A stretch of 64,000 bases of DNA. Origin: Microbacterium foliorum (GTDB taxonomy: Bacteria; Actinomycetota; Actinomycetes; Actinomycetales; Microbacteriaceae). This document shows positions 1 through 64,000 of the stretch, in pieces. The stretch spans positions 2,728,001 to 2,792,000 of the forward strand of contig NZ_CP041040.1 in assembly GCF_006385575.1 (NCBI RefSeq), read 5' to 3'. Below the pieces are notes generated by a model. It was not told the origin of the DNA and ran no database searches. It was given only the letters and a program-made list of their open reading frames with translations. The translations under genes and the position numbers were made by a program. Numbering within the stretch: the stretch's first letter is position 1; each line of letters starts with the position of its first letter.

Positions 1-299
1 ACGTTGAGCGACAGCGCGATGATGGCACTGGGCCATGGGTCGATCTTGAGTCCGATCGACCCGAGGCCGTAGAAGATCACGAACAGCTGCACGATCATCG
101 GCGTGCCTCGGATCACCGAGATGTAGAACCTGGCGATGCCCGACAGCAACGGATTGACCGAGATGCGCATCAGGGCGATCCCGATCGCGATCACGAGCCC
201 CAGGGCGAACGACACCAGCGCGAGCGGCACCGTGACCGTCACTCCCGCGAGGGCGATGGGGCCGAGCGAATCGAGGAACAGCTGCCAGGGATTCTCCAT
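1..299 (-). CDS. Amino acid ABC transporter permease (partial, N-terminal end only)
   Basis: This is the inner-membrane subunit of a polar amino acid importer (HisM/GlnP type). Only the first 99 or so residues lie in the window; the gene runs off the left edge. The visible part begins MENPWQLFLDSLGPIA and has a hydrophobic span (about residues 15-45), then YISVIRGTPMIVQLFVIFYG, which matches the conserved RGTP..VQL segment of this permease family. The ATG at 297-299 lies 3 bp below the stop of the substrate-binding protein gene, so the two are one operon and the ATPase gene probably follows outside the window. Substrate cannot be read from sequence. Confidence 0.9.
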   Translation of the reverse strand, partial: MENPWQLFLDSLGPIALAGVTVTVPLALVSFALGLVIAIGIALMRISVNPLLSGIARFYISVIRGTPMIVQLFVIFYGLGSIGLKIDPWPSAIIALSLN

Positions 300-302
300 G
301 GG

Positions 303-1115
303 CTACTGCGTCACGTCTTCGCCGAAGTACTTGTCGCTGATCTCGGCCAGGGTGCCGTCTGCGCGCAGCTCTTCCAGCGCGCCGTCGATCGCCTCGACGA
401 GGTCGGTCTTGTCCTTGGTGAACACGAACGCCTGCTCGCCGGCCTCATCGGTCTCGGCGGCGATCTTCAGAGCGGACGGGCTGTTGGTGGTCTCGTAGTC
501 GAGGAAGGTCAGCTTGTCATTGACGGTCGCGTCGACACGGCCCTGACGCAGCAGCTCGACGGCCTGCGCCCAGCCCTCGACGCCCTCGACCGTGGCGCCG
601 GACTCGGTGGCCAGCTCGTACCAGTTGCTGGTGAGGGACTGCGCGGTGGTCTTGCCTTCGAGATCGTCGAACGACGAGATCGAGTCGTCGTCCTCGGCGA
701 CGACGATGACGCCGGGCGAGACGGTGTACGGAGTGCTGAACAGGTATTTCTCCTGGCGCTCCTCGTTGATGCTGACCTGGTTCGCGATGAGATCGAAGCG
801 TCCGGCGTCGAGACCCGCGAAGATCGCGTCCCACTGAGTCTCCTGGAACTCGATCTCGAGGTCGAGCTTGTCGGCGACAGCCTGGATGATCTCGACGTCG
901 AAGCCGGTGAGGTCACCCGTTCCACCGTCGCCGTGGAAGCTGAACGGACGGTAGGTCCCTTCGGTGGCGACCGTCAGCACGCCGTCGTTGACGAGACCGA
1001 AGTCCGAGCCGCCCTCGCTCGAGCTGCTCTCAGCGGGGGTCGTGCTTCCGCTGCAGGCGGTGAGTGCTGCTGCGGCGACGACCAGTGCGGTGACGGCGAT
1101 GAGGCGACGGGACAT
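303..1115 (-). CDS. Amino acid ABC transporter substrate-binding lipoprotein
   Basis: This 270-aa periplasmic-binding-protein-type lipoprotein belongs to SBP family 3 (FliY/TcyJ-like, cystine or polar amino acids). It starts with a signal peptide and a lipobox ending in LTAC-S (Cys21), followed by a Ser/Glu-rich linker. The mature part contains the family signature FSFHGDGGTGDLTGFDVEII (near residues 58-77) and the later GRFDLIANQ segment. It should bind the substrate outside the membrane and hand it to the permease encoded directly downstream. Closest usual assignment is cystine/cysteine or glutamine binding, but the ligand is not determinable here. Confidence 0.9.
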   Translation of the reverse strand: MSRRLIAVTALVVAAAALTACSGSTTPAESSSSEGGSDFGLVNDGVLTVATEGTYRPFSFHGDGGTGDLTGFDVEIIQAVADKLDLEIEFQETQWDAIFAGLDAGRFDLIANQVSINEERQEKYLFSTPYTVSPGVIVVAEDDDSISSFDDLEGKTTAQSLTSNWYELATESGATVEGVEGWAQAVELLRQGRVDATVNDKLTFLDYETTNSPSALKIAAETDEAGEQAFVFTKDKTDLVEAIDGALEELRADGTLAEISDKYFGEDVTQ

Positions 1116-1232
1116 GTGACCCTCCTGGGGTGCGGTGAGGCGCTATTGCTGTGGCGCGGAACTCATTCACAGTACGCGGCATCCGACCTGCATCCCAACA
1201 TCCGATGACGCCGGATGTCGCTCGGGATGCAG

Positions 1233-1262
1233 AAAGGCCCCCGCAGTTCTGCGGGGGCCTTT
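1233..1262 (-). terminator. Intrinsic terminator after rplK-rplA
   Basis: There is a perfect 14-bp inverted repeat (1233-1246 with 1249-1262, AAAGGCCCCCGCAG and its complement). The A-rich and T-rich ends of the arms supply a U tract on either strand. It sits 12 bp beyond the rplA stop and upstream of the ABC transporter promoter, so it should end ribosomal-protein transcription. Confidence 0.85.
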
Positions 1263-1274
1263 CCGGAATCACAC

Positions 1275-1964
1275 TCAGATGGAGTTGACGTCCAGCGGGA
1301 TGCCGGGGCCGAACGTGGTCGACACGGCGCCCTTCTGGATGTAACGGCCCTTCGAGCTCGACGGCTTGAGGCGGACGATCTCCTCGAGCGCTGCGCCGAT
1401 GTTGTCGTTGAGCTGGTCAGCCGAGAACGACGACTTGCCCACGACGAAGTGCACGTTGGCGTGCTTGTCGACGCGGAACTCGATCTTTCCGCCCTTGATC
1501 TCCTCGACGGCCTTGGCCGTGTTGGGGGTCACGGTGCCGGTCTTCGGGTTCGGCATGAGTCCACGCGGACCCAGGACCTTTCCGAGACGACCGACCTGGC
1601 CCATGAGCTCCGGGGTCGAGACGGCCGCGTCGAACGCGGTCCAGCCTGCGGCGACCTTCTCGATGAGCTCGGCGCCGCCGACCTCATCCGCACCTGCGGC
1701 GATCGCTGCCTCGGCCGCGGGGCCGGTGGCGAAGACGATGACGCGGGCGGTCTTACCGGTGCCGTGGGGCAGGATGACGGTGCCGCGCACCATCTGGTCT
1801 GCCTTGCGGGGGTCGACTGCGAGCTTCAGCGCGACCTCGACGGTCGAGTCGAACTTCGTCGAGCCGGTCTCCTTGGCGAGCGCGACTGCCTCGCTGGGAG
1901 TGTAGAAACGGTCTGCCTCGATCTTCTCGGCGGCAGCCTTGTAAGCCTTGGACTTGGTAGCCAT
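1275..1964 (-). CDS. rplA: 50S ribosomal protein L1
   Basis: L1 of the large subunit (229 aa, the family's usual length) binds 23S rRNA at the L1 stalk and, in many bacteria, its own mRNA as a translational repressor. The start chosen is the ATG at 1962-1964 ([18 protein letters not shown]), preceded by GAGGAGAATAATC. The open frame continues further upstream only because it overlaps rplK. The L1 signature PKTGTVT with the preceding GPRGLMPNP is present. It follows rplK by 11 bp in the standard rplKA order. Confidence 0.98.
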
Positions 1965-1975
1965 GATTATTCTCC

Positions 1976-2407
1976 TCAGCCCTCGACCGTGATGCCCATG
2001 GAACGGGCGGTGCCGGCGATGATCTTCGAGGCAGCCTCGATGTCGTTCGCGTTCAGGTCGGCCTGCTTGGTCTCGGCGATCTGACGGACCTGGTCCTTGG
2101 TGATCTTCGCGACCTTGACCGTGTGAGGCGTCGACGAGCCCTTGGGCACGCCGGCGGCCTTCTTGATGAGCTCCGCGGCCGGCGGGGTCTTCAGGATGAA
2201 CGTGAAGCTGCGGTCCTCGTAGACGGTGATCTCGACGGGGATGACGTTGCCGCGCTGCGACTCGGTCGCGGCGTTGTACGCCTTGCAGAACTCCATGATG
2301 TTGACGCCATGCTGACCGAGCGCGGGGCCGATCGGCGGCGCCGGGTTGGCTGCACCGGCGTTGATCTGAAGCTTGATCAGGCCGGTCACCTTCTTCTTCG
2401 GTGCCAT
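1976..2407 (-). CDS. rplK: 50S ribosomal protein L11
   Basis: L11 (143 aa) is part of the GTPase-associated centre of the 50S subunit. It begins [18 protein letters not shown], contains the proline-rich [20 protein letters not shown] segment of the N-terminal domain, and ends with the conserved C-terminal RNA-binding domain ([10 protein letters not shown]). It is the first gene of the rplK-rplA pair and is preceded by GGAAAGAGGATAT. Confidence 0.98.
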
Positions 2408-2549
2408 ATCCTCTTCCTTTCATCGAACGGATGCGGGTGCATCCGCTCTCCCGCGAACCCGGCATCTCCGGGCTGCGGTCGTCTGCGCGCACGCCGAAGC
2501 GGCACGCAAACCACACAAGTCTACCTGACGCGACAGCGTGCCACGAACG

Positions 2550-2585
2550 CGAGAACGGCCGCCCCGAATGGGACGGCCGTTCTCG
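2550..2585 (-). terminator. Terminator hairpin after nusG
   Basis: A 12-bp perfect stem (CGAGAACGGCCG at 2550-2561 with 2574-2585) and an inner CCC/GGG pairing lie 16 bp past the nusG stop. There is no obvious U tract, so termination may be partial or Rho-assisted. The promoter of rplK must lie between this and position 2408. Confidence 0.6.
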
Positions 2586-2600
2586 ATAAGCGTGTGTCGG

Positions 2601-3641
2601 TCAGACCATCTTCGTGACCTGGTCGAACGACAGCTCGACCGGGGTCTCGCGCTCGAAGAGCGACACGAGCACCGTGAGCTTGCCGCTCTCGGGCTTGATC
2701 TCGCTGATCGAACCGGGAAGCCCCGCGAACGAGCCCTCCTTGATCGTGATGGTCTCGCCGACCTCGAAGTCGACCTCGGCGGGAAGCGGACGAGCGACGG
2801 CGAGGCCGCCCTTCGACGCGATGTTCTTGGCGGTCGGGACGTCCTTGACCTCGACGAGCGACTTCAGCATGTTGAAGGCCTCTTCGAAGCGCAGCGGCGT
2901 CGGGTTGTGGGCGTTGCCCACGAAGCCGGTGACGCCGGGAGTGTGGCGCACGACCGACCAGGTGTCTTCCGTGAGCTCCATGCGCACGAGCACGTAGCCC
3001 GGGATGCGCACGCGGGTGACCATCTTGCGCTGGCCGTTCTTGATCTCGACCACGTCTTCCATCGGGACCTCGATCTGGTAGATCTCGTCCTCGACCTCGA
3101 GCGTCGACTTGCGCTGCTCGATGTTGGCCTTGACCTTGCGCTCGAACCCGGCGTACGAGTGGATGACGTACCACTTGCCCGGAAGCATCCGAAGGTCCAT
3201 GCGGAACGCCTCGTACGGGTCTTCCTCGGCGTCCTCGTCATCGTCCGACTCGGCTACGGCGTCTTCGTCGCCGTTGACGTCGGGTCCGTCGTACGGGGTG
3301 ACCTCGTCGGCCTCAGCGGCTTCGAGCTCAGCGGTCTCTTCCGCCACGGATTCGTTGAGGACCTCAGCGGCAGCTTCAGTCTCAGCCGCTTCGTCCAGGT
3401 TGAGAGCGTCGTTCACGATCGCGTCCGCCTCCGGGTCGTTGATGTCGATGTCGGTGTCGTCGTCCTGCGCAACGGCGTCGTCGTCTCCGTCGACGTCCTC
3501 GATGTGGAGGGCGACATGTTCGGCCGGTGTGACCGACTGCTCTTCCGCAGCGAGCACGTTGCCCTCCTGGGCCTCGTCCTCTTCGCTGGACTGCTCAGCA
3601 GCCGTCGCCCAGTCGGCGTCGTCGGAATATCGTTCAGACAC
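2601..3641 (-). CDS. nusG: Transcription termination/antitermination protein NusG with long acidic N-terminus
   Basis: NusG couples RNA polymerase to ribosomes, Rho or pausing signals. The start chosen is GTG 3641 ([11 protein letters not shown]), because GGAAAGAA lies 5 bases ahead of it; an in-frame TTG further upstream has no such site. At 346 aa it is far longer than the about 180-aa E. coli protein. Residues 1 to about 150 form a low-complexity Asp/Glu-rich arm, then the NGN domain starts at [20 protein letters not shown], and the KOW domain ([20 protein letters not shown]) ends the protein. Acidic NusG arms are known in actinobacteria. It lies between secE and rplK, the conserved order. 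Confidence 0.97.
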
Positions 3642-3682
3642 GTTGTTTCTTTCCAATCACTGCGGCCAGGGCCGCGAGGGCG

Positions 3683-3955
3683 TCAGGCGCCCGGGACCCC
3701 GAAGACGATGTGCGTCACCCAGGCGAACAGGGTGTCCAGTCCGTAGACGATGCCCATGACGATGAGAACGAAGACGAGCACCACTGCGGTGAACTTGACC
3801 AGCTCTTTGCGGGTCGGCGTGACGACCTTGCGCAGCTCTGCGATGACCTGACGGAAGAACAGGGCGATGCCTGCGAAGAAGCCCGCGATGCCACGCTTCT
3901 TCTCGCGGGTGGCGCCGGCCGCGACGACCTCGCCGCGCGGTTCGTCCTGATCCAT
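3683..3955 (-). CDS. secE: Preprotein translocase subunit SecE
   Basis: SecE (90 aa) is the small clamp subunit of the SecYEG channel in the cytoplasmic membrane. It has a charged N-terminus, the conserved amphipathic segment FFRQVIAELRKVVTPTRKEL (residues 34-53) and a single C-terminal membrane helix (VKFTAVVLVFVLIVMGIVYG). It is placed between tRNA-Trp and nusG as in most actinobacteria. The single-helix form is the usual one for this phylum. Confidence 0.96.
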   Translation of the reverse strand: MDQDEPRGEVVAAGATREKKRGIAGFFAGIALFFRQVIAELRKVVTPTRKELVKFTAVVLVFVLIVMGIVYGLDTLFAWVTHIVFGVPGA

Positions 3956-3994
3956 CCTGAATGTACCTTTCGTGTGTCAGCGTGTGCTGACGCG

Positions 3995-4067
<73 letters not shown>

Positions 4068-4259
4068 AGAGACCGGGAGGTCTCGGGGTGTCATCTTCAT
4101 CCTGCCACCGCTGCCGGACCGGAAGGACCGGGGCACGGCGAAAGAATGCAGACAACAACTGCTCGACAAGCATACGGCATCCGTCGGTCGGCGCCGAACC
4201 GGACCCGCTCTCGTCGTTGTTGTTAGGCTCGGCGAGCGGACGAAACGGGAGGAGGCGCA

Positions 4260-6083
4260 GTGAGCGCTGACGTGCAGCAGTTCCAAGTGGACCTGCGCGG
4301 TGTCGTCGACCTCCTGAGCCGCCACATCTACTCGAGTCCGCGAGTGTATCTGCGTGAGCTGCTGCAGAACGCACGCGACGCCATCACGGCACGGCGAGAG
4401 GTCGACGGCGAGGGTGGGAGCATCCGCATCACCGCACTGACGGACGCCTCCGGCGAGTTCGTGCTGCGCGACGACGGGGTGGGTCTGAACGCCGCGGAGG
4501 TGGGCGATCTGCTCGCCACGGTCGGACGCAGCTCGAAGCGCGACATCTTCGATCTTCCTCGCAGCGACTACCTGGGTCAGTTCGGCATCGGCCTGCTCAG
4601 CTGCTTCATGGTCGCCGATTCGATCGTGATCCGCTCGCGCAGCGCACGGGGCGGTTCGGCCGTCGAGTGGACCGGCAGCGCCGACGGCACCTTCCGCGTC
4701 GTCGAGATCGACGACGACCTGCCCATCGGCACGAGCGTGCACCTGAAGCCCCGATTCGACGCCGACGAGCTGCTGCGGCCTGCAGCCGTTCGCGAGCTGG
4801 CCGCCACCTTCGCCGAGTTCCTGCCCGTGCGGGTGACGCTCGAGTCCGCGAGCGGCGACATCGACATCACGAGGCGCGCGCCCTTCCTCGACGCCGTCGA
4901 CGACATCGACGGCGCCGTGCAGTACGGGCGCGACCTGCTGGGCGCCACACCGCTCGACGCGATCGAGCTCCATGAACCCGCCACGGGCACCCGAGGGCTG
5001 GCCTACGTGCTCCCCTACGCTCCCCCACCCGGTGCTCGTCAGGCCACCCGCATGTACCTCGGCAGGATGCTCCTGGGCGAGCGGGTCGACGACGTGCTGC
5101 CCGAATGGGCGTTCTTCGTGCGGGCGGTCGTCGATTCGACGGGACTCGCCCCGACGGCGAGCCGCGAGTCGCTCGTCGACGACGCGGCGCTCGAGCGCGT
5201 GCGCGAGCAGCTGGGCGCCGGCATCCGTCGCTGGGTGCTCGAGCTGGGGCTGCGCGAGCCGCACAGGCTGGCACAGTTCGTGGCTGTCCACGAGGTCGGC
5301 CTGAAGTCGCTCGTGCGCCACGACGACGAGCTCGCACAGTTCATCACGCGGTGGCTGACCCTCGAGACGACGCACGGCACGATGCGCATCGGCGATCTCG
5401 TCGAGCGGTATCCGCACGTGCGCTTCGCGCAGTCGGTCGACGAGTTCCGCCAGGTCGCCGGCATCTCCCCCGGCTCCGAGGTGCTGGTCAACGGCGGGTA
5501 CCTGTACGACGCGGACCTCGTACGCCTGCTGCCAGGGCTCTACCCGCACGTCACGATCGAGCTCGTCGACGTCGCCGGTGAACTCGACCGTCTCGATCCT
5601 CCGCCCCTCGACGACCGGGATGCCGCGATGGCGCTGGAGGAGAGAGCGGGCGGCGTGCTGACGGCATCCGGATGCTCCGTCACGGTGCGATCGATCGACC
5701 AGCCGGAGCTCGCAGCGCTCTATGTCGCCGACCCCGAGGTGCTGCGCCGGATCGACCGCGGTCGCACGAAGGGCATCACCGGATCGCTGTGGGGCGGCGT
5801 GCTCGACCGCATCGACTCGACCGTATCGGCCCGTCGCGACGACGATCTGAGCGCACGCCTGTGCCTGAACTGGTCGAACCGTGTCGTGCGGGCGCTGGTG
5901 CGTGTGCAGGACGACGCGGTGTTCGCGCGCACCGTGCAGCTGCTCTACATCCAGGCGCTGCTGGCCGGTCACCACCCGCTCTCCGACTCCGATCGTGCGC
6001 TCATGAGCACCGCGCTCTCGGATCTCGTCTCGCTCTCGGCCGGCATCGAAGAGGACTCGATCCCCTTCGACGATGCCGTCTGA
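4260..6083 (+). CDS. Divergent Hsp90-family ATPase (HtpG-like)
   Basis: This 607-aa GHKL ATPase resembles HtpG in overall layout (ATPase, middle, dimerisation regions). The nucleotide site is complete: N box LRELLQNARDAI (Glu33, Asn37, Asp40), LRDDGVGL (about 69-76) and GQFGIGLLSCFMV (106-118). The GTG start is chosen for the GGAGGAGGCGCAG immediately upstream. The middle and C-terminal parts diverge from canonical HtpG and there is no EEVD-type tail. The gene after it, 38 bp downstream on the same strand, encodes a large TPR protein; in eukaryotes TPR proteins are Hsp90 co-chaperones, which makes a functional pair likely but not shown. Role: probable specialised chaperone rather than the housekeeping HtpG. 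Confidence 0.88.
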   Translation: MSADVQQFQVDLRGVVDLLSRHIYSSPRVYLRELLQNARDAITARREVDGEGGSIRITALTDASGEFVLRDDGVGLNAAEVGDLLATVGRSSKRDIFDLPRSDYLGQFGIGLLSCFMVADSIVIRSRSARGGSAVEWTGSADGTFRVVEIDDDLPIGTSVHLKPRFDADELLRPAAVRELAATFAEFLPVRVTLESASGDIDITRRAPFLDAVDDIDGAVQYGRDLLGATPLDAIELHEPATGTRGLAYVLPYAPPPGARQATRMYLGRMLLGERVDDVLPEWAFFVRAVVDSTGLAPTASRESLVDDAALERVREQLGAGIRRWVLELGLREPHRLAQFVAVHEVGLKSLVRHDDELAQFITRWLTLETTHGTMRIGDLVERYPHVRFAQSVDEFRQVAGISPGSEVLVNGGYLYDADLVRLLPGLYPHVTIELVDVAGELDRLDPPPLDDRDAAMALEERAGGVLTASGCSVTVRSIDQPELAALYVADPEVLRRIDRGRTKGITGSLWGGVLDRIDSTVSARRDDDLSARLCLNWSNRVVRALVRVQDDAVFARTVQLLYIQALLAGHHPLSDSDRALMSTALSDLVSLSAGIEEDSIPFDDAV

Positions 6084-6121
6084 CCACGCGCTCCGACACT
6101 CGCTCCGTTCGAAGGATCCCC

Positions 6122-8920
6122 ATGACACGTCCGCAGAAGCGCTTCACGCAGCTCATCGAGGAGATCGATCGCACCCCGTGGGGCCCGGCGGAGCAGGCGC
6201 TGGTGGCGGATGCCGTCGCACTCGCCGTCGAGCTCGGCGATGAGCGGCTCGAGTACGAGGCGCGGATGCGGCAGACCGCGTCCGCGAACATGAACGGCGC
6301 GACCGACGTCATGCTCAACTCCTTCGCGTGGTGCCTCGCCCGGCACGACGCCGACCCGCAGCGGTTCCCCGCCGACCTCGAGTACGGCGGCGCCGATCTG
6401 ATGTGGCAGTTCAAGTGGATGGCATCGTCTCTGCGTTCGTCTCCCGCCTTCTCGGTCGAGCAGATCGCGGCGGTGCTCGATGACATGGAGACGCACTACC
6501 GCGCGGCCGGGCTCGGCATGAGCGGAGTGCTCACGGCACGATTCGAGGACGCGTGGGATGCGGGGCGCATCGACGACGCCGAGGCGCTGCGGGTGCAGCT
6601 GGAGGCCACACCCCGCGACGACCACAGCCACTGCGACGCGTGCGGGCGCAGCCAGTTCGCCGGGTTCTTCGCGGAGACCGATCGAGACGCCGAGGCCATC
6701 CGGCTCGTCGAGGAGATGCTCGAGGGCGGATTCTCGTGCGGCGAAGAGCCGGAGCACGCCCTGTCGCGCGTGCTCGTGCCCTACCTGCGCGCCGGGCGCC
6801 TCGACGAGGCGAAGAGCGCGCATCTGCGCAGCTACCGTCTCGCCAAGGACAACCCCGACAACCTGCGGATCGTGGCCAACAACATCGTGTTCGCCGCCCT
6901 CACAGGCAATGAGGCGAGGGCGCTCGCGCAGGTCGAGCGGCACATCGCCTGGCTCGCGCACGACGGGCTCAACGTCGACGCGCACTTCGCCGCGCTGGCC
7001 GCATTCGCGTTCGCGCTCGACCGCGTCACCGCGGCTGGCCACGGCGACGCCCCGGTGCGCGGCGCCGACTCTCCCGCACTCACCGCGTTCTTCGGCGAGC
7101 ACGACGGAACGTGGGGCGCAGCCGAGCTCGCCGCCGCCGCGTGGGCTGCTGCCGAGCGCATCGGCTCGGAGTTCGATCGCCGCGACGGCACCGAGGGCCA
7201 CGCACGCAGCCTCGCCCGCCTGCGCGCTCTCGCGGACGAGCACTACGACGTGCCGATCAGGTCGGATGCGTTCGCCGCCGCCCCGGACTCGACCACTCCC
7301 GGCGATCCGGACGCCTGGTTCGACCGTGTCATGGATCTCGCCCAGTTCGGAGCGGAGCACGAGACGCTGCAGGCTCTGCCGCACGCTCTCGGAGTCGAGG
7401 ATCCCTCTAAGCTCGCTCAGCTCATGTCGATGCGCCTCGGCATCCTCATCGCCCTCGACCGTGCCGACGAGGCCGCCGACCTGCTGCCCGCGCGGATCGA
7501 TGCCCTGCGCGCCGCCGGCCTCGACGCACAGGCCGAACTCGAGCAGCGCCTCGGCCTCGCGACCTTCGGGCTGAACACCGCCGATGCCGCGGCGGCACTC
7601 GAGGACGAGCTCGCGAATGCGCACTCCCTCCCGGCGTGGTCCCGCGGAGATGTGGCGATCAGCCGGGCATCTCTGCACATGCAGGCCGACGAAGCCGATG
7701 CGGCACTCGACATGGCCGAGATCGCTGCCCGAGCGTTCGCCGACGCCGACGATGTGCGTCTCTCGAACACGACGACGCTCGTCGCCATCGCGGCGGTGCT
7801 GCAGAAGGGCGACATCGAGGCGGCATCCGCTCTGCTCGATCGCTTCCTGGCCCAGGACGACCTCAGCGTCGGCCACCGCGCCCAGGCGCTGCAGACGCGT
7901 GCCAGGGTGCGCGGTGGCAGCGAGGACTACGAGGAGGGCGCCGCGGACGCCGATGAGGCGTCGCGTCTCCTGGCCGGGCTCGGCGCCACGACGGCCCTGG
8001 CCACCGCGCACCTGCTCGCCGGGGCGCTCTGGGAGGACGCCGGCGACCCCGAGAAGGCCGTCGCCCGCTACCGCGTCACCTCGCGTCTCGTCGCCCAGGA
8101 GGGCGGCGATCAGGCCGGGGCTGACTTCCGCCTCGCTCGGGCGATGCTCGCCGCGGGTGATGCCGAGGTGGCCGCCGAACTCTTCGGTCAGGTTCTCGAG
8201 CGCGAGGAGCAGTCCGAGGTACCTGCCGCCTCTCGCGCGATGACGGCATCGCTGCTCGCCCGCGCCCTCGGCTCGGCCGGCGAGTTCGGTCAGGCGGTCG
8301 GCGCTTTCGGCTATGCGGCCGATCTCTTCGGCGAGGCGGAAGAGCACGCCGATCAGGCCATGGCGCTGACCGAGCGTGCGAAGATCCTCGCCCGATTCGA
8401 CGAGCACGACGAGGCGATCGAGTCGCTCGAAACCGCATCCGAGATCGTGCGGAGGGCCCCCGAGGCGATCGGCGCCCTCGCCGACGTGCTGCACAACCTG
8501 GGCCAGGCCTACAGCGCGAAGCAGGACGACCGCGCCTTCGCGCTGTTCGACGAGGTCGCAGCACTGGCTCAGGAGCACGAGGCGGGATGGCTGCTGGCCG
8601 ACGTGACCGACTCGCGAGGTCGGGCGCTCGCTCAGTTCGGCCGCATCGATGAGGCCGTGGCCGCGGCACTGACGGCAGCCGACGGATTCGCCGGGATCGG
8701 GGATGCAGGTTCGGCCGGAGGCTCAGAGCTGTTCGCCGCCCGCCTGCTCGCCGGCGACGACCGCGCGGCTGACGCCGTGCCGATCTACCGCAGCGCTCTC
8801 GAGCACGCGGTGGACCACGCGCCGCTCCGGCAGGTGTCAGCGCTCGAGCTCGGCAACGTGCTCGAATCGCTCGGTCGCCAGGTCGAGGCGGCCGAGGTAC
8901 GTGCGCTCATCGAGAGCTAG
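6122..8920 (+). CDS. Large tetratricopeptide-repeat protein paired with Hsp90-like ATPase
   Basis: This is a 932-aa soluble protein made almost wholly of helical repeats. The start chosen is ATG 6122 (MTRPQKRFTQLIEEID), after GAAGGATCCCC; the frame is open further upstream only as a shadow of the preceding gene. TPR-like units of about 34 residues with alternating Ala, Leu, Tyr and Gly/Ala positions are clear from about residue 480 to the end (for example EEHADQAMALTERAKILARF and LADVLHNLGQAYSAKQDDRA). The N-terminal 400 residues are more divergent and carry HCDACGRSQ near 170, a possible small metal or disulphide site. No signal peptide or membrane helix is seen. It shares its transcription unit with the Hsp90-family gene. 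Function unknown; co-chaperone or client adaptor is the best guess. Confidence 0.85.
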   Translation: MTRPQKRFTQLIEEIDRTPWGPAEQALVADAVALAVELGDERLEYEARMRQTASANMNGATDVMLNSFAWCLARHDADPQRFPADLEYGGADLMWQFKWMASSLRSSPAFSVEQIAAVLDDMETHYRAAGLGMSGVLTARFEDAWDAGRIDDAEALRVQLEATPRDDHSHCDACGRSQFAGFFAETDRDAEAIRLVEEMLEGGFSCGEEPEHALSRVLVPYLRAGRLDEAKSAHLRSYRLAKDNPDNLRIVANNIVFAALTGNEARALAQVERHIAWLAHDGLNVDAHFAALAAFAFALDRVTAAGHGDAPVRGADSPALTAFFGEHDGTWGAAELAAAAWAAAERIGSEFDRRDGTEGHARSLARLRALADEHYDVPIRSDAFAAAPDSTTPGDPDAWFDRVMDLAQFGAEHETLQALPHALGVEDPSKLAQLMSMRLGILIALDRADEAADLLPARIDALRAAGLDAQAELEQRLGLATFGLNTADAAAALEDELANAHSLPAWSRGDVAISRASLHMQADEADAALDMAEIAARAFADADDVRLSNTTTLVAIAAVLQKGDIEAASALLDRFLAQDDLSVGHRAQALQTRARVRGGSEDYEEGAADADEASRLLAGLGATTALATAHLLAGALWEDAGDPEKAVARYRVTSRLVAQEGGDQAGADFRLARAMLAAGDAEVAAELFGQVLEREEQSEVPAASRAMTASLLARALGSAGEFGQAVGAFGYAADLFGEAEEHADQAMALTERAKILARFDEHDEAIESLETASEIVRRAPEAIGALADVLHNLGQAYSAKQDDRAFALFDEVAALAQEHEAGWLLADVTDSRGRALAQFGRIDEAVAAALTAADGFAGIGDAGSAGGSELFAARLLAGDDRAADAVPIYRSALEHAVDHAPLRQVSALELGNVLESLGRQVEAAEVRALIES

Positions 8921-8943
8921 GCTCTGCGCCGCGAGCGCTTCCT

Positions 8944-9008
8944 GAGTCCGTGTACGCCTCGCAAGTCCAGATCTCGCGGATTCGGACTTACGAGGCGCAC
9001 ACGGACTC
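8944..9008. terminator. Long imperfect inverted repeat between convergent genes
   Basis: Arms of 25 bp (8944-8968 and 8984-9008, beginning GAGTCCGTGT and ending ACACGGACTC) flank a 15-bp loop between the plus-strand TPR gene and the minus-strand poxB gene. The arms differ at two positions. It can act as a two-way terminator, though it lacks a clear T tract. Confidence 0.6.
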
Positions 9009-9053
9009 GCGAAGCGCACAGGGACGCCGCGCGCGACAAGCGGATGCTGAGAC

Positions 9054-10778
9054 TCAGAGGAACTGACGCCAGTTCGCGCGTGCGAGGTCGAGCAGTTCGT
9101 CACCCTTGCCCGACATGACCGTGCGGATCGCATACAGCGCGAAGCCCTTGACCTGCGCTGCCTCGATCGCCGGCGGCATCGACAGCTCCTGCCGTTCGGT
9201 GACGACATCGAGCAGCGCGGGGCCGTCATGTGCGAGCACCTCGCGGACGGCATCCGGCAGATCCTCGCTGTTCTCGACGCGGCGGGCGAAGATGCCCATG
9301 GCCTCGGCGATCGCCGCGAAGCTCGGGTTGTCGAGCGCGGTGCCGTAGTTCACGAAGCCGGCGGCCTTCATCTCGAGTTCGACGAAGTTCAGAGACGAGT
9401 TGTTCACGACGATCGTCTTCACCGGAAGCTTGTTCTGCGTGAGGGTGAGCAGCTCGCCCAGCATCATCGCGAGCCCGCCGTCACCGGCGAGGGCGATCAC
9501 CTGCCGGTCAGGATGCGAGACCTGCGCGCCGATGCCGTGCAGCAGGGCGTTGGCCATCGAGCCGTGCGTGAAAGAGCCGATCAGCCGCCTGTTCTCCGTC
9601 ATCGACAGGTAGCGGGCGGCCCACACGGTCGGCGAACCCACATCCGCGGTGAACACCGCGTCATCCGCCGCCTGCTCGTCGAGCAGCCGGGCGAGGTACT
9701 GCGGGTGGATCGGCCGACCGGCCTTCGTGGGCGTCGCGAGGTCGTCGAGCTTCGCCCTGGTCTTGCGGTAGTGCGCGGTGGAATCGTCGAGGTGATCACG
9801 ATCGCTCTTCTCGGCGAGGCGCGGCAGCAGCGCCTCGGCGGTCGCACGGACATCGCCGACCAGACCGAGATCGAGCGGATGCCGCTTGCCGAGCTGGGAT
9901 CCGCGGATGTCGACCTGGATGGTCTTCGCGTGCTCCGGGTAGAACTGCTCGTAGGGGAAGTCGCTGCCCAGCACCAGCAGCGTGTCGGCCGCCTCCATCG
10001 CCCGATAGCCGGAGGCGAAGCCGAGCAGACCCGTCATGCCGACGTCGAACGGGTTGTCGTACTCGATGAACTCCTTGCCTCGGAGCGCGTGCACGATCGG
10101 GGCGCCGAGGCGATCAGCCAGGGCGATGACCTCGTCGTGGGCACCCTCGACACCCGCTCCGGCGAGGATCGTGGTCTTCTTCGAGGCATTCAGCAGAGTC
10201 GCCGCCCGGGCGAGCTCGTCGCCGCTCGGCACGATCACCGGGTGGGACCGCTCGATCACCACGGCTCGGTCGTCGGCGATCTCCGCCAGGGCGACGTCGC
10301 CGGGGATCACGAGCACCGCGACCCCGCGCTGCTCGATCGCGGCGCGCATCGCGATCTCGAGAAGGCGAGGCATCTGCTTCGGGTCTGCGACGTACTCGAC
10401 GTAGACGCTGCACTCGCGGAAGAGCTCCTGCGGGTGGGTCTCTTGGAAGTACCCCGTGCCGATCTCGGTCGTGGGGATGTGCGCCGCGATCGCGAGCACC
10501 GGGACTCGTGAGCGGTTGGCGTCGTAGAGGCCGTTGATCAGGTGCAGGTTGCCCGGCCCGCACGAGCCGGCGACGACCGCGAGGTCTCCCGTGAGCGCAG
10601 CATCCGCCGCCGCCGCGAAGGCCGCCGACTCCTCATGCCGCACGTGCACCCATCGGATGCCGCCGTCCTTTCGGAGGGCGTCGGTGAACCCGTTGAGGGA
10701 GTCCCCCGGAAGGCCGTAGACACGGTCGATCCCGTTGGCGCGGAGGGTCTTGACGATGTTCGCTGCGACGGTTGCCAT
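9054..10778 (-). CDS. poxB: Pyruvate dehydrogenase (quinone) / pyruvate oxidase
   Basis: This 574-aa thiamine-diphosphate and FAD enzyme oxidatively decarboxylates pyruvate to acetate and CO2, passing electrons to quinone at the membrane. The N-terminal TPP-binding domain has the catalytic glutamate in VRHEESAAFAAAADAALTGD, followed by SCGPGNLHLINGLYDA. The C-terminal domain holds the TPP/Mg motif (ALAGDGGLAMMLGELLTLTQ ... NNSSLNFVELE). Length and order match PoxB. The closest alternative is acetolactate synthase, but the GTGYFQETHPQELFRECSVY segment is typical of PoxB. A terminator-like hairpin separates it from the upstream aldehyde dehydrogenase gene, so it is probably its own unit. Confidence 0.93.
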   Translation of the reverse strand: MATVAANIVKTLRANGIDRVYGLPGDSLNGFTDALRKDGGIRWVHVRHEESAAFAAAADAALTGDLAVVAGSCGPGNLHLINGLYDANRSRVPVLAIAAHIPTTEIGTGYFQETHPQELFRECSVYVEYVADPKQMPRLLEIAMRAAIEQRGVAVLVIPGDVALAEIADDRAVVIERSHPVIVPSGDELARAATLLNASKKTTILAGAGVEGAHDEVIALADRLGAPIVHALRGKEFIEYDNPFDVGMTGLLGFASGYRAMEAADTLLVLGSDFPYEQFYPEHAKTIQVDIRGSQLGKRHPLDLGLVGDVRATAEALLPRLAEKSDRDHLDDSTAHYRKTRAKLDDLATPTKAGRPIHPQYLARLLDEQAADDAVFTADVGSPTVWAARYLSMTENRRLIGSFTHGSMANALLHGIGAQVSHPDRQVIALAGDGGLAMMLGELLTLTQNKLPVKTIVVNNSSLNFVELEMKAAGFVNYGTALDNPSFAAIAEAMGIFARRVENSEDLPDAVREVLAHDGPALLDVVTERQELSMPPAIEAAQVKGFALYAIRTVMSGKGDELLDLARANWRQFL

Positions 10779-10842
10779 GCTTCCAACCTACGCCCGGCGG
10801 CCGGTCCGGGGGTCGGTCCGGAGACTTGCCCTGGAGACGACA

Positions 10843-10872
10843 GAGGGGCGGATGCCGCAGCATCCGCCCCTC
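10843..10872 (-). terminator. Terminator of the GABA/putrescine operon
   Basis: A perfect 12-bp stem (GAGGGGCGGATG at 10843-10854 with 10861-10872) with loop CCGCAG lies 14 bp past the stop of the last aldehyde dehydrogenase gene and ahead of poxB. Confidence 0.75.
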
Positions 10873-10886
10873 CCTCGCACAGACGC

Positions 10887-12251
10887 TCAGCCGATGCGGA
10901 TGAGCTTCTTGTTGACGAACTCGTCGGCGGCGAGATGCCCCAGCTCACGCGAGGTGCCGCTGCGCTTGATGCCGCCGAACGGCAGCTCGGGGCTGTCGGC
11001 CAGCACGAGGTTGACGTAGACCATGCCCGCCTCGATGTTGTCGGCGACCCGCTCGGCCTGCTCGGCGTCGGTGGTGAAGACGTACGAGCCGAGACCGAAG
11101 GTCGTGTCGTTCGCGAGAGCGACGGCAGCGTCCTCGTCGGCGACCCGGTAGACGACCGCAGCAGGGCCGAAGAGCTCCTCGCGGTAGACGTTCATCTCGG
11201 GGGTGACGTCGGCGAGCACGGTCGGCGCGAAGAACGCTCCGTCGCGCGTGCCGCCGGTCAGCAGCGTCGCGCCCTGCTCGACGGCCTGGTCGATCTGCTT
11301 CTGCAGGTTCTCGGCCGCCGTCTCAGACGAGACAGGGCCGAGCACGGTGTCGTCGAGCATCGGGTCGGTCGCCGTCACCGAGGCCATCGCCGCGGTGAAC
11401 TTCTCGACGAACTCGTCGTACAGACCGTCGACGATGATGAAGCGCTTCGCACCGTTGCACGCCTGGCCGTTGTTGTCGAGACGCGCGTCGACGCCGGCCT
11501 GCACCGTGGCGTCGAGGTCGTCGGTCGAGAGCACGATGAACGGGTCGGATCCGCCCAGCTCGAGCGCGACCTTCTTGAGGTTGCGTCCGGCGATCTCGGC
11601 GACCGCAGCGCCTGCGCGCTCCGAGCCCGTGAGCGAGACGCCCTGCACGCGCGGGTCGGCGATCATGTCGGCGATCTGGTCGTTCGTCGCGAGGACGTTC
11701 TGGTAGGCGCCCTTCGGGAATCCGGCGTCGTGGTAGATCGCCTCGATCGCGGTCGACGACTCGGGGCACTGCGGCGCGGGCTTGAGCAGGATGGTGTTGC
11801 CGACGATCAGGTTCGGAGCCGCGAAGCGCACGATCTGGTAGGCCGGGAAGTTCCACGGCATGATGCCGACGAGCGGTCCGAGCGACGAACGGCGCACGAT
11901 CGCCGACCCCTCTCCGAGGATGGCGATCGGCTGGTCGGCCATGATCGCCTCGGCCTGGTCGGCGTAGTACTCGGCGATGTCGGCCGCGAAGTCGACCTCT
12001 CCGAGGGCTGCCTCGCGGGGCTTGCCCATCTCGCGCACGAACACGTCGGCGAGCTCCTCGCGGCGTTCGCGGTGCAGCTCGGCCGCACGGCGGAGGAGCG
12101 CTGCGCGCTCGGCGACGGTCGAGGAACGCGACCAGTCGCGGTGCGCGGCGTCGGCGGCCGCCACGGCCTCCTCGATCTGTGCATCCGTGAACGTGTCGAA
12201 GGACGCCAGCGTCTCTCCGGTGGCGGGGTTGATGACGGCGTAATCGGTCAT
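10887..12251 (-). CDS. Aldehyde dehydrogenase, succinate-semialdehyde type (Sad/YneI-like)
   Basis: This 454-aa NAD(P)-dependent aldehyde dehydrogenase probably oxidises succinate semialdehyde or 4-aminobutanal. The start chosen is ATG 12251 (MTDYAVINPATGE), preceded by AGAGGACTCGAC; the ATG five codons earlier lacks a good ribosome site. It has the cofactor-binding and active-site elements MPWNFPAYQIVRFAAPNL, ELGGSDPFIVL (general base Glu) and NNGQACNGAKRF (nucleophile Cys), and ends PFGGIKRSGTSRELG. At about 455 residues it matches the shorter Sad/YneI subgroup, unlike the 488-aa paralogue directly upstream. Two such enzymes would cover both aldehyde steps from putrescine to succinate. Confidence 0.9.
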   Translation of the reverse strand: MTDYAVINPATGETLASFDTFTDAQIEEAVAAADAAHRDWSRSSTVAERAALLRRAAELHRERREELADVFVREMGKPREAALGEVDFAADIAEYYADQAEAIMADQPIAILGEGSAIVRRSSLGPLVGIMPWNFPAYQIVRFAAPNLIVGNTILLKPAPQCPESSTAIEAIYHDAGFPKGAYQNVLATNDQIADMIADPRVQGVSLTGSERAGAAVAEIAGRNLKKVALELGGSDPFIVLSTDDLDATVQAGVDARLDNNGQACNGAKRFIIVDGLYDEFVEKFTAAMASVTATDPMLDDTVLGPVSSETAAENLQKQIDQAVEQGATLLTGGTRDGAFFAPTVLADVTPEMNVYREELFGPAAVVYRVADEDAAVALANDTTFGLGSYVFTTDAEQAERVADNIEAGMVYVNLVLADSPELPFGGIKRSGTSRELGHLAADEFVNKKLIRIG

Positions 12252-12272
12252 GTCGAGTCCTCTCATGTTGTC

Positions 12273-12308
12273 GGTCTGGGCCCTTCGACAGGCTCAGGGA
12301 CCCAGACC
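12273..12308. repeat. Nested extragenic palindrome with CTTCGACAGGCTCAG core
   Basis: Between the two aldehyde dehydrogenase genes GGTCTGGG (12273-12280) and CCCAGACC (12301-12308) form a stem, and CCCT/AGGG pair inside it, around the core CCCTTCGACAGGCTCAGGG. This core is a word I recognise as recurring in intergenic DNA of many actinobacteria and some other bacteria. It may be a REP-like element or an mRNA-processing hairpin setting the ratio of the two enzymes. Confidence 0.6.
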
Positions 12309-12319
12309 GGAGGTGGTGG

Positions 12320-13786
12320 TCAGGAGATCGGGATCAGCGTGTACTTGGTGGACAGGTACTCGTGGATGCCCTCGAGACCGCCCTCGCGGCCGACACCGGA
12401 CTGCTTGACGCCACCGAACGGTGCCGCCGCGTTCGACACGACGCCCACGTTGAGACCCATCATGCCGGTCTCGAGCTTGTCGATCATGCGCTGACCGCGC
12501 TGCAGGTTCTCGGTGAACACGTACGACACGAGCCCGTACTCGGTGTCGTTCGCGAGACGCACCGCGTCGTCCTCGGTCTCGAAGGTCGCGATCGCGAGCA
12601 CCGGTCCGAAGATCTCCTCGCGGAGGATCGCCGAGCCGGCGACGACGTCGGTGAGGACGGTGGGCTCGTAGAACGTGCCGGTGCCCTCGAGCGCCTTGCC
12701 GCCTGCGAGCAGCGTGGCGCCGCGTTCGACGGCGTCATCGACGAGCTCTCCGGCCTTCGCGACAGCGCCCTCATCGATGAGCGGTCCGATCGCGACTCCG
12801 TCTTCCGTGCCGCGGCCGATCTTCATCGCCTTCACGCGCTCGGTGACCTTGCGGGCGAACTCGTCAGCGACGTCCTTGTGCACGATGAAGCGGTTGGCCG
12901 CGGTGCACGCCTGGCCGATGTTGCGGAACTTCGCCGCCAGTGCGCCGTCGACCGCCTTGTCGAGGTCGGCGTCGTCGAACACGACGAACGGGGCGTTGCC
13001 GCCGAGCTCCATCGACACCCGCAGCACGCCCTCGGCGGCCTGGGCGATGAGCTTGCGTCCGACCTCGGTCGAGCCGGTGAACGACAGCTTGCGCAGACGC
13101 GGGTCGGCGATGATCGGGGCCGACAGCGCCGACGACTTCGAGGTCTGCACGACGTTGACGACACCGGCAGGGAGGCCGGCCTTCTCGAGCAGCGAGGTGA
13201 AGAACATCGTCGTCAGGGGCGTGAGTGCCGGGGGCTTGATCACGACGGTGCAGCCGGCCGCCAGAGCGGGAGCGATCTTGCGCGTCGCCATTGCGAACGG
13301 GAAGTTCCACGGCGTCACGAAGAACGACGGGCCGACGGGCCGCTGCGAGACGACCATGTGGCCGGTGCCCTCGGGGTTGATGCCGTAGCGACCGCTGATG
13401 CGCACCGCCTCCTCGCTGAACCAGCGCAGGAACTCGCCGCCGTAGGCGACCTCGCCGCGGGCCTCGGCGAGCGGCTTGCCCATCTCGAGGGTCATCAGCA
13501 GCGCGAGGTCCTCCTTGTGCTCCTGCACGAGGTCGAAGGCGCGGCGGAGGATCTCGCTCCGGGTGCGCGGCGCAGTTGCCGCCCACGAGTCCTGCGCGGC
13601 GACGGCAGCATCCAGTGCCCGGATGCCGTCACCCGGCGTCGCGTCGGCGATCGTGCGGATGACCGCACCGGTCGCCGGGTCCTGCACGTCGAACGTGCCG
13701 CCGGTCTCGCCGTCGATCCACTCTCCCCCGATGAAGAGGCCGGTGGGGATGCTGTCGAGCAGCGCCTGCTCAGTCTGAGTGCTCAT
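12320..13786 (-). CDS. gabD: NAD(P)-dependent succinate-semialdehyde dehydrogenase
   Basis: This 488-aa GabD-type enzyme oxidises succinate semialdehyde to succinate, the last step of GABA catabolism. The start chosen is ATG 13786 (MSTQTEQALLDSIPTG) with AAAGAGATTC ahead; the longer open frame overlaps the permease gene. Key elements seen are VTPWNFPFAMATRKIAPALA, FTGSTEVGRKL, MELGGNAPFVVFDDADLD (general base Glu) and FRNIGQACTAANRF (nucleophile Cys). The end GGVKQSGVGREGGLEGIHEY is typical of GabD. It sits 47 bp downstream of the APC permease in the same direction. Confidence 0.93.
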   Translation of the reverse strand: MSTQTEQALLDSIPTGLFIGGEWIDGETGGTFDVQDPATGAVIRTIADATPGDGIRALDAAVAAQDSWAATAPRTRSEILRRAFDLVQEHKEDLALLMTLEMGKPLAEARGEVAYGGEFLRWFSEEAVRISGRYGINPEGTGHMVVSQRPVGPSFFVTPWNFPFAMATRKIAPALAAGCTVVIKPPALTPLTTMFFTSLLEKAGLPAGVVNVVQTSKSSALSAPIIADPRLRKLSFTGSTEVGRKLIAQAAEGVLRVSMELGGNAPFVVFDDADLDKAVDGALAAKFRNIGQACTAANRFIVHKDVADEFARKVTERVKAMKIGRGTEDGVAIGPLIDEGAVAKAGELVDDAVERGATLLAGGKALEGTGTFYEPTVLTDVVAGSAILREEIFGPVLAIATFETEDDAVRLANDTEYGLVSYVFTENLQRGQRMIDKLETGMMGLNVGVVSNAAAPFGGVKQSGVGREGGLEGIHEYLSTKYTLIPIS

Positions 13787-13833
13787 GAATCTCTTTCTGT
13801 GGGGAGGGAGGAATGCGGATGCGGCGGACGCGG

Positions 13834-15378
13834 TCAGCGTCTGCGGATGCTGGTAGGAGCATCCATGCTGAGCGTCTCGCCGCGGAAGAACGCCGGGCGC
13901 TTGATCCGCTGCCAGATCATCACCGCGATGCCGACCACGATGATGAGCATCCCGAGGATGAAGACGATGCCGACTCCGCCGATCTGCGACCCGGAGCCAT
14001 AGGCCGGGTCCATGGAGTCGATCAGCGTGGTGAAGAACAGGATGCCGAGGATGATCCCGCCGATGAGCGGGAACAGGAACGTGAAGAACAGATTCCTCGT
14101 CGAGTCGAACCACTGCTTGCGGAAGTACCAGACGCAGGCGAAGGCCGTGATGCCGTAGTAGAAGCAGATCATCATGCCGAGCGTCAGGATGGTGTCCCAG
14201 AGCGTGTCCTCACTGACCACGCGCATCACCGCGTAGAACGCCGAGGCGACGATGGCCGACACGATGGTCGCGAACCCGGGGGTGAAGAAGCGCGGGCTGA
14301 CCTTGGCGAAGGGTTTGGGCAGTGCGCCGTAGTGTCCCATCGCGAGCAGGGTCCGCGCCGGCCCCACGAACGTCGACTGGAGAGACGACGCGGAACTCGT
14401 GAGCACCGCGAGCGAGACGAGGAATGCCAGCGGGCCGAGGATCGGACCGGAGAGGTGGAAGAACACGTTCTCCTGGATGTCGCCGTTGCCGAGGCCGAGC
14501 TCGCCGTCACCGACGCCCGCGAACATGATCATCGCGACGGCGAGCAGCAGGTAGAGCGAGACGATGGTGAGAACCGTGGCGGTCGCGGCGCGACCAGGCG
14601 TCTTCTCGGGATCCTTGGTCTCCTCGTTCATCGTGAGAGTGACGTCCCACCCCCAGAAGATGAAGATCGACAGCGACAGACCGGCGGCGACGGCGCTGAA
14701 AGACGAGATCGCGAACGGGTTGAACCAGTTGAGGTCGAACGGCTGGTAGTCGAAGCCGTTGCCGTTCACCGCCTGCACGATCGCGGCGCCGGCGAAGAAG
14801 ACCAACACGAGGATCTGGAAGCTGACGAGCCAGTACTGCAGCTTCTGCGTGGTCTGCATGTCGCGGTAGGAGATCCATGTGGCGCCGAGCATGAAGAGCA
14901 GGCACACGCCGATGTTGACCCAGGTGTTCGACGCGATCGCCGCGATGTCCGCGTTGCCCGTGATCTGCGAGAGCAGCAGGAAGAGGAAGTCCACCGCGAC
15001 CCCCGCGAGGTTGGACAGCACCAGGATGGTCGCCACGATCAGGCCCCATCCGGCCATCCACCCGATCCACGGGCCGAACGCCCGCGTCGCCCAGGTGAAG
15101 GAGGTTCCCGAGTCGGGCATCCGGTTGTTGAGCTCCCGGTATCCGAAGGCCACAAGGAGCATCGGGATGAACCCGAGGAGGATGACGGCCGGGATCTGCG
15201 CCCCGACCTCGGAGGCCGTAGGCCCCACGGCTGCGGTGAACGTGTAGGCCGGAGCGATGCATGAGATGCCGATCACGACGGCCCCGATGAGACCGACGGT
15301 CCCCGCAGACAGCCCTTTGGTGGAGATTCCTGTCGTGACTCCTGATGCGGGCTCCGTCGCCCGGTTCGAGCTGCTCAT
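13834..15378 (-). CDS. APC-family amino acid/polyamine permease
   Basis: This 514-aa inner-membrane transporter has about 12 hydrophobic segments. The start chosen is ATG 15378 (MSSSNRATEPASG), which shares one base with the stop of the universal stress protein gene (TGATG). The first helix GLIGAVVIGISCIAPAYTF and the consensus FGYRELNNRMPDSGTSFTW place it in the APC superfamily. Because it lies between gabT, amine oxidase and gabD genes, GABA, putrescine or a related amine is the likely substrate. Confidence 0.9.
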   Translation of the reverse strand: MSSSNRATEPASGVTTGISTKGLSAGTVGLIGAVVIGISCIAPAYTFTAAVGPTASEVGAQIPAVILLGFIPMLLVAFGYRELNNRMPDSGTSFTWATRAFGPWIGWMAGWGLIVATILVLSNLAGVAVDFLFLLLSQITGNADIAAIASNTWVNIGVCLLFMLGATWISYRDMQTTQKLQYWLVSFQILVLVFFAGAAIVQAVNGNGFDYQPFDLNWFNPFAISSFSAVAAGLSLSIFIFWGWDVTLTMNEETKDPEKTPGRAATATVLTIVSLYLLLAVAMIMFAGVGDGELGLGNGDIQENVFFHLSGPILGPLAFLVSLAVLTSSASSLQSTFVGPARTLLAMGHYGALPKPFAKVSPRFFTPGFATIVSAIVASAFYAVMRVVSEDTLWDTILTLGMMICFYYGITAFACVWYFRKQWFDSTRNLFFTFLFPLIGGIILGILFFTTLIDSMDPAYGSGSQIGGVGIVFILGMLIIVVGIAVMIWQRIKRPAFFRGETLSMDAPTSIRRR

Positions 15379-16262
15379 CAGCGGACTCCTGCTTCGGCGC
15401 GGGTGCGCGGGACGACGATCATGGGCACGGGCAGTTCGTGCAGCATCTTCGCTGCGGTCGAGCCCAGGAACAGGCGGCGCGGCTGCGCCAGACGGCTGGA
15501 ACCGACGAGGACGACCTCGCCGGGCAGCCACGTGAGATTCGCGACGGCGTCTTCGACCGTGTCGCCGGGGGCCTCTTCGACCTCGGCCTTCAGTTCTTCG
15601 GGCAGCAGCCCCTTGGCCACCTCGAGCACTTCGCTCGCGTGCTCGTCGCCGACCATGCGGATCGCGCCGGTGTCGAGACCGGGCGGCACGTCGAACGGCA
15701 CGAGTGAGACCAGCCGCAGACCGACGCGCGACTCGGTCGCGATCGCGGCGGCCTCGTCGAGGAGGTTGTCGGCGCCGGCGCGGTTGCCGACGGCGGCCGT
15801 CACCCGCGGGAGCACATGGTCGTCCTGCTCCGCCGTGCCGGCGGGGGCGAGCGCGACGGGGATGGTCGACGAGTGCAGCAGCTCGGAGGCCACGCTGCCG
15901 AGGCGGTGACGGCCGAAGATGCTGCCGCCGGCGGTGCCGATGACGATCAGGCGGGCGTCGAACTCCTCACCGGCGGCGATGAGCCCCTCGGCGAACGACT
16001 CGCCGAAGCGCACGTGGCCGGTGCGGGTGAGCTCCTGCGGCAGCCGCACGACGGCGTCCTCGAGCCACTCCTTCGCCTGTCGCCGGATGTGCTCCTCGTA
16101 CGCGCGCTCCGGCGGAACCGCGGCACTCCGGGTGCCCTCCGATGGCAGCACGATCACGAGGTGCAGGACAGCACCGAGGCTGCGGGCGAGCCGCGCGCCG
16201 AGCGCAGCGGCATCCGCTCCCGCATCCGTCGCCGTGTAGCCGACGACGACCGCGCCGGTCAT
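15378..16262 (-). CDS. Tandem-domain universal stress protein
   Basis: This 294-aa protein has two UspA domains in tandem. The first ends with the ATP-type loop GTAGGSIFGRHRLGSVASEL and the second with VGSSRLAQPRRLFLGSTAAK; both keep the G..(9)..GS pattern that usually binds ATP. The ATG at 16262 shares one base with the stop of the amine oxidase gene (TGATG), and its own stop shares one base with the permease start, so translation of the three is coupled. Its presence inside a catabolic operon is unusual; it may tune uptake or oxidase activity by energy state. Confidence 0.9.
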   Translation of the reverse strand: MTGAVVVGYTATDAGADAAALGARLARSLGAVLHLVIVLPSEGTRSAAVPPERAYEEHIRRQAKEWLEDAVVRLPQELTRTGHVRFGESFAEGLIAAGEEFDARLIVIGTAGGSIFGRHRLGSVASELLHSSTIPVALAPAGTAEQDDHVLPRVTAAVGNRAGADNLLDEAAAIATESRVGLRLVSLVPFDVPPGLDTGAIRMVGDEHASEVLEVAKGLLPEELKAEVEEAPGDTVEDAVANLTWLPGEVVLVGSSRLAQPRRLFLGSTAAKMLHELPVPMIVVPRTRAEAGVR

Positions 16263-17665
16263 CAGCCGACCTCGGCGGCGTCGCCGGTGGCGCGAGTGGC
16301 TTCGACGATGCTCCATGCGACGAGGTGCCCCATGCGGATCGCGCCGTCGACGTGCTGGTAGCCGGCTCCTGCCATGTCGCTGCAGGCGAAGTGGATGGGT
16401 CCGACGGCCGAGCGCAGGTCCGCGCCGTAGCGGTGCAGTCCGCCCATGTCGAAGCTCGCCGCGTACGCGCCGCGCGTCCACTCCTCGGTGCCCCAGTCGC
16501 TCTCGTAGTACACGACGGGGTTCTTGGCCTCGTCGCCGTAGTAGTGCGAGAGGGACTCGAGGATGCGCTCCTTGCGCTCCTCGGCCGACAGCGTGAACAG
16601 GTCGTCGGCGTTCTGGTCGCTCACGAAGCCGACCAGGGTGCCGCGCTCGTCGCCGTGGTTGGTGTTGTCGTACGCCTCGTGCGCGAGCTCGTACGGGCTG
16701 AACGCGGTGCCACTGAGGCCCTGTTCGCGCCAGAACGGGCGGTCGTAGACGGCGTGCACCTTGATGACGAAGCCCATCGAGATGTGCTGGTGCATCTGGT
16801 GCTGTCGACGCGGCAGCGGCGGCACGAAGGCGATGCGGCTGTAGAGCACCGGAGCGTGCGCGAGGATCGCGAAGCGGGCGCGCACGGTGGTGTCGTCGGT
16901 GGTCGCGACGACCGACGACTGGGCTCCCGAGCCTTCCGAGGGGCTCCACTCGAGCGAGCGCACCGGCTGGTTCAGCAGCACGTCGTCTCCGAGTCGCTCG
17001 GCGAGCAGCAGCGGCACCTTCTGCAGGCCGCCGACGACGCGCTTGTCGAGGATGAAGTCGGCGTCGACGAGGTTCGAGTACGAACCGGCGGATGCTGCCA
17101 TCAGCAGCGACTGCAGCAGGGAGAACGAGTGCGTGGGCTTGGTGAGCATCGCGGATCCGGTGGCGAAGGCCAGGTTGCGCACGGCCTCGTCGTCGTCGGT
17201 CTGCGCCCGCAGCCAGGCGTCCCACGTGACCGAGTCCCACTCTTCGGCCTGGGCGTGCGCCCAGGGGCGGTCGGGGTCGATCTCGGCGACCATGGCGTCG
17301 AGGCGCTCGGTGATCTCGGCGATGACGGCCTCGGTCTCGGCGGACACCGGGAACATCTCGCCCGTGAAGCGATGCGTCTGTCCGTCGGGTCCGACGTACA
17401 CGCTGTCGCCTTCGCGATAGCGGCTGTAGGTCTCGAGCCCCAGCTCCTCGATCGTGTCCTTCAGCGCATCCTGATCGGGCGAGACCCACTGGCCGCCGAT
17501 CTCGAGCATGGCGCCGTCGATGACGTCGGTCCACAGGCGGCCGCCGACGCGGTCACGTGCTTCGAGGACGGCGACCGACAGTCCGGCCTTGCGCAGGTCG
17601 TTCGCGGCCGTGAGCCCTGCGGCCCCGGCTCCGACGATCAGCACGTCGCGAGTGATCTCAGCCAT
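16262..17665 (-). CDS. Flavin monoamine oxidase, probably putrescine oxidase
   Basis: This 467-aa FAD amine oxidase of the MAO/putrescine oxidase family would convert an amine to its aldehyde with release of ammonia and H2O2. The dinucleotide-binding fold is at the start (VLIVGAGAAGLTAANDLRKA, then VLEARDRVGGRLWTD) and the amine-oxidase ending is FACSDMAGAGYQHVDGAIRM. Putrescine is favoured because gabT and two aldehyde dehydrogenases are in the same cluster, giving a full route to succinate. Tyramine or another monoamine cannot be excluded. Confidence 0.88.
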   Translation of the reverse strand: MAEITRDVLIVGAGAAGLTAANDLRKAGLSVAVLEARDRVGGRLWTDVIDGAMLEIGGQWVSPDQDALKDTIEELGLETYSRYREGDSVYVGPDGQTHRFTGEMFPVSAETEAVIAEITERLDAMVAEIDPDRPWAHAQAEEWDSVTWDAWLRAQTDDDEAVRNLAFATGSAMLTKPTHSFSLLQSLLMAASAGSYSNLVDADFILDKRVVGGLQKVPLLLAERLGDDVLLNQPVRSLEWSPSEGSGAQSSVVATTDDTTVRARFAILAHAPVLYSRIAFVPPLPRRQHQMHQHISMGFVIKVHAVYDRPFWREQGLSGTAFSPYELAHEAYDNTNHGDERGTLVGFVSDQNADDLFTLSAEERKERILESLSHYYGDEAKNPVVYYESDWGTEEWTRGAYAASFDMGGLHRYGADLRSAVGPIHFACSDMAGAGYQHVDGAIRMGHLVAWSIVEATRATGDAAEVG

Positions 17666-17694
17666 CTGCTTCTCCTTCGTTGGAAATGTGTGTG

Positions 17695-17769
17695 CCGGCC
17701 GCGACTCGAAATCCCCCGATCCTCGTCGCGGCCGGACGTGTGGTGGCGGTCGCAGCGAGCCGCGACCGC
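17695..17769 (-). terminator. Two hairpins between gabT and the amine oxidase gene
   Basis: CCGGCCGCGAC (17695-17705) pairs with 17725-17735, and GCGGTCGC (17746-17753) pairs with 17762-17769. Both lie in the 111-bp gap after gabT. They could cut transcription down after gabT or protect its mRNA; no T tract is seen. Confidence 0.5.
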
Positions 17770-17776
17770 TGGTCTG

Positions 17777-19144
17777 TCAGCCCGCGTTCGCCGCGAGTGC
17801 GTCCGCGACGACGTCGAGGCCCTCGTTCAGCAGATCGTCGCCGATCGAGAGCGGAGGCAGGAAGCGGATGACGTTGCCGTAGGTGCCGCAGGTGAGCACG
17901 ATGACGCCCTGGGCGACGCACGCCTTGGCCACGGCGGCGGTGAGTGCGGCATCCGGCGCGTTCGTCTCGGGGTTCACGAACTCGGCGGCGATCATCGCAC
18001 CGTGCCCGCGGATGTCGCCGATGCGGGCATCCTGCTGCTGCATGGCTGCGAGGCGTGTCGTGAGGATCTCGCCGATCTCGCGGGCCCGCTCGATCACGCC
18101 GTCGTTCTCGAAGACGTCGATCGCGGCGAGCGCTGCGGCACAGGCGATCGGGTTGCCACCGTACGTGCCGCCGAGGCCGCCCGCGTGCGAGGCGTCCATG
18201 ATCTCGGAGCGCCCGGTGACGGCGGCGAGAGGCAGACCACCCGCGATGCCCTTGGCGGTCGTGATGAGGTCGGGCTCGATGCCGAAGATCTCGCTGGCGA
18301 ACATGTGGCCGGTGCGGGCGAAGCCGGTCTGCACCTCGTCGGCGATGAAGACGACGCCGTTGGCGCGGCACCAGTCGGCGATCGCCGGCAGGAATCCGTC
18401 GGCCGGGACGATGAAGCCGCCCTCACCCTGGATGGGCTCGATGATGACCGCCGCGAGGTTGTCGGCGCCGATCTGCTTCTCGAGCTGCAGGATGACGCGG
18501 GCTGCGGCCTCGCCGCCCTCGAGTCCGTCGCGGAACGGGTACGACATCGGTGCGCGGTAGACCTCGGGGGCGAAGGGCCCGAAACCGCTCTTGTACGGCA
18601 TCGACTTGGCGGTCAGCGCCATCGTCAGGTTGGTGCGTCCGTGGTAGCCGTGGTCGAAGGCGACGACCGCCTGGCGACCGGTGTGCTTGCGAGCGATCTT
18701 GATCGCGTTCTCGACGGCCTCGGCGCCGGAGTTGAACAGGGCGCTCTTCTTGGCGAAGTCACCGGGGGTGAGCCGGTTCAGTGCCTCGGCCACCTCGATG
18801 TACGACTCGTACGGAGAGATCATGAAGCAGGTGTGGGTGAACTGTGCGGCCTGCGCGGCCACTGCTGCGGCGATCTTGGGGTGCGCGTTGCCGACGGTCG
18901 TCACGGCGATGCCCGAGCCGAGGTCGATCAGCGAGTTGCCGTCGGCGTCGACGACCACTCCTCCGCCGGCGGCGACGGCCGCAACCGGAACCGTGTGCCC
19001 GACGCCCGCGGCGACGGCATCCGCCTTGCGCGCGAGGATCTCGGCCGAGCGGGGGCCGGGGAGGTCGGTAACCAGACGTCGCTCCTGGGGGAGGTCGGGT
19101 CCGCCGAGGGGGACTGCAACAGCTGCGGTGTCGAGGAGTGCCAT
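17777..19144 (-). CDS. gabT: 4-aminobutyrate--2-oxoglutarate transaminase
   Basis: This 455-aa class III PLP aminotransferase moves the amino group of GABA to 2-oxoglutarate, giving succinate semialdehyde. The start chosen is ATG 19144 (MALLDTAAVAVPLGGPD); the longer frame runs into the divergent regulator gene. Class III signatures are clear: NSGAEAVENAIKIAR, FDHGYHGRTNL, FIADEVQTGFARTG and the PLP lysine in TTAKGIAGGLPLAAVTG. It is the first gene of the minus-strand cluster and is divergent from the PucR-family regulator with 118 bp between, which holds a direct repeat likely to be the control site. Confidence 0.95.
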   Translation of the reverse strand: MALLDTAAVAVPLGGPDLPQERRLVTDLPGPRSAEILARKADAVAAGVGHTVPVAAVAAGGGVVVDADGNSLIDLGSGIAVTTVGNAHPKIAAAVAAQAAQFTHTCFMISPYESYIEVAEALNRLTPGDFAKKSALFNSGAEAVENAIKIARKHTGRQAVVAFDHGYHGRTNLTMALTAKSMPYKSGFGPFAPEVYRAPMSYPFRDGLEGGEAAARVILQLEKQIGADNLAAVIIEPIQGEGGFIVPADGFLPAIADWCRANGVVFIADEVQTGFARTGHMFASEIFGIEPDLITTAKGIAGGLPLAAVTGRSEIMDASHAGGLGGTYGGNPIACAAALAAIDVFENDGVIERAREIGEILTTRLAAMQQQDARIGDIRGHGAMIAAEFVNPETNAPDAALTAAVAKACVAQGVIVLTCGTYGNVIRFLPPLSIGDDLLNEGLDVVADALAANAG

Positions 19145-19181
19145 GTCCGCGAGCGTACGGCCGGATCCGCGACAGGCGCAT

Positions 19182-19226
19182 TCGCCCGACTGTACAATCT
19201 CGTTGAGATCATCGCCCGACCGTACA
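19182..19226. promoter_or_regulatory. Direct repeat operator between gabT and pucR-type gene
   Basis: Two copies of TCGCCCGACYGTACA occur at 19182-19196 and 19212-19226, exactly 30 bp apart (about three helical turns), in the 118-bp divergent intergenic region. The spacing puts both on one face of the helix, as expected for a dimeric activator. The first copy overlaps TACAAT, a good -10 sequence for the plus-strand gene. Confidence 0.6.
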
Positions 19227-19262
19227 CTTCCGGGGTTCTGGCGACGGGAGAGGAGCATCGGC

Positions 19263-20771
19263 ATGGACGACACCGAGCAGCCCACTCTGCGCGCCCTGTT
19301 CCGACGTCGCGACCTCGGACTCGCCCTGATCTCGAGCGAGGGCGACCTCCCGGTGGGCGCGCTCGATCGCCCCCTGCGCTGGGTGCACAGCTCCGACCTT
19401 GCCGACCCGACGCCGTTCCTCGCCGAAGACCTCGCTCTGCTGACCACCGGCACCCAGTTCGACGCCGGCACGGACTTCGACGTGTACGTGGGGCGGCTCG
19501 CGGACCGCGGGGTGCTCGGCCTCGGCTTCGGCACGGACGTGCATCGCGCCGGGATCCCCGAGGAGCTGATCCTCGAGTGCGCACGCCGCGGGACCCCGCT
19601 GTTCGAGGTGCCCTACCGCACGCCGTTCATCGCGATCGCCCGAGCGCACTCCGAGGCCATCGCCGCACAGGCCTACGCCCGCAGATCCTGGGCGCTCGAC
19701 ACCCAGCGTGCGCTGGCACTGGCCGCACTCCGCCCCCGCGGGCTCGACGCGACCGTCGCCGAGCTCGGGAGGCGCCTGGGAGTCTGGGTCGGCATGTACG
19801 ACGCAGCCGGCTCGCTTCAGCTCTCGCACCCCCGGTCAGCCGTGACAGCGGGCCGGCTGGCCGAACTCGGCGAACGTGCCACCGAGATCCTCGCCCGTGG
19901 ACTCGAAGCCGGGCAGTCGCTCACGATCGACGATCAGACGTTCACGCTCTTCACCGTCGGACGAGGCGGACATCTGCGGGGAGTGATCGCGTTGGCGGTC
20001 GACGCGCTCGACGCCGAGGCCCGCACGGTCGTGACGTCGGTGATCGCGATGGCCGGGCTCGCGCTGGAGCAGAGCGACCAGCTCGCCCGCAGCAAGCGCC
20101 GATTGAACTCGCAGCTGCTGAGCTCCCTGCTCGACGACGACCCGACCCTCGCTCGCAAAGTGCTCGGTGGCATGCCGTCGGCGCCCGTCGTCGTGGCGAT
20201 CGCCGCGGACGCCCCGACCGGACCTTTCGCAGACTGGTGGGACCGCCGCCGCGCCGAGCACGGCACCGCGAGCTTCCTCGCCGAATCTGCGGAGGGCGTC
20301 GTGCTCTGCCTGTCGATGGACGACGACGCACTGCTCGACGAGGTCGCCACTCGTTTCGGCATCCGCATCGGGGCGTCGGGGTCGGAATCGTACGACGCGT
20401 TCTCGCGTGCCCACGCTCAGGCGCTCGCGGCGCTGCGACAGCAGTCCGGGGCAGGGGTGTTCCACTTCGCCGACGCTGCGGGATCCAGCATCCTCAGCGC
20501 GCTCGCGACCGACGAGGCCCGCCTGGTCGCCGAGTCTCGGCTCGCGCCCCTCCGCGACCACGATGCGCGATCAGGCGGCGACCTCGAACGCTCGCTGCGC
20601 ACGTGGCTCGAGCACGATGCGAAGTCCGATCCGGCGGCTGCGGCCCTCGGCGTGCACCGCCACACGCTGCGGTCGCGGATCACTCAGGCGGGTTCCCTGC
20701 TCGGCAGCGATCTGTCGTCGTTCCCCGCCCGCGCAGAGCTGTGGGCGCTGCTGCAGACGGCCCGGGATTAG
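19263..20771 (+). CDS. PucR-family transcriptional regulator of the GABA/putrescine cluster
   Basis: This 502-aa regulator has an N-terminal PucR sensory domain (from TLRALFRRRDLGLALISSEG), a central GAF-like/GGDEF-fold region, and a C-terminal PucR helix-turn-helix (LRTWLEHDAKSDPAAAALGV, then HRHTLRSRITQAGSLLGSDL). The start is ATG 19263 with GGGAGAGGAGCATCG upstream. PucR-type proteins commonly control purine, GABA or amine breakdown, and GabR-like PucR activators are known beside gabT-gabD in actinobacteria. Its divergent position makes the gabT operon the likely target. Confidence 0.9.
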   Translation: MDDTEQPTLRALFRRRDLGLALISSEGDLPVGALDRPLRWVHSSDLADPTPFLAEDLALLTTGTQFDAGTDFDVYVGRLADRGVLGLGFGTDVHRAGIPEELILECARRGTPLFEVPYRTPFIAIARAHSEAIAAQAYARRSWALDTQRALALAALRPRGLDATVAELGRRLGVWVGMYDAAGSLQLSHPRSAVTAGRLAELGERATEILARGLEAGQSLTIDDQTFTLFTVGRGGHLRGVIALAVDALDAEARTVVTSVIAMAGLALEQSDQLARSKRRLNSQLLSSLLDDDPTLARKVLGGMPSAPVVVAIAADAPTGPFADWWDRRRAEHGTASFLAESAEGVVLCLSMDDDALLDEVATRFGIRIGASGSESYDAFSRAHAQALAALRQQSGAGVFHFADAAGSSILSALATDEARLVAESRLAPLRDHDARSGGDLERSLRTWLEHDAKSDPAAAALGVHRHTLRSRITQAGSLLGSDLSSFPARAELWALLQTARD

Positions 20772-20812
20772 CCGGCCGGCCCCACTCCCCCTCTACTCCC
20801 CCTGCTCCCCTC

Positions 20813-21188
20813 CGGCACGAAACCCACCTCCCGACACGAAACCCACCGCGCGCACACGGGTCTCACCCCGACACCCCGGTCTCACCGACCGTCGTGACAC
20901 CCGCCCAGCCGAAGCCGCCCTTCCGACACGAAACCCACCGCACGCACACGGGTCTCACCCCGACACCCCGGTCTCACCGACCGTCGTGACACCCGCCCAC
21001 CCGAAGCCGCCCTTCCGACACGAAACCCACGGGTCTCACCCCGAAACCCCGGTCTGACCCCGATACCCCGGTCTCACCCCGAAACCGCGGTCTCACCGAC
21101 CATCGCGGCACCCACTCGGCCGAAGCCGCCCTTCCGACACGAAACCCACCGCACGCACACGGCTCTCACCCCGAAACCCCGGTCTCAC
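20813..21188. repeat. Intergenic tandem repeat array (units of about 92 bp)
   Basis: The 450-bp space between convergent genes has no credible gene but is filled by a tandem array. Units begin CCGACACGAAACCCAC at 20831, 20923, 21015 and 21134, giving spacings of 92, 92 and 119 bp; the last unit is cut short at about 21188 and a partial copy precedes the first. Units 1 and 2 are nearly identical. Unit 3 lacks the CGCACGCACA piece and has gained extra copies of an inner subrepeat of about 20 bp, GGTCTCACCCCGAAACCCC and variants. There are no unique spacers, so it is not CRISPR. Confidence 0.85.
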
Positions 21189-21221
21189 GGCGGCCGCGGC
21201 ACGCAGCAGCGCTGCCGCGGC

Positions 21222-22082
21222 CTACTCGCCCTCGCCGAGGTTGTCGGAGACGACCTCGAGCGCATGTGCGCGCGCCTGCACGGCATCCGCGCCCCGTTCC
21301 GTCGTGACGGCAGCGGCGAATACCTCGGCGAACACCAGATATGCGACGCGCGAGGTGTGCTCGAGCTCGTCGCGGAAGCTCACGCCGGTCGGAGCGATCA
21401 CGAGCGACAGCGTGGCCGCCTCGGTCAGCGCCGACGAGGCGAAGGATGTCAGCGCGATCACGGTCGCGCCGCCGCGCGCCGCCGCAGTCGCGACGCGAAG
21501 GCTTGCCTCGTTCGCGCCCGATCCGCTGACGATGAGGCAGACGTCGTCGGGCGTGAGGTGGCGTGCCGCGATCTGCTGCGCGATGGCATCCGCGATGAAC
21601 TCCGCCGAGCGCCCCGAGGCCGTGAGCCTCATGGCCAGATCGTTGGCTATCGGCGAGGAGAGGCCGTTGGCGAGCACGAGCAGACGACGAGCGGATGCCG
21701 CGAGCCGCACCGCCTCGTCGACCGCATCCGCGTCGAGCAGACTCGTCAGCGCCGGCAGTGACGCCGCGAGACGACCGATCTCGCCCCGCATCCGCCCGAG
21801 CGCGCCCGGTCCGTGGTCGATGCCCGCCTCCGTCGGCCCGCTGCCGAGTTCGGCGGCGAGCGCGACGCGCAGCTGCGGGTAACCGCGGTAACCGAAGCTC
21901 TGGCACGCGCGCACGACCGTGGCGCGGCCGACACCCGCTCGGTCGGCGAGTTCCTGCGCGGTCCATTCGACCACCGCCTCCGCCGACTCGACGATCAGCT
22001 CGGCGACGCGGCGTTCGGCGGGCTGCAGGGTGTTGAGCACCGCGGCGATTCGAGCGGTGGGCGGAGCGCTAGGCGAGAACAC
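21222..22082 (-). CDS. MurR/RpiR-family transcriptional regulator with SIS domain
   Basis: This 286-aa regulator has an N-terminal HTH_6 domain (LQPAERRVAELIVESAEAV, then ELADRAGVGRATVVRACQSF) and a C-terminal SIS domain for phosphosugars (LVLANGLSSPIANDLAMRLT, IVSGSGANEASLRVATAAAR). The start chosen is GTG 22082 because GGAGGGAGC lies 8 bases ahead; this overlaps the permease gene by 14 bp. It is the last gene of the phosphonate-type transporter operon, so it may sense a phosphorylated product of the imported compound. Confidence 0.9.
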   Translation of the reverse strand: MFSPSAPPTARIAAVLNTLQPAERRVAELIVESAEAVVEWTAQELADRAGVGRATVVRACQSFGYRGYPQLRVALAAELGSGPTEAGIDHGPGALGRMRGEIGRLAASLPALTSLLDADAVDEAVRLAASARRLLVLANGLSSPIANDLAMRLTASGRSAEFIADAIAQQIAARHLTPDDVCLIVSGSGANEASLRVATAAARGGATVIALTSFASSALTEAATLSLVIAPTGVSFRDELEHTSRVAYLVFAEVFAAAVTTERGADAVQARAHALEVVSDNLGEGE

Positions 22083-22902
22083 GGGTGCGGGCTCCCTCCA
22101 TGATCCGGCGGCGGATCGCACCGGAGACGGCATCGATCAGCATCGTGACAGCGACGACCACGATGAGCAGGACACCCACCGTCGACCACTCACGGTACTG
22201 GGTATACGAGGTGAGCATGTCACCGATTCCGCCGACGCCGATCAGACCGAGCACGGCCGATGAGCGCACGTTGATCTCGAAGCGGTACAGCCAGAACGAC
22301 CAGAACGCGGGCTCGACCTGGGGCCAGACACCCCAGCGCAGCACCTGCAGGGTGCCACCACCCGCCGCGCGTGCGGCCTCGATCGGCCCGCGGGGCACCG
22401 CCTCGACTGCTTCATAGCCCCATTTGCCGAGCGTGCCGATGCCGTTGATCGCCAGCGCGAGGGCGCCCGTGAACGGCGTGAGCCCCGTGACCGAGAGGAT
22501 CACGATCGCGATGATGATCTCGGGAACCGCCCGGATGAGCGAGAACAGCCCGCGCAGCAGTGCGCGCAGCCAGGCGGGGCCGAAGCCGCGCGCGGCGAGC
22601 AGGCTGATGGGGGTCGCGAGCAGGATGCCGAGGATCGTGCCGACCCACGCCATCTCGATGCTGCGCCAGGTCTGCCAGAGCGCCTCGGGCAGCTTCTCCC
22701 AGTTTGGGCTGCCGAACATCAGGAACGTGTAGCGGACGATCTCGGCAGGAAGGTCGGCGAGACGTGCCCAGTTGATGTCGATCGACCAGAAAGCCAGCAC
22801 GACGATGGCGGTGACGATGATCCATGAGGCGATGAGCCAGGGTCGGCGCGGCTTGTCCGGGATGACCGTGACGGCAGAGGGCGGAGTGAGCACGGTGGTC
22901 AT
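22069..22902 (-). CDS. phnE: Phosphonate-type ABC transporter permease (second copy)
   Basis: This 277-aa integral membrane subunit has about six helices. The binding-protein-dependent transport loop EAARAAGGGTLQVLRWGVWP, which contacts the ATPase, is present, as is the PhnE-type ending VGGIGDMLTSYTQYREWSTV. It overlaps the other permease gene by 4 bp (ATGA). Two different PhnE subunits probably form a heterodimer. Confidence 0.92.
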   Translation of the reverse strand: MTTVLTPPSAVTVIPDKPRRPWLIASWIIVTAIVVLAFWSIDINWARLADLPAEIVRYTFLMFGSPNWEKLPEALWQTWRSIEMAWVGTILGILLATPISLLAARGFGPAWLRALLRGLFSLIRAVPEIIIAIVILSVTGLTPFTGALALAINGIGTLGKWGYEAVEAVPRGPIEAARAAGGGTLQVLRWGVWPQVEPAFWSFWLYRFEINVRSSAVLGLIGVGGIGDMLTSYTQYREWSTVGVLLIVVVAVTMLIDAVSGAIRRRIMEGARTRVLA

Positions 22903-23708
22903 ACGAGTCTCCGTCGGATGGCGTCGGAGACGAGGTCGATCACGATGACGACGATGAGGATCTCCAGGATGATGAGCGAGAGCTGGTCGTAGCGGTAGAA
23001 CGTGCGGACGGCGTCGATGAGCAGGCCCATGCCGCCGGCTCCGACCAGACCGAGCACCGTCGAGGCGCGGACGTTGAGTTCGAAGACGTAGAGAGTCTGG
23101 TTCGCGAACGCCGGCCAGGCATCCGGGAGCGCAAGTGTGCGGTTGATCTTCGTCTGTGTGGCACCGACCGCTCGGCCGGCCTCGAGCGGACCCCGGTCAT
23201 TGGTGTCGATCGCCTCCGAGACGAGCTTGACGATGATGCCGACGTTGAACAGCAGCAGCGCGAGGATCCCGGGGAGCGCGCCGACACCGACCATCGCGAC
23301 GAGGATCGCTGCGTAGAGCAGGTCGGGGACGCTGCGGATGACGTTCAGGATGCCGCGCACGATGACGCGCGCCGGAGCGTTCGGGTTGGTGGCGCGAGCC
23401 GCCCAGAAGCTCAGCGGCAGCGAGATCACCGCACCGATCGCCGTCGCGATGACGGCCATCTGCAGCGTCTCGATGAGCGGCGGGAGCGTGCGCGGGAAGA
23501 AGCTCCAGTCGGGCATCAGCAGCTTGATGATCTTGTCGGCGCCGTTCTGCCAGTTGCGCGCGATCGCCGAGAGGTCGACACCGATGCCGATGCCGGGCAG
23601 GCACATCACGACGGTGATGGCGACGACCGCCAGCAGGATCACGGGCCCACGCCACGCGCCGCGCGGCCGCAGAGGTATCTCGAGCGGTGCCGGTGTCGCC
23701 TCGGTCAT
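22899..23708 (-). CDS. phnE: Phosphonate-type ABC transporter permease (first copy)
   Basis: This 269-aa membrane protein is homologous to its downstream neighbour. It carries the coupling motif [20 protein letters not shown] and the segment [20 protein letters not shown], both characteristic of PhnE-type permeases. Its start overlaps the ATPase gene stop by 4 bp. Together with PhnC and PhnD it completes a four-part importer for phosphonate, phosphite or a phosphate ester. Confidence 0.92.
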
Positions 23709-24529
23709 GTGTCGAGCCGATCGTCGGGGGTGAGGGATCGACCGTAGATGCTCTCGAAGTCGGCATCCGTCGCGCTCGCTGCCGGACCGTCGTAGACGAT
23801 CTTGCCCGCGCGCATCCCGATCATCCGTGCTCCGTACTCGCGGGCGAGGTCGAGCAGGTGCAGGTTGACCAGCACGGTGATGCCGAGGTCTCGGTTGATG
23901 CGGCGGAGGTCGTTCATGACACCGTGCGCGGTGGGCGGGTCGAGGCTCGCGACCGGCTCGTCGGCCAGGACGATGCGCGGCTCCTGCGCCAGTGCGCGTG
24001 CGATGGCGACGCGCTGCTGTTGCCCACCCGAGAGGTCGGATGCGCGCGAGTGGAGCTTCGGCAGGATGCCGACGCGGTCGAGCGCCTGGTAGGCCAGCTG
24101 CCGGTCGGCGTCAGGGTACGCGCCCAGCAGGGTGCGCCACAGGGGCGTGTGGGCGAGACGCCCGACGAGCACGTTCTGCAGGACGCTCGCCCGGCCGGCG
24201 AGGTTGAACCCCTGGAACACCATCCCGATGTCGCCGCGCAGGCGCCGCAGGGTGCGGGGCGAGGCTCCGCTGACGCGGTGCTCGCCGACGTCCAGCGTTC
24301 CGCTCGTCACCGGCACGAGGCCGTTGATCGTGCGGATGAGAGTGGACTTGCCCGAACCCGAGAGGCCGACGACGGCGACCATCTCTCCGGCGTCGATGTC
24401 GAGGGAGACGCGGTCGAGGCCGATCGTCCCGTTGGGGTATCGCACCGTGACGCCATCGAGACGGATGGACCACGGCGTGGACGCCGCAGCCTGGGCTGCG
24501 GCGTCCACGTGCTGGATCTGATCGGACAA
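23705..24529 (-). CDS. phnC: Phosphonate-type ABC transporter ATP-binding protein
   Basis: This ATPase subunit (274 aa from the chosen start) has Walker [11 protein letters not shown] loop [10 protein letters not shown], signature [15 protein letters not shown], Walker B RIVLADEP and the H loop in VNLHLLDLA. The start is uncertain. TTG 24529, one base after the phnD stop, is preferred because the ATG at 24571 lies inside phnD with no ribosome site. A perfect 16-bp hairpin sits in its first codons. The VNLH ending in place of the usual ISIH/VTHD H-loop context is typical of PhnC. Confidence 0.9.
24476..24509 (-). promoter_or_regulatory. Perfect 16-bp hairpin at the phnD/phnC junction
   Basis: CGTGGACGCCGCAGCC (24476-24491) and its exact complement (24494-24509) are separated by only 2 bases. 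In the mRNA this lies about 20-55 nt beyond the phnD stop and inside the first codons of phnC. It can stabilise the phnD message or hold back phnC translation, giving more binding protein than transporter. There is no T tract for termination. Confidence 0.65.
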
Positions 24530-24530
24530 T

Positions 24531-25520
24531 TTACTGGAGCCCCAGGGCCTGGGCGGCGCGAGCGACGACATCGAGGGAGTCGGGATCGGCGGGCGCGAGC
24601 TTCGTGATCGAGTAGATGCTCGTGAGGATCTCGGAGCCCTCCTCGGTGTTCGAGAAGTCCTCGAGAGCCGTGGAGATGCGGTCCTGCAGCTCGGGCGACA
24701 GGTCGGACGACAGCGCGACGCCGTCGTTCGGGATCTCCTCGGTCAGGGCGAAGACCACGACCTTCTGGCCCACATCGGGGGTGTCCTTCTGAACGATCGT
24801 GCGGGCATCCCAGAAGCTGAAGCCGACCTCGGCGTCGCCGTTGTAGATCGCCAGCACCGAGGCGTCGTTCGCGGTCACGGGAATCTGCTGGATGTCGGTG
24901 TCGGTGTCGAGTCCCGCCTCCTGCAGCGCGAGGACCGGGTAGATGTAGCCGGCGGGTGAGCCGGGTCCGAGCAGCGCGACCTTCGCTCCCTCGACCTTGT
25001 CGATGCTGTCGAGACCGGCAGGACCCGACATGGCGTCAGCGCCGTTGCAGAACAGCATCCCGTCGCGCTCGACCGGCTGGTCGTCGCAGTACTTGTCGGG
25101 GTTGTTCGTCATGAACTGCGCGGGATAGGTGATGTTGCCGTTGCGCTCGGTCTGCAGCACGACCGATGCGTCGTACATGTCATTGGCCTGCCACAGCTGC
25201 AGAGACGGCAGGAAGCCGATCTGCGCCTGACCGGCCCCCATCGCCTCGACCGCGGCCTGGTAGTCCTTGGAGACCACACCGGTGACCTCGATGCCGAGCT
25301 CCTCGGTGAGGTAGTCGGTGAGCGGTGCCGCGGTGTCGACGAGGCCGTCCTGGTCCTGCGAGGGCACCAGGGCGAGCACGAGGGACTCGGGATCGGCAGC
25401 GGGGGCGGCGGACTCGTCGGGCGCGGCCGTGTCGGTCGAGCAGCCGGTGAGCACGACGGCGAGCAGGGCACCCGCGGCGACGAGCCCCGCGGCGGTCCGG
25501 CGGAAGGGGGAGGTACGCAT
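24531..25520 (-). CDS. phnD: Phosphonate/phosphite ABC transporter substrate-binding lipoprotein
   Basis: This 329-aa PhnD-type binding protein begins with a signal peptide and a lipobox ending VVLTGC-S. The start chosen is ATG 25520 ([12 protein letters not shown]), because GAAGGA is 5 bases ahead of it; an ATG two codons earlier sits directly against that site. The mature part has the family features [27 protein letters not shown] and the ligand-loop region [20 protein letters not shown]. The four Cys/Asp-rich residues in [20 protein letters not shown] are unusual and may form a disulphide. Confidence 0.93.
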
Positions 25521-25569
25521 TGTCATCCTTCGATGTGTGGTGGGTGAGGGAGGGTGGAGAGGTGCGGGT

Positions 25570-26214
25570 TCAGGGGCGCAGCCACGCGTCGAGCTGAGGG
25601 ATCAGCGTCGCGAAGTCGGCAGCGCGGTAGGTGGGGGTCGCATCTGGATCGGGGAAGCCACCGATCAGAGCGGTCGCATGGCCGCGCGCATGGGCGGGGG
25701 CGAGGTCGTTGTGCCAGATGTCTCCGATGCTCAGCACCCGCGCGTCCGCGGGCAGATCCGCCAGGAACGCATCGAGACCGGCCGGCTTGCCCGCACTCGT
25801 GACGATGCGGTCGAAGAGCCCGGCGAGGCCGAGCGCGTCCAGCGCCTGGTCGATGCGGATCGCCGGTGCGTTGGTGACGAGAACGAGCTCCGCGTCAGCC
25901 GCAGCAGCGGCGAGGAAGGCGGCGAGGCCGTCGGGTGCGGTGATCGGAGCCGCTGCGGTGGCGAGCTCTGCTCGGCTCGCCAGATACGCGGCGCTGAGCA
26001 TGCGGGCATCCGCACCACGGGCAGCCGCAGCCCGCCGCACCGCGTCGTAGCCGTCGAGGGCCCCACCGTCGGCGGCGGAGAGCGTCTCGCGGATGCCGTC
26101 GACGAAGCCGTGGTCGTCGTCGAGAGCGGCAGCCACCTGCGTGGCGTACGCCAGGACGGGCCCGTCCCCGAGGGCGATCGTGCCGTCGAAGTCGAAGAGG
26201 AGAATGGAGTTCAC
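25570..26214 (-). CDS. HAD-family phosphatase of the phn operon
   Basis: This 214-aa haloacid-dehalogenase-type hydrolase has motif I FDFDGTIALGD (nucleophile Asp), motif II LVTNAP, motif III Lys in SAGKPAGLDAF and motif IV LSIGDIWHNDLAPA. It starts at GTG 26214 with GGAAAGAA 7 bases ahead; the longer frame upstream is promoter DNA. It is the first gene of the operon, 49 bp ahead of phnD. A phosphatase acting on an imported phosphate ester, or on phosphonoacetaldehyde-like compounds, would fit, but the cap region is not diagnostic. Confidence 0.88.
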   Translation of the reverse strand: MNSILLFDFDGTIALGDGPVLAYATQVAAALDDDHGFVDGIRETLSAADGGALDGYDAVRRAAAARGADARMLSAAYLASRAELATAAAPITAPDGLAAFLAAAAADAELVLVTNAPAIRIDQALDALGLAGLFDRIVTSAGKPAGLDAFLADLPADARVLSIGDIWHNDLAPAHARGHATALIGGFPDPDATPTYRAADFATLIPQLDAWLRP

Positions 26215-26264
26215 GGTGTTCTTTCCGCATCCGCACTCTGATCTCGCGGACGCTCCGTCCAGCA

Positions 26265-26315
26265 TGCTCAGTGATTGTGGACAGAAAGTCCCGATCATGT
26301 GAACGCCGTGTGAAC
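26265..26315 (-). promoter_or_regulatory. PHO-box-like PhoP-dependent promoter
   Basis: On the minus strand two GTTCAC units lie exactly 11 bp apart (26310-26315 and 26299-26304), reading GTTCACACGGC then GTTCACATGAT. This matches the direct-repeat PHO box of actinobacterial PhoP. A CACAAT -10 candidate follows 19 bp after the second unit, near 26274-26279, in the position expected for activation of the HAD-phnDCEE operon. A third GTGAAC at 26341 begins the divergent gene. Confidence 0.65.
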
Positions 26316-26340
26316 ACTCCGTCCACCGGGATCTTGTAGC

Positions 26341-27003
26341 GTGAACGCCGTGTCCGGAATCGACGACCTCACGACCGCTGCAACCCGAGCACAGTCCGAC
26401 TCGGCCACGACCGCACGTGCAGCCGTCGACAGTCTCCCGTGGCTCGCCGCCGCACTCGAGGACGACCGCGAGCACGGACGCTTCGACGCCTGGGGCCGGT
26501 CGACCGTGATCGACGAGAACATCGGCGCGCCCGTCATCTCTCGGGCACTGTTCGACGAGTTGCACCGCAGAGCAGGCATAGCGGCGCAGTGGCCCGTCGG
26601 CAACGCCGGACTCCTGCACTGCTACGGCTATCTGCTGTCACTCGTCGAGACGCCGTACGGGCTCAAGCGCGAGCGCTGGGTGACACCTGCGCTCGCAGAG
26701 GCGTGCGCTCTCGCACCCGACGCGTTCCTGCCCTGGCTCGAAGGCGCCACACTGCTCCACAGAGCAGGCGCCGCGGCATCCGGGATCCTCCACAGCGCAT
26801 CGCTGTCGGGCACAGCGACCGTCGACGGACGACACACCCGCGTGGGGGTCACCCGCGAGCAGGGACCCGCGGCGCTGGTCTACGCGGTCGCCGCCGTCTC
26901 CGAGACCACTCCCCTGCTGATCACGATGTTCCCCGTCGCCGACGCGGGCGTCGTGCTGACCGAGTTCGCGAGCACTCCTCGCCTGCGTTGGAACGCGGTG
27001 TGA
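26341..27003 (+). CDS. Uncharacterised conserved-looking protein divergent from the phn operon
   Basis: This 220-aa soluble protein belongs to a family I cannot place. It is rich in Ala, has no signal peptide or membrane segment, and contains ordered stretches such as DAWGRSTVIDENIGAPVISR, GIAAQWPVGNAGLLHCYGYL and VETPYGLKRERW that look like a real enzyme-sized domain. GTG 26341 has no ribosome site upstream, so it may be leaderless; the GTG three codons later is an alternative. It shares the 126-bp control region with the phosphatase gene and a 13-bp direct repeat (GTGAACGCCGTGT at 26299 and 26341), so it may be co-regulated by phosphate. Confidence 0.75.
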   Translation: MNAVSGIDDLTTAATRAQSDSATTARAAVDSLPWLAAALEDDREHGRFDAWGRSTVIDENIGAPVISRALFDELHRRAGIAAQWPVGNAGLLHCYGYLLSLVETPYGLKRERWVTPALAEACALAPDAFLPWLEGATLLHRAGAAASGILHSASLSGTATVDGRHTRVGVTREQGPAALVYAVAAVSETTPLLITMFPVADAGVVLTEFASTPRLRWNAV

Positions 27004-27107
27004 TTCGCATGCCGCATGCGCGCCGGTCAGGATGCTGATCTGCGCCGCTCTAGGGCACTAGTCGATTGCATATTGCGTTTTCGTGACGTTCGTCATAGTT
27101 TCAACAC

Positions 27108-27121
27108 AGCGCTCGAGCGCT
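27108..27121 (+). promoter_or_regulatory. 14-bp perfect palindrome upstream of MFS transporter gene
   Basis: AGCGCTCGAGCGCT at 27108-27121 lies 45 bp upstream of the transporter start, just after a possible promoter (TTGCGT at 27074 and TAGTTT 17 bp on). It could be an operator, but a palindrome this short and GC-rich can arise by chance. Confidence 0.35.
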
Positions 27122-27165
27122 TCATCCACCCCGACGCACTGGCGCGTCATGTGAAGGAGACGACG

Positions 27166-28488
27166 ATGTCTACCGCTTCCCCGCCCCGCACCGACGAGAC
27201 CGTCTGGCCCGTTCCGCGACGCGTCACCGGGATCGTCCTCTTCAGCTGTTGGATGGCGATCCTCGCCGACGGCTACGACATCGGCGTGATCGGCGCGGTG
27301 CTGCCCGCTCTCGCCGAGGATGCCGCCTGGTCGCTCTCCCCCGTCGAGCTCGGAGGTCTCGCCTCCTGGGCTCTGGTCGGCATGCTCATCGGCGCCCTCT
27401 TCATCGGCACGCTGAGCGATCGGGTCGGTCGCAAGCGGATGCTGCTGGTGTCGATGTCGATCTTCACCGTGATGCAGCTCGGTGCAGCGCTCGCCCCCAC
27501 GCCCGAGATCTTCGGCCTCTTCCGCTTCCTGGGCGGCCTCGGCATGGGAGGCATCATCCCGGTCGCCGCCGCGCTCACGATCGAGTTCTCCGCCCCACGT
27601 CGGCGCGCGCTGAACTACGGGATCATGTACTCCGGCTATTCGCTCGGCATCGTCGTGTCGGCGCTCGTCGCCATCCTGCTGCTCCCGCACCTCGGCTGGC
27701 GCTGGGTGATCGCGGTCGGCGCGCTCCCGATCCTGCTCATTCCCGTGATCGCGAAGGTGCTGCCCGAGTCGCTCGAATCCCTCGAGAACCGCGGCCGTCA
27801 CGACAAGGCCGTCGCCCTCGCCGATCGGCTCGGCATCCACCCCTACATCCCCACCGACCGCCCGGCTCTTCCCGAGGGCGAGCGTCGGCCGTGGCACAGC
27901 ATCCTGCACCAGCTCTTCTCCCGAAGCTACCTGCGCTCGACCGTCTTCCTCTGGATCTCGCTCTTCGCCGGGCTGCTGCTGGTCTACGGCCTGAACTCGT
28001 GGCTGCCATCGATCATGCGCGCCTCCGGATACGACCTCGGCCCCGCACTCACGTTCCTGCTGGTCTTCAGCCTCGCGTCCGCCGTCGGCGGCCTGGGAGT
28101 CGGCTACCTCGCCGATCGCTTCGGCGCCAAGCCGGTGCTCATCATCTTCTATGCGCTGGGCGGAGTGGCCTGTCTTCTGCTCATGTTCCCGAACGGGATG
28201 TTCGTGAATCTGGTGCTCGTGGCCATCTCGGGCATCGGGTCGATCTCGACGTCGCTCGTGCTCACGGCCTACATCACCGACTACTACCCGGCTTCCGTCC
28301 GCGCGACAGCCGCGGGCTGGGCATTGAGCTTCGCACGCATCGGTGCGATCCTCGGCCCGATCATGGGCGGCTGGCTGGCGTCGCTCGCGATCGGCGTCGA
28401 GTGGAACTTCGTCGCCTTCGCCCTCGTGGCGATCGTCGCCGCGGTGGCCGTGTCGCTGGTGCCGAAGAAGCCCGTGGCGCTGAGCTGA
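27166..28488 (+). CDS. MFS transporter, aromatic acid:H+ symporter type
   Basis: This 440-aa major facilitator protein has 12 predicted helices. The start is ATG 27166 (MSTASPPRTDETVWPVP) after GAAGGAGACGACG. The AAHS features are WMAILADGYDIGVIGAVLPA in helix 1 (the DGxD motif) and the loop 2-3 signature GTLSDRVGRKRML. The first-helix DGYDIGVIGAVLP is typical of benzoate, 4-hydroxybenzoate or related acid carriers. It stands alone between the phn region and ramB, so its substrate is open; the aromatic acid cluster 9 kb away is one possible partner. Confidence 0.9.
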   Translation: MSTASPPRTDETVWPVPRRVTGIVLFSCWMAILADGYDIGVIGAVLPALAEDAAWSLSPVELGGLASWALVGMLIGALFIGTLSDRVGRKRMLLVSMSIFTVMQLGAALAPTPEIFGLFRFLGGLGMGGIIPVAAALTIEFSAPRRRALNYGIMYSGYSLGIVVSALVAILLLPHLGWRWVIAVGALPILLIPVIAKVLPESLESLENRGRHDKAVALADRLGIHPYIPTDRPALPEGERRPWHSILHQLFSRSYLRSTVFLWISLFAGLLLVYGLNSWLPSIMRASGYDLGPALTFLLVFSLASAVGGLGVGYLADRFGAKPVLIIFYALGGVACLLLMFPNGMFVNLVLVAISGIGSISTSLVLTAYITDYYPASVRATAAGWALSFARIGAILGPIMGGWLASLAIGVEWNFVAFALVAIVAAVAVSLVPKKPVALS

Positions 28489-28494
28489 GGTCGC

Positions 28495-29946
28495 TCAGCG
28501 AGGTGCGTGCGCCTCGAGGAACTCGTACACGTCGGTGGTGTCGACACCGGGGAACGCCCCGGTCGGCAACGTGGCGAGCAGGGTGCGAGGAGTCCTGACG
28601 TTCGGCCAGGAGTTCTCGCGCCACCGCCCCTCGAGGTCGGCGGGCGCTCGGCGGCAGCAGACCTCGACCGAGTGCTTCGACACTCCGCGGTGCGGGGTGT
28701 CACGCCCGACGAACCACTTGGTGTCATCGAAGCGCACGCCCACGCTCACCGAGTGCAGCCCCTCGCTCGACGCCTCGACTCGGGCGGTGCACCAGTAAGT
28801 GCCGTTGCCCGTGTCGGTGTACTGGTAGTACGGATTGAAGCGGTCGTCCTCGTCGAACACGACACGACTCGTCCACCGCCGGCAGCACATCTGGCCCTCG
28901 ATCGACCCGAGTCGGTCGGTCGGGAAGTTCACGTCGTCGTTCTCGTAGGCCTTCGTGATCGTCCCCGACTCGTGCACCTTGAGGAAATGCACGGGGATGT
29001 CGAGGTGGCGGGTCGCGAGATTCGTGAAGCGGTGCGCCGCCGTCTCGTACGAGACCGAATAGGCATCACGAAGGTCTTCGATCGAGATCGCCCGACGTGA
29101 TTTCGCATCCTTCAGCGCGGGCACCACGTGGGCCTCGGGAACCAGCAGCGCCCCGGTGAGGTAGTTCGTCTCGACCCGCTGGCGCAGGAACTCGGCGTAG
29201 CTGCGCGGCTCCGAATGCCCGAGGATACGACTGGACAGCGCCTGCAGCACGGCCGTTCTCGCGTCACCCTTGGCCGGCACACTGCTTGAGAGGTACAGCC
29301 GCCCGTTCGCCAGGTCGGCCACGCTGCGCGTGGTCTGCGGCAGATCGGGCGCGTAGTGCAGCGTGAACCCCAGGTAGGCGGCGATCTCGGATGCGGTGCG
29401 CTGCGTGAGCGGACCGCCGGGATGACCGACCGCCGCGAGTATCTCGGCGGCTTTGGCTTCGAGGTCGGCGAAGTGGTTGTCCTGCCTGCGCATGAGGTGA
29501 CGCAGCTCGACGTTCGCGCGCCTCGCCTCCTCCGGCGTGGCCGCCCGCTCGTCCCGGAGCCGGTCGATCTCGCCGTGCAGCGCGAGCAGTGCCTTCAGTG
29601 CATCCGTCGGCATGCTCTTGGCGATGCGGAACGGCTCGATCCCGAGCGCCTGGAACGTCTGTCCCTTCATGGCGCGCTCGAGAGCGATCTCGATCGCACT
29701 GCGCTCATCGAGCGGCTCGCCCTCGAGCAGCGCATCGATCGTGACACCGAGCGCTCGCGCGATCGCCTGCAGTTGAGTGAGCTTCGGTTCGCGCTTGCCC
29801 GTCTCGATCATCGACATCTGACTCGGGGCCCGATCGACCGCCGCTGCGAGATCGTCGAGGGTCATTCCCCGCGCGGTGCGCAACTGACGGATGCGTCGTC
29901 CGATCGTGAGGGAGTCGGCGTCTTCTTCGGCCGCTGAGTTGCTCAT
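28495..29946 (-). CDS. ramB: RamB-type regulator of acetate/glyoxylate metabolism
   Basis: This 483-aa regulator of the short-chain fatty acyl family has an N-terminal XRE helix-turn-helix (GRRIRQLRTARGMTLDDLAA, APSQMSMIETGKREP), a middle IrrE-like/DUF955 region (NYLTGALLVPEAHVVPALKD) and a C-terminal DUF2083 domain with conserved cysteines (IEGQMCCRRW, VEVCCRRAP). RamB controls aceA, aceB and acetate genes in Corynebacterium and Mycobacterium. Here it is directly divergent from aceA-aceB, which supports the assignment. It ends 6 bp past the convergent MFS gene. Confidence 0.92.
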   Translation of the reverse strand: MSNSAAEEDADSLTIGRRIRQLRTARGMTLDDLAAAVDRAPSQMSMIETGKREPKLTQLQAIARALGVTIDALLEGEPLDERSAIEIALERAMKGQTFQALGIEPFRIAKSMPTDALKALLALHGEIDRLRDERAATPEEARRANVELRHLMRRQDNHFADLEAKAAEILAAVGHPGGPLTQRTASEIAAYLGFTLHYAPDLPQTTRSVADLANGRLYLSSSVPAKGDARTAVLQALSSRILGHSEPRSYAEFLRQRVETNYLTGALLVPEAHVVPALKDAKSRRAISIEDLRDAYSVSYETAAHRFTNLATRHLDIPVHFLKVHESGTITKAYENDDVNFPTDRLGSIEGQMCCRRWTSRVVFDEDDRFNPYYQYTDTGNGTYWCTARVEASSEGLHSVSVGVRFDDTKWFVGRDTPHRGVSKHSVEVCCRRAPADLEGRWRENSWPNVRTPRTLLATLPTGAFPGVDTTDVYEFLEAHAPR

Positions 29947-29953
29947 GCGGCCG

Positions 29954-29974
29954 ATTCTGTCACAGAAACAGAAT
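29954..29974. promoter_or_regulatory. Inverted repeat in the ramB-aceA intergenic region
   Basis: ATTCTGT (29954-29960) and ACAGAAT (29968-29974) form a 7-bp inverted repeat with a 7-bp spacer that starts 8 bp upstream of the ramB ATG. It is the only clear dyad in this 136-bp AT-richer region and is a candidate RamB autoregulation/aceA control site. Confidence 0.5.
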
Positions 29975-30082
29975 TTCTATTGATCTTCACACGTTGATTG
30001 GCCAAGTTCGGGCCAGATCTTCACCCACAGTGGAAATACGCCACCCGGCTTCACGGTCCGGGCATCCAACGGAGGAGACACC

Positions 30083-31408
30083 ATGACGAACACCGCTCAG
30101 AACCACACCCCGCGACCCGCAGGTCTGCGTGCCGGCGACCAGGTTCAGACGGCCGCCGAGCTCCGGGAGATCTGGGAGACGGATCCCCGTTGGGACGGCG
30201 TCGAGCGCACCTACTCGGCTGAGGACGTCATCCGCATCCGCGGCTCGGTCCGCGAGGACGACACCCTCGCCCACCGCGGTGCCGAGAACCTCTGGAACCT
30301 GCTGCACACCGAGGACTACGTGCGAGCGCTCGGCGCCTACACGGGCGGCCAGGCCGTGCAGCAGGTGCGGGCAGGCCTCAAGGCCATCTACCTCTCCGGC
30401 TGGCAGGTCGCGGCCGACGGCAACCTCGCCGGCCAGACCTACCCCGACCAGTCGCTCTACCCCGCCAACTCGGTGCCGGCGGTCGTGCGTCGCATCAACA
30501 ACGCGCTGATCCGCCAGGACCAGCTCGAGCACGCCGAGGGCGAGGTCACACAAGACTGGCTCGCACCGATCGTCGCCGATGCCGAGGCCGGCTTCGGTGG
30601 CCCCCTCAACGCCTACGAGCTCGCGCAGTCGCTGATCCAGGCCGGGGCAGCCGCCATCCACTGGGAGGACCAGCTCGCGAGCGAGAAGAAGTGCGGCCAC
30701 CTGGGCGGCAAGGTGCTCGTGCCCACGCAGCAGCACATCCGCACCCTGAACGCGGCACGTCTCGCCGCCGACGTGTCGGGAGTGCCGACGGTCATCATCG
30801 CCAGGACGGATGCTCTCGCCGCCGACCTGCTGACGAGCGACGTCGATGAGCGCGACCAGCAGTTCACCACCGGCGAGCGCACGACCGAGGGCTTCTACCG
30901 CATCCGCCCCGGCATCGAGTCGGTCATCAGCCGCGGCCTCGCCTTCGCACCGTATGCCGACCTGCTGTGGGTCGAGACGGGCGAGCCCGACATCGAGCTG
31001 GCCCGTGCGTTCGCCGCGGCGATCCACGAGCAGTTCCCCGGCAAGATGCTCGCCTACAACTGCTCCCCGAGCTTCAACTGGAAGCGCCACCTGTCGGACG
31101 CCGAGATCGCGACGTTCCAGCAGGAGCTGGCCGACCTGGGCTACAAGTTCCAGTTCATCACGCTCGCCGGCTTCCATGCTCTGAACCACTCGATGTTCGA
31201 CCTCGCCCGCGGCTACGCCGATCGCGCCATGAGCGCGTACGTCGAGCTGCAGGAGGCCGAGTTCGCCGCAGAGGCGCACGGCTACACCGCCACCAAGCAC
31301 CAACGCGAGGCGGGCACAGGCTACTTCGACGTCATCTCGACCGCGCTCAACCCCGACAGCGCGACCCTCGCCCTCGCCGGCTCCACCGAAGCCGCGCAGT
31401 TCCACTAA
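30083..31408 (+). CDS. aceA: Isocitrate lyase
   Basis: Isocitrate lyase (441 aa) splits isocitrate into succinate and glyoxylate, the first step of the glyoxylate bypass that allows growth on acetate or fatty acids. The start ATG 30083 follows ACGGAGGAGACACC. The catalytic signature [11 protein letters not shown] and surrounding residues WEDQLASEK, then NCSPSFNW, are intact. It is followed 22 bp later by aceB, forming the aceAB operon. Confidence 0.98.
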
Positions 31409-31430
31409 GCCATCGCAAAGGACTCAGATC

Positions 31431-33101
<1,671 letters not shown>

Positions 33102-33110
33102 CCCCTCTCT

Positions 33111-33165
33111 GCACGCAAGGGCCCTTCGGATGCCGCGGTTCGGCATCCGAAGGGCCCTTGCGTGC
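33111..33165 (+). terminator. Terminator of aceAB
   Basis: A perfect 25-bp inverted repeat (33111-33135 with 33141-33165) with a 5-base CGGTT loop starts 10 bp after the aceB stop. This is far longer than needed for a terminator and is exactly symmetrical, so it may also block transcription from the opposite side. Confidence 0.85.
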
Positions 33166-33226
33166 GCATACGGACACTCGAAGCCCGTTCGGTCCACCCC
33201 CTCGAGAACGGGCGTAGCCTGAGATC

Positions 33227-33661
33227 ATGAGCGACGTCTGGTCCGACATCTCCTCCGAGTTCCTGCACCTGTACCCGCGCGGCCGCCGGCTGGTCGTCGT
33301 CGCCGGAGCGGATGCCGAGCGCTCACGCCGAGCAGCCGACGACTTCGCCTCCGCCCTGACGTCGGCAGGTCAGAGGGTCGAGCGGGAGCACGCCGTGGAC
33401 GGCGACGAGCAGGCTCTTCGTGCCGACATCGTGGCGCCGTTCCGAGCCACCCCCGACAGCGGCACCGTCCTCATCGTCTCGGGTCCGCCCGAGCTGCTCG
33501 GGACATCAGCCCGCGGACTCTGGAATTTCATCGTGTGGCAGCTCGCCGGCGACGAGGCGCCACACTCGATCGCCTCTGCGATCGTCGATGTCTCGGACCC
33601 CGCGCATCCGACCCGACGCTTCGCGGACTACTGCGCACTCCCCTCGGCGTTCGGCGCCTGA
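33227..33661 (+). CDS. Small protein resembling a degenerate uridine-kinase-like P-loop domain
   Basis: This 144-aa protein starts MSDVWSDISSEFLHLYPRG. The order of a hydrophobic strand and helix (LVVVAGADAERSRRAADDFA), then ADIVAPFRA, then VLIVSGPPELLGTSARGLWN and FIVWQL recalls uridine-kinase-like proteins of actinobacteria. The P-loop, however, reads AGADAERSR, with no GK[ST], so it should not bind ATP in the usual way, and it is shorter than the about 200-aa kinases. If the comparison is right it is a non-catalytic remnant or a binding protein. It follows the aceAB terminator, so it has its own promoter. Confidence 0.65.
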   Translation: MSDVWSDISSEFLHLYPRGRRLVVVAGADAERSRRAADDFASALTSAGQRVEREHAVDGDEQALRADIVAPFRATPDSGTVLIVSGPPELLGTSARGLWNFIVWQLAGDEAPHSIASAIVDVSDPAHPTRRFADYCALPSAFGA

Positions 33662-34132
33662 GGGCGGCATCCGCGCCTCGCTCCGGGCTGAGCGCTGCGG
33701 TCACGCAGGGTTTCGCGGGTGCCTCGGTCCCCCCGACCGAGGCACCCGCACGTCCGCCGGCGCTGTGCGCCGGCGATCCGTCGTGCCCGACGCTCTCGCG
33801 CCTTTCCCCGAGCTTCCGGACGGGCGATCCGCCTCGTCCGGAAGCCGTGACGGCCGGATCATCAGAAGTCGCGCCTCCCGCATCACCTGCCGTCATGGCC
33901 CGCCTGGGGACACGGGCAGGTTCAGGTTATGCACGCGCTCAGGCTGCCGGAAGCGCCCCGGACCGTCCCGTCACCGGATGAGCGGAGCCCGGCACGCTGT
34001 GCGACAGTTGGCACCGGAATCGCGGTCGCATGTCACTCTGCGCACCGCGCCAGTCGGCGCGCCGACCGCGCCGGAACCCGCGATCTCGAACGCGGCGACC
34101 CTCGTTCGGTTCCGGCGTCCGACGCCGTCGAC
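33662..34132. other. Gene-free stretch with two hairpins
   Basis: I see no credible gene here; the open frames are GC-driven and none has a ribosome site or recognisable content. GCGGGTGCCTCGGT (33715-33728) pairs with 33736-33749 and probably terminates the preceding gene. GCTTCCGGAC (33812-33821) pairs with 33836-33845. The remainder, up to the AraC gene stop, is featureless. Confidence 0.6.
33715..33749 (+). terminator. Terminator after the kinase-like gene
   Basis: A perfect 14-bp stem with a 7-base loop (CCCCCCG) lies 54 bp past the stop at 33661. No T tract follows. Confidence 0.6.
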
Positions 34133-35220
34133 TCAGGCTGAGGGTCCCGGCTGCTCGTCACTGAGGAGCATCGCCTCGGCGAGGCGCGGGGACTGCGTGC
34201 GTGCTGCCATCCGGAACGCACTCGGGCTCACCCCGACGTGACGGGTGAACTGGGCACGAAGCGCTGCCGCATCTGCGAAACCGGACTGCACCGCGACCGT
34301 CGCGAGATCCTGGGGCGGAGTGGACACCAGCTGCTCCCGTGCCGTCACCAACCGCCGACGAAGCAACCGAGCAGCGAGACTCTCGTCCATCCCGGCGTAC
34401 AGCCGGAAGAGCTGGCGACGGCTGACGTGCAGTTCCGCTGCGAGCTCCGCGATCCCGAACGCCGCATCCCGGTGGCGTCGTTCGATGATCCGATCCGCCT
34501 CTGCGCGCACCAGACTGGCGCGATCCGTCTCGCCGTCACGGGGAAACTGCCGGAAGAGACTGCGCACGAGCGCGACGAGCGCCGCTTCGGTGCCCGCCAG
34601 AGCTCCTTCTCCCTGATCGGGATCTTTCGCCCACTCGAACAGCATCCGCCCCAGGGCGGCTCCCGCAGCCCTGGTCAGCGGAGTATCGGGGAACATGCCG
34701 GCTCCTGCGGCGAGCGCGTGCTGGTATCCCGGCACGGCGGAGACCGGCACGACCACACCGGTCGTCTCACTCACCCCGAGGTGCTCGATCGATGACGCCC
34801 CGAGACTCGACATGAATCCCATCCGCCCTACGCTCATCAGCTGCACGCCCGCAGCGGTGCGCAACCGTTGTCCTCCCTGGTTCGACGTGCCGAGGATGAT
34901 GATGTCCATGCCCTCCGGAGCACCGACCTGATAGCTGACCGTGTGCGAGGTCTCGAGCGTGCTGTAGAGCATCGTGGCGCCGATGGATCTGCGCAACAGG
35001 GCAGCCTCGAACGCGTCCGGATCAGCGGCGCTCATCGTGCCGAAGTTCGAGAGCTGCAGCATGCCGAGCGGCCCGTCGAGTCGCATCACCTCTGCTGAGA
35101 ACCACCTGGCACCGTCGCGTCATCGCGCGCGCCGTCACCGGCCTCCGGCGGCACCCACAGTCCGCCCGAGAGTCGACCCAGCCACGCGGCCATCTCCGCA
35201 TCATCGAGTACTCGCGCCAT
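34133..35220 (-). pseudogene. AraC-family transcriptional regulator interrupted by a frameshift
   Basis: The C-terminal part (from about 35086 down, 317 aa) is an AraC regulator: a sensor domain with LGMLQLSNFG, then the double helix-turn-helix (FGIAELAAELHVSRRQLFRL and ATVAVQSGFADAAALRAQFT, ending GVSPSAFRMA). The natural N-terminus lies in another frame: ATG 35220 with GGGGGATGAG ahead gives MARVLDDAEMAAWLGRLSGG and LWVPPEAGDGARDD. The downstream frame extends back as RDGARWFSAEVMRLDGPLGM without any start codon. Adding one base near 35118-35122 joins them into one protein of about 362 aa. Either a recent one-base deletion or an assembly error; if real, translation from ATG 35086 would yield a truncated regulator. 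Confidence 0.7.
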
Positions 35221-35361
35221 CTCATCCCCCAGCGGGTGCGAGCCGCCTTCTGCGCCCGCCGCCCCAATCCCCGCCCTCACGATAATTCGGCCCGGTGAGG
35301 CACAGCAATATATACGTTCGACCGAGGCTCGATCCGGCCTCGGTCTCAGCGGCTCAGCGGC

Positions 35362-35871
35362 TCAACGGAAGGAGGCGGCGACCGAGTTGCGGTGGTAGTC
35401 GAACACGATGCTGGTGCGCGTCGAGGCGACGCTGCTCTGCGCCGACAGGTGCTCGAGCACGAACTCGCGCATCTCGGACGAGTCAGCGACGGCGATGTGC
35501 AGCAGGAAGTCGTCGTCTCCGCCGAGGAAGAAGACCTGGATCACCTGCGGCAGCGCCCGCACGCGATCGGCGAACTCGACGATGCTCTCGCGCCGGGCGC
35601 TCGGTCGAAGGCTGACGCCGATGATGGCCTGGAGGCCGGCGCCCAGCATCCGCTCGTCGACGCTCGCGTGGAAGCCGCTGATGACTCCTCGATCCACGAG
35701 TGCACGCAGGCGGGCGTGCGCGGTCGACGGTGCCACGCCGAGCTGGCCGGCGAGCTCTGCGTTGGTCATCCGCCCGTCCGCGCTCAGCAGCTGTACGATC
35801 CTCGCATCGACCGCATCGAGCGCCGGTGCCCGAAGGGTGTTCGTCTGAGGGGCTTCGGATGACGTCTCCAT
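35362..35871 (-). CDS. Lrp/AsnC-family regulator, probably AldR
   Basis: This 169-aa regulator has an N-terminal helix-turn-helix (DARIVQLLSADGRMTNAELA, then GVAPSTAHARLRALVDRG) and a C-terminal amino-acid-binding RAM domain (QVIQVFFLGGDDDFLLHIAV). The ATG at 35871 has no ribosome site, but CATAAT ends 7 bases ahead of it, so the message may be leaderless. It is divergent from ald with 115 bp between. AldR of mycobacteria controls ald in the same arrangement and responds to alanine. Confidence 0.9.
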   Translation of the reverse strand: METSSEAPQTNTLRAPALDAVDARIVQLLSADGRMTNAELAGQLGVAPSTAHARLRALVDRGVISGFHASVDERMLGAGLQAIIGVSLRPSARRESIVEFADRVRALPQVIQVFFLGGDDDFLLHIAVADSSEMREFVLEHLSAQSSVASTRTSIVFDYHRNSVAASFR

Positions 35872-35898
35872 GCGAATGATTATGCAGGATCGCTGGAC

Positions 35899-35915
35899 TG
35901 AACGAATGTTCTTCA
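35899..35915. promoter_or_regulatory. Lrp-type half-palindrome between aldR-like gene and ald
   Basis: TGAA-N9-TTCA (35899-35915) is an imperfect 17-bp dyad in the divergent region. Size and AT-rich flanks fit Lrp-family sites, but other weak dyads are present nearby, so this is a suggestion only. Confidence 0.35.
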
Positions 35916-35986
35916 GGCATTCTGTCGAATCATCGACGTTTCTGCGATTCTGAGATGCACTCACGCAACCGCAACTTGGAGGATCG

Positions 35987-37081
35987 ATGAAGATCGGCGT
36001 GCCGACCGAGGTCAAGAACAACGAGAACCGCACCGCGCTCACCCCCGCGGGTGCCGACCGGCTCGTTCACGAGGGCCATCGCGTGCTCGTGCAGTCGGGA
36101 GCGGGAGTCGGCTCCGGCATCTCCGACGAGGCCTACCGGATCGCCGGTGCCGAGATCGTCGAGACCGCTGAGCAGACCTGGGGCGAGGCAGACCTTCTCA
36201 TCAAGGTGAAGGAGCCGATCGCCCAGGAGTACGGCTTCCTGCGCTCCGACCTCACCCTCTTCACCTACCTGCATCTCGCCGCCGACCGGGCGCTGACGAC
36301 CGCGCTCGTCGACGCGGGAACCACGGCCGTCGCCTACGAGACCGTGCAGCTGCCCGACCGCAGCCTGCCTCTGCTCGTGCCGATGAGCGAGATCGCCGGT
36401 CGTCTTTCCGTGACGATGGGCTCGTACTCCCTCATGCGGTCCGCGGGCGGACGCGGAGTGCTGATGGGCGGCATCGCCGGGACCCCCCGCGCCAAGACCG
36501 TCGTGATCGGTGGCGGCGTCGCGGGTGAGCATGCGGCCGCGAATGCGCTCGGACTCGGATCCCAGGTGACGGTGATCGACATCTCGCTGCCGCGACTCCG
36601 GGAGCTCGAGCACCGCTACGGCGGCGCCCTCCAGACCCGTGCGTCGAGCCGCTACGACATCGCTGAAGAGCTCGCGACCGCGGATCTGGTGATCGGATCG
36701 GTGCTGATCCCCGGTGCCGCAGCGCCGAAGCTCGTCACCGACGACATGGTCGCCGGCATGAAGCGCGGCTCGGTGCTCGTCGACATCGCGATCGACCAGG
36801 GCGGATGCTTCGAGGGCTCGCGTCCCACGACGCACGACGACCCCACCTTCGCCGTGCACGACTCGATCTACTACTGCGTCGCGAACATGCCTGGCGCCGT
36901 GCCCGAGACGGCCACCCGGGCGCTGACCAACGCCACCCTTCCCTACGTCTCTGCCATCGCAGGCAAGGGCTGGGAGCGTGCGGCCGCAGACGATGCCGCT
37001 CTCGCCAAGGGCCTCAACGTGCAGGGCGGACGCATCACACTCGATGCCGTGGCCAAGGCCCACGGCCTCACGTCCGCCTGA
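35987..37081 (+). CDS. ald: Alanine dehydrogenase
   Basis: Alanine dehydrogenase (364 aa) interconverts L-alanine and pyruvate plus ammonia with NAD. It begins MKIGVPTEVKNNENRTALTP, the family's first signature, with LKVKEPIAQEYG-type residues (IKVKEPIAQEYGFL), the pyruvate-binding LTLFTYLHLAAD, and the Rossmann segment VIGGGVAGEHAAANALG. ATG 35987 follows TTGGAGGATCG. It ends at a strong terminator, so it is a single-gene unit. Confidence 0.97.
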   Translation: MKIGVPTEVKNNENRTALTPAGADRLVHEGHRVLVQSGAGVGSGISDEAYRIAGAEIVETAEQTWGEADLLIKVKEPIAQEYGFLRSDLTLFTYLHLAADRALTTALVDAGTTAVAYETVQLPDRSLPLLVPMSEIAGRLSVTMGSYSLMRSAGGRGVLMGGIAGTPRAKTVVIGGGVAGEHAAANALGLGSQVTVIDISLPRLRELEHRYGGALQTRASSRYDIAEELATADLVIGSVLIPGAAAPKLVTDDMVAGMKRGSVLVDIAIDQGGCFEGSRPTTHDDPTFAVHDSIYYCVANMPGAVPETATRALTNATLPYVSAIAGKGWERAAADDAALAKGLNVQGGRITLDAVAKAHGLTSA

Positions 37082-37090
37082 CGGACACGA

Positions 37091-37136
37091 ACACGGAGAA
37101 GGGCCGGGGAGTCACCTCCTCGGCCCTTCTCCGTGT
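37091..37136 (+). terminator. Terminator between ald and the convergent FAH gene
   Basis: ACACGGAGAAGGGCCG (37091-37106) pairs perfectly with 37121-37136, 9 bp after the ald stop and 12 bp from the end of the minus-strand operon, so it can serve both. Confidence 0.85.
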
Positions 37137-37148
37137 CTGCAACCCGGC

Positions 37149-37985
37149 CTAGGGCCGGTCGTCGAAGCGGATGGTGTTGCGGAGCACGCCGATCCCCTCG
37201 ATCTCGGTCGTGACCAGGTCGCCGTCGCGGAGCCACCGCGGTTCCGGCATCCCCAGCGCCACTCCCCCGGGCGTGCCGGTGAGCACGATGTCTCCCGGGC
37301 GCAGCACCGTGATCTGAGACACGTAGGCCACCAGGTCGGCGGCGTCGAACACGAGCTCGGACGTGTCTGCATCCTGCACCAGCTCGCCGTTCACCGCACA
37401 GGTGATGCGCAGCCCGTCGCGCGGGTCGAGTCCGTCGGCGGTGACCACCCAGGGCCCCACCGGTGTCGTCGCGTCGAACGCCTTGCCCTGCAGCCACTGC
37501 AGGGTGCGCTGCTGCCAGTCGCGCATGGAGATGTCGTTCGAGACTGCATATCCGAGGATCGCCGCCTGGGCCTGCTCGCGGTCTGCTCGATGCACCTCGG
37601 CGCCCACGACGACGGCGAGTTCCGCCTCCCAGTCGAGCCTGTCGGTGTTGCGCACGACGATGTCGTCCTCCGCGCCCGTCAGCGTGTCGGCGAACTTGGC
37701 GAACAGCGTCGGGAACTCGGGCACCGGCCGACCGGTCTCGACGATGTGGTCGCGATAGTTCAATCCGCAGCAGAACACCTTCGACGGCCGCGGCACGGGG
37801 TTCGCGAGCTCGCGCGCCTCGACATCGACTCTGGCCGGATGCCGCAGCGCGGCCTCTGCACGCGTCCGCCAGTCCGGCGCGGAGATCAGCTCCTGCGCAT
37901 CCGCTTCGTCGAGCAGCACCCAACCGGCGGCATCCCCGACGGCGGCATGCGTGCGGCCCTCTCGCCGCACCGTGGCGAGACGCAT
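37149..37985 (-). CDS. Fumarylacetoacetate hydrolase family protein
   Basis: This 278-aa FAH-fold enzyme would hydrolyse, hydrate or decarboxylate a ring-opened 2-oxo acid. The start is ATG 37985 (MRLATVRREGRTHAAV), sharing one base with the RidA stop. The metal-binding and family residues are in KVFCCGLNYRDHIVETG, DWEAELAVVVG (acidic metal ligands) and NDISMRDWQ, with LRPGDIVLTGTPGGVALG near the end. As the final gene of the aromatic acid operon it probably acts late in the pathway. Confidence 0.88.
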   Translation of the reverse strand: MRLATVRREGRTHAAVGDAAGWVLLDEADAQELISAPDWRTRAEAALRHPARVDVEARELANPVPRPSKVFCCGLNYRDHIVETGRPVPEFPTLFAKFADTLTGAEDDIVVRNTDRLDWEAELAVVVGAEVHRADREQAQAAILGYAVSNDISMRDWQQRTLQWLQGKAFDATTPVGPWVVTADGLDPRDGLRITCAVNGELVQDADTSELVFDAADLVAYVSQITVLRPGDIVLTGTPGGVALGMPEPRWLRDGDLVTTEIEGIGVLRNTIRFDDRP

Positions 37986-38392
37986 CAGCTGTCCTGCGAT
38001 GCAGCGATGTGGGCGACGCCCTGGATCTCGATCAGCGCCTCGGGCTGCCACAGCCGCGTCACTCCGATCCCCGCCATCGCGGGGTACTCGGTGCCTGCCA
38101 GCTCGCGCCAGTGTCGGCCGATCTCGCGTCCGTTGCGCTGATACTCCTCGACGTCGGTGAGATAGATGGTGACGTCGACCAGGTCGCGCGGTTCGCCCCC
38201 GGCGGCGGCGAGCGTGGTGAGCACGTTCGAGAACGCCTGGACGAACTGCTCGACGATGCCGCCCTCGACGATGTGCCCCTCGGCATCCATCGCCGTCTGC
38301 CCGCCGAGGTAGACGAACTCCCCTGCTCGGACACCATGGGCGAATCCGCTCGGCTTCACGAGCGAGTCCGGGTTGATGATCTGCCGCGACAT
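37985..38392 (-). CDS. RidA-family protein (possible enamine/imine deaminase)
   Basis: This 135-aa protein of the YjgF/YER057c/UK114 fold has FVYLGGQTAMDAEGHIVEGG, DVTIYLTDVEEYQRNG and the end ALIEIQGVAHI. RidA proteins hydrolyse 2-aminoacrylate-type enamines; some relatives are 2-aminomuconate deaminases. The arginine normally in the second-to-last strand appears as ..GVTRLWQPEALIEIQ. It is coupled to the FAH gene (TGATG) in the aromatic acid operon, so loss of an amino group from a pathway intermediate is plausible. Confidence 0.88.
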   Translation of the reverse strand: MSRQIINPDSLVKPSGFAHGVRAGEFVYLGGQTAMDAEGHIVEGGIVEQFVQAFSNVLTTLAAAGGEPRDLVDVTIYLTDVEEYQRNGREIGRHWRELAGTEYPAMAGIGVTRLWQPEALIEIQGVAHIAASQDS

Positions 38393-38448
38393 GTGCGGTC
38401 TCCTTCGTATCGGTGTGTCTGTGGATCTGCGCGTCGGTCGACGCTGAG

Positions 38449-40839
38449 TCAGTGGGCGAGAGCGTCGGCCGTCGACGGTGCCGGCGTCCAGCGACGATGG
38501 CTCGCCTCGACGCCTTCTGTCTGCGGATCTCTCACGAGAGCGAGCCGAGGGCGAACGGCGTCGGTGCGCGACGACGGCGGCTTCCGCGAGCCTGCGCGGA
38601 ACTGCGGCACCCACTCTGCTCCCGCTCCGCGGTAACCCTGATCCGCAGCCGCATGCAGGGTCCACTGGGGGTCCCACAGGTGGGTGCGTCCGAGAGCGAC
38701 GAGGTCGGCGCGCCCCGCCAGCAGGATCGAGTTGACGTCGTCATGACTCGAGATGGCGCCGACAGCGATCACGCTGACCCCGGCTGCGGCCGCGACCCGA
38801 TTGCGGATCGCGTCGGCGAACGGGGTCTGATAGCTGCGGCCGAACTGCGGACGCTCGTGCTTCGCGATCTGGCCGGAGGACACGTCGATCGCCGCGGCCC
38901 CGTGCGCGATGAAGGCACGGGCGATCTCGACGGCGTCGTCGACCGTGTTGCCTCCGTCGATCCAGTCCTCGGCCGACAGGCGCACGGTGAGCGGGCGCTC
39001 CTCGGGCCATGCGGCGCGCATCGCGTCGAACACCTCGAGCGGATACCGCAGCCGGTTCTCGAGCGAGCCGCCGTACTCGTCGGTGCGCTGGTTCGATACC
39101 GGCGACAGGAACGACGAGATGAGGTAGCCGTGAGCGGCGTGCAGCTCCGCGAGATCGAATCCCGCGTCGGCGGCACGATGCGTCGCCGCCACGAACTCCT
39201 CCCGGATCGCCGTCATGGTCTCGCGATCGACCTCTCGGGGCACCTGATTCTCGGCCCCGTAGGGCAGCGCAGACGGGGCGACCGTGTTCCAGTTGCCCTG
39301 CTCGAGAGGCCGGTCGATGCCCTCCCACATCCGGCGGGTCGAGCCCTTGCGCCCCGAATGCCCGATCTGCACACCGATCCTGGCTGTCGAATGGCCGTGC
39401 ACGTAGTCGACGATGCGCTTCCACGCACCGGCCTGCTCGTCGGTGTAGAGCCCCGCGCACCCCGGTGTGATCCGCCCCTCAGGCGACACGCACACCATCT
39501 CGGTCATGACGAGTCCGGCACCGCCCATGGCCTTGGAGCCCAGATGCACCAGATGGAAGTCGCCCGGCACCCCCTCGACCGACGAGTACATGTCCATCGG
39601 CGACACCACGATGCGGTTCTTGAGTTCCAGCCGGCCGATGTGATGGGGGCGGAACATCGCCGGTTCGTCGTCGTCGCGACTCTGGAGCGGCGCCCCTCGG
39701 ACGATCTCCGCCGCGAACTCGGGGTCGCGCATCGCCAGATTCTCGAGTGTGATCCGACGGCTGCGGGTCAGCAGGTTGAACGCGAACTGCAGCGGCTCCT
39801 GATCGGCATACTGACCGATCCTCTCGAACCATTCGAGCGAGGCCTGCGCCGCACGCTGCGTCGAGGCGACGACGGGGCGACGTTCCGCCTCGTACGCGTC
39901 GAGCGCCTCATCGAGCGACGCGTGCTCGTGCAGGCACGCGGCGAGCGCGAGGGCGTCCTCCATGGCGAGCTTCGTGCCGGAACCGATCGAGAAGTGCGCG
40001 GTGTGGGCCGCATCGCCGAGGATCACGAGGTTCTCATGGTGCCAGTGGTCGTTTCGCACCGTGGTGAAGTTCAGCCACTTGGAGTTGTTCGTCAGCACCT
40101 CGTGACCGCCGAGCACGTCGGCGAAGAGCTCGCGGATCTTCGCGACCGAGCGCTCGTCGCTGACACCGGGAGGGAAGACCTCGTTCTCGGTCGCGTCGAG
40201 GCCGGCCGCCCGCCACACGTCCTCGTGCATCTCGATGAGGAAGGTGCTCCGCTCATCGGAGTACGGGTAGCCGTGCAGCTGCATCACACCGTGCGGGGTG
40301 TTCAGCACGGCGAACGTGAACGCCTCGAACACCCGGTCGGTGCCGAGCCACATGTACTTCGAGACGCGACGATCGAGATCGGGGCCGAAGCGGTCTGCGA
40401 ACTGTCCGCGCACGAAGGAGTTGATGCCGTCGGCGCCGAGCACGAGGTCGTACTGCTCCATGAGCTCGGCGGCGTCCGGCGCGGGCGTGCGGAAGAGGAT
40501 CTCGACGCCGAGCTCGAGGCAGCGCTGCTGCAGCAGCTGCAGCAGCTCCTTGCGACCCATCGCCGCGAAGCCCTGCCCGCCGATGGTGTGGGTCTCGCCC
40601 CCGAACACGACATCGATGTCGGTCCAGCGCGCGAACTGCTCGCCCATGCGCTGCGCGATGACCGGGTCGGCGTTCTCGATCCCGCCGAGGGTCTCATCGC
40701 TGAAGACGACCCCGAAGCCGAACGTGTCGTCGGGTGCGTTGCGCTCCCAGACCGTGATCTCGTGGGTGGGATCGAGCTGCTTCATGAGAGCGGCGAAGTA
40801 GAGCCCCGCAGGGCCTCCGCCGATGACGGCTGCGCGCAT
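38449..40839 (-). CDS. Bifunctional FAD monooxygenase / NADH:flavin oxidoreductase (salicylyl-CoA 5-hydroxylase or 2-aminobenzoyl-CoA monooxygenase/reductase)
   Basis: This is a 796-aa fusion. Residues 1 to about 380 are a class A flavin monooxygenase (AVIGGGPAGLYFAALMKQLD at the start, GDAAHTAHFSIGSGTKLAME in the second FAD motif). From MFRPHHIGRLELKNRIVVSP (about 395) to 750 is an old-yellow-enzyme-type reductase (ELHAAHGYLISSFLSPVSNQ). This order matches 2-aminobenzoyl-CoA monooxygenase/reductase of aerobic anthranilate breakdown and its salicylyl-CoA 5-hydroxylase relatives. It starts 2 bp after the acyl-CoA ligase stop. Substrate choice between anthraniloyl-CoA and salicylyl-CoA cannot be settled; RidA in the operon slightly favours an amino substrate. 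Confidence 0.9.
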   Translation of the reverse strand: MRAAVIGGGPAGLYFAALMKQLDPTHEITVWERNAPDDTFGFGVVFSDETLGGIENADPVIAQRMGEQFARWTDIDVVFGGETHTIGGQGFAAMGRKELLQLLQQRCLELGVEILFRTPAPDAAELMEQYDLVLGADGINSFVRGQFADRFGPDLDRRVSKYMWLGTDRVFEAFTFAVLNTPHGVMQLHGYPYSDERSTFLIEMHEDVWRAAGLDATENEVFPPGVSDERSVAKIRELFADVLGGHEVLTNNSKWLNFTTVRNDHWHHENLVILGDAAHTAHFSIGSGTKLAMEDALALAACLHEHASLDEALDAYEAERRPVVASTQRAAQASLEWFERIGQYADQEPLQFAFNLLTRSRRITLENLAMRDPEFAAEIVRGAPLQSRDDDEPAMFRPHHIGRLELKNRIVVSPMDMYSSVEGVPGDFHLVHLGSKAMGGAGLVMTEMVCVSPEGRITPGCAGLYTDEQAGAWKRIVDYVHGHSTARIGVQIGHSGRKGSTRRMWEGIDRPLEQGNWNTVAPSALPYGAENQVPREVDRETMTAIREEFVAATHRAADAGFDLAELHAAHGYLISSFLSPVSNQRTDEYGGSLENRLRYPLEVFDAMRAAWPEERPLTVRLSAEDWIDGGNTVDDAVEIARAFIAHGAAAIDVSSGQIAKHERPQFGRSYQTPFADAIRNRVAAAAGVSVIAVGAISSHDDVNSILLAGRADLVALGRTHLWDPQWTLHAAADQGYRGAGAEWVPQFRAGSRKPPSSRTDAVRPRLALVRDPQTEGVEASHRRWTPAPSTADALAH

Positions 40840-40840
40840 G

Positions 40841-42501
40841 TCAGGCTCCTCGGGTTTCTGTGACGGCGACGTCGGCCGAGACGGCCGCGCGTTCGCGAAG
40901 GATGAAGTGCTGCACCTTGCCGCTGGGATTACGGGGCAGCTCGGTCAAGTAATCGACGCGACGCGGGCACTTGTAGACCGCCAGTCGGGATTTCACGTGG
41001 TCGAGGATGCTCGTCGTGAGGTCGGCCGACGGTGAGACGCCGTCGCGCGGCACGACGAACGCCGCGACGATCATGCCGCGTTCGGGATCCTGACAGCCGA
41101 CGACAGCGCACTCGAGCACATCCGGGTGTCCGAGCACGACCTCCTCGACCTCGGGAGCCCCGACGTTGTACCCGGCGGTCACGATCATCGAGTCGTTGCG
41201 TGCCTGGAAGGTGAAGTAACCGTCCTCGTCGCGCACGAACGTGTCGCCGGTGATGTTCCAGCCGTCGTGCACGTAGACGCTCTGACGCTCGTCGTCGAGG
41301 TAGCGGCATCCGGTCGGCCCGATCACTCCCAGCCGCCCGGGCTCACCGACGCCGAGCTCGCGCCCGTCGTCATCGAGGATCGCTGCGCGATACCCGGGCA
41401 CGGCGCGCCCCGTCGTACCAGGACGGATGTCGTCTCCGGATGCCGAGATGAACACGTGCAGCATCTCGGTCGCGCCGATGCCGTTGATCAGCCGCAACCC
41501 GCTGGCGGCCTCCACCGCCTCGAAGGTCGAGATCGTGAGGTGCTCGCCGGCCGCGACCGCGATGCGCAGACGGCGCAGCTCGCGGCCAGTCCTTCTTTGA
41601 TCACGCTGCGATAGCCGGTCGGAGCCGTGTAGAGCACAGTGACGCCGAGCGGTTCGATGAGCTTGGCGAGTTCGACCGGGGTCGCGCGCTCGACGAGAAC
41701 CATGGCGCCTCCGGTGCGCAGAGGGAACACGACGTTGCCGCCGAGACCGAAGGTGAAGGCGAGCGGCGCCGTGCTCGCACTCACGTCGTCGGATGTGAGG
41801 TGCAGCACGTGGCGCGCGAAGGTGTCGGCGTTGGCGAGGATGTCGCGGTGGAAGTGCATCGTGATCTTCGGTACGCCGGTGGTGCCGCTGGTGGCGCCGA
41901 GGAGAGCGACGTCATCGGCCGCGGTGTCGACCGCTGTGAACTCGCCCGTCTTCGCGTCGCAGGCACGGATCAGCGCGTCGTCATCACCCCCGGAGACGAG
42001 CACGGCGGGCGCGACGGCCAGCTCGGCGAACGCGGCCTCGGCGTCGGTCGCGCCTCGGTGATCCACCACCGCGACGGCTGGACGCACTCGCTCGGCGATC
42101 GGGCGCAGCTCTCGCGCACGCCACGCCACCATCGTCGTGACGACGACCATTCCCGCTTTGAGCGCCCCGAGCCAGCAGACCACGGTCCACGGGCCGTTGA
42201 GCATGCGCAGGAGCACCCGGTTGCCCGGGACGAGGCCCAGGTCTTCGGTGAGGACCTGAGCGAACTGGTCGACGCGCCTGCGCAGTTCGCGATAGCTCCA
42301 CGCGGTGCCGTCGGCGAGCAGGATCGCCGGGCGGTCGGCGCCGAACCTGTCGATCGTGCGGTCGAGGAGCTCGGCCGCGGCATTCAGACGCTCGGGGTAC
42401 TGGACATCCGGGATCGTGAACTCGAGGGTGGGCCACAGGTGGGCCGGTGGCAGAGAATCGCGCGTGAACGTGTCGACGTGCGCAGAGGGGGAAAGCGTCA
42501 T
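40841..42501 (-). pseudogene. Aromatic acyl-CoA ligase (ANL family) broken by a one-base frameshift
   Basis: The two open frames (42501 to 41488 and 41515 to 40841) are halves of one benzoate/2-aminobenzoate-CoA-ligase-type enzyme of about 553 aa. The first half has the P-loop ATSGTTGVPKITMHFHRD and runs to YRSVIKEGLAA; after that it reads Ser/Arg/Cys-rich nonsense. The other frame resumes at once with ELRRLRIAVAAGEHLTISTF and GLRLINGIGATEMLHVFISA, then GYFTFQARNDSMIVTAGYNV and the catalytic lysine in PRNPSGKVQHF. Adding one G in GGCCGCGAGCTGCG (about 41580-41588) restores the protein. Either a recent null mutation blocking the pathway's entry step or a sequencing error. Confidence 0.85.
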
Positions 42502-42534
42502 TGCTGGTCCCTTCGGACTGAAGTGGAGGTGTGG

Positions 42535-43401
42535 TCAGAGCGGACGACCCGGACGGATCATCCCCTCCTGCGCGACGGTGGCGACGAGCCGCCCGTCACG
42601 GGTGTAGAACCGGCCGAGGCCGAGACCGCGGCCGTCGGAGATCGCCGCGCTCTCCTGCGCGTAGAGCAGCCATTCATCGGCACGAGCAGCCGTGTGGAAC
42701 CACATCGCGTGATCGAGGCTGGCCGTCACCAGCCCCTCGGTGCGCCACGGAAGCCCGAGCACCCGCAGCACCGGCTCGAGGATCGTGTAGTCGCAGACAT
42801 AGGCGATGGCCAGCTGGTGGGTGCGCGGGTCGTCATCGAGCCGGTCGAACGCGCGCACCCAGACCGCCTGGTGCGCCGTGCGCTCTCCCTCTATCTCGAG
42901 GTAGACGCTGCCCGGCACATGTCGCATATCGAAGCTGCGACCGTGCGACCAGTATTCGATGTCTGCGCCGTCGAAGCCCGAGAGGACCTCGGCCGACGAG
43001 CGCAGCAGCTCGGGCATGGGCACCTCCGGCATCGGCGGAGCATGCTCGGGGAACTCCTCGGCCACGTGGAACGACGCGGTAGCCATGAACGCCAGCCGGT
43101 CGTGCTGATGCCCGCGCACGTGTCGCGTCGAGAACCCCCTGCCGTCGCGGATCATCTCGACCTCGTAGCGAACGGGCTCTGCCACATCGACACCACGCAG
43201 GAACGTGCTGTGCACCGAGTGGAGCGACCGGTCGTCGCCCACCGTGCGAAGAGCCGCCGCGACTCTTTGGGCGACCAGGTCTCCGCCGTAGGCCTTGGGC
43301 CACGGCACCGGCTGCGGCTGCGCCTCGAACGCCCGGTCGGCTCGCGTCGTCGTCACCTCGGTGAGAGCGATCGCGCGATGGAACGCGGCGGAGGTGCTCA
43401 T
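42535..43401 (-). CDS. Acyl-CoA thioesterase II (TesB-like)
   Basis: This 288-aa double-hotdog thioesterase would release CoA from an acyl thioester. It has TesB features: WPKAYGGDLVAQRVAAALRT, SVHSTFLRGVD, and SLDHAMWFHTAARADEWLLY with GRGLGLGRFYTRDGRLVATV at the end. The start overlaps the cupin gene stop (ATGA). In this operon it may free a hydroxylated aromatic acid from its CoA ester or recycle CoA trapped in dead-end thioesters. Confidence 0.92.
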   Translation of the reverse strand: MSTSAAFHRAIALTEVTTTRADRAFEAQPQPVPWPKAYGGDLVAQRVAAALRTVGDDRSLHSVHSTFLRGVDVAEPVRYEVEMIRDGRGFSTRHVRGHQHDRLAFMATASFHVAEEFPEHAPPMPEVPMPELLRSSAEVLSGFDGADIEYWSHGRSFDMRHVPGSVYLEIEGERTAHQAVWVRAFDRLDDDPRTHQLAIAYVCDYTILEPVLRVLGLPWRTEGLVTASLDHAMWFHTAARADEWLLYAQESAAISDGRGLGLGRFYTRDGRLVATVAQEGMIRPGRPL

Positions 43402-43838
43402 ACGCGACGGAAGCCCTCGAGCGTCGAGTCATCGACGTCGTCGAGGTTCACGACGATGTTGTCGGGGGTGCGTGTCGTGAGCCAGACGAGCTCTTCCGTC
43501 ACCGACATGTTCGCCTCGACGTGAGGCATGAACGGAGGCACGAAGACCCAGTCGCCAGCGGCCATGTCGAGGTACTCGCGGTAGCCCTCTCCGAAGTAGA
43601 TGCGGCCGGCGCCCCGGAGCACGTATCCCCCGGTCTCGGCTTCGCCATGGTGGTGCGGGAGCGACCGGTAACCCGGATCGTTCGACACCTGGCCGAACCA
43701 GATCTTCGTGGCCTCGGTGTGCTGGGGTCCGACGCCTGAGACGCGGACGCACCCGCCCGACGACATCGTCTGGGTGTCTTCTTCTCCGCTGCGGGTCACC
43801 TGCGGGACCCTGTCCCAGCGCAGTTCGTGCTCGGTCAT
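43398..43838 (-). CDS. Small cupin-domain protein of the aromatic acid operon
   Basis: This 146-aa single-domain cupin starts at ATG 43838 with CGAAGGAGC upstream. The cupin metal motif is present: HHHGEAETGGYVLRGAGRI supplies His and Glu ligands and FVPPFMPHVEANM supplies the last His. It is too short for gentisate 1,2-dioxygenase (about 350 aa), and unlike 3-hydroxyanthranilate dioxygenase in sequence, so it is either a novel small dioxygenase or an isomerase/sensor. First gene after the regulator. Confidence 0.85.
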   Translation of the reverse strand: MTEHELRWDRVPQVTRSGEEDTQTMSSGGCVRVSGVGPQHTEATKIWFGQVSNDPGYRSLPHHHGEAETGGYVLRGAGRIYFGEGYREYLDMAAGDWVFVPPFMPHVEANMSVTEELVWLTTRTPDNIVVNLDDVDDSTLEGFRRV

Positions 43839-43876
43839 GAAAGCTCCTTCGCTCCGTGTCGAAGAAGTGTCACACA

Positions 43877-43892
43877 CGTGACGATCGTCACG
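43877..43892. promoter_or_regulatory. 16-bp perfect palindrome upstream of the aromatic acid operon
   Basis: CGTGACGATCGTCACG at 43877-43892 lies 38 bp upstream of the cupin gene start, just after the PaaX-type gene ends. It is embedded in GTGTCACACACGTGACG, giving extra half sites. It is well placed as the operator of the PaaX-family repressor. Confidence 0.6.
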
Positions 43893-43916
43893 CAAGTGCG
43901 ATACCGATATGCAGTG

Positions 43917-44744
43917 TCAGCTCATCACGGATGTCACGAAGCGCTCGGCCGATGGCTCGAGGGCCGCGTGGAGCTCGGCGAAGACACGGGCGGCCTCGAC
44001 GCCGATCCATCCGTCCGGGAGCAGCCCGAGCGGCAGACCCGGATCCAGGTAGACCAGACGACGCCACTGCGTGATGGCGCGCACGTGGGCCGCGAACGCG
44101 AGTCGCTCGTCGGTCTCGCCGATCACGGCGCCGAAGGACTCGACGAACCCGCGATACAGCGGCTCCATGGCGTCGAGATCCCACCACTCGCGCACGCCCT
44201 CGTCGAGTGGGTCCGACGACACCCGCGAGCCGAGAAACAGCTCGACGTAACCGTCGAGACCGGCCCCCTGCAGCGCGGTCACGGTCTCCTCCGCGATCAG
44301 GCCGGGAGCTATCCAGAGCCCTCCACTGACCTGTCCGAACCCCAGCCGCTGCAGGAGCTTGCGCAGCTGATGGCGCAGCGGCCGCTCGCTCTCGGGAACG
44401 CTGAACGATGCGAGCAGCCACGGATCGGAGGTCTCGGCCCTTCGCGATTCGAAGATGCGGCGATCACCCGCCGCGAAGACGCCCTCCAGCGACGACGACA
44501 GTCGGTAGGCACCTCCTCCTTCGCTCACAAGGATCCCGCGCTGCTTCAGCCTCGAGACCGAGGAGCGCACGACGCCGGGGTCGACGCCCAGCGCGGACAT
44601 CATCTCGATGAGCGCCGCGATGCGGATCTCACCCCCGTGCGCACGGACGTAGCGGCCGAACACCGTCACGATGAGGTGCTGCGGCCGGACTCCGGCCTCA
44701 GGGGTCAGCTCGTCAGCATCCATCGGCATCCCGTCCGCACTCAT
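43917..44744 (-). CDS. PaaX-family transcriptional repressor
   Basis: This 275-aa regulator has an N-terminal winged helix (LIVTVFGRYVRAHGGEIRIA, then GVDPGVVRSSVSRLKQRGIL) and the PaaX C-terminal domain (GFGQVSGGLWIAPGL, then WRRLVYLDPGLPLGLLPDGW). PaaX proteins bind aryl-CoA thioesters, which fits an operon built on CoA-activated aromatic acids. The start is uncertain: ATG 44744 lies 8 bases after a TACGCT -10 and may be leaderless, while ATG 44750 is two codons earlier. Confidence 0.92.
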   Translation of the reverse strand: MSADGMPMDADELTPEAGVRPQHLIVTVFGRYVRAHGGEIRIAALIEMMSALGVDPGVVRSSVSRLKQRGILVSEGGGAYRLSSSLEGVFAAGDRRIFESRRAETSDPWLLASFSVPESERPLRHQLRKLLQRLGFGQVSGGLWIAPGLIAEETVTALQGAGLDGYVELFLGSRVSSDPLDEGVREWWDLDAMEPLYRGFVESFGAVIGETDERLAFAAHVRAITQWRRLVYLDPGLPLGLLPDGWIGVEAARVFAELHAALEPSAERFVTSVMS

Positions 44745-44789
44745 GAGCATTCAGCGTAGCGGCCGTGCCACGATGCCCCGCGCCTCTGC

Positions 44790-45245
44790 TCACGCCGGGG
44801 CGACGCCGACTGCGTGCTCGAAGACGAGCTGCGTCTGCGACTGCCCCAGGTCGGGATGAGCCCCGACGTTGATCCTGATGAACTCCCGCAGCGCGGGGAC
44901 GTCGGCGGTCGCGACGTGGATCACGAGGTCGCGATCACCGCCCAGGAGGAAGACCTGCTGCACTCCGGGCAGCGCCCGCATGAGCGGGACGAGATCGGTG
45001 ACCTGACTGCGGGCGTGGTCGAGCACCGCGACCGACACCAGCGCGTTGATCGCCGCCCCCGCCGCCTGCGGGTCGACGACCGCGCGATAGCCGCGGATCA
45101 CCCCGGCATCCTCGAGCAGGCGCACACGACCATGGCACGTCGACGGCGCGAGTCCGACACGGGCCGCCAGCTCTTTGTTCGATAGGCGGCCGTTCCGAGA
45201 CAGCTCGTGCAGGATCCGTCGGTCGCCGTCCGTCAACATGAACAT
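44790..45245 (-). CDS. Lrp/AsnC-family regulator divergent from amino acid permease
   Basis: This 151-aa regulator has a helix-turn-helix (DGDRRILHELSRNGRLSNKE, then GLAPSTCHGRVRLLEDAG) and a RAM domain (QQVFLLGGDRDLVIHVATAD). Four Met codons crowd the start; ATG 45245 is preferred because AAAGGGGG lies 6 bases ahead. It is divergent from the permease at 45426 and its close relative at 35362 has the same layout beside ald. It probably controls the permease in response to an amino acid. Confidence 0.92.
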   Translation of the reverse strand: MFMLTDGDRRILHELSRNGRLSNKELAARVGLAPSTCHGRVRLLEDAGVIRGYRAVVDPQAAGAAINALVSVAVLDHARSQVTDLVPLMRALPGVQQVFLLGGDRDLVIHVATADVPALREFIRINVGAHPDLGQSQTQLVFEHAVGVAPA

Positions 45246-45280
45246 CATCATCCCCCTTTGCCGAGTCCCAGCTCGAACAG

Positions 45281-45309
45281 GATTCGAGAATTCGGAAACT
45301 TCTCGAATC
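45281..45309. promoter_or_regulatory. 10-bp inverted repeat between Lrp gene and permease
   Basis: GATTCGAGAA (45281-45290) and TTCTCGAATC (45300-45309) form a perfect dyad with a 9-bp spacer, 36 bp from the Lrp start and 116 bp from the permease start. Arm length and AT-rich spacing suit an Lrp-family operator. Confidence 0.65.
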
Positions 45310-45425
45310 ATCTTCACGACTGTGCCATCGAGGTCGAATCCTTGCAAGACTCTCGTCGCGCTCGAGTCCGAAGTCGGCCGCCGTGGCGCGCCTCACCGGA
45401 ATGCAACGACGCTGGAAGGACAGCC

Positions 45426-46847
45426 ATGACTGAATTCTCCGACATCCAGACCCGAGAGATCGGTCTGCAGAAAGCCCTCACCGCACGGCAGCTCGGCATG
45501 ATCGCGCTCGGCGGCGCGATCGGCACCGGACTGTTCCTCGGCAGCCGGTTCGCGATCGGATTCGCCGGCCCCAGCGTCGTGCTGAGCTATCTGATCGGCG
45601 GCATGATCGCCCTGCTACTGATGGCGGGGCTCGCCGAGATGACCGTTCAGCACCCGACCTCCGGGTCGTTCGGCGCATATGCCGAGCATTACATCGGGCC
45701 GCTCGCCGGATTCCTCGTGCGCTACATGTACTGGGGGTGCATCGTGCTCGCCGTCGGCACCGAGGTCACTGCCGTCGGCGAGTACATGCAGCTGTGGTTC
45801 CCCGACATCCCGCCGTGGATCTGGGTCATCCTGTTCGGCGGAGCGCTGATCCTCGTGAACGCGATGAACGTCAAGAGCTTCGGCACACTCGAATACTGGT
45901 TCTCTGCGATCAAGGTCTTCGCGATCATCTCGTTCATCGTGGTCGCGGGCTGGCTGGTCTTCTTCTCGGGAGACCAGAAGCGTGGGGTGCACAACTGGGC
46001 GGCAGAGGGCGGCTTCATGCCGAACGGACTGAGCGGCATGTGGTTCGCCGTGATCGTCTCGATCTTCAGTTACCTCAGCATCGAGATGATCGCGGTCGCA
46101 GCCGGTGAGGCCACCGAACCGGAGAAGGCGGTGAAGAAGGCCTTCAAGGTCACCGCCTTCCGACTGCTCGTCTTCTACATCCTGACACTGTCGCTGATCG
46201 TCTCCATCGCGCCGGTCTCCGAGATCCTCTCCGGATCGAGCCCGTTCGTCACGGTCATGCAGGTCATCGGCATCCCCTTCGCGGACTCCGTGCTGAACTT
46301 CGTCGTGATCATCGCCGCGCTGTCGGCCATGAACAGCCAGCTCTACATCTCTACGCGCATGATGTTTTCGCTATCGCGCGCCGGCGAGGCCCCGCGGATG
46401 TTCGGCAAGGTCGGCAGGAACGGCGCTCCGCTGAACGCCCTGCTGCTCTCGACGGGCGGCATCGCGGTCGCGACCGTGATCTACGTGCTGAACCCGGCCG
46501 ATGCCTTCGCGATGATGTTCGCGATCTCGATGTTCGGGGCGCTCTTCACGTGGTTCATGATCTTCGTGACCCACGTCGCGTTCCGCCGCCGCCTGGCCGC
46601 GCGCGGCGAGAAGCCGAAGTACTCCGTGTGGGGTTCGCGGCCGGGCGCGATCATCGGAGCCATGCTGATGCTGGCGATCGCCGTCTCGACCGCGCTTACC
46701 GAGGAGTTCCGTTCGACGCTCCCCTTCGGGGTCCCATGCCTCGCCGTCGCGATCGGCGCGTTCTTCCTCGTGCAGCGGCGACGACGGACGCAAGACGCTG
46801 CACCGATCGGCTCTGCGTTGAGCGCCGGAAAGAACCGCGATTCTTGA
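45426..46847 (+). CDS. Amino acid permease (AAT/APC family, GabP-like)
   Basis: This 473-aa inner-membrane transporter has about 12 helices. The start is ATG 45426 ([20 protein letters not shown]) after TGGAAGGACAGCC. The AAT signature [20 protein letters not shown] is at the N-terminus, with [20 protein letters not shown] and the conserved Glu-rich [20 protein letters not shown]. Members carry GABA, histidine, proline or aromatic amino acids; GabP is a good match by pattern but the substrate is not certain. Confidence 0.92.
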
Positions 46848-46896
46848 TGACATCCGCCCCCTCACCGACCGGTCCCACCCGAGTACGCTCGTAGTC

Positions 46897-48096
46897 GTGA
46901 CCGAACGCGCTCCTCTCTCTCGCAAGCTCTCCGCCATCGCCGAATCCGCGACCCTCAAGGTCGACGCCAAGGCGAAGGCCCTCAAAGCCGAAGGCAAGCC
47001 CGTCATCTCGTATGCCGCGGGCGAGCCCGACTTCGCGACGCCGCAGTTCATCGTGGACGCAGCGGCCGAGGCCCTCGCCGACCCGGCGAGCTACCGCTAC
47101 ACCCCGGCTCCGGGACTTCCCGCACTGCGGGAGGCGATCGCAGCGAAGACGCTGCGCGACTCGGGACTCGAGGTCTCGCCGAGCCAGGTCATCGTGACCA
47201 ACGGCGGCAAGCAGTCGGTGTATCAGGCGTTCCAGGCGGTGGTGAACCCCGGCGACGAGGTGCTGCTGCCCGCTCCGTACTGGACCACCTACCCCGAGGC
47301 GATCCGCCTCGCCGACGGCACCCCCGTCGAGGTGTTCGCGGGCGCCGACCAGGACTACAAGGTCACGGTCGAGCAGCTCGAGGCGGCCCGCACCGAGCGC
47401 ACCACCGCGCTGGTGTTCGTCTCCCCCTCGAACCCGACCGGCTCGGTGTACACGGCCGAAGAGACCAAGGCCATCGGCGAGTGGGCTCTCGAGCACGGCA
47501 TCTGGATCATCTCCGACGAGATCTACCAGAACCTCACCTACGAGGGCGTCAAGGCGACCTCGATCGTCGAGGCCGTGCCCGAGGTGGCCGGCCAGACGAT
47601 CCTCGTCAACGGCGTCGCGAAGACCTACGCCATGACCGGGTGGCGCGTGGGCTGGATGGTCGGACCCGCGGATGCCATCAAGGTCGCCGCCAACCTGCAG
47701 TCCCACCTGTCGAGCAACGTGAACAACGTCGCCCAGAAGGCCGCGATCGCCGCACTCAACGGCCCGCAGACCGAGGCCGAGCAGTTCCGCGAGGCGTTCG
47801 ACCGCCGTCGCCGCCTGATCGTCTTGGAGCTGTCGAAGATCGACGGTCTCGTCGTGCCCAACCCGCTCGGCGCCTTCTACGTCTACCCGGACGTGCAGGG
47901 TCTGCTCGGCCGCACGTGGGGCGGCAAGACACCGACCACATCGCTCGAACTCGCCGACCTCATCCTCGAGCAGGCCGAGGTGGCCGTGGTCCCCGGCGAG
48001 GCGTTCGGTCCCTCCGGCTACATCCGCATGTCGTACGCACTCGGCGACGACCAGCTTCTCGAGGGCGTGCAGCGCCTGCAGCGCCTGTTCAGCTGA
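46897..48096 (+). CDS. aspC: Aspartate-type aminotransferase (PLP class I)
   Basis: This 399-aa class I aminotransferase of the Ib (AspB) subgroup, acting on aspartate/2-oxoglutarate, has [40 protein letters not shown] and the PLP lysine in [20 protein letters not shown]. The GTG at 46897 has no strong ribosome site; AGTACGCTCGTAGTC precedes it and it may be leaderless. In many actinobacteria a gene of this type sits beside tRNA-Trp-secE-nusG; here it is 43 kb away, which suggests rearrangement or insertion between them. Confidence 0.93.
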
Positions 48097-48121
48097 GTCG
48101 CTCCCGCGCCCGGCTGCAACG

Positions 48122-48165
48122 GCCGAGACCCCCTCGCATCCGCCCGGACACGAGGGGGTCTCGGC
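48122..48165. terminator. Two-way terminator between aspC and the convergent operon
   Basis: GCCGAGACCCCCTCG (48122-48136) pairs perfectly with 48151-48165, followed by GTTTC. It lies 25 bp past the aspC stop and 38 bp from the end of the VOC gene. Confidence 0.8.
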
Positions 48166-48203
48166 GTTTCGGTCGGGCCGAGCGAACCGAGCCCGGCCCG
48201 TGC

Positions 48204-48605
48204 TCACGCCTCGTCGTGGAATCCGATCAGCCAGCGGATGCCGTAGCGATCGATGACCGTACCGTCGTAGTCGCCCCAGGGGCGCTTCTGCAGCGCGTCG
48301 ATCACTCTGCCCTCCTTCGAGAGCTGGTCGAACCAGCTGGTCAGCGTCGACGCATCCGCCGTGCCGAGCAGCGAGAGGAACATCCCGCTCATCTGCACCG
48401 CGTCGTCATCGGCGCCGGCATCCGCACCCGCGAGCTCGACGGGCCCCGTGAGCTGTCCGTGTGCGATCGCATCCGCCGGCCCGTCGTGGCGCGCGGCACC
48501 GGCGTAGTCGAGCAGCTGGAGCTTCCCACCGAAGACCGACCGGTAGTGCTCCAGCGCTTCGGCTGCGTTCCCGGGAAACAGGAGGTAGGGGATCAGTCCG
48601 CTCAT
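48204..48605 (-). CDS. VOC/PhnB-like glyoxalase-superfamily protein
   Basis: This 133-aa protein has the YjdN/PhnB-type vicinal oxygen chelate fold: MSGLIPYLLFPGNAAEALEH at the start and the ending WGDYDGTVIDRYGIRWLIGF. Such proteins have no agreed function; the family is often called 3-demethylubiquinone-9 3-methyltransferase-like by old annotation. It lies 31 bp downstream of the adenylate-forming enzyme gene and may be the last gene of that transcription unit. Confidence 0.9.
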   Translation of the reverse strand: MSGLIPYLLFPGNAAEALEHYRSVFGGKLQLLDYAGAARHDGPADAIAHGQLTGPVELAGADAGADDDAVQMSGMFLSLLGTADASTLTSWFDQLSKEGRVIDALQKRPWGDYDGTVIDRYGIRWLIGFHDEA

Positions 48606-48636
48606 GCCGCGAGTGTACGGCGAACCGGCGACGTTG

Positions 48637-49998
48637 TCAGTCGGGCACGGCACTGCGGTAGCGCCGCGGCTTGCCTTCGCCGAGGTCGATCAGGCGCTCG
48701 ACCTGCCGCAGCTCGAACTCGACCCCGAGCAGCGCGCCCAGAGCCGAGCGGATGCCGGACTCGTCTCCGCCGACGATCACGGCGTGCACGCGACCGGCGG
48801 CATCCTGGTCGATCGACCACCCCTGCGCCCCGTGTGCCTGCAGATGCTGCGTGAGCTCGACGCAGGGCACGAGTGTGCCGTCGCCGGCCCGGAACCGCGT
48901 GTTCTCTCGCCCCTCGAGATCGGCGATCCCCACCGCCCCGCCGTCGAGGTGCACCAGGCGCCCGTAGTCGCCCGTGCGGTACCTCACCAGCGGCAGCAGA
49001 GGGTTCTCTCCCGCGGTCACGACGATCTCGCCCATCGCTCCCGGCGGCAGCGCGACCTCGCGTCGAGGATCCCACACCTCGACGTGCACGCGGCGATCGA
49101 GCACTCGGAACGGACCGTCGTCGATGCGCGCGGCGATCGGGCGCGTCTCGTGCAACCCGTACACGTCGACCACGGGGCACTCGAACGCCGCCTCGAGTCG
49201 TGCGCGCAATGCGGCCGACAGCGCCATCGCGCCGGAGAAGATCACGGCGGGATGCAGCACCGAGTCGAGCCCGGCGTCGAGCAGCTCGGCGAGGCTGGTC
49301 GGGTGCCCGCTGAGGATCTGCGGATCCGCCTCGGCCAGGAATCGGGAGCGGGCGCCGAGACCTCTCCACGACGTCGGATGCAGGTTGAGCCGCGCCATCG
49401 CCCGGTGCGCGAAGCTCGAGATCACCGACACGTAGGTGAAGGCCTGCCGCTGGAAGACGAGGTTCGCCACGGTCATCCGCTCGCCGTCGATCGTCACCGA
49501 GGCGCCCGCAGACGCCGCGAGCGCGACCAGCAGGTGGAAGCCGCGCGCGACCTCCTCGACGTCATCGGGGATGAGCAGCGCTGCACCGGTCGACCCGGAG
49601 CTCGTGCCGTGCAGCATCCGGGAGAGATCCGCATCGAGCGGAACGAACGCTGCGAGGTCGTCGACGAGGTCCGCCCGCGAGATCGTGGGGAAGTCATCGA
49701 GCGTGCAGCCAGTCGGCATCCCGCGGTAGCGCAGCGTGCGTCGTGCTGCGGCGAGATGGTCGGTCAGCCAGTCGTCGGTCGAGAGCGGATGCCGCACCCG
49801 CTGCACCTGTTCGGCGGTGAGGCGGTCGCCCGTGGCGTGCGTCCAGTGCGGGGCGTCGGGGTGCTCTCGCCAGTGGCTCAGCCGAGCACTGCCTGCGGCG
49901 TCGAGCGTCGGCCAGCGCTCGGCGTCGGAGAGCACTGCGGCCTCCCCCGGTGCGTATTCGGCGAGCACGAGCGCCCCTCGGAGGTCGGGGTCACTCAC
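48637..49998 (-). CDS. PaaK-type adenylate-forming enzyme of the MoxR/VWA cluster
   Basis: This 453-aa ANL-superfamily enzyme resembles phenylacetate-CoA ligase. It has the phosphate-binding loop HGTSSGSTGAALLIPDD, the motif VYGLHETRP, and YRTGDYGRL for ribose binding. The C-terminal lid is short (from about 345) and ends with GEGKPRRYRS, whose Lys may be the second-half catalytic residue. GTG 49998 overlaps the upstream gene by 8 bp, so translation is coupled. It may activate a small acid or modify a protein with AMP; there is no CoA-ligase pathway next to it, which makes the substrate a real question. Confidence 0.85.
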   Translation of the reverse strand: MSDPDLRGALVLAEYAPGEAAVLSDAERWPTLDAAGSARLSHWREHPDAPHWTHATGDRLTAEQVQRVRHPLSTDDWLTDHLAAARRTLRYRGMPTGCTLDDFPTISRADLVDDLAAFVPLDADLSRMLHGTSSGSTGAALLIPDDVEEVARGFHLLVALAASAGASVTIDGERMTVANLVFQRQAFTYVSVISSFAHRAMARLNLHPTSWRGLGARSRFLAEADPQILSGHPTSLAELLDAGLDSVLHPAVIFSGAMALSAALRARLEAAFECPVVDVYGLHETRPIAARIDDGPFRVLDRRVHVEVWDPRREVALPPGAMGEIVVTAGENPLLPLVRYRTGDYGRLVHLDGGAVGIADLEGRENTRFRAGDGTLVPCVELTQHLQAHGAQGWSIDQDAAGRVHAVIVGGDESGIRSALGALLGVEFELRQVERLIDLGEGKPRRYRSAVPD

Positions 49999-50599
49999 TG
50001 GAGTACCGCGCAGCCGCCTCCTTGCGGCGCGCCTCTGCGAGCTTGCGAGCGATCTCGGCCCTGTGCCGGTGTCCCTCGAACGCATCGGCGAGCGCCCGAT
50101 TGCGGGCGAGCGAGTCGCAGGCCGCCAGCAGTGAGGCGGCGGTCGCGGCATCCTCACCCGCCGGAAGGAACCCGCACCAGAGCAGGAAGGTGCGTGCCGC
50201 TTCAGTGCGCCGTTCATCGTCTGAGGTCCACTCCGACGGCGACGCGACCGGGGCGACGCGCAGTGCGAGCGCGTCGACGGCAAGGCCGGCCCACCCGCTC
50301 GCGAGCGCCGGCTCGAGCGGCTCGATGACGCCTTCGCTGGCGACGAGCCACAGTCCGATCGCGGCACCCTGGCGCACACGCGGGTCGTCGTCGAACCTCG
50401 ACGCGACGATCTGCCCACCCAGGACGTCTCCGGCGAGCGCTCGGAGCGAGATGCGCTCGTCGAGGAACTCCTGCGGGATGCGGGAGATCCGCCCGGCGAC
50501 GGACTCGAGTGACGGCCCCGGTCTCGCGCGAGCCCAGGCCTCGGCCTCGCCGTCTGAGCGCTCGCTCCAGGCGGCGAGCAGCGCCTCGGTGTCAGCCAT
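49991..50599 (-). CDS. Unknown helical protein of the MoxR/VWA cluster
   Basis: This 202-aa protein (MADTEALLAAWSERSDGEAE) is predicted to be almost wholly alpha-helical and contains segments such as DDPRVRQGAAIGLWLVASEG that look like a HEAT-type pair. The C-terminus is a charged helix (HRHRAEIARKLAEARRKEAA). No known family is recognised. The start overlaps the VWA gene stop by 8 bp (ATGGCTGA), and its stop overlaps the adenylate-forming gene, so it is a fixed member of the cluster, perhaps a scaffold. Confidence 0.75.
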   Translation of the reverse strand: MADTEALLAAWSERSDGEAEAWARARPGPSLESVAGRISRIPQEFLDERISLRALAGDVLGGQIVASRFDDDPRVRQGAAIGLWLVASEGVIEPLEPALASGWAGLAVDALALRVAPVASPSEWTSDDERRTEAARTFLLWCGFLPAGEDAATAASLLAACDSLARNRALADAFEGHRHRAEIARKLAEARRKEAAARYSSE

Positions 50600-52466
50600 G
50601 CAGCGCCGCCGCGAGTGCCGCGCACGCAGCGGGTGCCTCGGCCATCGTCCGGAGGTACACCACGTCGTAACCGTCGCGTTCTGCGAGTGTCGCGACCTGG
50701 TGTCGGGGGTCCATGAGCACGAGCGTACCCGTCGTGAGCACCTCGCGAACGGCCCTGGCGACGCCGGCGTACGGCTCATTGCCCACCCCGAACATCGACA
50801 CGAGCCCGTCATCCGACAGCACCACCACATGACGAGGTGCGTCTTCCCCTGCCGCAGGAAGACCGGCGTATCTGGCGGAGTAGAGGTCGAGCGGGAACGA
50901 CGTGGATCGCCCGAAGAACAGCGAGATCGCGGCGACGATCTCCGACGGATCGCGGCCGAAGCGCGGCATCCCCGCCACGTCGCCGGCTCCCGAGAAGCTG
51001 GTCACCCTGACCCGACCGCCGCCGCGGAGGATCGAGAGCGCGAGGATCGTTCCCGCGAGCACCGCGGGCGAGCCCTGCCGCGGATGCGTCATGGAACCCG
51101 ACGAGTCGATGTAGAGGTCGAGTTCGAGACTCGTCTCCTGCACGAGGGGTTCGTCATCGAGCTCGGAGCGCCGGCGGGTGGTGACGCCGGGGATCACGGT
51201 GCCCGAGCGCATCGTCAGCGGCCAGTCGAGGTCGGCGAGCGCATCGCCCACCTCCCACAGCTCGTCAGGACCGGGGATGCCGCCGATCGGCGTCGCGGGT
51301 GCAGGGCGCGTGTACGGGCGCACCCACCTGGCCGCCTCGTTGCGGTACCAGGCGGCGAGCACGGCATCCTCGCCGCTCTCGCTGTACAACGCGAGCGTCC
51401 GCGCGATCGTCAGACGCTGGCCGTCCTTTCGCGACCCCGCATCCGACACCTCTTCCGCGGCATCCTCGTCATCAGGGTCGAGCACCATGCCCGGATGCCG
51501 GGGCAGGTCGTCTCGCAGACGCTGGTCGGCGAGGATGCGACCGAGCTCCTCGGCCGTCGCCGGTGCGTCGTCGACACCGCATCCGCTGACCGGCTCTCGG
51601 GCGCCACTCTGAGCGGCCCCCTCCAGCTCGGCCAGGTACGGCGCGGCGATCACGCCGAATCGGGCGGCACCCGAGACCGGGTCGGTGCCGAAGGTGCGCA
51701 CGGTGTCGGCGATGAGCGCGGCGTCCACTCCGGGGTTGGTGGCGGTCGCGCCGGCGAGCTCGGCGGCCACCCGCGCACTCTCGGCCTGCGCCTCACGCAG
51801 CAGGCGCTCCTTTTCGCGGTGCTTCTCGGGAATCCGACTCAGCGGCACGAGGGAGTTCTGTGCGAGAGTCCGGGCCGGCCGCGGCGGCGGCTCGAGCGCG
51901 CACAGGGTGCCGGAGGGCAGCTGCCACAGCAGCTCGTATGCCCGGCAGTACACCCACCACAGCCGGTCGGTGCTTCCCTGGGGTGCCGGGTAGAGGGCAC
52001 GGCCGAGACGCACGATGCCGAGGTCGCGGGTGGAGGTGGCCGCGATCCCCGGCTCTGCGCGCTGCAGCTGCGCGAGGCGCGTGTTGACCAGCAGATCGCT
52101 CCACAGGTTCGACAGACGTCGTGCTCCCTCCCCCGGGTTCGAGTGCAGCGACACGGCGGCGATGGCCTTGGCCATCTGATGGTCGATCTTGAGCGCATCG
52201 ATCCGGGTACTGGGAGCGAGCACATGGTGCCCGATCTCGTGGGCGAACATGCTCCACAGCTCATCGGACAGGCCGCGCTCGGCGAGGTAGTGAGGGTCGA
52301 CGGTCACCGACGGCGGGAACGAGAACCAGGCCGGTGCGCCGTGCTCGTCGGCGGCTCCCGGGCGCACCGCCGGATCGTCGAGCCGCACCCGCCACAGAGC
52401 CAGCGCCCGCTCCCACGCCGCGCGGGCGTCGTCGCTGAGCGGCAGTCGATCGGCAGGAGCTTTCAC
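50592..52466 (-). CDS. Fused HExxH-domain and VWA-domain protein
   Basis: This 624-aa protein starts at GTG 52466 (MKAPADRLPLSDDARAAWER), overlapping the previous stop as GTGA. The N-terminal third carries a zinc-protease-like motif, MFAHEIGHHVLAPS, with HEIGH at residues 76-80. The C-terminal region from about residue 445 is a von Willebrand A domain with an intact MIDAS motif (DLYIDSSGSMTHP; Asp-x-Ser-x-Ser near 453) and later VVVLSDDGLVSMFG. VWA proteins are the usual partners of MoxR ATPases, and the MoxR gene is two genes upstream. Either the HEIGH part is a working peptidase, or a degenerate structural domain; downstream Glu ligand not identified. Confidence 0.85.
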   Translation of the reverse strand: MKAPADRLPLSDDARAAWERALALWRVRLDDPAVRPGAADEHGAPAWFSFPPSVTVDPHYLAERGLSDELWSMFAHEIGHHVLAPSTRIDALKIDHQMAKAIAAVSLHSNPGEGARRLSNLWSDLLVNTRLAQLQRAEPGIAATSTRDLGIVRLGRALYPAPQGSTDRLWWVYCRAYELLWQLPSGTLCALEPPPRPARTLAQNSLVPLSRIPEKHREKERLLREAQAESARVAAELAGATATNPGVDAALIADTVRTFGTDPVSGAARFGVIAAPYLAELEGAAQSGAREPVSGCGVDDAPATAEELGRILADQRLRDDLPRHPGMVLDPDDEDAAEEVSDAGSRKDGQRLTIARTLALYSESGEDAVLAAWYRNEAARWVRPYTRPAPATPIGGIPGPDELWEVGDALADLDWPLTMRSGTVIPGVTTRRRSELDDEPLVQETSLELDLYIDSSGSMTHPRQGSPAVLAGTILALSILRGGGRVRVTSFSGAGDVAGMPRFGRDPSEIVAAISLFFGRSTSFPLDLYSARYAGLPAAGEDAPRHVVVLSDDGLVSMFGVGNEPYAGVARAVREVLTTGTLVLMDPRHQVATLAERDGYDVVYLRTMAEAPAACAALAAALHG

Positions 52467-53137
52467 GCCTGATCCCTCACGTGCACCCACGCGAGATGCG
52501 TGTCCGGTCCGATGACGATGCTCACCCCGTCATCGCGGGAGTGCACCGTGCTCGGCGCCTCGGAGAGCACGGAGAGCCGCGCACCCCAGACATCGCTGTC
52601 GAGTCGCCACCACGAGCCCGCGACCAGGAGGGCGAAGGCTCCGGCATCCGCCAGGGTCTCGACGCGCTCGGGAGGCCGGATCCACGCTCCTCCGATTCCG
52701 CGGAACCCACCGACGGCGAGCACATACCCGCGCTGATCGACGCGGCCGGGCCACCAGAATCGATCCGTCTGCTGCCGGCGCCGGAACTCGTCGAGCACAT
52801 CGACTCCGACTCCGAGCGTCGCCGCGGCGGCCAGACGCTGCTCGGGGGTGTCGAGATGCCCGAGGCGAGCGAGTGCGTCATCGCGCAGACCGAGAGCACC
52901 CGAGCGCCACGCGGCGATCGCGACGAGATCGAGCGCCCGGTCGCGATCGGTCGCCGCTGCAGGATCCTGCTCCACTCCTGCGGCGAGCGCCCTGGCGAAC
53001 AGGAGCGGATCACCGTGAGCGCCACGCACCGAGGCCGACGCGAGCGCGGTGTCGAGCCCGGCGGCGGAGAGATCGGGCAGCTCTGCGGGAGGGAACGGCG
53101 CCGGCGCATTCGCCAGCTTCACGGGGACGCGATTCAC
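52463..53137 (-). CDS. Unknown Trp-rich protein between MoxR and VWA genes
   Basis: This 224-aa protein (GTG start at 53137, overlapping the MoxR stop as GTGA) belongs to no family I recognise. The first 110 residues are helical and Ala-rich (LAAGVEQDPAAATDRDRALD). The rest looks like beta structure with TDRFWWPGRVDQRGYVLAVG, LLVAGSWWRLDSDVWGARLS and a final VIGPDTHLAWVHVRDQA. Its fixed place between the AAA+ and VWA genes suggests it is a third subunit of the complex. Confidence 0.75.
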   Translation of the reverse strand: MNRVPVKLANAPAPFPPAELPDLSAAGLDTALASASVRGAHGDPLLFARALAAGVEQDPAAATDRDRALDLVAIAAWRSGALGLRDDALARLGHLDTPEQRLAAAATLGVGVDVLDEFRRRQQTDRFWWPGRVDQRGYVLAVGGFRGIGGAWIRPPERVETLADAGAFALLVAGSWWRLDSDVWGARLSVLSEAPSTVHSRDDGVSIVIGPDTHLAWVHVRDQA

Positions 53138-54702
53138 CCGCGCAGCTCCTGCCAGCGCACGTAGGCCGTGTACCGCTGATGCAGATACTTCAGCGCGATC
53201 ACGTCGTCGAAGTCGCGCCCGTAGAGCTTGCCCACCGTCGCGATCCGGCGCAGCTGGGCCTCGACGGTGGTGATGCGTCGAGACGCCTCGAGCGCCGGGA
53301 GGCCGTCGAGCCCGCGGTCGAACTCGGCGAGCAGGGCGGCGACCGCATCGTCGGCGTCGCGGCCGAGCGCGTCGTACTGGCGGCATGATTGCGTGAACAG
53401 GTCGGCCAGCCAGCTCACCGTGTCTGTGCTGAGCTCGCGCTCCGCCCCGACATCGAACCGGGGATGAGTGGCGTTCGGCAGCAGCTTGCCTCGGAGCACG
53501 AACGGCAGCACCGCCGCGACGTCATCGAGCTCGACCCTATCGGCGCCCCGGAACCACGCGATCGCCTTGGCGTAGATGATGAGCGTCTGCAGAGCACGCA
53601 CCGACAGGCCGTTGCGGGTCTGCGCGCCGAGGTCGATCTCGAGGTCGGCGCCGCTGTTCGCCTCGATCACCTCGCCGACCCGGCCGCCGGCCGTGGTCAC
53701 GACGTCTTTCGTGCGGTACTCGAAGCGGCGTCCGCCGTGCTGCACGAACTCGAAGTGGCTGAGGAAGAATCGCAGGCGCTCGCGCACGGCATCCGGAATC
53801 GGCACCGCGCGGATCTGCGCGCGCATCTCGGTCTGCTCGGCCGAATCGAACGTCAGCTCGGCGGGCACATGCTCTTCGGGCTTCTCCCCCGCCTCGACGC
53901 GGGTGATCAGCTCGTCGAAGAATCGGCTGTTGAATCCTGCCGCCTGCACCGTGACGTCCATCCGGTCGCGGAGGGCCTGGATGACGGGGAAGGTGCCGCC
54001 GCCCGCGTCGTCGTTGGCCGTGAAGAACCAGCTCTCCACCCCGCCGTCCGGCGCGGTGCGGCGCATCTGGTCGTGGCTCTCGACATACCCCTCGGCCACC
54101 ATCGTCAGCAGCGCCGACTGGGTCTTGGTCGGGATGCGGTTGTACTCGTCGATGATCTTGACGGGCAGCCCGAGCCACTCGCGCCAGGCGATGCGGATGT
54201 CGGTGAGACGCTCGGCGGCGACCAGGTCGCGCGGAAGCGGGATGCCGACGAGATCGCTGACCGTCAGCTGCGGCTGCCCCTGCTGCACGCTTCGCCGCAC
54301 ATCGTCGGAGGCGGTACCGGCGAGCACGCCCATGAGCACGGCGACGGTCGTCTTGCCTCGCCCCGGCCCACCGACGAGCAGGCACTTGCCGCCGACCGCG
54401 AAGGTGAGCAGCGGCACGAGGACGTTCGACGAGAACGACGCCTGCGTCGGGAGCGACACCGCGGCCCCGGCATCCCCCAGCCCGATCGACAGCGGCTCTG
54501 CGTGCGAGAACTCCATGTCGTAGTAGGGCGAGATCACCGCACGGTTGACGATCCAGTAGTAGACCTGACGCAGCTTCTCATCCAGCGGCACGGCAGTGCG
54601 CGCGGCCGGGCGGAAGAGATCTTCGGCTGTCAGAGACTCGACGCCGTGGCCGCTGCCGGGGTTCGTGGGTGATGCGGACACTCGGTTCCAGCGGTCGGGC
54701 AT
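53134..54702 (-). CDS. MoxR-type AAA+ ATPase
   Basis: This 522-aa ATPase has Walker A GGPGRGKTT (residues 111-119), Walker B VKIIDEYNRIP (181-191) and sensor 1 in SWFFTANDDAGGG, then FNSRFFDELITRVEAGE. It is longer than typical MoxR (about 330 aa) because of an N-terminal extension and a large C-terminal helical part after RVELDDVAAVLPFVLRGKLL. MoxR ATPases work with VWA proteins as chaperone-like or cofactor-inserting machines. ATG 54702 lies only 4 bp after nadR, with AGGATG 7 bases ahead, so the cluster is co-transcribed with NAD-salvage genes. Confidence 0.9.
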   Translation of the reverse strand: MPDRWNRVSASPTNPGSGHGVESLTAEDLFRPAARTAVPLDEKLRQVYYWIVNRAVISPYYDMEFSHAEPLSIGLGDAGAAVSLPTQASFSSNVLVPLLTFAVGGKCLLVGGPGRGKTTVAVLMGVLAGTASDDVRRSVQQGQPQLTVSDLVGIPLPRDLVAAERLTDIRIAWREWLGLPVKIIDEYNRIPTKTQSALLTMVAEGYVESHDQMRRTAPDGGVESWFFTANDDAGGGTFPVIQALRDRMDVTVQAAGFNSRFFDELITRVEAGEKPEEHVPAELTFDSAEQTEMRAQIRAVPIPDAVRERLRFFLSHFEFVQHGGRRFEYRTKDVVTTAGGRVGEVIEANSGADLEIDLGAQTRNGLSVRALQTLIIYAKAIAWFRGADRVELDDVAAVLPFVLRGKLLPNATHPRFDVGAERELSTDTVSWLADLFTQSCRQYDALGRDADDAVAALLAEFDRGLDGLPALEASRRITTVEAQLRRIATVGKLYGRDFDDVIALKYLHQRYTAYVRWQELRG

Positions 54703-54706
54703 GCGA

Positions 54707-55777
54707 TCATCCTAACGATGTCGATCGTGCGTCCTGCTGGAGCGCCCGCTGCTCGTCGAGAGGCCGCCCCTCGAGCGGAACAGCGAAGCGCAGATGCTCG
54801 ATGAGGAGAGGCTCGAGAGCGGATGCCGCGGCGTCGACCCGCGTCGGGACATCGCCGCGCACCTCGAGCCACGGCACGTCCTGCGCGGCGAGCACGTCGC
54901 GGAAGCGCTGCTGCATGTCGTGGCGGATGTGCTCGCCATCGCGCAGGCCGTCCTGCTCGAACGGGATCTCGTCGCCCGTGAGCACGTAGAGAAGCGGCGG
55001 GTGCGCGGCCGCCGCCTCATGCAGGCGCGGCGCCACCGCGCCGACATAGCGCTCGTGCCACAGGGCCGTCGCGAGCACGTCGGTGTCGCACACGAGCACC
55101 GGCACCGGCACCTGCCTGAGCGCCTGCTGCTCGAGCGCGATCTGCCGGTCGACGATGAGGTCGAACTCGTCGCTGCGCCACGGCGCGGTCAGCCCGCCGT
55201 CGCGGATCACGGAGTGCTCGCGGCCGTATTCGGGCACCCAGAGCGTGCCCAGACGATCGGCGAGTGCCTCGGCGAGGGTCGTCGACCCGGTGGATTCCGC
55301 GCCCAGCACCACGACGCGCGCGGTCAGCCACGCGCGCACGGCCGGTGCGAGCTCATGCCAGTTGCCGGCGACATCGGCACGGATCGCCGTACCGGAGACG
55401 GGATTGACCCGCCGCCCCTCGTCGATCTGCATCCAGCGCGCATCGAGGCGCCTGGCCAGCTCGCCGCCGTACGAGTCGCACGAGAACACCGTGTCGACAG
55501 GACCGTCGAGCAGGGAGGCGATAAGCGCCATGTGCTCGTCCCAGGCCGCCTCCGACTCGAAGTCGACCGGTGCATCGTCCATCGCTGCGACGACGCGCAC
55601 TCCCGGGTGCGACTCACGGATCCAGTCCGCTCGCACCGCCAACGGGATCGACTCGACCGATGCGCCCAGCACCTGCACCGTGACCCGGTCGCTCTCTCGC
55701 TGCGCCTGACGGATCAGGTGCGAATGACCGCTGTGGAAGGGATAGAACTTGCCGAGGACGAGGCCGTGTCCGCTCAT
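54707..55777 (-). CDS. nadR: NadR-type NMN adenylyltransferase / ribosylnicotinamide kinase
   Basis: This 356-aa bifunctional enzyme has the nucleotidyltransferase motif FYPFHSGHSHLI (HxGH at 15-18) and a C-terminal kinase domain beginning VVLGAESTGSTTLAEALADR. It should turn nicotinamide riboside into NMN and then NAD. The kinase P-loop reads GAESTGSTT, with Ser where GKS/GKT proteins have Lys; I believe actinobacterial NadR proteins often have this variant. The helix-turn-helix of enteric NadR is absent. pnuC is directly upstream, the expected partner. Confidence 0.93.
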   Translation of the reverse strand: MSGHGLVLGKFYPFHSGHSHLIRQAQRESDRVTVQVLGASVESIPLAVRADWIRESHPGVRVVAAMDDAPVDFESEAAWDEHMALIASLLDGPVDTVFSCDSYGGELARRLDARWMQIDEGRRVNPVSGTAIRADVAGNWHELAPAVRAWLTARVVVLGAESTGSTTLAEALADRLGTLWVPEYGREHSVIRDGGLTAPWRSDEFDLIVDRQIALEQQALRQVPVPVLVCDTDVLATALWHERYVGAVAPRLHEAAAAHPPLLYVLTGDEIPFEQDGLRDGEHIRHDMQQRFRDVLAAQDVPWLEVRGDVPTRVDAAASALEPLLIEHLRFAVPLEGRPLDEQRALQQDARSTSLG

Positions 55778-55787
55778 GCGCGTCGCC

Positions 55788-56399
55788 TCACCTTCGGGCG
55801 GGCGCCATGACCGCGGAGGTCTCTCGGTCGGCGGCGGCCGCCTGACTCCACGAGCGGAAGCCGATCACGCACAGGGCGATGAAGAGCACGTACAGCGCTG
55901 CGATGACCCAGAGCCCCGCGGCGATCGAGAGACCGACGAAGGCGATGTCGACCAGGATCCACACGAACCAGTTCTCGATCCACTTGCGGTTCAGCATGTA
56001 CTGCGCCACGAGACTCGCGGCGGTGGTCGCCGCATCGGCGATCGCGACCTGCGAGTCGGTGAACGTCATGAGGACCCACACCAGCACGGCCGTGCCGGCG
56101 ACTGCGGCGAGCGCCAGCCAGGGCCACGCGCGACGAGGCGTGTTCACGACGTAGGTGCGACTCTGCTCTGCGCCACGGGTCCACCGCCACCACCCGTGCA
56201 GTCCCATCAGCAGGTAGACGACCTGCAGCACCGAGGTCGCATAGAGTCCCGCGCCGATGAACACGACGAACAGCACCACATTGTTGGCGATGCCGATCGG
56301 GTAGTTCCAGACGTTGCGGCGGCCGGCGAGCCAGACGCAGATCGCGCCCGTGACGAAACCGAGAACCTGAGGCCACTCGGCCTGGAGCCACTCGAGCAC
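55788..56399 (-). CDS. pnuC: Nicotinamide riboside/mononucleotide transporter PnuC
   Basis: This 203-aa membrane protein has about seven helices and the PnuC signatures WNYPIGIANNVVLFVVFIGA, GLHGWWRWTRG and LMNRKWIENWFVWILVDI-type text (MLNRKWIENWFVWILVDIAF). It imports nicotinamide riboside by facilitated diffusion, trapped by NadR kinase. GTG 56399 lies 6 bp after the murB stop. It is read into nadR 10 bp later. Confidence 0.94.
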   Translation of the reverse strand: MLEWLQAEWPQVLGFVTGAICVWLAGRRNVWNYPIGIANNVVLFVVFIGAGLYATSVLQVVYLLMGLHGWWRWTRGAEQSRTYVVNTPRRAWPWLALAAVAGTAVLVWVLMTFTDSQVAIADAATTAASLVAQYMLNRKWIENWFVWILVDIAFVGLSIAAGLWVIAALYVLFIALCVIGFRSWSQAAAADRETSAVMAPARR

Positions 56400-56405
56400 G
56401 GGCCG

Positions 56406-57551
56406 CTACAGTTCGACGCCGAGCAGCACGGGCTCCGGCTGCAGCACGAGTCCGAACTCCGCGTGGACGCGGCTCTGGATGAAGCGGGCGAGCTCAGACA
56501 CCTCGGCCGCCGTGGCGCCGCCCCGGTTCGTGAGGGCGAGAGCGTGCTTGGTCGAGACCGATGCGCGTGACCTCGGCAGCTTGAAACCCTTGCGGATTCC
56601 GGCCTGCTCGATCAGCCAGGCTGCGCTCACCTTCACGTCTGGCGCCTCCGGCTTCGCGGCGGGCACGTAGCCTTCGTACGACGCGAGCGGGATCACCGTG
56701 ACGGTGTCGAGGTCGGGGGTCACCGGCCAGCGCGGGCACTCGGGCGGCAGCGCGCGGGCGACGACCTCGGGCACGATCGCATTCTGGAAGAACGAGCCGA
56801 CGCCATGCGTGTCGGGGTCGTTCTCGTCGAGCAGCATCCCCTTCGACGCGCGCGTGGCGAGGATCCGCTCGCGCACCCAGGTGAGCGGCACTGGGGCGTC
56901 CGAGTCGAGACCCAGCGCCCTGCGCAGCTGCTCGCCGCGGACGACGCGCTGCTCGGCGACGAGAAGATCGACCGTGACCGACAGGATGACGGCGCGGCGC
57001 TGTGGCACGCTGCCGTAGTGGTGCTTGAGCACAGAGGTTCGGAACCCGAGCCCGAGCTCGGATGCCGGAACGACCGACACCTCGCCCGTCGCCTCGTCGA
57101 TCAGCTCGACCTCGACGAGAGTCTCCTGGATCTCCTGACCGTAGGCACCGATGTTCTGCACGGGTGAGGCGCCGACGGTGCCGGGGATGCCGCTCATCGC
57201 CTCGAGCCCGGCATAGCCGTGCTCGACGGCGTAGGCGACGAGATCGTCCCAGCCGTGACCCGCCTGCACACGAAGCCGGATGCGTCCGGCGTGCGGCGAC
57301 GGTAGCTCCTCGATGCCTCGGGTGAGGATGCGGATGACGGTGCCCTCGAACGAGTCGTCACCGACGAACAGGTTGGAGCCACCGCCGAGGACGAACCACT
57401 CGTCACCGCGAGACCACACGTCGGTGAGCGCATCGATCAGTTCGGCGGAGGTCGACGCCTCGAGCATGCGCTCGGGGGCCCCGCCTGTGCGGAGGGTCGT
57501 CAGAGTCGCCAGCTCGAGCGGTTCGACCTCGTGCACCACGCCGTCACCCAT
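56406..57551 (-). CDS. murB: UDP-N-acetylmuramate dehydrogenase
   Basis: MurB (381 aa) is an FAD enzyme that reduces UDP-GlcNAc-enolpyruvate to UDP-MurNAc in peptidoglycan synthesis. The FAD-binding segment GGGSNLFVGDDSFEGTVIR and GLEAMSGIPGTVGASPVQNI, GAYGQEIQE are present, the catalytic Ser lies in GVGSFFQNAIVP, and it ends LALTNRGGATAAEVSELARF. ATG 57551 shares one base with the hadB-like stop. murB next to two dehydratase genes is common in actinobacteria. Confidence 0.97.
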   Translation of the reverse strand: MGDGVVHEVEPLELATLTTLRTGGAPERMLEASTSAELIDALTDVWSRGDEWFVLGGGSNLFVGDDSFEGTVIRILTRGIEELPSPHAGRIRLRVQAGHGWDDLVAYAVEHGYAGLEAMSGIPGTVGASPVQNIGAYGQEIQETLVEVELIDEATGEVSVVPASELGLGFRTSVLKHHYGSVPQRRAVILSVTVDLLVAEQRVVRGEQLRRALGLDSDAPVPLTWVRERILATRASKGMLLDENDPDTHGVGSFFQNAIVPEVVARALPPECPRWPVTPDLDTVTVIPLASYEGYVPAAKPEAPDVKVSAAWLIEQAGIRKGFKLPRSRASVSTKHALALTNRGGATAAEVSELARFIQSRVHAEFGLVLQPEPVLLGVEL

Positions 57552-57949
57552 CAGGCGGCGACGCGCAGCTGCGCCTTGACGAGCACCGTCGTCTCGCCGA
57601 ACGTGACCTTGAGGTCGATGCGCGTCGATTCCTCGTCGACGGCGCCGACGGTGGCGGCGACGTGAAGGTCGGCTCCGTCTGCGGGGTCGACCACGACCGG
57701 CTTGGTGAATCGCACGCCGTAGTCGAGGATCCGCGTGCCCGGCTCGAGAGCCGCGACGACCACCGACGAGGCGATGCCCATCGTGAGCATGCCGTGCGCG
57801 AGGACGCCCGGAAGGCCCACCTCTGCGGCGATGTCGTCACGGTAGTGGATCGGGTTGAAGTCGCCCGATGCTCCGGCGTAGCGCACGAGCGACTCGCGGG
57901 TGATGTGCACCGTGCGCTCTGCGACGATGTCTCCGACAGCGAACGGCAT
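57551..57949 (-). CDS. MaoC-like (R)-hydratase/dehydratase, HadB type
   Basis: This 132-aa hotdog protein has the MaoC catalytic pair in GASGDFNPIHYRDDIAAEVG (Asp and His) and LPGVLAHGMLTMGI. In mycobacteria HadB supplies the catalytic subunit of the FAS-II hydroxyacyl-ACP dehydratase; in relatives without mycolic acids the role is unsure. It is coupled to the preceding gene by TGATG. Confidence 0.92.
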   Translation of the reverse strand: MPFAVGDIVAERTVHITRESLVRYAGASGDFNPIHYRDDIAAEVGLPGVLAHGMLTMGIASSVVVAALEPGTRILDYGVRFTKPVVVDPADGADLHVAATVGAVDEESTRIDLKVTFGETTVLVKAQLRVAA

Positions 57950-58404
57950 CACTCTGCTCCTTCTTCGGCGCCGACGAGCAGCACGCTCGTGGCGGTGACG
58001 ACGTGCTCGCCGGCGGCATCCGTGATCTCGGCTGCGCTGGTGATCATGGCGTTGCCGCCCATCATGCGGATGGCGGTCACACGCAGCTTTCCGGTGAGCT
58101 CGTCGCCCGCGACGATCGGTCGGGAGTAGGTGAACTTCTGCTCGGCGTGGATGGTGCGCGCCAGCACGATGCCCGAGTCGGGCTCGGCGAGCAACTGCTG
58201 CAGCGTGAGGTCTTGGATGACCATCGCGAAGGTCGGCGGCGCCACGACGTCGGCGAAACCGGCCGCACGCGCGGCCTCGACGTCGGTGTGCTGCGGGGCG
58301 TCCGCGAAGACGGCGCGCGCGAACTCGCGCACCTTCTCGCGACCGACGAGGTAGGGGGACGTCGGCGGGAACTCCCGGCCGAGAAGATCTTGGTTCACTG
58401 CCAC
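57949..58404 (-). CDS. Hotdog dehydratase subunit, HadA type
   Basis: This 151-aa FAS1-type MaoC N-terminal domain protein has YLVGREKVREFARAVFADAP, APPTFAMVIQDL and IHAEQKFTYSRPIVAGDELT. The catalytic Asp-His pair of HadB is missing, as in HadA, so it is the substrate-binding partner of its neighbour. First gene of the ten-gene run that ends with the adenylate-forming enzyme. Confidence 0.92.
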   Translation of the reverse strand: MAVNQDLLGREFPPTSPYLVGREKVREFARAVFADAPQHTDVEAARAAGFADVVAPPTFAMVIQDLTLQQLLAEPDSGIVLARTIHAEQKFTYSRPIVAGDELTGKLRVTAIRMMGGNAMITSAAEITDAAGEHVVTATSVLLVGAEEGAE

Positions 58405-58442
58405 CCCTCGATCCTACCGAGGGGCGGCACGGCGGTCGGCGT

Positions 58443-59645
58443 TCAGGCACCTCTCGCGGACATCGCGGAACCCAGGAGCACCATCCGCATGCTCCGCTCG
58501 GCCGCATCGCGCAGCAGCGCCTCACCCTGTTCCACAGCCTGTGCCAGCGGCATGGGCACAGTGATGATCGACGCGATCGCATCGATCCCGATGTCGTGCA
58601 CGGAGGGCGCTCCCTCCCCCAGAGAACCGGCGATCCCGAGCACGGGCACTCCCGCGACGCGCGCCCGCATCGCGATCTCCGCCGGCACCTTTCCCCGCGG
58701 CGTCTGAAAGTCGATGGCGCCCTCTGCCGTGATGACCAGATCGGCGACCGCCATCAGCTCGTCGAGCGCGATCGGCAGCAGGCCGCTGTCGAGCAGCACC
58801 TCGAAGCGCGGTGCGAGACGAGCTCCGAGCACAGCCGCGAGCCCAGAGCCCAGACCGCCGGACGCGCCGGTGCCTCCGCCTGTGCGGACGTCCATCGTGG
58901 CGCCGAACGGGCTCTGCTCCTCGAGCAGTCCCGCCCAGGTGTCGAGCGCCGCCGCGAGGTGCTCGACCTGTGCGGGGGTCGCGCCCTTCTGCGGCCCGAA
59001 GACCCTGGCCACTCCGCGCGGCCCGCACAGCACGTTGTGGATGTTGCAGGCGAGGACGATCTCGACCTCGCCGATGCGAGGATGCAGCCCCGAGAGATCC
59101 AGCGCGACCGCCTCACCGAGGTGCCGCCCGCCGGCCGGGATCGGTGCGCCGTCGGAATCGAGAATCCGCGCGCCCAGGGCCTCAAGGGCCCCCGCGCCTC
59201 CGTCGCTCGTGCCGGAATCTCCGCAGCCGACCACGATCCGCTCGGCGCCGTCGTCGAGGGCGGCGGCGATGAGCTCGCCGACTCCGAGGGTCGTGGTCTC
59301 ACCGGGGTCGCGACGGTCGCGCGGCACCAGCCGCAGCCCCGCCGCGGATGCCATCTCGACGACCGCCGTTCCCGCCGCATGGCCGCCGAGCCGTGCCCAG
59401 TGAGCCTGCACCGGGGAGCCGACCGGCCCCGTCACCACGCACGGAACGAGCTCGCCGCCGGTGGCCGCGGCCAGCGCCGCGGCTGTTCCCTCGCCGCCGT
59501 CCGGTACCGGGAACTCGTCGACCTGCACGCCGGGAATGACCCGACGCACACCGGAGGCGATCGCCTGGGCCACCGCCTCTGCGCTCAGGCTCTCTTTGAA
59601 GCCGCTCGGTGCGATCAGGATGCGCTGCGGAATGTGAATGGACAT
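58443..59645 (-). CDS. Glycerate kinase
   Basis: This 400-aa GarK/GlxK-type (type I) glycerate kinase phosphorylates D-glycerate. The start chosen is ATG 59645 (MSIHIPQRILIAPSGFKESL), preceded by AGAAGGAGGAATC; the longer frame is non-coding. Family features: SGFKESLSAEAVAQAIASGV, FPVPDGGEGTAAALAAATGG, VGCGDSGTSDGGAGALEALG and FGPQKGATPAQVEHL. It ends 38 bp from the hadA-like gene start and reads into its promoter region. Confidence 0.95.
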   Translation of the reverse strand: MSIHIPQRILIAPSGFKESLSAEAVAQAIASGVRRVIPGVQVDEFPVPDGGEGTAAALAAATGGELVPCVVTGPVGSPVQAHWARLGGHAAGTAVVEMASAAGLRLVPRDRRDPGETTTLGVGELIAAALDDGAERIVVGCGDSGTSDGGAGALEALGARILDSDGAPIPAGGRHLGEAVALDLSGLHPRIGEVEIVLACNIHNVLCGPRGVARVFGPQKGATPAQVEHLAAALDTWAGLLEEQSPFGATMDVRTGGGTGASGGLGSGLAAVLGARLAPRFEVLLDSGLLPIALDELMAVADLVITAEGAIDFQTPRGKVPAEIAMRARVAGVPVLGIAGSLGEGAPSVHDIGIDAIASIITVPMPLAQAVEQGEALLRDAAERSMRMVLLGSAMSARGA

Positions 59646-59756
59646 GATTCCTCCTTCTGCGCCCCTCGGGGCGAGTTCTGCCCGTGCGGGCACGACGATC
59701 ACCGGTGCACCGGTGGTGCACGCGGAAGAGTGGGATGACGGGAGTCGCGGCGAGGG

Positions 59757-61355
59757 TCAGCGCAGCAGCGGCAGACCCATCGACGGCCAGATCCAGAGCG
59801 CGAAGACGGAGACGAGCACGAACATCGCCGGTGCGAGGAACACCGAGAGCCGCCGCAGATCTTGCGGAGTGACGCTGTGCGAGACGACTTCCGGATCGGC
59901 GAACATCGCGACAGGCTTGGCGGAGCTGGGGAGAGTGTGGCAGAAGCCCGCGGCGGCAGTCGACGCGAATGCCGCCGCCATGGGATCGACGCCCAGCGCG
60001 GGCGCCACGGAGATCACGACCGGGATGATCGCGGCCGACCTCGCCGACCGCGACGGGATCAGCAGGTGCGCGGCGGTCGACACCGCGATCACGACGAGCA
60101 CGAACACAACGGCGCTCGCGGAGCCGAGGCTGCTCATCGGGGCGAGTGCGGTGGTGCTCAGCCAGGTCGCGGCGCCGGTGCCGGTGAGCGCGGACGCCAG
60201 CGCGAGGGTCGCCGCGAGGAAGAGCAGCAGCGACCACGGCACGCGCTTGACCGCGGCCGGGAAGGTCGTGCAGCCGATCCCCGGAGTGACGGCAGCCACG
60301 GCTCCGAGCAGCGCGACGAGGGCCGGGGAGAGCAGGTGCAGAGGCTCGGTCGCCCAGAGGGTGACGACAGCTCCGAGCAGTACTGCCGCCCGACGCTCGA
60401 GCGCGCTGAACGGCCCCGTCACACCGGTCGAGGCGGTGCGAGCCAGATCAAAGGGGCTCAGACGCAACGGCGTGGCCCGGTCGGTGCGGCGGGTGAAGCG
60501 CCACAGGATGATCTCGCACGCGAGGTGCGACGACACGATCGCGAGAGGGAGGCCGAGCCACAGCCACCCGAGGAACGTGAACCCCGGCTCGCCGGCGGCG
60601 CGGAGCAGCTGGTCGGTGATGATGTGCGCACCGGCACCGAGCAGGGAACCGACGGCAGACAGCAGCACGACCGTCGGCATCAGCAGCGCGAGCGCCCTGA
60701 CGACGCGTTCGCGGCCGGGCAGGACGTCGGACACCGCGGTGAACACCGGAACGGCGAGCGCAGCGCGTCCCGAGGTCGCAGGCACGGCGAAGGCGGTGAG
60801 TGTGAGCGCCACGGTCGTCAGGTGGAAGAGACTGCGCGGCCCGCGGGCGAGGCGGAGCAGGTGCGCGGCGCCGCGCAGGGCGAGTCCAGACGACGACACG
60901 CCCGCGGCGATGACGAACGCCCCGATCAGCAGCCAGATCGTCTCGTCTCCGAGCGACGCGAAGAACGTGCTCGCCGGGAGGATGCCGGTGACGATGAGCG
61001 CGACCGCGGCGAGGAACGCGACGAGGGTGTCGTCGAGAGGTGTGGCCGCCCACGCCCAGACGGCGAGCAGGAAGACCGTGATGGTCACCGCGATCGGCAG
61101 CGTCGGGCCGCCGGAGGACGCGGGTGCAGTCGATGCGATCGCCATCGCGACGCCGGCGACGACGATCCCGGCGACGACCCCGAGGCGCAGAACGAGCCGG
61201 CGGCCGGCTGACGTCGGGGTGCGGGTCGCGCGTCCGGCGGAGGAAGGGGATGCGCTCCGTCGCGCGGACGGAAGCGCGTCAGCCCGATGCGGGGGCACGG
61301 TGGCGAAGCGGGCGCGCTCGGCAGTGGGAAGGATGCGGTCGGTGGAGGCGTTCAT
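59757..61355 (-). CDS. DASS/SLC13-type anion permease
   Basis: This 532-aa membrane protein has an unusual 60-residue Arg/Ala-rich N-terminal cytoplasmic arm before the first helix. The transporter part (about 11-12 helices) has the tandem substrate motifs around GDETIWLLIGAFVIAAGVSS and SAVGSLLGAGAHIITDQL, then GFCHTLPSSAKPVAMFAD near the end, matching the DASS (divalent anion:Na+ symporter) family. ATG 61355 overlaps the response regulator stop by 4 bp (ATGA), so it is probably the transport output of the two-component system, with di- or tricarboxylate, sulphate or another oxyanion as substrate. Confidence 0.86.
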   Translation of the reverse strand: MNASTDRILPTAERARFATVPPHRADALPSARRSASPSSAGRATRTPTSAGRRLVLRLGVVAGIVVAGVAMAIASTAPASSGGPTLPIAVTITVFLLAVWAWAATPLDDTLVAFLAAVALIVTGILPASTFFASLGDETIWLLIGAFVIAAGVSSSGLALRGAAHLLRLARGPRSLFHLTTVALTLTAFAVPATSGRAALAVPVFTAVSDVLPGRERVVRALALLMPTVVLLSAVGSLLGAGAHIITDQLLRAAGEPGFTFLGWLWLGLPLAIVSSHLACEIILWRFTRRTDRATPLRLSPFDLARTASTGVTGPFSALERRAAVLLGAVVTLWATEPLHLLSPALVALLGAVAAVTPGIGCTTFPAAVKRVPWSLLLFLAATLALASALTGTGAATWLSTTALAPMSSLGSASAVVFVLVVIAVSTAAHLLIPSRSARSAAIIPVVISVAPALGVDPMAAAFASTAAAGFCHTLPSSAKPVAMFADPEVVSHSVTPQDLRRLSVFLAPAMFVLVSVFALWIWPSMGLPLLR

Positions 61356-62011
61356 CGGAATCGGTATCCCGCCCCGCGGACCGTCTCGATGCGCTCGGAG
61401 CCGATCTTGTTGCGCAGCGCGCGAACATAGACGTCGACGACGTTCGAGGCGGGGTCGAAGTCCATGCCCCACACGTGCCCGATCAGCTGGTCGCGCGACA
61501 GCACCTGCCCCGCGTTCTGCAGGAAGACCTCGAGCAGCGAGAACTCGCGGGAGGTGAGCTCGCGCATCGCCCCGGCGACCGTGACGCTGCGCGCCCGCAC
61601 GTCCACACGGACGTCGCCGTGCGAGAGCACGGGCCCCGTGGCACGCCCCTCCCCATCGCCGATGCGCAGCCGCACCCGGGCGACGAGCTCGGCGAACTGG
61701 AACGGCTTCGTCACGTAGTCGTTGGCGCCGCTCTCGAGCCCGCGCACCGTGTCGATGACGGAATCCCGCGCCGTGAGGATGATCACCGGGGTCGTGACCC
61801 CTTCACCGCGCAGATTGGCGAGCACGTCGAAACCGTCCATGCCGCCGAGGCCGATGTCGAGGAGCACGAGGTCGAAGGTCCCGCTGCGCGCCATCAGAAG
61901 TGCGGTGTGGCCGTCGGCAGCCTCGGCGGTGTCGTATCCCGCGGCCCGGAGTCCGCGACGCACGAACGAGGTGATGTGAGGGTCGTCCTCGGCGATCAGG
62001 ATGTTCCGCAT
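61352..62011 (-). CDS. OmpR/PhoB-family response regulator
   Basis: This 219-aa regulator has a receiver domain (acidic pocket ILIAEDDPH, phosphoacceptor Asp52 in LVLLDIGLGG, Lys in DYVTKPFQ) and a winged-helix output domain (LTSREFSLLEVFLQNAGQVL, then DPASNVVDVYVRALRNKIGS, ending VRGAGYRF). It follows the histidine kinase gene with no gap, overlapped or adjacent, and is the paired regulator. Confidence 0.95.
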   Translation of the reverse strand: MRNILIAEDDPHITSFVRRGLRAAGYDTAEAADGHTALLMARSGTFDLVLLDIGLGGMDGFDVLANLRGEGVTTPVIILTARDSVIDTVRGLESGANDYVTKPFQFAELVARVRLRIGDGEGRATGPVLSHGDVRVDVRARSVTVAGAMRELTSREFSLLEVFLQNAGQVLSRDQLIGHVWGMDFDPASNVVDVYVRALRNKIGSERIETVRGAGYRFR

Positions 62012-62012
62012 G

Positions 62013-63599
62013 TCAGTGCTTCCTCTCGTCCGACGCGTCCGCGACGCCCGCCGTCACGGGCGCGGGCACGTCGATTCCGAACATCGCCCCTTCTCCCAGC
62101 ACGCTGTCGACCCAGGCCGAACCGCCGTGTCCGTCGGCGATAGCCCGCACGATCGCGAGCCCCAGTCCCGAGCCGCGGCGGACCCCGGCGCTGTCCCCTC
62201 TGGCGAACCGCTGGAAGATGCGCTCCGCGTCGACCGCCGCGACACCGGGGCCGCTGTCGCGCACCCACAGCCGCAGGCGGCGCTCCGCCCCCTCGCCGTC
62301 GAACCGGGAGCCGAGTTCGATCCGGTCCCCGTCGGAGGTGACCTGCACCGCGTTCGCGGTCAACTGCAGCACCGCCTGCGTGATCCGCTGCGGATCGAGT
62401 TCCGCAGAACCCTCGGCGATCTCCATGAGCTGCCAGCGACGATCGCCCAGAGCCTGGGCCTTCGCCTCGATGTCGAGCGTCAGCATCGACACCTCGCAGT
62501 GCGCCACCCGCACGAAGTCGGGCTGTTCGGCGCGAGCCAGCACGAGCAGGTCAGTGACGATCCGGCTCATCCGGTCGAGCTCTCCGCTCACCAGCCGCAG
62601 CGTCGCCGCACGCTCATCGGGATCCTCGCTGAGCAGCTCGAGCTGACCTCGGACAATCGTGATCGGTGTGCGCAGCTCGTGCCCCGCGTCGTCGACGAAG
62701 CGCTGCTGCGTCGCGTGCACCGCCTCGAGCCGGTCGAGCATCTGGTTGAAGGTCGTCGCCACCGCGGCGATGTCGTCGGTGCCGTCCACCGGCACGCGGG
62801 CAGTGAGATCGCGCTCACCGATGTCTCGCGCCACCCGGTACACCTCACGGACCGGGGCGAGGATCTGCCCAGCCACGAGCCACGCGACGCCGGAGCTGAG
62901 GAGCACGCCGATCAACGCCACCCAGGCGATCGTCACGAAGGCGTCATCGACCTGCGCACGAGCCTCCTGCGTGTACTGCAGGATCAGGACCGCTCCCTGC
63001 TGCTCGCCGGCCATGAAGTCGAGTCGCCCCCAGCGGAGCGGACCCGTGTCGGACGACTCCAGCGCGCCCGAGGATGCCTCCGCGCCGAGCAGACGACTCA
63101 CGAGCGCCTCGCCACCTGCGACAGTGGACAGGTCGATGGCCTGCGGGACGTCGCCGGCGTCTCCGGCATCCGCACGACCGTTCGCGATCGCGGTCACCTG
63201 TCCGTCGACGGCCGCGATCACCACCTCGTCCTCGTGCGCCGACTGGCGGGCCAGGTACTCCGTGAGCATCTCCTCGGCAGAGGAATAGGCCCCGGCTGCG
63301 GAATCCTCCGCGAAGCGGGAGAACTCGGCCGCCTCCTGCTCGATCTCGGAGTTCGCGGCCTGCTCGACGCTGGCGAGGAAGATGCTCCGTCCCATGAGTC
63401 CCACCGCGATGAGCGTGATCAGTGTGCTGAGGACGATCCACAGCGTGATCCTCCATCGAGCCGGCAGCGTGCGCGGACGCAGCGTGCGCAGCGGCGCGCC
63501 GTCGCGAGACGCGCGGGCGGGGGTGTCGTCAGATCGGGTGGGCTGCGGCGCCGGCTGATCGATGATGTCGATCGGCAGGGTGGGCGCATCAGTCATCAT
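62013..63599 (-). CDS. Membrane sensor histidine kinase
   Basis: This 528-aa kinase (ATG 63599; ATG 63596 is also possible) has one helix after a Pro/Arg-rich tail ([20 protein letters not shown]), an extracellular sensor of about 160 residues with little similarity to known sensor folds, a second helix ([20 protein letters not shown]), a HAMP domain, the H box [20 protein letters not shown], and an ATPase domain with [19 protein letters not shown] and [18 protein letters not shown]. The start overlaps the small secreted protein gene by several bases, so the two are translated together. Confidence 0.93.
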
Positions 63600-63891
63600 C
63601 GCCGCCGTCGTCGTCGTCGTCGTCATCGTCGTCTCCGACCTGCGGGGCTGGTGCCGGGGCGGGCACTGGCGCGGGTGCCGGGGCGGGCGCCGGCACGGGG
63701 GCGACGGGTGTCGTCGGCTGCGGTGCGGCAGGGGCGCTCGGCTCGGCGGAGGGCGCCAACTGCACGACGACCGGCTTCGTGGGTATCTGCGGCGACGGAG
63801 GCGTCTGCGCCAGGGCGATGCTGCCTGCCGCGAAGATCACCGGCACGGCGATCAGGGCACCCGGTATCAGGAGTCGTCGTAGGTCGGTCAT
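63589..63891 (-). CDS. Small secreted Pro/Ala-rich protein with poly-aspartate tail
   Basis: This 100-aa protein starts at ATG 63891 ([20 protein letters not shown]). A signal peptide (about residues 1-29, cleavage near ALAQT) is followed by a low-complexity region of alternating Pro, Ala and Val ([20 protein letters not shown]) and a tail that is nearly all Asp, from [15 protein letters not shown]. The tail could bind divalent metal ions. It is the first gene of the operon with the histidine kinase, so it may be an accessory to sensing. No family recognised. Confidence 0.75.
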
Positions 63892-63930
63892 GCCACCATG
63901 ATGCCGGTCGATCATGATGCCACGATGAGC

Positions 63931-63956
63931 CGCAGATGAAGATCGCTTCATCTGCG
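63931..63956. terminator. 11-bp inverted repeat upstream of the two-component operon
   Basis: CGCAGATGAAG (63931-63941) and its complement (63946-63956) flank ATCG. It lies 17 bp past the stop of the next gene and 40 bp ahead of the small secreted protein start, so it may be a terminator for the former, or the operator of the response regulator. No T tract decides between them. Confidence 0.5.
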
Positions 63957-63972
63957 GGCGAAAGGACCGCCC

Positions 63973-64000
63973 TCAGTCCTTCTTCTTGCGCCCTTTGATG
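63973..64000 (-). CDS. C-terminal end of an unknown gene (partial)
   Basis: The last 28 bases encode, on the minus strand, the terminal residues IKGRKKKD and a TGA stop at 63973-63975. A basic tail and a hairpin just beyond the stop fit a real gene end, but nothing can be said about the product. Confidence 0.45.

What the first reader, a model, noticed from the sequence alone, without database searches (positions are those of the whole stretch)
48637..54702. Five-gene MoxR / VWA-peptidase / adenylate-forming system with two unknown subunits
Five genes overlap one another by 4-8 bp (GTGA, GTGA, ATGGCTGA, GTGAGTGA): a long MoxR AAA+ ATPase, a 224-aa Trp-rich unknown, a HEIGH plus VWA fusion, a 202-aa helical unknown, and a PaaK-type adenylating enzyme. 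Known: MoxR ATPases pair with VWA proteins, and MoxR-VWA multi-gene systems with extra unknown subunits have been proposed from comparative genomics to act in conflict or stress. Inference: the tight coupling means a single complex, in which the AAA+/VWA part remodels or inspects a target and the ANL enzyme adds AMP or an acyl group. A dedicated ANL enzyme inside such a cluster is the part I have not met.
Basis: partly seen in the sequence, partly recalled or inferred. Interest (0 to 1): 0.85.

Follow-up and report, generated by a model that had tools for sequence, protein, structure and literature searches.

The report
AAA+ machine with adenylating enzyme
Five neighbouring bacterial genes encode what looks like an ATP-driven protein-remodelling machine that travels with its own adenylate-forming enzyme, and the genomes that carry it also carry a gene for making NAD from nicotinamide riboside, a combination for which I found no description.

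Summary
In detail: five minus-strand ORFs of a Microbacterium chromosome overlap by 4, 4, 8 and 8 bp. The order MoxR, unknown A, zincin-VWA, unknown B, PaaK-like ANL recurs in 12 further Microbacterium loci, 11 other family genomes and 2 genomes of another actinobacterial class. ATPase, zincin, MIDAS and most ANL motifs are intact; unknowns A and B match no family or clear fold.

Two additions. (1) PnuC-NadR lies directly upstream; NadR was found in 14 of 14 cluster-bearing genomes (unlinked in 8) against 8 of 351 without the cluster. (2) Unknown B ends in a conserved tail whose last residue is Glu in 24 of 24, a candidate MIDAS ligand.

The signatures tested for published MoxR-vWA conflict systems are not met, and a conflict role has no positive evidence. 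Best reading: a NorQD/CbbQO-like activase for its own adenylating enzyme, tied to NAD salvage. Complex, client and substrate are inferred; the NadR statistics are uncorrected for phylogeny and lack a control gene.

The parts
53134..54702 (-). MoxR-type AAA+ ATPase, 522 aa
   Evidence: AAA_lid_2 above its cut-off (34.8 against 22.7 bits); AAA_3 just below its cut-off (25.9 against 27); Walker A GGPGRGKT, Walker B DE, N230, R247, R369 in 19 of 19
52463..53137 (-). Unknown A, 224 aa: helical N-terminal half, beta C-terminal half, Trp-rich
   Evidence: No Pfam, NCBIfam or PADLOC family; model pLDDT 92.9
50592..52466 (-). Zincin (HExxH) plus VWA protein, 624 aa
   Evidence: HEIGHH and complete MIDAS in 24 of 24; Pfam only weak: Peptidase_M48 in 10 and VWA_2 in 8 of 24 members, best E 0.004 and 0.032
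52224..52241 (-). HEIGHH motif
   Evidence: Sequence; HExxH in 24 of 24
51093..51107 (-). MIDAS DSSGS motif
   Evidence: Sequence; 24 of 24, with T530 and D560
49991..50599 (-). Unknown B, 202 aa, helical with a long C-terminal helix
   Evidence: Model pLDDT 87.9; no family above its cut-off
49994..50020 (-). Conserved C-terminal tail EAAARYSSE of unknown B
   Evidence: Last residue Glu in 24 of 24 and in L103
48637..49998 (-). PaaK-like ANL (adenylate-forming) enzyme, 453 aa
   Evidence: PF00501 at 32 bits against a cut-off of 29.9; best PDB relative phenylacetate-CoA ligase 2y4o, E 1.4e-16
48661..48681 (-). GEGKPRR motif with the presumed catalytic Lys of the ANL enzyme
   Evidence: Lys in 18 of 19; in the other (L034) a Lys lies one residue off in the alignment
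54707..55777 (-). NadR (NMN adenylyltransferase / ribosylnicotinamide kinase), associated gene
   Evidence: PF13521 and PF01467; co-occurrence
55788..56399 (-). PnuC, nicotinamide riboside/mononucleotide transporter, associated gene
   Evidence: PF04973, E 1.7e-50; precedes NadR in 17 of 17 loci with NadR linked to the five genes

Best explanation
A dedicated AAA+ activase for an adenylate-forming enzyme, coupled to nicotinamide riboside (NR) salvage. Shown by sequence: the five genes are one evolutionary unit, and the ATPase, zincin, MIDAS and core ANL motifs are intact. Inferred: MoxR forms a ring; the VWA protein docks on it and holds its target through the MIDAS; unknowns A and B are scaffold or adaptor subunits, B's C-terminal Glu being the acidic MIDAS ligand; ATP-driven cycles remodel (activate or reset) the ANL enzyme or a B-ANL sub-complex, as NorQD does for nitric oxide reductase and CbbQO for Rubisco. 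The ANL then makes an acyl- or nucleotidyl-adenylate in a pathway that needs NAD, NMN or NR supplied by PnuC-NadR. The HExxH domain may process the target or only bind zinc. The ANL substrate is not identified.
For: Same five-gene order in 26 loci: the window, 12 Microbacterium, 11 other family genomes, 2 of another class. MoxR and ANL found in the same 12 of 299 family genomes. Catalytic motifs conserved. ANL is the only recognised enzyme apart from the machine's own ATPase and zincin that is kept at every locus. NadR in 14 of 14 cluster-bearing genomes, unlinked in 8, against 8 of 351 cluster-less ones. NorQD precedent: MIDAS mutants still bind NorQ but the target stays inactive, and acidic residues of NorB are the proposed contact (PMC9976466, passages).
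Against: No interaction, activity or structure of the complex was tested. The HExxH domain has no place in the NorQD model. The ANL lacks the Asp-Asp that follows GR in phenylacetate-CoA ligase and is diverged in its N-terminal half, so its chemistry is uncertain. NadR also occurs without the cluster (8 of 351), and its link may reflect hitch-hiking or shared ecology; no rarity-matched control gene was run.
Confidence: 0.38

Rival explanations
1. Target-modification machine: the AAA+/VWA part captures and opens a target protein, the zincin trims it, and the ANL enzyme adenylylates or acylates the target or a small molecule carried by the complex.
For: Active-looking HExxH in 24 of 24 and MIDAS in 24 of 24; ANL always beside the machine; the positions aligned with the PaaK Asp-Asp are never Asp in 19 sequences, which may mean an acceptor other than CoA (inference).
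Against: No target gene is conserved beside the unit except PnuC-NadR in part of the loci; no known ANL enzyme is recalled to modify proteins in this way.
Confidence: 0.25
2. Conflict (anti-phage or anti-competitor) system of the MoxR-vWA ternary kind, with the ANL enzyme as effector and NadR-PnuC restoring NAD.
For: Patchy distribution (12 of 299 family genomes), block-like presence or absence, and a fast-evolving subunit (unknown A, median identity 36% against 72% for MoxR).
Against: The MoxR motifs WxhapG/PsWRxa of the VMAP systems and the GXXXTAKS P-loop often seen in two others are absent; no effector or PADLOC family; neighbours look like housekeeping genes; nothing found in viral contigs and only one distant partial plasmid hit.
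Confidence: 0.12
3. NAD-salvage control module: the machine acts on PnuC or NadR themselves (assembly, activation or turnover), and the ANL enzyme processes a pyridine carboxylate such as nicotinate.
For: NadR in 14 of 14 cluster-bearing genomes although unlinked in 8; gaps of 4-23 bp between NadR and MoxR in 17 linked loci.
Against: PnuC-NadR also occurs without the cluster (G204 and G314); linked and unlinked NadRs are of different types (60-71% against 35-48% identity to the window's), so a single tuned contact is unlikely.
Confidence: 0.17
4. Loose operon: five genes without a joint function that happen to be co-transcribed and co-transferred.
For: Patchy presence and block-like gain or loss.
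Against: The order is kept across two classes at about 34% ANL identity; in 299 family genomes none was found with only one of MoxR and ANL.
Confidence: 0.05

Closest known systems
NorQ/NorD, CbbQ/CbbO, CoxD/CoxE, RavA/ViaA (MoxR-VWA chaperone pairs)
   Same: MoxR ATPase plus VWA partner with complete MIDAS; in several of them the genes lie beside the target enzyme's genes (NorQD: PMC9976466, passages; the others partly recalled)
   Different: Here two extra subunits, an HExxH domain on the VWA protein, and an ANL enzyme in place of a metalloenzyme or Rubisco
MoxR-vWA ternary conflict systems (VMAP, iSTAND, FtsH, beta-propeller; Kaur et al. 2020, PMC7159879)
   Same: MoxR-vWA core with additional conserved subunits of unknown fold and patchy distribution
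   Different: Tested MoxR motifs absent and no third-component family recognised; the words acyl, adenylat, CoA ligase do not occur in that paper's main text
PaaK-type phenylacetate-CoA ligases (2y4o, 2y27, 4r1l; PaaK-like 6siw)
   Same: ANL fold family and core motifs; best PDB match E 1.4e-16
   Different: 38.7 bits against the PaaK model's cut-off of 646.3; diverged N-terminal half; Asp-Asp after GR not kept
Two-gene MoxR-VWA pair of family f60 (L035-L038)
   Same: MoxR (27-31% identity) and a VWA protein at the equivalent place
   Different: QLLHY instead of HExxH in 4 of 4; no ANL, unknown A or unknown B found in stretches reaching 171 to 7,413 bases beyond the VWA gene

Membership tests
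MoxR AAA+ ATPase with VWA partner | AAA+ motifs and AAA_lid_2, with a VWA/MIDAS protein encoded beside it | tested here: met
   AAA_lid_2 34.8 bits, cut-off 22.7; motifs 19 of 19 and MIDAS 24 of 24
VMAP ternary system (Kaur et al.) | MoxR N-terminal motifs WxhapG and PsWRxa | tested here: not met
   No P-x-W-R in the window's MoxR; W....G only at residues 173 and 517, not N-terminal (motifs)
[quoted passage not shown]
   The protein ends 171 residues after the first MIDAS Asp, which leaves no room beyond a vWA domain in my judgement; no fold prediction of this protein was made
Beta-propeller / FtsH ternary systems (Kaur et al.) | MoxR P-loop of the form GXXXTAKS (often, not always) | tested here: not met
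   P-loop is GGPGRGKT
FtsH or iSTAND ternary systems (Kaur et al.) | FtsH or iSTAND gene in the operon | tested here: not met
   Pfam scans of the five proteins and neighbours show no such family at the cut-offs used; one of 24 VWA members had a weak FtsH-ternary-domain fvmX3 hit, E 0.064
ANL superfamily | Core motifs: P-loop, YG-x-x-E, YRTGD, GR, C-terminal Lys | tested here: met
   S134, G135, L282, E284, T285, R339-T342, D344, G363, R364 in 19 of 19; Lys in 18 of 19 plus one shifted
Phenylacetate-CoA ligase PaaK | NCBIfam TIGR02155 curated cut-off (646.3 bits) | tested here: not met
   38.7 bits
Phenylacetate-CoA ligase PaaK | Activity on phenylacetate and CoA | not testable with these tools
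   Needs an enzyme assay
Zincin metallopeptidase | HExxH motif | tested here: met
   24 of 24
Zincin metallopeptidase | Membership of a described family | tested here: inconclusive
   Peptidase_M48 in 10 of 24 members, best E 0.004; not in the window's own protein
NadR / PnuC | Nucleotidyltransferase and kinase domains (NadR); NMN_transporter family (PnuC) | tested here: met
   PF01467, PF13521 and PF04973 above their cut-offs; the kinase P-loop reads STGSTT or STGTTT, not STGKT, in all but one of the 25 aligned NadRs

The most novel reading that the evidence does not exclude
A protein-tagging or tail-processing system built on an ANL enzyme: unknown B, with its conserved C-terminal tail and invariant last Glu, is the substrate whose carboxylate the ANL enzyme adenylates, while the AAA+/VWA-zincin part loads, unfolds or releases the conjugate. 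This would be a division of labour like E1/JAB/AAA+ or Pup/PafA/Mpa but with unrelated proteins, and PnuC-NadR would supply NAD, NMN or NR as cofactor or acceptor.
Probability: 0.06. Interest if true: 0.95.

Novelty: new variant of a known kind. Interest (0 to 1): 0.67.

Why it matters
Few MoxR-VWA machines have a known client. Here a small operon keeps the same adenylating enzyme beside the machine across two actinobacterial classes, and every cluster-bearing genome examined also has NadR. That makes the question of what this machine acts on directly testable with one enzyme assay and one deletion. If right, it adds adenylate-forming enzymes to the activities controlled by AAA+/MIDAS machines and ties one of them to NAD salvage.

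Tried and rejected

In G204, whose NadR resembles the linked type, a gene that looks like an MFS transporter by eye follows NadR; no cluster gene was found in the 20-kb stretch. I considered that the NadR P-loop Lys-to-Ser/Thr change marked this system; unlinked and cluster-less NadRs share it, so it was dropped. I considered that the conserved end of unknown B only reflects the overlap with the ANL start; the Glu is also kept in 10 aligned loci where, with the starts my script chose, the genes do not overlap. Foreign base composition: the seven-gene block is 70.6% G+C against 68.6% for the rest, inside the range of equal windows (67.1-70.8%), so no sign of recent import. Distance matrices of the five genes and NadR correlate at r 0.86-0.96, but no housekeeping tree was set against them.

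Sensitivity limits: the genome search scores only a few candidates per genome, so absences mean 'not found at that sensitivity'. One search found the VWA protein in 1 of 296 genomes of the class.

Rows left out. Of the 25 loci then in hand (window, L005-L016, L034, L039-L049) A1 omitted L006, L009, L011, L040, L041, L044; A3 omitted L006, L007, L009, L011, L015, L040; A2 and A4 omitted L040. One search took 22 loci (not L006, L011, L044) and then dropped L034 (n=21, or 15 with NadR). A5 used 48 of the 92 hits. In one search the unknown A length of L044 (526 aa), the MoxR length of L006 (487 aa) and the ANL length of L011 (contig end) are artefacts of start choice, a frame change or a contig end. 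The unknown A reference used in scans and A5 lacked its last residue.
Full report
What is there. On the minus strand of a Microbacterium chromosome (window = G000:C1:2728001-2792000; genus judged from the named relatives) five ORFs overlap by 4, 4, 8 and 8 bp. Upstream on the same strand lie NadR (4 bp before MoxR), PnuC (10 bp before NadR) and MurB (6 bp before PnuC). Downstream is a small glyoxalase-family gene, then an aminotransferase on the other strand.

Is it a unit? The VWA protein led to 12 contigs, 11 labelled Microbacterium and one Microbacteriaceae. All 12 carry the five genes in the same order, the ANL of L011 being cut by the contig end. MoxR at E <= 1e-30 was found in 12 of 299 genomes of the family, in 6 of 85 genera. 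ANL at E <= 1e-15 was found in exactly the same 12 of 299, at the adjacent place. The 11 besides the window's all carry the five genes in order, with overlaps or short gaps at most junctions; gaps above 50 bp occur at a few. In a phylum-wide draw of 396 genomes MoxR reached E <= 1e-20 in 6: the window's own, G731 and 4 of family f60. G731 and G1130 (the 2 of 66 genomes of G731's class with MoxR) carry all five in order, with ANL at about 34% and unknown A recognisable (best BLASTP E 2e-10 against the 23 other unknown A sequences). The f60 genomes have a MoxR-VWA pair whose VWA protein reads QLLHY where HExxH would be (4 of 4); in L037 only 171 bases beyond the VWA gene were visible.

A larger association. 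PnuC-NadR precedes the five genes in all 12 loci and in 5 of the 11 other family loci. In 7 of those 12 (L005-L011) MurB is followed directly by the seven genes, and in 6 (L005-L010) the glyoxalase-family gene and the aminotransferase follow; in L014 and L016 the aminotransferase lies between MurB and PnuC, and in L012, L013 and L015 neither was seen. Of 7 cluster-less Microbacterium, G168 and G106 have MurB, glyoxalase-family gene and aminotransferase with nothing of the seven between; the other five stretches also lack all seven, with less alike surroundings or a contig end. This is consistent with gain or loss of the seven as a block.

NadR was found in 19 of 299 family genomes: all 12 with the cluster and 7 of 287 without, of which only G204 and G314 match over the full length. 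In G731's class it was found in 3 of 66: both cluster genomes plus G818. Together 14 of 14 with the cluster and 8 of 351 without. In one search, which named 19 genomes, 11 of 11 with the cluster and 0 of 8 without had NadR; G731 had it and 4 f60 genomes did not. In 8 cluster-bearing genomes of three genera (g162, g191, g314) NadR lies elsewhere, on another contig or at least 300 kb away, and is of a more distant type (43-48% and 35-36%). Fisher p for the family is 6e-17; at genus level 6e-8, and 0.0019 after removing the four genera with linked genes; for the second class 0.0014. None is corrected for phylogeny, the hypothesis arose from the linked loci, and no control gene was run.

Anatomy. 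MoxR: GGPGRGKT, DE, N230, R247 and R369 in 19 of 19. VWA protein: HExxH and the MIDAS residues in 24 of 24. ANL: S134, G135, E284, YRT, D344 and GR in 19 of 19; Lys of GEGKPRR in 18 of 19, shifted in the other. Unknown B: last residue Glu in 24 of 24 (all) and in L103. The two ANL positions that align with Asp-Asp after GR in phenylacetate-CoA ligase are never Asp in 19 sequences; that this may mean an acceptor other than CoA is inference from recalled knowledge of the ANL hinge. Unknown A is predicted (pLDDT 92.9) as a helical half plus a beta domain, unknown B (87.9) as helices with a long last helix; neither has a significant fold match.

How it probably works. In NorQD the VWA MIDAS is proposed to hold acidic residues of the target, and ring ATPase activity is needed to activate it (PMC9976466, passages seen). 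Kaur et al. describe capture and release for MoxR-vWA pairs in general (PMC7159879, section 8 read). Apart from the machine's own ATPase and zincin, the only recognised enzyme kept at every locus is the ANL, so I take it, or a B-ANL sub-complex, as the client. The acidic C-terminus of B is a natural candidate for the MIDAS ligand. The presence of NadR in every cluster-bearing genome suggests that the pathway needs NAD, NMN or NR. Client, contact and substrate are inference.

Known or new. The published MoxR-vWA ternary systems are marked by VMAP, iSTAND, FtsH or beta-propeller components and by MoxR motifs (passages); the motifs tested are absent and no such partner family was recognised. In paper searches no paper held PnuC, NadR and MoxR, MoxR and PnuC, or MoxR and adenylate-forming. 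One paper held MoxR with phenylacetate-CoA ligase and one MoxR, vWA and acyl-CoA synthetase; the passages seen concern separate genes. The first search with AMP-dependent synthetase listed 20 of 30 papers, none of those listed with that term. The library holds open-licence papers only. I file it as a new variant of a known kind: a MoxR-VWA machine with its own adenylating enzyme and an NR-salvage association.

Noticed in passing
window 52463-53137; hits P0005, P0014 and others: Public records name relatives of unknown A 'potassium transporter Kef', although the protein is a soluble-looking 224-aa helical-plus-beta model with no family match; probably a mis-annotation.
   Followed up: partly
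window 54707-55777 and aligned NadRs: The kinase-domain P-loop of NadR reads STGSTT or STGTTT instead of STGKT in all but one of 25 aligned sequences, with or without the cluster.
   Followed up: partly
L006:4838-6354; L044:5016-6352: MoxR of L006 and ANL of L044 match in two different reading frames, so a frame change or an assembly error.
   Followed up: no
L036:3411-6366: Next to the f60 MoxR-VWA pair of G754, ORFs repeat the peptides FNPRLPRGRR and FQSTPPAWEAT, the look of a translated CRISPR array (recalled look, not tested).
   Followed up: no
L103 and L034, unknown A: In the second class unknown A has about 100 extra residues (335 aa in L034) and is the least conserved of the five between the two genomes (72% against 75-96%).
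   Followed up: no
window 48612-48640: The only promoter-like match on 48100-58000 lies at the end of the ANL gene, just before the glyoxalase-family gene; 0.3 are expected by chance.
   Followed up: no
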